Assembly: GCA_001556995.1 (NCBI GenBank)
Contig: LSKF01000108.1
Coordinates: 1 to 26,773 of the forward strand
Direction of reading: 5' to 3'
Length of the DNA stretch: 26,773 bases
DNA from: Erythrobacteraceae bacterium CCH12-C2
GTDB taxonomy: Bacteria; Pseudomonadota; Alphaproteobacteria; Sphingomonadales; Sphingomonadaceae
Shown piece by piece: positions 1 through 26,773 of the stretch. Each line of letters begins with the position of its first letter. The stretch's first letter is position 1. The translations under genes were made by a program, and so were the position numbers. The notes beneath the pieces were generated by a model. The model did not search any database. It had not been told where the DNA came from and was given only the letters and a program-made list of their open reading frames with translations.

Positions 1-393
1 GCCATGACCTCACCAAGGCCTGCTTCTACATGCTCAAGCGCTGGGACGCGTTCACGCTCTTCCTCGACGACGGCCGCATCTGCCTCACGAACAACGCCGC
101 CGAGCGCGCGCTCCGCTGCATCCCGCTCGGCCGCAAGGCGTGGCTGTTCTGCGGATCAGATCGCGGTGGACAGCGTGCTGCCGTCATCTACACGCTCATA
201 CAGACCGCCAAGCTCAACGATGTCGATCCGCAAGCCTGGCTCGCCGATGTCCTCGCGCGCATCGCCGATCATCCCGTCACCACGCTCGATCAGCTGCTGC
301 CCTGGAACTGGGCGCCGCGCTCCGAAGCAATCGCCGCCTAAACCGGGCTACGCGCCGACCAGCATCACACCGCGGCCTTCACCGGACGGATAC
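1..393 (+). mobile_element. Right end of an IS66-family insertion sequence
   Basis: About 50 bases after the transposase stop the sequence reads ACCGGACGGATAC. On the opposite strand this begins GTATCCGTCCGGT, which resembles the GTA-starting terminal inverted repeats of IS66 elements. I place the element end at about 393 by this resemblance. The left end lies outside the window, so neither the partner repeat nor a target duplication can be checked. Confidence 0.55.
3..341 (+). CDS. IS66 family transposase, C-terminal part (5' end outside window)
   Basis: This is the C-terminal end of an IS66-type (TnpC) DDE transposase, which cuts and joins the ends of its insertion sequence. The reading frame is already open at base 3 and ends with TAA at 341. 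The visible ~112 residues carry the hallmark segment TNNAAERALRCIPLGRKAWLF, followed by GSDRGGQRAAVIYTLIQTAKLN and a WLADVLARI helix. The glutamate of NNAAERAL is the last acidic residue of the DDE triad in this family. The protein is cut by the window edge, so its intactness cannot be judged. An overlapping frame beginning at base 4 is only a shadow of it. Confidence 0.9.
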   Translation, partial: HDLTKACFYMLKRWDAFTLFLDDGRICLTNNAAERALRCIPLGRKAWLFCGSDRGGQRAAVIYTLIQTAKLNDVDPQAWLADVLARIADHPVTTLDQLLPWNWAPRSEAIAA

Positions 394-651
394 CTCCCGG
401 CGATCTGTGACATATGAGGAGAGATAGCGTCTGGCAAGGCGATTTCCGGTTGGAGAGAAGCCTATTTGGAAGGTTAACGAGCCACTTATAAGGAACGGAA
501 TATTCATGCGAAATAATCAATGCAAAAACTTTGCGATGAATTGTTCAAATATTTCCGAAATTTTGTTTCATGGATAAAATAGATTTATGTATCTATTAAA
601 AATTGATGTTTCTCGTAAAAAATTTTTTCCTTATTTTACATATTACAATAA
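394..651. other. AT-rich intergenic block with no recognisable gene
   Basis: Between the probable IS66 end and the DUF1254 stop there is no credible coding frame. From about 480 to 655 the DNA is very AT-rich, with runs such as AAAAAATTTTTT near 618-629, in sharp contrast to GC-rich neighbours. It contains a perfect 7-bp inverted repeat, AATAGAT (578-584) and ATCTATT (591-597), with a 6-nt spacer. On the minus strand this lies downstream of the DUF1254 gene and could be a weak terminator. Confidence 0.6.
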
Positions 652-1215
652 TTATTTAAGTTTGTAAGGCAATAGGTCACAGATCATTGCATTCTGATTG
701 GCAAGGATAGGTTCAATTTCGTCCTCGTCCGGCAGAAACCGGCGGATCAGGACGATTCCGGTATCGCTCGGAGACTCGATCATGATTGCGCCCTCTCTCT
801 CTTGCACTTGTCGGCCTGCCGCGAAGATCACGACATCAAAACTGGGCGATCGCAGATCACGGTCGTTTAGAACGAATATGTTGTCAGAATTGTGCTGGAA
901 GACAGACAGCGACCAATAGCGCGGGCTTGTCGTCACGCCGGTCAGCCGCACGGCACTTTGAGAAACATCGTAGGCCATTGTGGTCGGCAGAATATCAGGG
1001 TTCGGACGCCGGATCCTTCCGACCGTGGGGGTTGGATCGCGCCTGTGGACGCAAGTGTTTGCGCCGCCACCCGCCTGTCTCACCCTGCTCTCTATGTGTG
1101 TCATCACTTCGCGCGGTGTCTCATGAAGGATGTGCGAGCGCGTCGCGATGAACGCCACAGCAGAGGTGGCCGTAAAGGCCAATGCCGGCAAGATCCAAGA
1201 TCTGCGCGTCAACAC
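652..1215 (-). CDS. DUF1254 family protein
   Basis: A 187-residue exported or membrane-anchored protein. An N-terminal hydrophobic stretch (residues ~8-24, WILPALAFTATSAVAFIA) is followed by a domain resembling the DUF1254 family: a TMAYDVS segment, SPRYWSLSVFQHNSDNIFVLNDRD, and a C-terminal IVLIRRFLPDEDE. The start is GTG at 1215, overlapping the stop of the upstream DUF1214 gene (GTGTTGA), so the two are probably translationally coupled. DUF1254 and DUF1214 domains often occur together in one protein or as neighbours; their biochemical role is not established. It is the last gene of the minus-strand operon that begins with the TonB receptor. The family name rests on motif resemblance only. 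Confidence 0.72.
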   Translation of the reverse strand: MLTRRSWILPALAFTATSAVAFIATRSHILHETPREVMTHIESRVRQAGGGANTCVHRRDPTPTVGRIRRPNPDILPTTMAYDVSQSAVRLTGVTTSPRYWSLSVFQHNSDNIFVLNDRDLRSPSFDVVIFAAGRQVQEREGAIMIESPSDTGIVLIRRFLPDEDEIEPILANQNAMICDLLPYKLK

Positions 1216-1835
1216 GATATGCGATCGAGTCTAGGCAGATTGATCTGGGGCAATTGAGCTCGAAGTCCATCGGATGGATTATAAAGGCGCAACAGAACCT
1301 CCGCATAGCCTTCATCATGCTCATGCAGCGGCAACCACGTCGGCTCTGCGCTAGGCGCGCCCGACAGCCAAATTTCCCAGTTCCCCTCTTCATCTTGCGG
1401 GACCTGCGTACTGTTCCAGCCGACCTTGCCCATCGGCTTGCCATCGTGTCCCGGAATGAAGTCCTTAGTAGTATCGTCATACACTGTGATCGACCACCAC
1501 CGGGTGTCGAGCGCGGTCCCGCGGAGCCGGTAACGGCAGCGCGACGATATTCTCTCTCCCTCGCTGTCGACACTTGTAGCGAAATAAACGGTCTCGCTCG
1601 CCTGCAAGCCAAGCGGGCCAGCAAGCGCGAGCCGGGCGCGCTCCAGAGGCGTCATACTGCTTGACCCGACCGTTTGCGAGAACGCCCAATTGCGATGAAA
1701 GGCAAGGAACGCATCGGCATTGGGCCTATCAGGCGCAATTGTGCGGCTTGTGTGGATGACGCCAGCGCTTGTGCCAACAGCCAATCCTGCAAGCGCGCCC
1801 ATCGCGGCGAATATCCAGTGCTTACTGCCAGCCAC
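1209..1835 (-). CDS. DUF1214 family protein
   Basis: About 208 residues with an N-terminal membrane or signal segment (WIFAAMGALAGLAVGTSAGV) and a DUF1214-like domain. Supporting stretches are RWWSITVYDDTTKDFIP, GNWEIWLSGAP, and a C-terminal EVLLRLYNPSDG, which matches the usual 'LRLYWP' end of the family. I prefer a GTG start at 1835, because GAGG lies 8 bases upstream. A longer frame starting at 1922 would run into the end of the TonB receptor gene and lacks a signal-like N-terminus. The gene sits between the receptor and the DUF1254 gene and probably shares their transcript. Function is unknown; a periplasmic or inner-membrane role coupled to the receptor's ligand is inference. Confidence 0.75.
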   Translation of the reverse strand: MAGSKHWIFAAMGALAGLAVGTSAGVIHTSRTIAPDRPNADAFLAFHRNWAFSQTVGSSSMTPLERARLALAGPLGLQASETVYFATSVDSEGERISSRCRYRLRGTALDTRWWSITVYDDTTKDFIPGHDGKPMGKVGWNSTQVPQDEEGNWEIWLSGAPSAEPTWLPLHEHDEGYAEVLLRLYNPSDGLRAQLPQINLPRLDRISC

Positions 1836-1896
1836 GTTCTTGACCTCGTCGTGCTTGCCAAGCCCTAAATCGCGACCCGATTCGCAAAAACGGACC

Positions 1897-4134
1897 CTAC
1901 CATCTGAAACCAAGCTCGACACCGATCAGGCGGGGCTGGCTATAACGGTTGATCGTCGCTGTCCTAGCGACACGATAGACCTGATCGAAGACGTTGTTGG
2001 CGAACGCGGTGATCCTGACCGGACCGGTCTCCACGCCAGCGCGGATATTGACCTGCTCGAAGTCATCAAGATCGAACGATGTCGCGGTCAATTCCTGTGT
2101 GCCGCCCCATTGACCGCTAAACAAGATATTGCTGGTTAGAGTAACGGCATTTGAGACTGGGTAGCGGACATTAAGATTGGCGGAAGCCAGCCAATCCGGC
2201 ACCTGAGCAAGATCAAGTCCGTCAAACCCTCCTGACGTGACTTCGCCATCCTGACGCGATCCACTCAATGCTAATCGCGCAGTCCCGCGCCCGATCGTGA
2301 ACCGCTTATTTAACTCGGCTTCAATACCATAGCTTCTCGCGTCGCCCGCATTGGTGAGAAAGCTGACCGGATTGACCGGACAGACCGGACTGCCAATGAA
2401 GCATCCGTCGTCGACTTGCGCTATCAGGTCATCCTGCTGGGTGTAATAACCGGCGACGGCAAAATAGAAGCCCGTCCCGGGGGAGCCTTTGATACCAAGC
2501 TCGTAACTTGTCGAAGTTTCATTATCGAACAGCTCCTGTGCGGGCATCGGCGCGCGCTCATCGCTTAAGCGGGTATTGAAGCCTCCTGCGCGATAGCTGG
2601 TGCCAACCTTACCATAGGTGAGAACTTCGGGTGTGACTTCAAATGCGAGGGTTGCGTTGAAAGACAGGTTGTCGGAGTTGATTGAAGCATCGATGATCCG
2701 GCTTGGGCCGCCAAATGGCAGCCCTGTGCCAAGATCGAACGCCCTTGAGGATATGCTGCGATCGTCGTGAGTGAAGCGCAGTTCGCCCGTGAAGTTAAGG
2801 CGTTCTGTAATGTCGAAGCCTAGAGAGCCGTATGCGGCGTAGCTTTCGAATTCGAGCGAGGATGCGACGATATTGCCGATCGATGGGTTGGGTACGGTCG
2901 GCGTTCGGGTCGTTGTCACCGAAAAGTTGCTGTCGAGAATAAGCAAATCGACACCCAACAGCCAAGTCAACCGCTCATCTACCGCAGTGCCGGTAAGGTG
3001 CAGATCCTGGTTGAAGTTCGTGGTCTCGTCCACAATAAACGACCCACTTTCCGGATCGATTGGTGCTGTGACCAATCCGAGTCCGCGTATCCGAGCCAGT
3101 TCCGGAGCGGAAACGCCATCATTGTCGAAATCAAATTCCGAGTCTCGAACCCGATAGAGCGATGTCGATTTAAGCAACGCGCCGCCGAGATCGAGCTCGG
3201 CAATGGCCTGAAAAGAGTCGATATCCTGAATTGCACGAGGTGCAGTGCTCCACGGATAGGTGAACTGTTCCTGGGTATAGCCGCCGGGGAATCCGGGGCG
3301 ACCCGCAGGAATGTCGACCTGGAAGTGGATATTGGGCGTAGTCAGGTCCTGCGTTTCCGCGAGCAATACAAGATCGAGTGGCCCGCGGTCGAAGCGAAGT
3401 TGACCGCGGATACCATAGCCATCTTGCTGATCGAAAAAGACATCGTTCACCGGATTGAAGAAGAAACCGCCGTTCTGTTCCACGACGTCGCCGGAAAAGC
3501 GCACGGCGACGCCATCGCTGAGCGGCAGGTTTATGGCACCCTGCGCCTGGAAGCTGTTATTTTCGAAACCGTAGCGCACGTTTGTAAAGCCGGAGAGTTC
3601 GAATTCCGGTCGGGCAGAAATGATGTTGATGGCGCCGCCCACGGCGTTGCGTCCATAAAGCGCCCCTTGCGTCCCGCGCAGAACCTCCACCCGATCGATG
3701 TCGACCAGATCGAGCCGAGAGAAATTTCGGCCTCCAAAGCCACCCCCGCCGACGTAAGATCCGTTGCGATACAGCCCGACACTCGGATCGCCATTGGTCG
3801 CCCGCGCCGTGGAAGAAGCACGGATCGAAACCTCCGATGTTATCGATGAATTCAGGTTGTTGAACCGGACACTCGGCTGGTCAGCGAGCAGTTCACCAGT
3901 CGTGAAGGCTCCGCCGCGATCCTCAAGTGACCCGATGCCAATGACCGAAGCAGCCGTCGGTACATCGGACAGGCGTTCTTCGCGACGCCGCGCGGTCACG
4001 ATGATTTCGCCTTCTTCTTGCGCTTCATCGCTATCGCTTTGAACGGGTTCTGCGGTGTCCTGGGCGCTCAGCGAAGTTGGAAGCACAGCAATCCCTGCGG
4101 CTGCGGCTAGCAGCATTTTCCTCGTCACAATCAT
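1897..4134 (-). CDS. TonB-dependent outer-membrane receptor
   Basis: A 745-residue outer-membrane transporter that would import a ligand with energy from TonB-ExbBD. The signal peptide (about residues 1-24, ending SLSA) is followed by EGEIIVTARRREERL, a TonB-box/plug start, then plug hallmarks DRVEVLRGTQGALYGRNAVGGAINI. A long beta-barrel follows, ending in GVELGFRW with the terminal aromatic residue typical of outer-membrane barrels. ATG at 4134 is the likely start, because GGGGAGG lies 7-8 bases upstream; an in-frame TTG at 4155 is less likely. Two palindromic sites lie 30-60 bp upstream of the start. The substrate is not evident from sequence. The neighbouring exported hydrolase-like proteins suggest an organic compound or peptide rather than iron. 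Confidence 0.95.
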   Translation of the reverse strand: MIVTRKMLLAAAAGIAVLPTSLSAQDTAEPVQSDSDEAQEEGEIIVTARRREERLSDVPTAASVIGIGSLEDRGGAFTTGELLADQPSVRFNNLNSSITSEVSIRASSTARATNGDPSVGLYRNGSYVGGGGFGGRNFSRLDLVDIDRVEVLRGTQGALYGRNAVGGAINIISARPEFELSGFTNVRYGFENNSFQAQGAINLPLSDGVAVRFSGDVVEQNGGFFFNPVNDVFFDQQDGYGIRGQLRFDRGPLDLVLLAETQDLTTPNIHFQVDIPAGRPGFPGGYTQEQFTYPWSTAPRAIQDIDSFQAIAELDLGGALLKSTSLYRVRDSEFDFDNDGVSAPELARIRGLGLVTAPIDPESGSFIVDETTNFNQDLHLTGTAVDERLTWLLGVDLLILDSNFSVTTTRTPTVPNPSIGNIVASSLEFESYAAYGSLGFDITERLNFTGELRFTHDDRSISSRAFDLGTGLPFGGPSRIIDASINSDNLSFNATLAFEVTPEVLTYGKVGTSYRAGGFNTRLSDERAPMPAQELFDNETSTSYELGIKGSPGTGFYFAVAGYYTQQDDLIAQVDDGCFIGSPVCPVNPVSFLTNAGDARSYGIEAELNKRFTIGRGTARLALSGSRQDGEVTSGGFDGLDLAQVPDWLASANLNVRYPVSNAVTLTSNILFSGQWGGTQELTATSFDLDDFEQVNIRAGVETGPVRITAFANNVFDQVYRVARTATINRYSQPRLIGVELGFRW

Positions 4135-4163
4135 GTCATCCTCCCCTGATCCCAATTCTCATT

Positions 4164-4193
4164 ATTATTGATAATTTCATTATTATCGATAAT
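4164..4193. promoter_or_regulatory. Tandem palindromes upstream of the TonB receptor (probable GntR-type operator)
   Basis: Two 12-bp sites occur here: ATTATTGATAAT (4164-4175, one mismatch from symmetry) and the perfect palindrome ATTATCGATAAT (4182-4193). Their centres are 18 bp apart. The second lies inside an 18-nt string (4179-4196) repeated exactly at 6367-6384, between the regulator and hydrolase genes. The size and symmetry fit a dimeric GntR/FCD regulator; binding is inferred. Confidence 0.65.
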
Positions 4194-4252
4194 TCTCACG
4201 CAGCGCGAAGGATGTCAAGGCGGCCGATGGCCAACCGGTGAGTCCGAAACTG

Positions 4253-5575
4253 TCAAAAATGCGTTAGAGTCTCTTCGACCAGCGCGCGAAATCCGCGCGC
4301 GGCATCGCCAAGAGCGGATGGGCTGATTGTGCGCATATCGTCGCTCGCGACGTGATGGAATCGATGTGCGCCGAACACACCGGCAACCGAGGTATAGCCG
4401 GCCGCAATGATCTCAGCCAATTCTCCGGCTGCGCCAGATTCGAGCGAATAGGGGACTTCAAGGCCAGGCTGCCCGGTGAATATCCGCCTTGCCGACTCGA
4501 TCACGTTGTCGGAAACCAGCAAGAAGCGTTGCGGATCGGCGCTTGGCAGAGGAAACAGGTCGCCGGGTACTTCGTGCCAGTCTCGCGTTGCTACATTGGC
4601 ACCCAGATGCAGCCAGAACGCGGTTTCGCTCGGTGATGGTGCATGATCTCCAAGCACATGGCTCGCGCCAAGGTTTTCGTATTCATGCCCACTGTTGCAC
4701 ACAAAAAACAGATTGTGCCGCGTGCAGGCGCGCGCAGCCCATTCAGCCAATGCCAGCCAAATCACGATCCCGGGTCCGCGCTCGCCAACGCAGGCTGTCC
4801 ATCCTGAGCGCGGGGTAGATACGGCCAGCCACGGGAGGCCTTCGGCGCGCTCAAGGCGCGCGATGATGTTGAACGCCGGTCGGCTGGCACGATGCGCATC
4901 AATCTGCAAACGCGCCGTTTCACCGCGTCTTGCGCCGTCGCGGACCGGATCGGCATTCTTTGGAGCCAGAATCGCAACCGGCCCCGCGAACATCGGGTCC
5001 CCGGCTGGAACATTAAGCGCGATCGCCTGTCCGGTTGGCCCGTTGGTGATAAGGATCGCTGCCGCACAGCCTTCGGAAAATGCCGCCCGCACTGGCTCGC
5101 GGATTGCGGGGATGTCAGCCTTGGACCAGCGCCGGTGAGGCAAATCAATTACGGCCAGCGCCCCTGGCCGTACGTCAGGCTCCCCGAGTTCCCGGAGTGG
5201 CCCCGCGATCCCCTCGCGCGGCGTAGTTAGTGAAAGCGCTAGAGGCAGAACCGGGATCTCTCGCGGGCCAATCTTGATTGCGCTGCGAGCGACCTCGAAA
5301 TGAGGCACACGGAACATCTGGCGTTCGACCGCGTAACCGCTCCGCATCACGCGCTCAGTGAGCCAGTCACCCACCAGCGAATCTCCCGACCCTCCGGCTC
5401 GCTTGTCGCCGGCTTCATGATAGGTAGCCATATCGGCCATGAGGTCTGCCTCGGCAGCTTTGATGCCCGATGCGGTCTGACGATTGCTGACTGCGGAGAC
5501 GGAGGCATTGGCAATCAAGGAGGCACCAAGCCCCACTCTCAGAATATTGCGGCGACTTGCCTTGACCATGGTCAT
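4253..5575 (-). CDS. Tat-exported M28-peptidase-like protein lacking part of the zinc site
   Basis: A 440-residue exported protein. Its N-terminus carries a twin-arginine motif, SRRNIL (residues 7-12), followed by a hydrophobic stretch. The middle part (~110-220) resembles a PA-like insert. The C-terminal half resembles M28 aminopeptidases: PAFNIIARLE, then LPWLAVSTPRSGW, GERGPGIVIWLALAEWAA, NLFFVCNSGHEYENLGASHVL, and near the end FHHVASDDMRTISPSAL. M28 enzymes normally have an HxD pair where STPRS stands and a D-N pair where GERGPG stands. Those zinc ligands are absent, although the HEYE segment and the late histidine/aspartates remain. It may be a divergent hydrolase or a binding protein. 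Its ATG overlaps the stop of the regulator gene (ATGA), so the two are cotranscribed. Confidence 0.72.
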   Translation of the reverse strand: MTMVKASRRNILRVGLGASLIANASVSAVSNRQTASGIKAAEADLMADMATYHEAGDKRAGGSGDSLVGDWLTERVMRSGYAVERQMFRVPHFEVARSAIKIGPREIPVLPLALSLTTPREGIAGPLRELGEPDVRPGALAVIDLPHRRWSKADIPAIREPVRAAFSEGCAAAILITNGPTGQAIALNVPAGDPMFAGPVAILAPKNADPVRDGARRGETARLQIDAHRASRPAFNIIARLERAEGLPWLAVSTPRSGWTACVGERGPGIVIWLALAEWAARACTRHNLFFVCNSGHEYENLGASHVLGDHAPSPSETAFWLHLGANVATRDWHEVPGDLFPLPSADPQRFLLVSDNVIESARRIFTGQPGLEVPYSLESGAAGELAEIIAAGYTSVAGVFGAHRFHHVASDDMRTISPSALGDAARGFRALVEETLTHF

Positions 5576-6312
5576 TTTCGCTTCTTGCGGTCGGTGTTGC
5601 GTTTGGTCTGGGCGTGGGTGCGGTGATATTCGTCCAGAGCTCCTGCAAACATGGTTTGCGATACCCCGATCAGGTCGCGCGCCGCCTGTTCAGCGGCATC
5701 GGCGTCCCGCTCGACCAACTTCAAGCACAGCTCTTCGAAGATGTCGGCTGATCGCAGGCCAGCCGCGTTGTCCTGCCGGTCGATATATTGGTGCGTGAAC
5801 ACATTGTGTTGCCAACGGGCAAGCAGCGCCAGCCGATCGATCAATTCTAGCGCGAGTTCTCCGCCGCACCTCTTGGCGATGTATCGGCCAATCCGGTTTG
5901 AAACCTTGAGGTGTTCGAAAGTGTCGTTGGTGTTCTCCACGACCGCGCGGTATTGCTTGATTCGGTGCAGCAATTCGCGACCGTCTGGTTCGCTCATTTC
6001 CATGCTCGCAAGCCGACAGACTACGCCGAACAGAGCTTTCCACAGTTCGTAGACCTCGTTCGCAGCGTGCTGATTGATCTCGATGACATGAGCGCCCCGC
6101 CAAGGGACAATCCGGATGAGGCCAATCCGCGCGACATGGCGAAATGCCTCGCGCACCGGTGCGTGCGAGACGTCGAACCGCAAGGCGATTTCGCGCTCCC
6201 GGATCCAGGTGCCGGGCGGTATCCGCCATGCCACGATGTCGTCGATCAACATTCTGGCGATGTTCATATCCTGCGTCGAGGTTTCGGCAGGTGCCGGCGG
6301 GGTAGGAGCCAT
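5572..6312 (-). CDS. GntR family transcriptional regulator (FCD-type)
   Basis: About 246 residues. The N-terminal winged helix (roughly residues 15-80) reads ARMLIDDIVAWRIPPGTWI, REREIALRFDVSHAPVREAFRHV and GLIRIVPWRGAHV, the standard GntR pattern with 'PVREA' in the recognition helix. The C-terminal half is all-helical, as in FCD effector-binding domains. ATG at 6312 is chosen because the frame upstream of it runs through the probable operator and promoter and is not GntR-like. An ATG a few codons later is also possible. The gene overlaps the M28-like gene by ATGA and diverges from the serine-hydrolase gene. The shared palindrome upstream of its own promoter and of the receptor suggests autoregulation and local control. 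The effector is unknown. Confidence 0.9.
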   Translation of the reverse strand: MAPTPPAPAETSTQDMNIARMLIDDIVAWRIPPGTWIREREIALRFDVSHAPVREAFRHVARIGLIRIVPWRGAHVIEINQHAANEVYELWKALFGVVCRLASMEMSEPDGRELLHRIKQYRAVVENTNDTFEHLKVSNRIGRYIAKRCGGELALELIDRLALLARWQHNVFTHQYIDRQDNAAGLRSADIFEELCLKLVERDADAAEQAARDLIGVSQTMFAGALDEYHRTHAQTKRNTDRKKRK

Positions 6313-6366
6313 GAAGTCGATTTTCCCGAATTCCAGAAAGCTCTGGCCTGAGCTCGCTCGTTGTGT

Positions 6367-6384
6367 ATTATTATCGATAATTCT
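6367..6384. promoter_or_regulatory. Palindromic operator-like site between regulator and hydrolase genes
   Basis: The perfect palindrome ATTATCGATAAT (6370-6381) lies in the 98-bp gap between two divergent genes. It is part of an 18-nt string identical to 4179-4196 upstream of the TonB receptor. It is placed to affect both promoters. It is probably bound by the adjacent GntR-type regulator, which is inference. Confidence 0.65.
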
Positions 6385-6410
6385 TGAGAAGGCAATTGGG
6401 GTCCAGGGAC

Positions 6411-7469
6411 ATGATCGCAGCGGCAAATCGGTTACTGGCAATGCGATGCGGCGCAGCAGGTGCCCTGACGCTCCTGATTGCACCAGTAGCCAAGTCTCTT
6501 GCCGCGGACGCTGATGCTGCCGACGATTGTGCCGAGGCAGTAGCCTATTCGGACGAACATCGCGGCTTGTCGGTCCTTGTCCTTAAAGATGGCGAAATTG
6601 TGTGCCAGTCCGGCGGCGATACAATTGAGCGGCCCCATGAATTGTGGTCCGGCACCAAGAGTTTCGTGGGTGTGATGTTTGCTGCAGCGGTGCAAGAGGG
6701 GCTGCTCGCGCTTGACGAGAATGTTTCGGATACGATCGTCGAATGGCGCAATGATGAGAAGAAACGAGGCATCACAATTCGTCACCTTCTCTCGATGACC
6801 AGTGGTCATGAGAGCCGGATTGGCCGACCTCAAGGCTATCGCGCATCGCTTGGCGAGCCAGTGATCACCGCACCTGGTGCAAGTTTCCAATACAGCCCGA
6901 CCCCGATGCAGATCGCAGGTGAGTTGCTGAGCCGCAAGCTGGAGGCGGCAGGCGAACCGTCGAACCCTATTGTTTATCTTAGGGACCGCATCCTCGGTCC
7001 GCTTGACATCAAAGTAGCTCAATGGCGTAGCGGCCCTGATGGTAATCCATTGATGCCGCAAGGCGCGGTGCTCTCGGCGCGGGATTGGGCCAAATTTGGA
7101 GAATTCATTCGCAGAGAAGGGAAAATTGCAGGTCGCCGTGTAGTCGATCCAGAAGCCTTCGCAGCCCTATTTCGCGGCAGTGACGCCAATCCTGCCTACG
7201 GACTTACATGGTGGCTGCCGCGAACGCCGCTGAGCCCTGATCGCATTACAGAGACCATCGATCTCACCCTACATACCGGATCAGTCCCAGCGGACGCCGT
7301 CATTGCAGCAGGTTTTGATGGTCAGAGGCTCTACGTGATCCCCTCCAAGGGACTGACGATCGTGCGTCAGGCAAGCATCGATCCTGCAGCGCTACGTCGC
7401 AGGAACAACGATAGCGAGGACAATGGTTGGTCTGACACAAAGTTTCTCAGCTTTTTCGTTGAGCCCTAG
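6411..7469 (+). CDS. Exported serine hydrolase, beta-lactamase/class C-like
   Basis: About 352 residues from ATG 6411, which has AGGG just upstream; an in-frame TTG at 6384 lies within the operator. The signal peptide has a hydrophobic core, GALTLLIAPVA, and a likely cleavage after SLA. The fold is that of class C beta-lactamase-like hydrolases and esterases. The nucleophile motif is SGTK (Ser80, Lys83), followed by the typical GVMFAAAVQEGLLALDENVSDTI and IRHLLSMTSGHES. The second motif is YSP (Tyr161) in place of YSN. Such proteins act in the periplasm on esters, amides or D-amino-acid peptides; the substrate here is unknown. It diverges from the regulator and shares an operator-like site with the receptor, so it probably acts on the same imported compound. 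Confidence 0.88.
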   Translation: MIAAANRLLAMRCGAAGALTLLIAPVAKSLAADADAADDCAEAVAYSDEHRGLSVLVLKDGEIVCQSGGDTIERPHELWSGTKSFVGVMFAAAVQEGLLALDENVSDTIVEWRNDEKKRGITIRHLLSMTSGHESRIGRPQGYRASLGEPVITAPGASFQYSPTPMQIAGELLSRKLEAAGEPSNPIVYLRDRILGPLDIKVAQWRSGPDGNPLMPQGAVLSARDWAKFGEFIRREGKIAGRRVVDPEAFAALFRGSDANPAYGLTWWLPRTPLSPDRITETIDLTLHTGSVPADAVIAAGFDGQRLYVIPSKGLTIVRQASIDPAALRRRNNDSEDNGWSDTKFLSFFVEP

Positions 7470-7506
7470 CGCCTTAGACAACCGGTGCTCAGCCAAGAGC
7501 GGTAAC

Positions 7507-7882
7507 CTCGTCCACCACAGTGACTTCCCTGACCACTTTGTCCTTATCAAGTATTACCGAGCGCCTTAGAGAGGTCGGGATCGAGCCCTTGGTGGGCATC
7601 CATATGTACGACGAAGCCAGTGCCTTGGCCGAGACCACCAGTGAGGTTGACAAGGACGATTTGATTCACCGCCGCACGCCCTAGTGCTCGTCTGACACTA
7701 TCGAATACGACACTCTCGAATGGCTCGACTGGTTCAACGAGAGGTGACCGCTGACGCATATTAACAACATCTGGCCTGAAGAGGCGGCAGCACGACGCTG
7801 TGCCATGCTAGACGAACGTCCAATGGCGGCACAATTCACGCCAAAGAGCCTCCAACAATTCGCGGACGGTTCATTTCGCTGA
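7507..7882 (+). pseudogene. IS3-family transposase (OrfB) C-terminal relic
   Basis: Reading across frames gives a decayed IS3 integrase end: LVHHSD near 7507, then REVGIEPLVG, ALAETT and LIHRRTP in a second frame. After a TAG comes DTIEYDTLEWLDWFNER, a TGA, then HINNIWPEEAAARRC and a C-terminal KSLQQFADGSFR ending at 7880-7882. These match, in order, the usual IS3 segments HSDRG, GIEPSVG, ALAETINGLYK, the EYATLEWVDWFN helix, IPPAEAE and KPNSLQQ. At least one frameshift and two in-frame stops make it non-functional. The 5' part of the transposase is missing. Confidence 0.75.
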
Positions 7883-7944
7883 TCAACTTGTGCGAGAGAT
7901 TCTTCCTGCTGCAGCGGGCCCCGCAGAATTTCGTCCGATTGCTT

Positions 7945-8196
7945 CTAACTCTTATTCTCGGCGACGGATCGAACCCACTCGTTGATCTCCGTTTCTACCC
8001 AGACCGAGCATTTGGGCCCCAGGGTTCGGCATTTGGGAAAACGACCCTCGCTCATGCGCTGATAGATCGCCGAGCGGCGAAGTCCGACGCGGTCCATGAC
8101 CTCAGGCAGACGCAGTAGACGCGGCGGTGGCGCGCAGGCAGGCGTGTTTTCGGCGGAGGTGACACTTGCCTCACGGGCATTGGGATTTGCAGTCAT
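7945..8196 (-). CDS. AlpA-like helix-turn-helix regulator
   Basis: An 83-residue protein with the AlpA/MerR-like DNA-binding pattern RLLRLPEVMDRVGLRRSAIYQRMSEGRFPKCRTLGPKCSVWVETEINEWV, preceded by a ~25-residue proline/alanine-rich tail. AlpA-type proteins are typical of integrated phages and conjugative elements, where they activate integrase or excision genes. AGGA lies 8 bases upstream of the ATG at 8196. It is about 50 bp downstream of the XRE regulator on the same strand, and the two may be cotranscribed. It marks the left part of the decayed conjugative element. Its target here is unknown. Confidence 0.85.
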   Translation of the reverse strand: MTANPNAREASVTSAENTPACAPPPRLLRLPEVMDRVGLRRSAIYQRMSEGRFPKCRTLGPKCSVWVETEINEWVRSVAENKS

Positions 8197-8245
8197 AGAC
8201 GGTCCTGTCGGGTTATCACGTGGGTCCCCTCCGAGTTGTCCTGCT

Positions 8246-8698
8246 TCAACGGGTCAGCGACATGGCGATGTCGCGATTGGCGAGGTCATCGATATGGCGG
8301 GAGAGCAGCTTGGCTACGAGCTGCGAGGTTCCGCTAGCCCAGCGCGGTCTGAGGTCATCAACCCGGCGCCCGAGGGTGCGATCCAGTTGCCCCGGAAGAC
8401 TGGTGATGAATTCATCAAGGAATGCCCCCATCTCGCGGTGCATCCATTCGCATGCCAGCGCTTCCTCTCCGGCCAATGTCAGCACAATGACGGCATGAGG
8501 CGAAACACCGCAGACCTGGAGCAGACGCACGGCGCGGTCAATGCTGATCGCGCGCTCACCGCGCATGACCTTCAGCATGGTTTCCCGGTGCATCCCGGCC
8601 TCACTGGCGATCTGGTGCTTCGGCTTGTCGGCCGTTTCGATGGCGTGCGTGATGACGCGCGCAAGGCTCGCGTTCGTATCGAGGGTGCACTGATGCAT
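8246..8698 (-). CDS. XRE-like helix-turn-helix regulator
   Basis: A 150-residue protein. A helix-turn-helix lies at roughly residues 25-65: KHQIASEAGMHRETMLKVMRGE followed by ISIDRAVRLLQVCGV, as in Cro/C1-type regulators. The C-terminal ~80 residues are helical and not recognised. AGGAG lies 8 bases upstream of the ATG at 8698. The gene is transcribed away from the tra operon, and the 347-bp gap between its start and traA should carry both promoters. It may regulate the transfer genes; that is inference from position. Confidence 0.75.
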   Translation of the reverse strand: MHQCTLDTNASLARVITHAIETADKPKHQIASEAGMHRETMLKVMRGERAISIDRAVRLLQVCGVSPHAVIVLTLAGEEALACEWMHREMGAFLDEFITSLPGQLDRTLGRRVDDLRPRWASGTSQLVAKLLSRHIDDLANRDIAMSLTR

Positions 8699-9045
8699 GG
8701 CGACGACTCCTGTCTTTGAGCATGTGAGTCGAAGGCATATCGCGCACGCGGCGCATAAGAAAGAAAATAGAACATATACCGAACATCTCGTTTCTAGGAT
8801 GGTTCATCATAGGCCACGATTCGTCGGTGAAGCACGACGCAGCAGACGGTTCGAGGCGACCATTAGTACCGGCGCAGCCACTGATCTGGTTGGAGAATCT
8901 GGCAGAACGCAAATCTGAGCGTCCGCATCCGTCCGCTGCAAGGTATTCTGAGCGCTCCGGACTTCCTACACGTATTTCCTAGATGCATAGAGAACACACA
9001 GCGAACGCAAGAACGCTGATCCACCCTCCCACACGGAGTTCTCTT
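8699..9045. other. Divergent control region between XRE regulator and tra operon
   Basis: No credible gene is seen in this 347-bp gap. It must hold the promoter of the minus-strand regulator and that of the tra operon. CTAGGA occurs at 8794-8799 and TCCTAG at 8977-8982, with a partial copy, ACTTCCTA, at 8961-8968. The same hexamers form the inverted repeat before the S24 regulator at 25901-25939. I see no clear -35/-10 pair. Confidence 0.5.
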
Positions 9046-9389
9046 ATGCAGTCCCTCACCCTCTCCCGGCGCGCTGCCGCAAACGGTCAGCGCGCCTCCA
9101 AATTTGACCGGGCAATGACCTTGGCCATCCCGGCGCTGATCGCCAGCCTCGCGGCAGGCGCAGCCTTCGCCGGCGCCGATACGACTTTCGATCCGGCGCT
9201 CACCCAGTTCACGACTTCCTCGAAGGCTCGGGCGGCAAAATCATCACGGTCCTCAGCCTCGCGGGCGGCCTGATCGGTCTTGCTTCGGGCCGCTTCTCGC
9301 TCGGGCAGGTCGCTGTCCCGGTCGGTGTCGGCATCGGTGTCGGCACGGGTGTCCCGATCGTCACCTCGGTCGTGACCGCGGTCATCTGA
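9046..9389 (+). pseudogene. traA: TraA-like conjugative pilin, frameshifted
   Basis: The start (ATG 9046, GGAG upstream) encodes a long leader ending in LAAGAAFAG and a mature start ADTTFDPALTQFT. There the frame continues into low-complexity residues. From 9213 another frame supplies the expected rest of a VirB2/TraA-type pilin: DFLEGSGGKIITVLSLAGGLIGLASGRF, then a glycine/valine-rich membrane segment ending VVTAVI and TGA at 9387-9389. One base appears to be missing around 9211-9213 (ACGAC where ACCGAC would restore the frame). Without the shift the protein would be ~114 residues with two hydrophobic segments. It could be a true mutation or a sequencing error. Confidence 0.75.
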
Positions 9390-9418
9390 CGCATCGGGCA
9401 CGGGAGGGCAGCATCGCC

Positions 9419-9706
9419 ATGAAGGACCCCTATATCATCCCGCGCAGGCTCGACGATCCGGAGCTGATCGGCTTCTGGACCATCGACGAGTTTGCCGGGA
9501 TGATCATCCCCTTCACCTGGGGCATTCTCAGCCAGCATATCTTTATCGGCATCATTGTTGCGTTCGGCGTCTGGTTCGCGCTGCGAAAGGCAAAAGCAGG
9601 ACGCGCCAGCTCCTGGGTAGCCCATGCCGCATATTGGTATCTGCCGGCCGGAATTCTCGGGCTCAAAGCGACGCCGCCTTCCCACTGCCGCCTGCTTGCC
9701 GGTTGA
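9419..9706 (+). CDS. traL: Conjugal transfer protein TraL
   Basis: A 95-residue inner-membrane protein matching TraL of F-type type IV secretion systems (about 91 residues in F). It starts YIIPRRLDDPELIGFWTIDE, the conserved TraL opening, followed by hydrophobic segments around residues 25-55 and 65-82. TraL works with TraE and the core complex in pilus assembly. GGGAGGG lies ~10 bases upstream of the ATG at 9419. It follows the pilin gene directly, as in F. Confidence 0.88.
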   Translation: MKDPYIIPRRLDDPELIGFWTIDEFAGMIIPFTWGILSQHIFIGIIVAFGVWFALRKAKAGRASSWVAHAAYWYLPAGILGLKATPPSHCRLLAG

Positions 9707-9718
9707 GGGGAGAAACCC

Positions 9719-10291
9719 ATGTTTGCCGACATTTCTCATGAGCGACAGCAGACGCTGCTTCGCCAGCGCAACCTGTTTGCGCTGACCAGCGCCGGCCTCG
9801 GTATTGCGCTGGTGATCACCGCTGGCCTCGCCGCCACCCGGGACCGCGAGGTCGTTCTGCTCCCGACCCTTCCAAGCGCGCTGACCGTGAGCAGTGCAGG
9901 CGTCGAGGCCGACTATCTCGAGCTCGTCACCCGCGACACCGCGCTCGTTCTCCTCAATCGGAGCCCCGAGGGCCTCGATTACTGGATGTCCGAGATTTTG
10001 AAGCTTGCCGATCCTGCAAGCCACGGCCAGCTCAAGGCCGATCTCGTCCGGATCGTTGCCGAACAGCGCGGGTCCGATGTCACGCAGGCTTTCGTGATCC
10101 GCTCGATGACGGTTGATCCCAAGGCGCTCACTTCGGAAGTGACCGGCACGCTCAAGACCTTTGTCGGCGCGCAGGTCATCGCCAGCGATGATCGCCGGTT
10201 CCGCTTCCACTGGACCTATCGCGGCCTGCGCTTGGCGCTCGCCGGGTTTGCCCAGGTTCCCACCGACAAACAGATGAAGGAGGCCAAGTGA
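9719..10291 (+). CDS. traE: Conjugal transfer protein TraE
   Basis: A 190-residue protein of TraE/VirB5-8-like type, very close to the 188 residues of F TraE. A single membrane segment lies at residues ~19-39 (LFALTSAGLGIALVITAGLAA) and is followed by a periplasmic domain with DYLELVTRDTALVLLNRSPEGLDYW and FHWTYRGLRLAL. It is needed for pilus assembly at the inner membrane. Position between traL and traK, with an ATGA overlap into traK (10288-10291), confirms the identity and cotranscription. The sequence looks intact. Confidence 0.88.
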   Translation: MFADISHERQQTLLRQRNLFALTSAGLGIALVITAGLAATRDREVVLLPTLPSALTVSSAGVEADYLELVTRDTALVLLNRSPEGLDYWMSEILKLADPASHGQLKADLVRIVAEQRGSDVTQAFVIRSMTVDPKALTSEVTGTLKTFVGAQVIASDDRRFRFHWTYRGLRLALAGFAQVPTDKQMKEAK

Positions 10292-11046
10292 TGGCTTGCC
10301 AACCCCTACGCCGCAGGTACCGCGCGCCGCTCTGCTCGGCCGTACTGTTCGCTCTTGGCGCCACCGGCGCACAGGCAGCGGACCAGTTCCGGCAGGCCGC
10401 CGACGGCTCGAGCATCGAATGCGCGGTTTCGGCGCGCGAGCTCACCCGCTTTGCGCTGATCGACGACCAGTTCGCCAGCGTCTCGAAGATCTCGAGCGGA
10501 ACGCCTTACATTGATTTCGCGGTGACCAACGAGCCGCTGCGCGGCGACATCTACGTCTCGGTCCCGGAGACCTTTGCGGCGCGCGCGATCAGCTTCTTTG
10601 CCACCACCCGCAAGGGCTATGTCTACAAGCTTGCCTGCAAGATCGAGCCGATCCCGGCGGTACAGGTCTTCATCGCCAACCCGGCGATTGCGCAAGGCAA
10701 GGCGGCGGATTGGGAGCGCGAGACCCCGCTTTCAACCAGCGCAGTGCGCCTCATCCAGGCGATGGCCAATGACCGGACGGTTGAGGGCTTCGAGGTGCGC
10801 CAGTCCGCCAATCCGCCGGCACGCGTGGGCGATCTCGAGGTCCAGCTGATCGCCGATTACCGCGGAGTGAGCCTTGCTGGAAAGGTCATCCGCATTGCCA
10901 ATCGCGGCGCTGCGCAGGTGACCCTGGCCGAGCGCGACATTGCCCCTGCCGACACGCTGGCAGTGACGATCGTCAATCCTGTTCTGGGTCCAGGCAGCAG
11001 CACGATCGCCTTCATCGTCGGCACGAACGGAGGGTCCGAACAATGA
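10288..11046 (+). CDS. traK: Conjugal transfer protein TraK (secretin-like)
   Basis: A 252-residue periplasmic/outer-membrane core protein (F TraK is 242). The signal peptide, with core LCSAVLFALGATGA, ends AQAAD. The mature part has alternating beta-strand patterns and ends in an IVGTNGGSEQ tail. In F-type systems TraK forms the outer-membrane core complex with TraV and TraB. Its start overlaps the traE stop, and its stop overlaps the traB start (11043-11046, ATGA), showing tight coupling. No defect is visible. Confidence 0.85.
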   Translation: MMACQPLRRRYRAPLCSAVLFALGATGAQAADQFRQAADGSSIECAVSARELTRFALIDDQFASVSKISSGTPYIDFAVTNEPLRGDIYVSVPETFAARAISFFATTRKGYVYKLACKIEPIPAVQVFIANPAIAQGKAADWERETPLSTSAVRLIQAMANDRTVEGFEVRQSANPPARVGDLEVQLIADYRGVSLAGKVIRIANRGAAQVTLAERDIAPADTLAVTIVNPVLGPGSSTIAFIVGTNGGSEQ

Positions 11047-12380
11047 GCGATACGGCACCCGCACCTGCCTCGCATCCGGAACAAGCGGAACACCCCGCGC
11101 CTTCGCCGGTCGCCGAGCTCAACGCCCGCACAGCGCGCCGCCAGAAGCTGCTTATGGGCGCAATCGGTGCTCTCGTTCTCGTGGGCGGCAGCTGGTTCAT
11201 TCTTGGCGGCGACGACAAACCCGCCGGCAGTGATCCTGACGCTGCACAGACCATCGATACGGCCGGCGTCGTCAACCGCGACCTCGCCAACCGCGAGTTC
11301 GTTGCGACCTACAGCAACCGGATCGATGCAGTGACCCGCGAGCAGAAGGCGCTGCGCGATGCGAGCGTACCGCGCAGCGAGATCGAAGAGCAGCTGGCGG
11401 CGCTCAAGGCCGAGAACCAGGCGATGCGTACCGACGGTCAGGCGGCGATCGATGCAATCTCGGCCGAGAATGCCGAGCTCAGAACCCGGCTTGCCAGTCA
11501 GCCGCCTGCCCCGCTCCCTGCTGCTCCGCCGCCGGCCTATGGCCCGCAGGCGGGTGGCTACGACGCCCGCGGCACCGGGGTCGCGACCACCCGGTCGGCC
11601 AGTGCAACGAGCGAGAACGCGGTTCCCGCCTTCGCGCCAGGCGAGGTCAAACTGATGAGCTTTGCTTCCGAGAAGACAGGCACTGCAGGACCGCGCACGG
11701 CGAGGCCTGAAAAGCCTCCCGTCGTGGTCGAGGACTCCCCCGATTATCTGCCGCCCAATTCCTACGCGCCGGCGCGTGTGATCGTGGGTGTCGATGCCTC
11801 GGCGGGGGTGTCGAGCCAGACCGATCCGCTTCCCGTCGTGCTACGGATCACGGGCCCCGCGCGCTCGGTGATGCAGAACGGCAAGGTCCTGACGACGCGG
11901 ATCGAAGGCTGCATCGTCAATGGAGCCGCGCGCGGCGATCTCTCTTCAGAGAAGGTCTATGTGAAGCTTGCCCGCATGACCTGCGACCAGCCCGGTGGCC
12001 GGGTCGCCGTGAGCGAGGTCAAAGGCTTCATCAGCTTTGCCGGCAAGTCCGGGGTGCGTGGGCGCGTGGTCAGCCGCGAAGGCAATCTTGTGAGCCAGGC
12101 GCTGCTGGCCGGGATCGTCGGCGGGTTCGGACGCGGGCTCTCGGCCAACGCCAATGGCATCTTCGCCGGCCAGCTCGGTGCAGGCCAGCAGCGCGAGCAG
12201 CTCTCTGCCACCGACATTCTGGCAGGCGGCCTCGGCCAGGGCGCGGGCGAAGCGGCCGATACGGTCAGCCGCTACCTCATCGAGCGCGCAGAACAATACC
12301 AACCTGTCGTCGAGATGCCGACCGGCATCGCGGTCGAGATCGTGTTTCTCGACGGCGTCTTCGTGAGGAATTCCCAATGA
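11043..12380 (+). CDS. traB: Conjugal transfer protein TraB (VirB10-like)
   Basis: A 445-residue protein (F TraB is 475) that bridges inner and outer membranes in the core complex. A membrane helix lies at residues ~36-55 (LLMGAIGALVLVGGSWFILG). It is followed by a likely coiled coil (~100-155, EQLAALKAENQAM), a proline-rich linker (PPAPLPAAPPPAYGP), and a VirB10-like beta domain with LRITGPARSVMQNGKVLTTRIEGC, KVYVKLARMTC and GFISFAGKSGVRGRVVSREG. It ends VEIVFLDGVFVRNSQ. ATGA overlaps join it to traK and to the next gene. It appears intact. Confidence 0.92.
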   Translation: MSDTAPAPASHPEQAEHPAPSPVAELNARTARRQKLLMGAIGALVLVGGSWFILGGDDKPAGSDPDAAQTIDTAGVVNRDLANREFVATYSNRIDAVTREQKALRDASVPRSEIEEQLAALKAENQAMRTDGQAAIDAISAENAELRTRLASQPPAPLPAAPPPAYGPQAGGYDARGTGVATTRSASATSENAVPAFAPGEVKLMSFASEKTGTAGPRTARPEKPPVVVEDSPDYLPPNSYAPARVIVGVDASAGVSSQTDPLPVVLRITGPARSVMQNGKVLTTRIEGCIVNGAARGDLSSEKVYVKLARMTCDQPGGRVAVSEVKGFISFAGKSGVRGRVVSREGNLVSQALLAGIVGGFGRGLSANANGIFAGQLGAGQQREQLSATDILAGGLGQGAGEAADTVSRYLIERAEQYQPVVEMPTGIAVEIVFLDGVFVRNSQ

Positions 12381-13264
12381 CCAGCGAAACGAACCCATCC
12401 CCCCACAAGCGGCGCATGCGCTGGATCAAGCCAGCAGCCGGGATCGCCGGGATGATCGCCCTTTCGGCCGCAACAGGCTGGGCCGTCGCCAGCCTCGCCT
12501 CGCCCATGAAAGCGCCAGATACAGACACCGTGCGGGCCGCCCTCAAGCTGCGCCTGCCCAAGACCCCGATCGACAGGATCGCTTGCGAGGGTCTTGGCAG
12601 CCTGTGCGAAGTCGCCTCCAAGTCGACGCTGTTCTACGTCGATCGGGCGGCGCGCTATCTCGTGATCGGGCGGGTCTATGACATGGAAGCGCGTCAGGAT
12701 CTGACGGCGGCCCGGCTGCTTGAACTGAACCCAGATCTTCTGACGGCAGGCGCGCCCCGCGCTGCGGCAGCCGAGAAAGCCCCTCAGGCCGCGGCGCGCA
12801 CGGCACCCAAGAAAGTATCGCTCGCGGGTCTTCCGGCCAATGGCGCAATCACCTGGGGCCCTGTGAACGGGCCGAAGGTCGTGGTCTTTTCCGATTTCCA
12901 GTGCGGCTACTGCAAGAAGCTCGAAGAGGAGCTGAAAGCGATCGGTGCGCGGGTCGAGGAGCGACCGATCTCGATCTTCGGGGCCGAGAGCCGCCGCGAC
13001 GCCGAGCGGGTGCTGTGCGCCCCGCGCCCCGAACTCTCGCTCCGGCTCGCCTATTCGGGCGGCGCGCTCGTCAATCCCAAGCCCTGCGACACCAGCGGTC
13101 TCGATGCCAACGAGGCCTTCGCCAAGGCCAATGGCTTTACCGGCACGCCCGTTCTCGTGCGCCCTTCCGATGGCGCAGTGCTCGAGGGCTACCGCCCGGC
13201 GGCCGTGCTCCGCGAATTCCTGCGCCCCTCTGCACCGGCGCTGACCTCCAATACAAAAGGATAG
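12377..13264 (+). CDS. DsbC-like thiol-disulfide protein of the transfer operon
   Basis: A 295-residue periplasmic thioredoxin-fold protein anchored by an N-terminal membrane segment (~residues 18-38). The redox site is CGYC (Cys176, Cys179) in VVVFSDFQCGYCKKLEEEL, and the cis-proline loop is TGTPVLV. DsbC/TrbB-like isomerases are regular members of F-type transfer operons, where they help fold cysteine-rich Tra proteins. Its start overlaps the traB stop by ATGA, and traV follows 4 bases later. It looks complete. Substrates would include TraV and missing proteins such as TraN, TraU and TraH, which is inference. Confidence 0.85.
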   Translation: MTSETNPSPHKRRMRWIKPAAGIAGMIALSAATGWAVASLASPMKAPDTDTVRAALKLRLPKTPIDRIACEGLGSLCEVASKSTLFYVDRAARYLVIGRVYDMEARQDLTAARLLELNPDLLTAGAPRAAAAEKAPQAAARTAPKKVSLAGLPANGAITWGPVNGPKVVVFSDFQCGYCKKLEEELKAIGARVEERPISIFGAESRRDAERVLCAPRPELSLRLAYSGGALVNPKPCDTSGLDANEAFAKANGFTGTPVLVRPSDGAVLEGYRPAAVLREFLRPSAPALTSNTKG

Positions 13265-13268
13265 ATCC

Positions 13269-14051
13269 ATGCGGCTCCCCTTCCGTTTCCTCGCCTGCGC
13301 CGGTCTTGCCCTGACGGCGAGCGCCTGCGCGACGTTTGGCACCAATGTCGAAGGCTCGTTCCAGTGCCGCGCGCCCAAGGGCGACTGTGCACCCTCGCAT
13401 GTCCTCGATGCCCGCGCGACGAGCGACATGACGGCCGAGAAGAACCCGCAGCACGCGATGCGTCCAGCCATTGCTGTCGCGGCGGGCGATCAGGCGCGCA
13501 CATCCGAGCGCACGCTGAAGATCGTGTTCCCGGCGCGGGTCGATGAGGCAGGAACGCTGCACGACGAGGCTGTCGCCTGGGCCGTGATCGAGAACCCGCG
13601 CTGGGCGGCCGAACTGCGCCGCAAGCCTGGCCAAGAGTCCGCACCGCCGCTGATGCGGCAGCTGAAACGGCAGCTGAAGGCGGTGCAGGCCACCGCGCAA
13701 TCCGGTGCGCTGACAGACAACATGCTCGCGGCTGACAGCATGGACGAAGCCAGCACCGCCCAAGCAGACCAGAGCACCCCTGACGCCGGATTCCTCATCC
13801 AGCCCGACAACCACTCCGACCTTTTCCCGTTGGTCTCGCCGCCGGTATCCCCCTCCCCGGAGGACGAGACTGCGACCGGTGCTGATGCACCGGTGGCCGG
13901 GGGGCTCCATGCGACCGCGTCCCCGCATGACCCAGCCCCCCGGCTTTCCAACACCCGCGCGCCGCTCACCTTCCCGAGCATCGAAGCGATCGAGGCGGCC
14001 AAGCGCGATGCAGCCGCCAGCAAGGCTCAGCCCGAAAAGGAGCAAAATTGA
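13269..14051 (+). CDS. traV: Conjugal transfer lipoprotein TraV
   Basis: A 260-residue protein with a lipoprotein signal, MRLPFRFLACAGLALTASAC, in which Cys20 is the likely lipidated residue. It continues ATFGTNVEGSFQCRAPKGDC, giving the cysteine pair expected near the TraV N-terminus. TraV anchors the TraK/TraB core in the outer membrane. The C-terminal ~100 residues are low-complexity and rich in proline, serine and aspartate, making it longer than F TraV (171). Its TGA overlaps the traC ATG (TGATG, 14049-14053). Confidence 0.85.
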   Translation: MRLPFRFLACAGLALTASACATFGTNVEGSFQCRAPKGDCAPSHVLDARATSDMTAEKNPQHAMRPAIAVAAGDQARTSERTLKIVFPARVDEAGTLHDEAVAWAVIENPRWAAELRRKPGQESAPPLMRQLKRQLKAVQATAQSGALTDNMLAADSMDEASTAQADQSTPDAGFLIQPDNHSDLFPLVSPPVSPSPEDETATGADAPVAGGLHATASPHDPAPRLSNTRAPLTFPSIEAIEAAKRDAAASKAQPEKEQN

Positions 14052-16075
14052 TGGTCCAGCGCCTCAACATGATCGTGGACCGGGTCCTTGCTGGGCTGTT
14101 GGGCGATGCCGAGCATTCCGAACCAGCGCGCCCGGCCCTGATGATCGATCAGCTCTCGGACTGGCTGCCCTACCGGGTCTATGATCCGTCAAACCGGCTC
14201 TACCTCAATGCGCGCTCCAAGGGCTTCGTCTTGTCGGTCACACCACTCATTGGGGCCGACGAGCGCACGGGCGAGATCCTAGGGCAGTTCTTCTCCGAAG
14301 GTTTGCCACCCGGCTCATGCCTGCAGGTGCTGCACCTTGCTTCCCCGCGCATCAGCCGGATCATCGCGCCGTGGTTTGCGCCGCGCTATCTTCAGGGCGG
14401 GGTCTATGAGGCGATTGCGCGCCACCGCGCCAAGCGCCTCTATGGCCTGGTGTGGAAATCAGGCTCTGCCGATGCGCCCTTCCATGCCCGCCACCATCAG
14501 GTGATTGTCTCTGTTGGCGTTCCGGCTGCGAAAGCGGTCAGCAATGAGGAACTGCGGCAAACCCGCGACGGCCTCATGGCCATGCTCAAGTCGCTGAACC
14601 TTGGCGTCGTCGAAGTGGGGCCGGAGGATCTCATCGCCATTATCGATGACCTCACGTCCCCCACGACCGCGCAGCAGGAAGATGCCCTTGCCTATAATCC
14701 GCACGATGCGATCGCGGCCCAAGCGATCCGGCATGATATCGAGCTGATCGTGCAGGAAGACCGGATGCGGCTTGCCACCGAGCGCTTCCGGCCGACTGGC
14801 AAGCTCCACGACGGCGTACCGGAGATCGGCACGATCTACCCTGACGCCTTCGATGTGCGCCACTTTTCGGTCCGCAACACGCCGGCGCGCTGGGCACCCT
14901 GGGAATGCGCGCGTTTGATCGGCGATCTCTTCACCGACAAGCTGCGCTTTCCGTGTCCTGCGGCAACGATGCTGTGCCTCGTCTATCCCGATCAAGAGGC
15001 GGCGGCCGCCAAGGCCGGGTTCAAGTTCATGCGCACCACGAGCCTTTCCGAAACGCGCAGCGCGCGCTTCCTGCCACGGATCGGCGAACAGGCCGCAGAA
15101 TGGCAGCATGTCCAGGCCGAACTGCAGGAAGGCCGCCGGCTCGTGCGGGTGTTCTATGGCCTCACGACCTTCTCGCCGCTGGGGCGCGGCGACAGCGACG
15201 AGCGCGCGATCAAGTCGATCTACAAAGCGGCGGGCTGGGACCTTGCCGACGAGCGCTTCCTGCAGATCCAGGGCTTGCTGGCTGCCATGCCGATGACGCT
15301 CGCCGACGGCCTGGGTGCCGACATGGAGCGTCTGAAGCGCTTCAAGACGGTCCTGTCGACCACCGCCGCCAACATGGCACCGATGCAGGGCGAATACACG
15401 GCGAGCGAGGAGACGCGCAGCTGTGCGATCCCGCTCAACGTCGCGGTCGAGACACAGACCCGCTACATCTATTGGTGCAGCGAATTCGGTTCGGGCTTTG
15501 AAGAAGATTGCACACGGTTCCATGCGGCGAGCTGCGAGCGCACGGGATTTATCGAAGGCCCTTGCCTGCAATGGGGCGACTTCGGCGGACCGCGCTTTTG
15601 TGCCGAGCCCGGGAAGACCAAAGCTCTTGCGGCACTGCTCGCCGTCACCCCAATCACCGAGGCACAGAAGGAACTGCTCCAGGTCGCCTCGATCCCGCTC
15701 TACAAAATCCTGACCGTTCAGGCGGCCTACGGGCGCGGCATGCCGACCGATGACCGCGAGACCCTCGCCGAGATCGCTAGTGTCGATCTGTTGTTCGCGG
15801 TGCTCGACCGGATCGTCAGCGAATCCGGCCGCTCGATGTCGAGCTTCATCGGCGCCGACGAAGCCAAGATCGCGATGTGGCAAGGCCAGGTCAATGTCGT
15901 ACGGCAGGCGCTCGCAGACCGGCAGGCCAACACGCATCTGAAGGTCGGCGCGATCATGCAGATCATCGAGAAGACGGCCTTCATCGAGAATGTGCTCGCC
16001 GCCTCGATGTCGCCCGGCATGTCGGCCTCGCTCGACTGGTCGCGCGGTGTGCAGTCGCGCGCGCTCTCCCAGTAA
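14051..16075 (+). pseudogene. Chimeric frame: N-terminal TraC joined to C-terminal TraH
   Basis: An uninterrupted 674-codon frame starts at ATG 14051 with AGGAG ~8 bases upstream. Residues 1-449 match the N-terminal half of the transfer ATPase TraC/VirB4, up to FKTVLSTTAANMAPMQGEY. In TraC a GRRGQ segment and a Walker A motif should follow; here neither occurs. From about residue 520 the sequence fits the TraH C-terminus: KALAALLAVTPITEAQKELLQVASIPLYKILTV, then a helical tail ending at 674. Residues ~450-519 are cysteine-rich and I cannot assign them. Genes normally between traC and traH in F-type operons (traW, traU, trbC, traN, traF) are absent, so an in-frame deletion most likely fused the two. 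The product cannot be a working ATPase. Confidence 0.78.
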
Positions 16076-16120
16076 TCCCCACACCCAGCCGCAAGGCCGC
16101 CTCGCGAGGAACGCAGCACC

Positions 16121-16156
16121 ATGGTCGAGATTTTCACGGTTGGCGGCGGCGATTAA
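16121..16156 (+). pseudogene. traG 5' remnant (11 codons)
   Basis: The frame MVEIFTVGGGD followed by TAA resembles the start of F-type TraG (F TraG begins MNEVYVIAGGEW) and sits where traG belongs, just after traH. The resemblance stops at about 16153, where recombinase-strand sequence begins. The rest of traG, over 900 residues in F, is missing. Confidence 0.5.
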
Positions 16157-16189
16157 ACGCCGCGACAAGAGATGCGAAAGGGGCAAGTG

Positions 16190-17371
16190 CAAAGGCAGCG
16201 GATGATGTGAAGGATTCCCGCGATGGGCCAACTGGTCGAGGTCATCTCCGAAAATGCCGAGACCCTTGAATGCTGCCCTGAGCTTGGCCCTGTCACTGAG
16301 GAAATCGCCAACCGCAGCCAGAACAGTCCGGTCAAGATTATCCGCATTGCAACGATACGCACGGCGGAACTCGACCTGCGACCAGGCCGCATTGCTCGAC
16401 ACATAGGCACAATAGGTCCGGCCGCGCTGCCAGTTGAGATCGAGCAGCATGTGCCTGCCAAGATCATCCCACAGCAAGCCGGCAAGAAAGTGATGGGTCT
16501 CCTTGGCATGAGGCGAGCGCTTCTTGCGCTCCTCGCTCAATGCTTGGGCCGCCGCCCATGTTTCCTGGCTTATCAGCGGATCATGGACGCCCTGGTAGGT
16601 TGTGCTGTGGCCGCGGATCTGGCCGACATAAATCGGATTGCGAAGGATGCCGTATACGGTTACGGGCGACATCGGGGTGCCGCCGCGCGCGAGACCCCCA
16701 CGCGACAGCTTGACCGAGCTGCAATAGCCTGCCTCGCGCACGGCCGTCATCACCGAAGTGTATCGCCGGGTCCTCAGGAACTCGGCGAAGATGAAGCGCA
16801 CGATCCTGGCCTCAGCTTCATCCACACGAAGGCCGTCCTTGCCAGCGACATAGCCAAATGGCGGCAGGCCGCCGTGGATGCGTCCATGACGTTTTCGGGT
16901 ACGGATGCTGTCGCGGACCCGCTCGGCAATCAGTTCGCGCTCGAACTGCGAAAAGGTGAGCAACACGTTGAGAATCATCCGGCCCATGCTGTCGGAGGTG
17001 TCAAAAGCTTGGGAGATTGACACGAGCGTGATCGATTGCCGGTCGAACAATTCGACCAGACGGACGAAATCGAGCAGACTACGGGTAAGTCGGTCTATCT
17101 TGTAGACGACCACCGCGTCGACTTCCCCCGCCTCGACGTCCTGCATCAGACGGGATAGCGCCGGGCGCTCAAGTCCGCTACCGGAGTGTCCGCCATCGTC
17201 ATAGTGCTGTGGCAGTTCAACCCAGCCTTTGTATTGCTGGCTCTTGATGTAGGCGCTGCAGATCTCTCGCTGGGTGACCAGCGAATTGACATCGTGCGCG
17301 AGACGTTGCGTTGTGCTCTTGCGGGTGTAGATCGCGCAGCGCTTGATCGGCAGGCTTTGCTCGGTGAGCAT
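16190..17371 (-). CDS. Large serine recombinase, C-terminally truncated
   Basis: The ATG at 17371 has AGGAG 8 bases upstream. The catalytic domain begins CAIYTRKST with the nucleophile serine in RKST, then NSLVTQREICSAYI, YDDGGHSGSGLERPALSRLM, DAVVVYKIDRLTRSL and FERELIAERVRDSI. These are the conserved resolvase-domain blocks. A 'recombinase' domain (ILRNPIYVGQIRG) and a region around HFLAGLLWDDLGR and CAYVSS follow. Recognisable homology ends near GIFGDDLDQLAHRG at about 16205. Beyond that the frame stays open only because it runs antisense to traH/traC down to 14459. Relatives usually extend well past 450 residues, so the DNA-binding C-terminus is lost and activity is doubtful. Such enzymes integrate or excise mobile elements. 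Confidence 0.8.
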
Positions 17372-17442
17372 CTTCAGGTCTCCTGGTGCGTCAGGTCCCT
17401 GATGAACCCGCAGCGGCGTCGCGTCTAACCAAGAGATGATGG

Positions 17443-17472
17443 TAAAATCGCGGCAAGCCTAACGCGATTTTA
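17443..17472. repeat. Perfect 10-bp inverted repeat upstream of wecC
   Basis: TAAAATCGCG (17443-17452) and CGCGATTTTA (17463-17472) are exact reverse complements separated by 10 nt. It lies between the recombinase start and wecC. It could be an operator, a bidirectional terminator, or part of a recombinase site. Sequence alone does not decide. Confidence 0.6.
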
Positions 17473-17492
17473 AGCCCTTTGCGGCCATCACC

Positions 17493-17511
17493 CGTCCCGG
17501 ACACCGGGACG
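17493..17511 (+). promoter_or_regulatory. Hairpin in the wecC leader
   Basis: CGTCCCGG (17493-17500), loop ACA, CCGGGACG (17504-17511) form a perfect 8-bp GC-rich stem ending 8 bases before the wecC ATG. It covers the place where a Shine-Dalgarno sequence would sit, and no strong one is visible elsewhere. It may limit wecC translation or end upstream transcription; both are inference. Confidence 0.45.
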
Positions 17512-17519
17512 AAGACCGC

Positions 17520-18824
17520 ATGAACGCTCCTTTCGATGCCACAGCGGCGCTCGGGCGCAAGGCCCTCGCGCATCCCGCGCCCGATCATCAGGTCGCGGTG
17601 ATTGGCCTCGGCTATATCGGCCTGCCCACCGCCGCGTTGCTCGCTTCCTACGGGTGGAGCGTGTGCGGGGTCGACGTGTCGCAGCGCGTGGTCGACACGG
17701 TCAACGCGGGCGGCGTCCATATCGAGGAGCGCGATCTCGACAAGCTGGTGCACGATGCGATCACCGCGCGGACGCTGGTCGCATCGACCGAGGTGCCGAC
17801 CGCGAGCTTCTACATGATCGCCGTGCCCACCCCGCTGGGCGAAAACAACGCCCCCGACATCACCTATGTCGAGGCCGCCGCGCGCGCGATCGCGCCCAGG
17901 ATCCTGCCCGGCGCCTGCGTGATCGTCGAGAGCACCTCGCCGGTCGGCACCACCGAGAGGGTGGCGCAGATCATCAGCGAAATGCGTCCCGATCTGGTCG
18001 TGCCCCAAGACGGCGGCGACGATGAGGCGGACATCGCGCTCGCCTATTGCCCCGAACGCGTGTTGCCCGGGCGGATCGTCAACGAACTCGTCCACAACGA
18101 CCGCGTGATCGGCGGCGTCACCCCGGCCTGCGCCGAGCGCGCGGCGGTGCTCTATACCAGCTTCGTCAAGGGCGACTGCCTCTACACCACCGCCCGCGTC
18201 GCCGAGACGGTGAAGCTGGTCGAGAACTCGTTCCGCGACGTGAACATTGCGTTCGCGAACGAGCTTTCGATGATCGCCGACGTGATCGGGGTCGACGTGT
18301 GGGAGGTGATCCGCCTCGCCAACCGCCACCCGCGCGTCAACATCCTCCAGCCCGGCCCCGGCGTGGGCGGGCATTGCATCGCGGTCGACCCGTGGTTCCT
18401 CGTGGCGGGCGCGCCCTCGGCCGCGCGGCTGGTGCGCACCGCGCGCGAGGTCAATGACCACAAGGCGGTCCACACCGAAGGCAAGATCCGCGCATTGCTC
18501 GATGCGGTGCCAGGAGGCACGGTCGCGCTGCTCGGACTGGCGTTCAAGCCCGACATCGACGATTTCCGCGAAAGCCCCGCGCTGGAGATCGCCGAAGCGC
18601 TTTCCCATACCCACGGGGAGCGCATCCTGGTGGTCGAGCCCTTCACCGAAGAACTGCCCAAGGCGCTCGAAGGCACGGGAGCGCGGCTGGTCACCCTTGA
18701 CGCAGGCCTGAGGCAGGCCGAGATTGTGGTGGTGCTGGTCGATCACACCGCCTTCAAGCATCTCGGCCACGAAGACCTGGTCGGCAAGCTCGTGTTCGAC
18801 ACGCGAGGCATGCTGCGGTTGTGA
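17520..18824 (+). CDS. wecC: UDP-N-acetyl-D-mannosamine dehydrogenase
   Basis: A 434-residue cytosolic enzyme that oxidises UDP-ManNAc to UDP-ManNAcA with two NAD+, supplying a sugar for envelope polysaccharide. The N-terminal Rossmann motif is VAVIGLGYIGLPTAALLASYG. STSPVGTTERV and the YCPERVLPG segment are typical of the UDP-glucose/ManNAc dehydrogenase family. The catalytic cysteine is in GPGVGGHCIAVDPWFL (about Cys286), and the C-terminal domain has LLGLAFKPDIDDFRESPA. PERVLPG and HCIAVDPWF favour WecC over UDP-glucose dehydrogenase. Length agrees with E. coli WecC (420). Its stop overlaps the GTG start of wecB (GTGA, 18821-18824), so the pair is coupled. It appears intact. Confidence 0.93.
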   Translation: MNAPFDATAALGRKALAHPAPDHQVAVIGLGYIGLPTAALLASYGWSVCGVDVSQRVVDTVNAGGVHIEERDLDKLVHDAITARTLVASTEVPTASFYMIAVPTPLGENNAPDITYVEAAARAIAPRILPGACVIVESTSPVGTTERVAQIISEMRPDLVVPQDGGDDEADIALAYCPERVLPGRIVNELVHNDRVIGGVTPACAERAAVLYTSFVKGDCLYTTARVAETVKLVENSFRDVNIAFANELSMIADVIGVDVWEVIRLANRHPRVNILQPGPGVGGHCIAVDPWFLVAGAPSAARLVRTAREVNDHKAVHTEGKIRALLDAVPGGTVALLGLAFKPDIDDFRESPALEIAEALSHTHGERILVVEPFTEELPKALEGTGARLVTLDAGLRQAEIVVVLVDHTAFKHLGHEDLVGKLVFDTRGMLRL

Positions 18825-19972
18825 GCAGCGAGCGAACGCCGGGCGGGGGCAGGCCTCGCATCGTGGTCACCTTCGGCACCCGGCCCGAGGCGATCAAGAT
18901 GTTCCCGGTGGTCTTCGCGCTGCGCGAGACCGGCCTGTTCGATGTCAAGGTGGTGGTCACCGCCCAGCACCGCGAGCTGCTCGATTCCGTGCTGGCGCTG
19001 TCCGGGATCACGCCCGACGTCGATCTCGACCTGATGCAGCCCGACCAGTCGCTCGACGGTCTGGCAAGCCGCATTCTGACGCGTTTTGGGGAGGTATTGG
19101 ACGGGTTGTTGCCTGATCGTGTGCTGGTACATGGCGACACATTGACCACAATGATGGCAAGTCTTGCGTGCTATTTCCGGCGCATTCCGGTCGGCCATGT
19201 CGAGGCGGGCCTGCGCAGCGGTGACATCTATTCGCCCTGGCCCGAGGAGGTGAACCGCAAGGTCACCGGCGTGATCGCCGATTGCCACTTCGCCCCGACC
19301 GAAACCGCCGCTGCGGCCTTGCGCGCCGAGAACGTGCCCCAGAGCGCGATCCATGTCACCGGCAACACGGTGATCGACGCGCTGCTGTTCGCGCAGGCAA
19401 GGATCTCCGCAGACCCCTCGCTCGCCCCGATGATCGCACCCCTGAAGGAACGTTTCGCGGGCAAGCGGATCGTCGCGGTCACGGCGCACCGGCGCGAGAA
19501 CTTCGGCGCCGGGATGCAGCAGATCGCGCAGGGACTTCAATCGCTTGCGACGCGGCCCGATGTCGCGATCATCTGCCCGGTACACCCCAATCCCAACGTC
19601 GGCGAGGTGCTCCGCCGGGCGCTGTCCGGGTTCGACAACATCGCGCTGATCGACCCGCTGAACTATCTCGATTTCGTTGCGATGATGGCCGCGAGCGACG
19701 TCGTCCTCACGGATTCGGGCGGGATCCAGGAGGAGGCCCCGAGCCTCGGCAAGCCGGTTCTGGTGATGCGCGACACGACCGAGCGCCCCGAGGGGGTTGC
19801 GGCAGGAACCGCGCGATTGGTGGGCGCGAATGCTGCTGTAATTGCAGCGGAAACCTCACGTCTTCTGGACGACCAAAGCGCTTATGATGCCATGGCCCGC
19901 GCGCACAACCCCTATGGCGATGGCATGGCAAGTGCACGGATTGCCGAACTTGTTGTCACCATGCACTTATGA
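18821..19972 (+). CDS. wecB: UDP-N-acetylglucosamine 2-epimerase (non-hydrolysing)
   Basis: A 383-residue enzyme (E. coli WecB 376) that converts UDP-GlcNAc to UDP-ManNAc, the substrate of the adjacent dehydrogenase. Motifs are VTFGTRPEAIKMFPVV near the N-terminus, TAQHRELLDSVL, VHGDTLTTMMASLACYFRRIPVGHVEAGLRS, VTAHRRENFG, and the donor site TDSGGIQEEAPSLGKPVLVMRDTTERPEG. It starts at GTG 18821 overlapping the wecC stop. Together the two genes give UDP-ManNAcA for a capsule, exopolysaccharide or similar polymer. No transferase or polymerase gene is in the window, so the polymer is unknown. Confidence 0.95.
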   Translation: MSSERTPGGGRPRIVVTFGTRPEAIKMFPVVFALRETGLFDVKVVVTAQHRELLDSVLALSGITPDVDLDLMQPDQSLDGLASRILTRFGEVLDGLLPDRVLVHGDTLTTMMASLACYFRRIPVGHVEAGLRSGDIYSPWPEEVNRKVTGVIADCHFAPTETAAAALRAENVPQSAIHVTGNTVIDALLFAQARISADPSLAPMIAPLKERFAGKRIVAVTAHRRENFGAGMQQIAQGLQSLATRPDVAIICPVHPNPNVGEVLRRALSGFDNIALIDPLNYLDFVAMMAASDVVLTDSGGIQEEAPSLGKPVLVMRDTTERPEGVAAGTARLVGANAAVIAAETSRLLDDQSAYDAMARAHNPYGDGMASARIAELVVTMHL

Positions 19973-20083
19973 GACAAAGCTTCGCGCGCGGATTACAGTG
20001 GTTACGCGATCTTCAGCCCTTCTGCCTTGCGAAAAGGTATCAGAAACTGAGCTGGTCTTTCACAGGCCTCAATCGTTTATGGC

Positions 20084-21013
20084 TCAATTGTCCTCCATAG
20101 GGGACCAATCAAAACGCGATTCGAGAACGCGATTCTCTTCTGAGTCATAATACGGGAAATTCGATATAAGCTCTTCGAATATGGCCTCTTTTTCTTGACG
20201 CCGATTATACTTAAATTCGATTTCTGCAAGAAAACTCCACATATGTATTCGCGAAACTTGCCTTGCTGAACGGAGCATACGGCGGACTGTCGACCAGTAG
20301 GCCTCGATATGGTTGGTGGAGTGGCCCCTAAAGTCATGAAAGGCGACGGAATGGTTGACTTGGACGTGATCAAAACCATGCTGGCCCAGCGTCCGGTAGC
20401 CTGGCAGCATGTCGGTCACGACCTTTGAACCGGGCATGACACGGGCGACAATGTTCGGAATGAGGGTTCCTGACGTTCGGTCTGGCACTATTGCCGACAA
20501 AACCTTACCCTCGCATGCCAATCCAAAAACGATAACGGCATCGTTCGGCTTCCCTGCAGTACTAGCAATGTAGCGGAGATGCACCTCATCAATATGGACG
20601 GTCTTGCCCTCGCCCCCAAGCTTATCTGGTCGCGCCATAGCTGCCATGTGCACCCTGATCATCCTGCAGAGCCGATGCGAGCTGTTGTGACCGATCCCAA
20701 GTTGCCTTCGGATAAATCCTGCGCGCATTCCGGTCGACGTGTTGGAGAACAGAAAAAAGGCATAAAACCATGCCATAAGCGATAGGTTGGACCGATACAT
20801 AACGGTGCCCTTGAGCGGCGAAACGTGTTTTCCGCAGGCATGCCGCCATTTCTTGGTACCCTTGATCCGCGACCAGTGACCATGCTTTCCGCAGCCCGGG
20901 CAAGGCGAATGGGTCCCAAATCTAGCGTCGAAAATGTGCTGCAGACACGATTCTTCGTTCGGAAACCGCTCGAAGAACTGCGCAATTCCGAGGGGCTTTG
21001 ACTTCCCTGCCAT
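20084..21013 (-). CDS. IS1595-family transposase, catalytic triad present
   Basis: 309 residues from ATG 21013. A zinc-ribbon-like N-terminus (CPGCGKHGHW, then HACGKHVSPLKGTVMYRS) is followed by the IS1595 DDE domain. The first Asp is in HIDEVH (Asp142), the second in VVTDMLPGYRTL (Asp201), and the Glu in STNHIEAYWSTVRRMLR (Glu237). A C-terminal helix, EIEFKYNRRQ, follows. One expected zinc-ribbon cysteine is replaced (RHACG instead of CxxCG). The longer in-frame start at 21055 would overlap the upstream gene. Its ATG begins 1 nt after that gene's TGA (TGAAATG), indicating translational coupling. Enzymatic competence is plausible from the triad, not proven. Confidence 0.88.
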   Translation of the reverse strand: MAGKSKPLGIAQFFERFPNEESCLQHIFDARFGTHSPCPGCGKHGHWSRIKGTKKWRHACGKHVSPLKGTVMYRSNLSLMAWFYAFFLFSNTSTGMRAGFIRRQLGIGHNSSHRLCRMIRVHMAAMARPDKLGGEGKTVHIDEVHLRYIASTAGKPNDAVIVFGLACEGKVLSAIVPDRTSGTLIPNIVARVMPGSKVVTDMLPGYRTLGQHGFDHVQVNHSVAFHDFRGHSTNHIEAYWSTVRRMLRSARQVSRIHMWSFLAEIEFKYNRRQEKEAIFEELISNFPYYDSEENRVLESRFDWSPMEDN

Positions 21014-21014
21014 T

Positions 21015-21974
21015 TCAGTTCTCCCGGGTTGCTTGGGTGCCAAGCGGCAGGCCATACCCTATGGTCAAATCAGGGAAGGCGCTAATCATGTCCCAATAGG
21101 TCTGCGCCGACCGATTTCGACGATTGTAGCGGAACAGAAATTCACCGAGGTAGAGCCATAGATGCGTACGCGATGCATACTTGTGGTGCGTCTGGAAGGG
21201 CCAGAGGAAATAGGATAGGAAGCCCTTGATCGCATCTGACTCTTGAGGATGGTCCGTGAAGTAGCACGGGAGCATGGTTGCTCGCGGTGGCCGGGAACCA
21301 TAATCGGAAAACAGCCGGTGCGTGCGGTAGCAGGTCGTGCGCAAATCGCCGTGACCAGGCACCATTTTCGCAACAGCCTGGAGCGCAAATCTCTGACGGG
21401 AAGAACCGATTACCTGACAATCGACCTTGCCGTCCCGTGCGGCGAACAGGATATTGGCACGATTTTGGCCGGAGGTGCCTGAGCGTACACGGCGCAGGTT
21501 CTCCACCCTCACTTCGATATCCTGTCCTGGCGAAGCAATTGGTGTCATGCGTCCCAACTCGGACATATGCCATCGGATCTTATGAGCCATGAGGAAGGCC
21601 GCGCGATAGCTAATCCCGAGATGGCGCTCGAGAAAACCTGCATTCACACCCTCGTGCGAATTGGCAAAGTGCAGCATCGCATAGAACCAGAGCCGAAGGG
21701 GCAGCCTGGTGCGATGAAAAACAGTGCCTGCAAGCGGCGAAACAAGTGCACCGCAGCAATCCAGTACATATTGCTTGCTCTTTCGGCGGTGCCAGCTCCT
21801 GACGCCGCCACACTTGTGACAAGGGAGGCCCTGGCCGAACCGTGTGTGCATCACATGTTCAAGACAAGCATCTTCTGAGCCGAAACGCAGTGCAACCTCC
21901 TGAAGACTGGTGCCATCGTAGCCTGGGCGTGAAAGGCGCGATCGAACCGGCGCGTATCCTAGATCAAATGGCAT
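21015..21974 (-). CDS. IS1595-type transposase paralogue lacking DDE residues
   Basis: 319 residues from ATG 21974 with GGAGG 7-11 bases upstream. It shares the IS1595 layout: a zinc-ribbon-like region (CHKCGGVRSW, then DCCGALVSPLAGTVFHRT) and a helical stretch, SHEGVNAGFLERHLGISYRAAFLMAHKIRWHM. The C-terminus is HKYASRTHLWLYLGEFLFRYNRRN, the usual IS1595 end. Aligned with the downstream transposase, the three catalytic positions are changed. The first Asp becomes Arg156 (EVRVEN), the second becomes Thr (LRTTCYRT, ~213-214), and the Glu becomes Lys250 (DAIKGF). It should be unable to cut DNA, yet the frame is complete. It could be an accessory DNA-binding subunit or a decaying copy. Confidence 0.82.
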   Translation of the reverse strand: MPFDLGYAPVRSRLSRPGYDGTSLQEVALRFGSEDACLEHVMHTRFGQGLPCHKCGGVRSWHRRKSKQYVLDCCGALVSPLAGTVFHRTRLPLRLWFYAMLHFANSHEGVNAGFLERHLGISYRAAFLMAHKIRWHMSELGRMTPIASPGQDIEVRVENLRRVRSGTSGQNRANILFAARDGKVDCQVIGSSRQRFALQAVAKMVPGHGDLRTTCYRTHRLFSDYGSRPPRATMLPCYFTDHPQESDAIKGFLSYFLWPFQTHHKYASRTHLWLYLGEFLFRYNRRNRSAQTYWDMISAFPDLTIGYGLPLGTQATREN

Positions 21975-22460
21975 TGAGGGGATCCTCCACTGACTTTTCG
22001 ATGGGCTCGCGCACCTGCTGCACCGGCCCGCTTCAAGAACCCGCGCGTACGCATCGCCTGAATCTGCTATGAGCCTTTTCTGCCATCTTTACATAGTCGT
22101 TAGGTGCCGTTCGTTCATTCATTAAGCCGCTTCATCAAGGGTGTAGGCGGTGCTGCACCTCCCGGGATTCGCCGCGCCCACAAGATCGCTCGCACGGCAT
22201 CGATGCTGGTCACGCGCCTGCCCGGTCCAACTGCACCACCTTTGTACCGAGTGTCGGCGCTTTCACGCCAAACGCATCGCCGGTGCTCCTCGTGGGTGCA
22301 CGCACTTTAGGGCCTCAAACAGGCTTCCGCGACGAACCCGCCCAGGCACTTCCCGCGCGAACAGCCTCAAGTGCTGTTCCAAGCCGACGAGAAGCCTCAC
22401 CATCGGCAGACAAAGGCAAAATTGCTTGCCGCACGGACAGTAGGCTATAGCTGAAAGCCG
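21975..22460. other. Non-coding or decayed stretch between transposase pair and cysD relic
   Basis: This stretch of nearly 490 bases has short open frames on both strands but none with a family motif, a good ribosome site or sensible composition. It should contain the promoter of the transposase pair near 21990-22100 and whatever drives the cys genes. It may include debris from the event that deleted most of cysD. I recognise no repeat or RNA in it. Confidence 0.5.
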
Positions 22461-22760
22461 ATGCGCAGTCTGATAGAGATCGAACGGCTTTACGCCGATA
22501 GGTTACACTTTTCGCCCAAGGCCGAAGCCGAGGCGAAGAGTCCGTTGATGCTCGATTCGGTAAGCAAGAACTCATCGATGATGCAGTGTTCGGCCCGCAA
22601 AGGGCGCCACGCAGCGCAGCAGCCTTTTGCGATGCTGCACTTTAAAGACAGCCGGGATTTGACCGACCTGCTCGCCACCGGATCCGAACGTCAGGGCCGC
22701 GCGATCGACAAGGGGCAGTGGGCGAGCATGGAAGACAAGAAGCAGGAAGGTTACTTCTGA
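22461..22760 (+). pseudogene. cysD: Internally deleted cysD (sulfate adenylyltransferase subunit 2)
   Basis: A 99-codon frame (intact CysD has about 300). Residues ~1-67 follow the CysD N-terminus: LIEIERL, then SPLMLDSVSKNSSMMQCSARK, where CysD has '[21 protein letters not shown]', and [14 protein letters not shown], where CysD has 'PPFPLLHVDTTWKF'. It then jumps straight to the CysD C-terminus, [25 protein letters not shown]. About 200 central residues are missing without loss of frame. The PP-loop signature SxGKDSS has become SVSKNSS, so the retained half has also drifted. CysD makes APS from ATP and sulfate together with CysN; this version cannot. Its TGA still overlaps the cysNC ATG (22758-22762). 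Confidence 0.82.
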
Positions 22761-24673
22761 TGAACACCCCCTCCAGCTTCCAGACCGACGCGCTGATCGC
22801 CGAGGACATCGACGCCTATCTCGACCAGCACCAGCACAAAAGTTTGCTGCGCTTCATCACTTGCGGCAGCGTGGATGATGGCAAATCGACGCTGATCGGC
22901 CGGCTGCTCTATGATTCCAAGATGATCTTCGAGGACCAGCTTGCCGCGCTCGAAAGCGACAGCAAGCGGCACGGCACCCAGGGCGAGGAAATCGATTTCG
23001 CGCTGCTGGTCGACGGCCTCGCCGCCGAACGCGAGCAGGGCATCACCATCGATGTCGCCTATCGCTTCTTCACGACGGAAAAGCGCAAGTTCATCGTCGC
23101 CGACACGCCCGGGCACGAACAATACACCCGCAACATGGTGACCGGCGCCTCGACCGCCGACCTCGCGGTGATCCTGATCGATGCGAGGAAGGGCGTGCTG
23201 CAGCAGACGCGGCGGCATTCCTACCTCGTCCACCTGCTCGGCATCCGCCATGTGGTGCTGGCGGTGAACAAGATGGACCTGGTGGACTACGACCAGTCCA
23301 CCTTCGAACACATCGTCGCCGACTATCGCAGCTTCGCCAAGAGCATCGGGATCGCCGATTTCACCGCGATCCCGATCTCGGGCTTCAAGGGCGACAACAT
23401 CACCACCGCGCCCTCGGCCAACACGCCGTGGTATGACGGACCGGCGCTGATCGAGCATCTCGAGACCGTCGAGGTCGATGCGGCAGCCGCGCAAGCCCAG
23501 CCGTTCCGCATGCCGGTGCAGTGGGTCAACCGCCCCAATCTCGACTTCCGCGGGTTCGCCGGGCAGATCGCCAGCGGCACGATCCGTCCGGGCGACGCGG
23601 TGCGGATCGTGCCTTCGGGCAAGACCAGCACGGTCGCGCGGATCGTGACCTTCGACGGCGATCTCGACGAGGCGGTGGCGGGCCAGTCAGTCACGCTGAC
23701 GCTCGCCGACGAGGTCGATTGCAGCCGCGGCGACCTGATCGCGGCCGCGGGCGATCCGCCGCAGGCCTCCGACCAGTTCTGCGCGACCTTCGTGTGGATG
23801 GACGAGGAGGCGCTGAAGCCGGGCCGCGGCTACTGGCTGAAGCTCGGCACGCAGACGGTTACGGCCACGGTCCAGCCGCCCAAATACGAGATCGACGTCA
23901 ACAGCCTCGAGCACCTGGCGGCCAAGACGCTGGGCCTCAACGCCATCGGGGTGGCCGAGTTCGCCACCGACCGGCCGATCGCCTTCGAATCTTACACCGC
24001 CAACCGGCAGCTCGGCGGGTTCATCCTGATCGACAAGTTCACCAACGCGACGGTCGCCGCCGGGATGATCGAGTTCAACCTGCGCCGCGCGGACAATGTT
24101 CACTGGCAGCCGGTCGCGATCACCCGCGAGGATCACGCGGGCATGAAGAACCAGACCCCGCGGGTGCTGTGGTTCACCGGGCTTTCGGGCAGCGGCAAGT
24201 CGACCATCGCCAACGAGGTCGAAAAGCAGCTGTTCCTTATGAACCGCCACACCTTCCTGCTCGATGGCGACAATGTCCGCCACGGGCTCAACCGCGACCT
24301 CGGCTTCACCGAGGCCGACCGGATCGAGAACATCCGCCGCGTGGGCGAGGTGGCGAAGCTGATGACCGATGCCGGTCTGATCGTGCTGACCGCCTTCATC
24401 AGCCCCTTCCGCGCCGAACGCGAGATGGTGCGCGCGATGCTTCCGCAAGGCGAGTTCATCGAGATCTTCGTCGACACCCCGCTGGAGGTTGCCGAGGCGC
24501 GCGACGTCAAGGGCCTCTATAAGAAAGCGCGTTCGGGCCAGCTCAAGAACTTCACCGGGATCGACAGTCCTTACGAAGCGCCGGAGAACCCGGAGATCAG
24601 GGTCAACACCGTCGACATGGCGCCAGAAGAGGCGGCGCAATTCATCATCCGGCAGATCCTGCCGTTGAAGTAG
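22760..24673 (+). CDS. cysN: Bifunctional sulfate adenylyltransferase subunit 1 / APS kinase
   Basis: A 637-residue CysN-CysC fusion (NodQ/CysNC type). The N-terminal part is the regulatory GTPase of ATP sulfurylase: P-loop GSVDDGKST (residues ~36-44), [27 protein letters not shown] and NKMDLVDY. Beta-barrel domains follow ([20 protein letters not shown]). The C-terminal ~170 residues are APS kinase: [18 protein letters not shown] (~471-488), [25 protein letters not shown], and [23 protein letters not shown]. Together the parts make PAPS from APS. The start is ATG 22760, overlapping the cysD stop; an in-frame upstream ATG at 22718 lies inside cysD. The GTPase partner CysD is broken here, so a second cysD elsewhere would be needed. 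Confidence 0.94.
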
Positions 24674-24693
24674 GCGCGGCAAAGGGGGCGGCG

Positions 24694-24954
24694 ATGTTTT
24701 TGTTCAGTGGACGCGAAGCGCATAGTCGCTCGATCGCAAAGGCGGTCAGCTGGCGCGTGCTCGGCAGTATCGATACGTTTCTGCTCAGCTGGCTGTTTAC
24801 CAGCTCCGCCAAGGCCGCCGGCGCGATCGCGCTGACAGAGGTGCTGACCAAGATGGTGCTCTATTACTTCCACGAACGGGCCTGGAGCGGCATCCACTGG
24901 GGCACTGATGTCAAACGCGGGCAGACGGCAGCGCCCGGAGGAATGAGTGAATGA
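24694..24954 (+). CDS. DUF2061 small membrane protein
   Basis: An 86-residue protein with the DUF2061 pattern: HSRSIAKAVSWRVLGSIDTFLLSWLF, a second hydrophobic stretch AAGAIALTEVLTKMVLYYFHERAW, and IHWG. Two membrane segments are likely. Members of this family often sit in sulfate-assimilation operons next to cysNC or cysQ; their role is not established. It lies 20 bp after cysNC with a purine-rich AAAGGGGG before the ATG. It overlaps cysQ by ATGA (24951-24954), so all three are probably cotranscribed. Confidence 0.85.
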   Translation: MFLFSGREAHSRSIAKAVSWRVLGSIDTFLLSWLFTSSAKAAGAIALTEVLTKMVLYYFHERAWSGIHWGTDVKRGQTAAPGGMSE

Positions 24955-25715
24955 CCGATAGTGAACTGGCCGCGCGGCTCGCCGAAGCCGCTGGGCGAAT
25001 CCTTCTCGACGTGCGCGCCAGCGAAATGTTCGATGGTAGGGTGCTCGGCGCTGCGGGCGACGCAACCGCCAACCAGTTCCTGTGCCACGCCATCCGGCAC
25101 CTGCGCCCGGAGGACGGTCTGCTCTCGGAGGAGGAGAAGGACAACCCGGCGCGTCTCGGCAAGTCACGGGTGTGGATCGTCGATCCGGTCGATGGCACGC
25201 GCGAATATGGCGAGGCGCGGGACGACTGGGCGGTGCACGTCGCGCTCGCGATCGACGGCGTCGCCGCTGTCGGCGCGGTCGCGCTGCCGGGGCTGGGTGG
25301 CGGGGTCGTGCTGCGTTCCGACCGGCCGCAGGCGCTCCCCGCGATGGCCGGGCCGCCGCGCTTTCTCGTCAGCCGGTCGCGGCCCGCGCGCGAGGCCGAA
25401 GCAGTTGCCGCCGCGCTCGGGGGAGCGCTGGTGCCGATGGGCAGCGCCGGCGCCAAGGCGATGGCCGTGGTGCGGGGCGAGGCGGAAGTCTATCTCCACT
25501 CCGGAGGGCAATACGAATGGGACAGCTGCGCGCCGGTCGCGGTGGCGCTGGCGCACGGCCTCCACGCCTCGCGCATCGATGGCAGCCCGCTGGTCTACAA
25601 TCAGGCAGACACCTACATGCCCGACCTGCTGATCTGCCGCCCCGAATGGGCCGCGCGGGTGCTGGCCGAGGTGGCCCATCTCATCGACTCCACCGATCAG
25701 GGTTTTGAGGCGTAG
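24951..25715 (+). CDS. cysQ: 3'(2'),5'-bisphosphate nucleotidase
   Basis: A 254-residue inositol-monophosphatase-fold enzyme that removes the 3'-phosphate of PAP (and PAPS), clearing the by-product of sulfotransfer or PAPS reduction. The metal-binding motifs are LLSEEEKDN, then WIVDPVDGTREYGEARDDWAVHVAL (the DPxDGT motif), and near the C-terminus YEWDSCAPVAVALAHG (the WD motif). Length matches CysQ (246 in E. coli). It overlaps the DUF2061 gene. With cysNC next door, PAPS/PAP turnover is the likely job. Another member of the fold is possible but less likely in this setting. Confidence 0.93.
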   Translation: MTDSELAARLAEAAGRILLDVRASEMFDGRVLGAAGDATANQFLCHAIRHLRPEDGLLSEEEKDNPARLGKSRVWIVDPVDGTREYGEARDDWAVHVALAIDGVAAVGAVALPGLGGGVVLRSDRPQALPAMAGPPRFLVSRSRPAREAEAVAAALGGALVPMGSAGAKAMAVVRGEAEVYLHSGGQYEWDSCAPVAVALAHGLHASRIDGSPLVYNQADTYMPDLLICRPEWAARVLAEVAHLIDSTDQGFEA

Positions 25716-25900
25716 GCGAGCTGCTGCGAGAATTGGGAAGCTCTCGAGCTTATGGTTGGCCTGTGCGCAACGGGATGCCGGCGAAGCGCAATCAAGGAAC
25801 GTGAACCGCGCGAGGATATGAGGAGGCCAATTGCCGACTATGCTCGCGAAGTCCCAGCGCTGCCCTAACGCAATTCGATTGCGCCCCTTTTTTGATCCGG

Positions 25901-25939
25901 CTAGGAACGCCTCCTAGATATTCGAAGATAACTTCCTAG
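25901..25939. promoter_or_regulatory. Inverted repeat and extra half-site before the S24 regulator
   Basis: CTAGGA (25901-25906) and TCCTAG (25912-25917) form a perfect inverted repeat with a 5-nt spacer. A second TCCTAG follows at 25934-25939, 22 bp on, about two helical turns. The block ends 24 bp before the start codon of the S24 regulator, where an autoregulatory operator would be expected. Binding by that regulator is inference. Confidence 0.55.
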
Positions 25940-25963
25940 ACTGGCGCGATATGGGATGGCAGC

Positions 25964-26656
25964 ATGGACGACGCACGCAAGGCTCTCGACGAGTTAATCA
26001 AGAAGCGTGGGTGCAACTATTCTGAGATCTCGCGGCTGCTCGGGCGCAACGCTGCCTACATTCAGCAGTTCATCCGGCGCGGTAGCCCTAAGCAGCTGGA
26101 CGAACAGGACCGCACGGTCCTCGCCCGCTTTTTTGGGGTGGAGGAAAAGGTACTCGGCGGCCCGGCGCGCCGCTCAAGTCCTGACGTCGACCTCGTGCAC
26201 ATTCCCATCCTCGATGTGGAAGCATCAGCGGGATATGGTGCGCTCGCCGGGTCGGAAGGCAACTCTGCCCAATTTGGTTTCGATGAGAAATGGCTGCGCC
26301 GCCTCACAGCCAGCAAGGCCTCCAACCTGTCGATTATCGGGGTCCTGGGGGACTCGATGGAGCCAACCTTGCACGATGGGGATGAAGTGATGGTTGACCT
26401 GGGTGACGGTCAGGCGCGCCTGCGCGACGGGATCTATGTACTGCGCTTGGACGACATGCTGAGCGTCAAACGGATCGCGATCGAGCCGCAGGGCAAGCGG
26501 GTAATCGCCTTCATCGACCGCGATGTACCCGGCCTCGCCATCGGTCAGGACGTACTGCGTGAAGTAGCTGTGATAGGACCGGGCATGGGCCTGATCGAGA
26601 GCGGCAACGAAGGCTGCCTGATCTGCCTGGAATCGGTCATCGGCCGTGCTGTGTGA
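25964..26656 (+). CDS. S24/LexA-like transcriptional regulator with HTH
   Basis: A 230-residue protein. The N-terminal helix-turn-helix (residues ~8-60) reads NYSEISRLLGRNAAYIQQFIRRGSPKQLDEQDRTVLARFF. The C-terminal S24 domain has the nucleophile in GVLGDSMEPTLHDGDEVMVDL (Ser131) and the general base in DMLSVKRIAI (Lys169). A possible self-cleavage site is Ala89-Gly90 in EASAGYGAL, before the catalytic domain. Such C1/LexA-like regulators repress genes and are inactivated by RecA-stimulated autocleavage, often in phages or mobile elements. A CTAGGA/TCCTAG inverted repeat lies in its promoter. Whether it truly cleaves or answers DNA damage cannot be told from sequence. Confidence 0.88.
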   Translation: MDDARKALDELIKKRGCNYSEISRLLGRNAAYIQQFIRRGSPKQLDEQDRTVLARFFGVEEKVLGGPARRSSPDVDLVHIPILDVEASAGYGALAGSEGNSAQFGFDEKWLRRLTASKASNLSIIGVLGDSMEPTLHDGDEVMVDLGDGQARLRDGIYVLRLDDMLSVKRIAIEPQGKRVIAFIDRDVPGLAIGQDVLREVAVIGPGMGLIESGNEGCLICLESVIGRAV

Positions 26657-26672
26657 AGCGTACATGATCTTT

Positions 26673-26704
26673 CCTCCTGATGTTCGATGCGTCGCATCAG
26701 GAGG
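26673..26704 (+). promoter_or_regulatory. Hairpin enclosing the ribosome-binding site of the last gene
   Basis: CCTCCTGATG (26673-26682) pairs perfectly with CATCAGGAGG (26695-26704). The latter contains the AGGAGG that would drive the ATG at 26712. A competing hairpin, GATGCG (26686-26691) T CGCATC (26693-26698), would leave most of AGGAGG free. There is no T-run, so a simple terminator is less likely. It looks like a translational switch; that is inference. Confidence 0.5.
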
Positions 26705-26711
26705 TGCGAAG

Positions 26712-26773
26712 ATGTGGGTGACCGTGACGTCGACGCCCGCCGAGATGAGGTGCACGGCGGTGGCGTGCCGGAA
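26712..26773 (+). CDS. Start of an unidentified gene (3' end outside window)
   Basis: ATG at 26712 follows AGGAGG (26699-26704) with 7-nt spacing, the strongest ribosome site in this part of the window. The frame MWVTVTSTPAEMRCTAVACR stays open to the window edge. Twenty residues are too few to assign a family. It lies 55 bp after the S24 regulator on the same strand and may be cotranscribed with it. Confidence 0.45.
   Translation, partial: MWVTVTSTPAEMRCTAVACR

Follow-up and report, generated by a model that had tools for sequence, protein, structure and literature searches.

Two translationally coupled genes of Erythrobacteraceae bacterium CCH12-C2 probably encode the two subunits of one putative heteromeric IS1595-type transposase or recombinase, a reading to which we give a probability of about 0.6. 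The first gene encodes an IS1595-like protein without catalytic triad (hereafter UP), and the second an IS1595-family transposase with an intact triad (DN). The conservation, selection and co-divergence of the pair, its single copy per genome and the failure to detect insertion sequence (IS) ends argue for such a heteromer. Broken or truncated copies of UP at four loci, a high dN/dS of DN (0.68) between loci L006 and L120, the patchiness of the pair, one relic locus (L142) and the faster divergence of UP argue against it. UP would serve as a non-catalytic DNA-binding or architectural partner, positioning or restraining DN, and DN would be the cutting subunit. With less assurance, the enzyme may act on the DNA of its variable islands (surface-polysaccharide, adhesin and pilus loci), through rearrangement or island movement rather than as a self-spreading insertion sequence.

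An earlier note on this DNA had suggested that UP is an inactive partner of DN, or that a domesticated system of two proteins sits in a surface-polysaccharide locus, and this class of explanation is the one that the data support best. Domestication in the strict sense stays putative, since the pair has seemingly been exchanged between genomes and UP is broken or truncated at four loci where DN is open. A conserved operon of a dead and an active DDE protein in bacteria would mean that non-catalytic partners, as known in ciliates, have been recruited in prokaryotes too. The pair represents a small and genetically tractable system for the role of a dead subunit. Should it act on surface-polysaccharide or adhesin loci, Erythrobacteraceae and related bacteria would possess a source of surface variation that has gone unrecognised. 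In the open-access literature searched, the listed titles and abstract openings mentioned no bacterial IS1595 system made up of a dead and an active protein.

Gene layout

The window, i.e. the whole stretch of 26,773 nucleotides analysed, harbored the pair (locus W) on its minus strand, which the earlier note had left unstated. UP (319 aa) spanned 21015..21974 and DN (309 aa) 20084..21013. Both frames were open, and the TGAAATG link described previously was found again in the sequence as a TGA-A-ATG junction (21011..21017, minus strand), with a gap of 1 nt between UP stop and DN start. The DN start used was the ATG at 21013; the ATG at 21055 would give a 323-aa ORF overlapping UP.

UP displayed Arg, Thr and Lys in place of the catalytic Asp, Asp and Glu, in accordance with the first description of the sequence. 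The codons of R156 (21507..21509), T214 (21333..21335) and K250 (21225..21227), all on the minus strand, occupy the first Asp, second Asp and Glu positions, respectively. The triad of DN (D142, D201 and E237) was intact, as had also been stated. The zinc ribbon covered residues 52-74 of UP (21753..21821, minus strand; C52, C55, C73, C74) and residues 38-60 of DN (20834..20902, minus strand; C38, C41, H58, C60). A difference of one zinc-ribbon cysteine between both proteins, as proposed earlier, is thus only loosely right: the three family-wide cysteines were present in each (C52, C55 and C74 in UP, where they were invariant in the UP alignment, and C38, C41 and C60 in DN).

On the plus strand, a wecB-like UDP-GlcNAc 2-epimerase gene (18821..19972, PF02350) converged on the pair, its stop lying about 112 bp from that of DN. 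It was adjoined by a sugar dehydrogenase gene (17520..18824, plus strand), whose product we take to be wecC-like and which held the same place beside wecB in relatives. On the other side, a spacer (21975..22717, plus strand) in which no conserved element end was seen separated UP from a gene for a cysN/C-like protein, composed of an EF-Tu-type GTPase and an APS kinase (22718..24673, plus strand; PF00009, PF01583). The cysNC gene order of the window recurred in L128.

Family-wide loss of the catalytic triad

DN scored above the IS1595 cut-offs (PF12762, 63.6 bits for a cut-off of 27; PF12760, 28.1 for 25.4; NF033547, 108.5 for 75), while UP matched the same IS1595 family (ISXO2-like) profiles weakly, below the cut-offs (16.8, 17.5 and 48.1 bits, respectively), with a similar predicted fold. 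AlphaFold2 single-chain models were confident for both proteins (pLDDT of 87.8 for UP and 90.7 for DN). The predicted fold of UP was RNase H-like, similar to IS1595 transposases, and its closest PDB folds, of weak significance (best E-value 1.2e-3, TM about 0.3), were the ISCth4 transposase and retroviral integrases.

The protein search with UP returned 328 proteins, the best 107 of which (P0001-P0107, 35-100% identity) were used for family counts. None of the 105 readable relatives among these 107, i.e. those with all three positions filled, possessed a complete triad, so that the loss of DDE residues in the first gene is conserved. At the first Asp position, 104 of the best 107 displayed Arg (97) or Lys (7), a dominance indicating that this replacement is common to the family and constrained. 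The second Asp position was more often Thr (57) than Asp (38), and the Glu position was mostly Lys, His, Thr, Ser or Gln in the same set. Proteins P0108-P0120, which complete the 120 listed matches and lie outside the family counts, encompassed eight DDE proteins, one RDL (P0109), one NQA (P0112) and fragments (P0110, P0113, P0114). DDE or DDD was present in 87 of 90 listed DN relatives, counted among proteins beyond those of the UP search.

UP (SH-aLRT 99), DN (100) and most single IS1595 transposases (100) grouped into separate clades in a quick tree of 111 rows. The exceptions were L082 and L083, stand-alone DDE proteins falling in neither clade, and the long-branched DN of L017; support of the UP clade was 90 once the dead protein of L017 was included.

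Pairing and distribution

The pair was not unique to the window: it was seen in 20 other genomes, with UP and DN adjacent in each. The contig scan yielded 56 loci, 13 of which contained a UP relative (L001-L011, L016, L022), besides L017. DN lay directly behind UP at 12 of these 13, the sequence of L003 ending before. Eight of the 13 loci came from Erythrobacteraceae genera or bins, and the other five from Sphingomonadales or Alphaproteobacteria bins. All 18 analysed loci with an open UP combined a triad-less UP with a DDE or DDD DN; these 18 included the near-copies L006 and L120, and the remote pair L017 from Novosphingobium marinum (NQA + DDD). Stop and start overlapped by 4 nt (NTGA) at 8 of 20 junctions, an overlap also found in L017, and the others with a named start were at most 18 nt apart (no start was named for L119, L121 and L132, and L118 was assigned a non-standard start codon).

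Within the genus of G001, a UP match (E-value 1e-60 or better) was detected in at least 14 of 114 genomes, with DN adjoining in each. This patchiness indicates that the pair is not essential. Among 397 genomes drawn from the family, at least nine had a UP match, including G373, where it was cut at a contig end, and G009, G391 and G175, where UP was broken or truncated; both counts are lower bounds, with at most 19 candidates scored per genome in the genus and at most 5 in the family. A single pair per genome was found in 14 of the 14 pair-bearing genomes of the genus of G001 and, in a separate search, in 10 of 10 genomes.

UP was broken or truncated beside an open DN at L126, L132, L133 and L016 (the latter apparently the genome of L089). 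DN may therefore do without UP, or these copies may be dying. Programmed frameshifting was considered for L008, L011 and L085, whose breaks lie close together, and was rejected as no shared slippery sequence was seen by eye.

Selection, co-divergence and possible exchange

Low ratios of non-synonymous to synonymous substitution (NG86) were obtained for UP, with dN/dS from 0.09 to 0.18 in 7 of 10 comparisons and saturated dS in the other three. DN ranged from 0.07 to 0.13 in six comparisons. Many dS values exceeded 1, so all these ratios are rough. Between the near-identical L006 and L120, which differ by few changes, dN/dS was 0.68 for DN and 0.09 for UP. On these ratios UP is under purifying selection and does not look neutral. 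Random decay, which had been doubted from the single sequence, fits neither these values nor the 0 of 105 relatives with a triad.

The distances of UP and DN were strongly correlated over 16 pairs (Mantel r of 0.886; 0 of 5000 permutations as high) and over 15 pairs (r of 0.86), and remained so once gyrB was taken into account (partial r of 0.815 over these 15). Each of them correlated with gyrB as well (0.50 for UP and 0.49 for DN, a value reached by 1 of 5000 permutations in each case). In 118 of 120 comparisons, the UP distance was larger than the DN distance. The dN/dS and triad comparisons excluded the four loci where UP is broken or truncated, and L017 and L006 were also left out of the 16-pair test; UP of L121, L131 and L135 was begun at a conserved motif because its start was unclear.

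At synonymous sites, UP as well as DN had diverged more than gyrB (7 of 7 comparisons; between G007 and G429, pS was 0.26 for gyrB, 0.76 for UP and 0.73 for DN), wecC (6 of 6) and cysNC (3 of 3), while the comparison with wecB gave mixed results (W and L128: 0.51 for wecB, 0.52 for DN, 0.66 for UP). A divergence beyond that of gyrB suggests that genomes have exchanged the pair as a whole, and we read these values as horizontal exchange of a putative UP-DN unit with stretches of vertical descent. The codon bias of gyrB, as in highly expressed genes, could explain part of this excess.

Surface and conjugative-island genes around the pair

Surface-structure genes were frequent neighbours of the pair. 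At 7 of 19 loci (W, L118, L121, L122, L126, L128, L129), the pair adjoined a wecB-like gene, whose 3' end was 10 to 123 bp away; this gene faced DN at five of them and lay upstream of UP in L121 and L122. Outside the window, genes were assigned to wecB from their BLAST clusters. Within a related group, the same neighbourhood with wecB or cysNC recurred. Different lineages also displayed different neighbourhoods. Other neighbours encompassed a glycosyltransferase with an O-antigen ligase, sugar-nucleotide genes, cadherin-like giant adhesins, a CS1-type usher and parts of type I secretion systems.

A surface-structure neighbour was scored for 14 of 19 pairs (W, L118, L119, L121, L122, L124, L126, L128-L134) compared with 3 of 20 random windows of 10 kb (L169, L170, L175), a significant excess (one-sided Fisher test, p = 0.0003), with surface categories that had been chosen after seeing the pairs. 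The excess held when contexts of shared ancestry were counted once by eye (10 of 14, p = 0.0013) and on stricter counting (8 of 14 compared with 2 of 20, p = 0.005). The random windows came from six pair-carrying genomes and were the sole neighbourhood control. The nearest genes called by a home-made gene caller were scored, and the Pfam scan covered 30 pair-flanking proteins and 40 proteins from random windows (two each). The pairs without scored surface neighbour were L120, L123, L125, L127 and L135. Tad and usher genes were observed slightly further off in L125 and L135.

Conjugation or island genes were found near 8 of 19 pairs. Type IV secretion or conjugation genes occurred in W and near L124 and L128, those of the window being TrbI (11043-12380) and an ORF that combines TraC and TraH-like parts (14048-16075). 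A TrwC relaxase was encoded near L118 and ArdC near L122, L127 and L134, while W and L129 each contained a serine recombinase. The same queries matched none of the 20 random windows, a biased control as the queries were taken from the surroundings of the pairs themselves.

These genes, together with the synonymous divergence in excess of gyrB, which suggests movement between genomes, could be explained if the pair acted as the module that transposes a larger mobile island (an integrative and conjugative element, ICE, or a large transposon), i.e. a two-subunit DDE integrase with the surface genes as cargo and with distant ends, playing a part like that of the DDE transposase in TnGBS-type ICEs. 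An ICE would also be expected in single copy. Transposases are usually located close to one terminal repeat, whereas the DNA similarity between pairs mostly did not reach beyond the ORFs in either direction, which speaks against such a module. So does the neighbouring wecB of W, L118, L128 and L129, a gene that 98 of 114 genomes of the genus possess, and the absence of island genes from random windows adds little given the origin of the queries. ICEs using DDE transposases do exist, according to the part of PMC3942029 consulted, and an island module, although unlikely, survives better than the other alternatives to a heteromeric enzyme.

Element ends

No convincing terminal inverted repeat was found within 700 bp of the pair in 14 of 14 pairs, using an ungapped scan judged by eye without shuffled control, in line with the lack of terminal repeats noticed at first. 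Repeats around the pair in the window could not be distinguished from background, and no substrate DNA of the putative enzyme was found. Between pairs sharing 64 to 79% DNA identity, similarity began at the UP start, up to 28 bases before it or inside UP, and ended inside DN. Two comparisons extended past the ORFs, W with L128, where the downstream wecB was shared, and L121 with L122, where the upstream wecB was shared and similarity ran 43 bp past DN. L120 and L131 matched in short pieces only. Under other alignment settings, the match between W and L128 also stopped inside DN and 10 bp before UP. No conserved flanks were seen around pairs.

An empty site was sought for the pair of G429 in 40 genomes of its genus, and the flank matches ended close to a contig edge or were located elsewhere. 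Comparison of occupied and empty sites turned up one decayed site, L142 (G464), whose wecB-cysNC gap held only a 157-bp match to DN (74.5%), which we read as a probable relic of DN. For the IS1016 group, an 8-bp target-site duplication is stated in the portion of PMC10045372 consulted.

A two-ORF IS1595 insertion sequence, with a regulatory first ORF and terminal repeats too degenerate to be seen, would account for the ordinary IS1595-type transposase profile of DN and for the neighbourhoods that differ between lineages. It is very unlikely given the terminal repeat scan in all 14 pairs and the little or no conserved flank in pairs of 64-79% identity, where the extensions amount to shared wecB. 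Moreover, more than one pair was never found in any genome searched, and one of these genomes, G484, also contained two equal-scoring single IS1595 matches.

Role of the upstream protein

Its zinc-ribbon cysteines and N-terminal helices are retained and it adjoins surface genes, so UP might be pictured as a free-standing DNA-binding regulator, repressing DN or the adjoining surface genes outside any DN complex. The retention of the whole RNase H-like domain, beyond the DNA-binding part, and the tight coupling and co-divergence with DN leave this even less probable than the two-ORF insertion sequence. Least probable is a decaying duplicate hitchhiking with DN, for which the faster divergence of UP and its four broken or truncated copies would speak, and which is already largely contradicted by low dN/dS across large synonymous distances, by a UP open at 18 other analysed loci, by the conservation of Arg or Lys itself at the first catalytic position and by the breadth of the UP clade.

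Comparison with known systems

Unlike IS1595 elements, the system combines a triad-less UP, two coupled genes and a single copy, and neither terminal inverted repeats nor ends from which a target duplication could be read were found. The closest precedent for a dead partner of an active enzyme is Paramecium PiggyMac, an active domesticated transposase accompanied by PgmL relatives without conserved catalytic site, for which an architectural role is suggested (PMC6143343, consulted in part). UP is likewise a homologue without catalytic site, conserved under purifying selection together with a partner, DN, whose triad is intact. The Paramecium system differs in being eukaryotic, of the piggyBac family, with five partner groups and genome-wide DNA elimination, and the interaction was demonstrated there, according to the same partial source, while that of UP and DN is putative. 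The pair could tentatively be regarded as a counterpart of PiggyMac and PgmL, i.e. an obligate dead IS1595 paralogue and its active partner, in single copy at surface loci or island borders, rearranging or exchanging DNA that changes the cell surface; we hold this fuller version to be doubtful.

Oxytricha encodes proteins with a DDE_Tnp_IS1595 domain and without terminal inverted repeats, inferred by the authors to be domesticated (PMC3558436, in the sections consulted). The lack of such repeats is shared with UP and DN, but these are ciliate proteins, and no dead and active bacterial operon appears in those sections. In TnGBS-type and other ICEs, a Mutator-like DDE transposase serves a large conjugative element and not a small IS; its family is a different one and terminal inverted repeats are described, as far as the consulted part of PMC3942029 goes. 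An IS1595-type transposase of Eggerthella lenta was linked by the authors of a preprint to a 32-kb inversion at an invertible capsule region (PMC13174815, partly consulted). Compared with UP and DN, it is a single transposase with 39-bp inverted repeats from another phylum, whose role was inferred there too.

Among viral contigs, none of 52 pattern matches was a relative, and PADLOC returned nothing for UP or DN. Plasmids gave 160 matching records, the best among the matches listed being a protein of 31% identity named IS1595 family transposase.

Variation among UP/DN pairs

The gene for UP, the 319-aa IS1595-like protein devoid of the catalytic triad, displayed breaks clustered at roughly residues 176-190 in three loci, L008, L011 and L085 (the same loci as L132, L133 and L126, respectively), with DN, its triad-bearing partner transposase, open. 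A truncated UP followed by an open DN was also found in L016 (5314-7472), apparently from the same genome as L089. As judged by eye, the reading frame of this truncated UP continued from an integrase-like N-terminus.

The spacer between wecB and cysNC in L142 contained a 157-bp stretch matching DN (2674-2829). No intact UP/DN pair was present at this spacer in that genome.

A distant pair, associating a protein with an NQA triad and a DDD protein, was encoded in Novosphingobium marinum (L017, 5132-6879), with the same 4-nt overlap between its two genes and a TadE-like gene nearby. This pair perhaps represents a second UP/DN lineage, or an older one.

Genomic neighbourhood

At two loci (L130 and L131), UP/DN pairs adjoined giant cadherin/DUF4347 adhesin genes, whose products had a short N-terminal motif in common. 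Within the window, conjugation genes (11043-16075, forward strand) adjoined wecC; they comprised TrbI and an ORF in which a TraC domain precedes a TraH-like tail. This ORF, of which 142 aa were matched at 99% in L128, may be a deletion scar within the conjugation cluster. It overlapped, on the opposite strand, a 970-aa serine recombinase ORF (14459-17371, reverse strand) harboring Resolvase and Recombinase domains within its first 282 residues, a relative of which was found near the UP/DN pair of L129. A perfect 16-nt inverted repeat linked the UP gene (21666-21681) and the spacer towards cysNC (22628-22643), and may reflect either chance or a relic.
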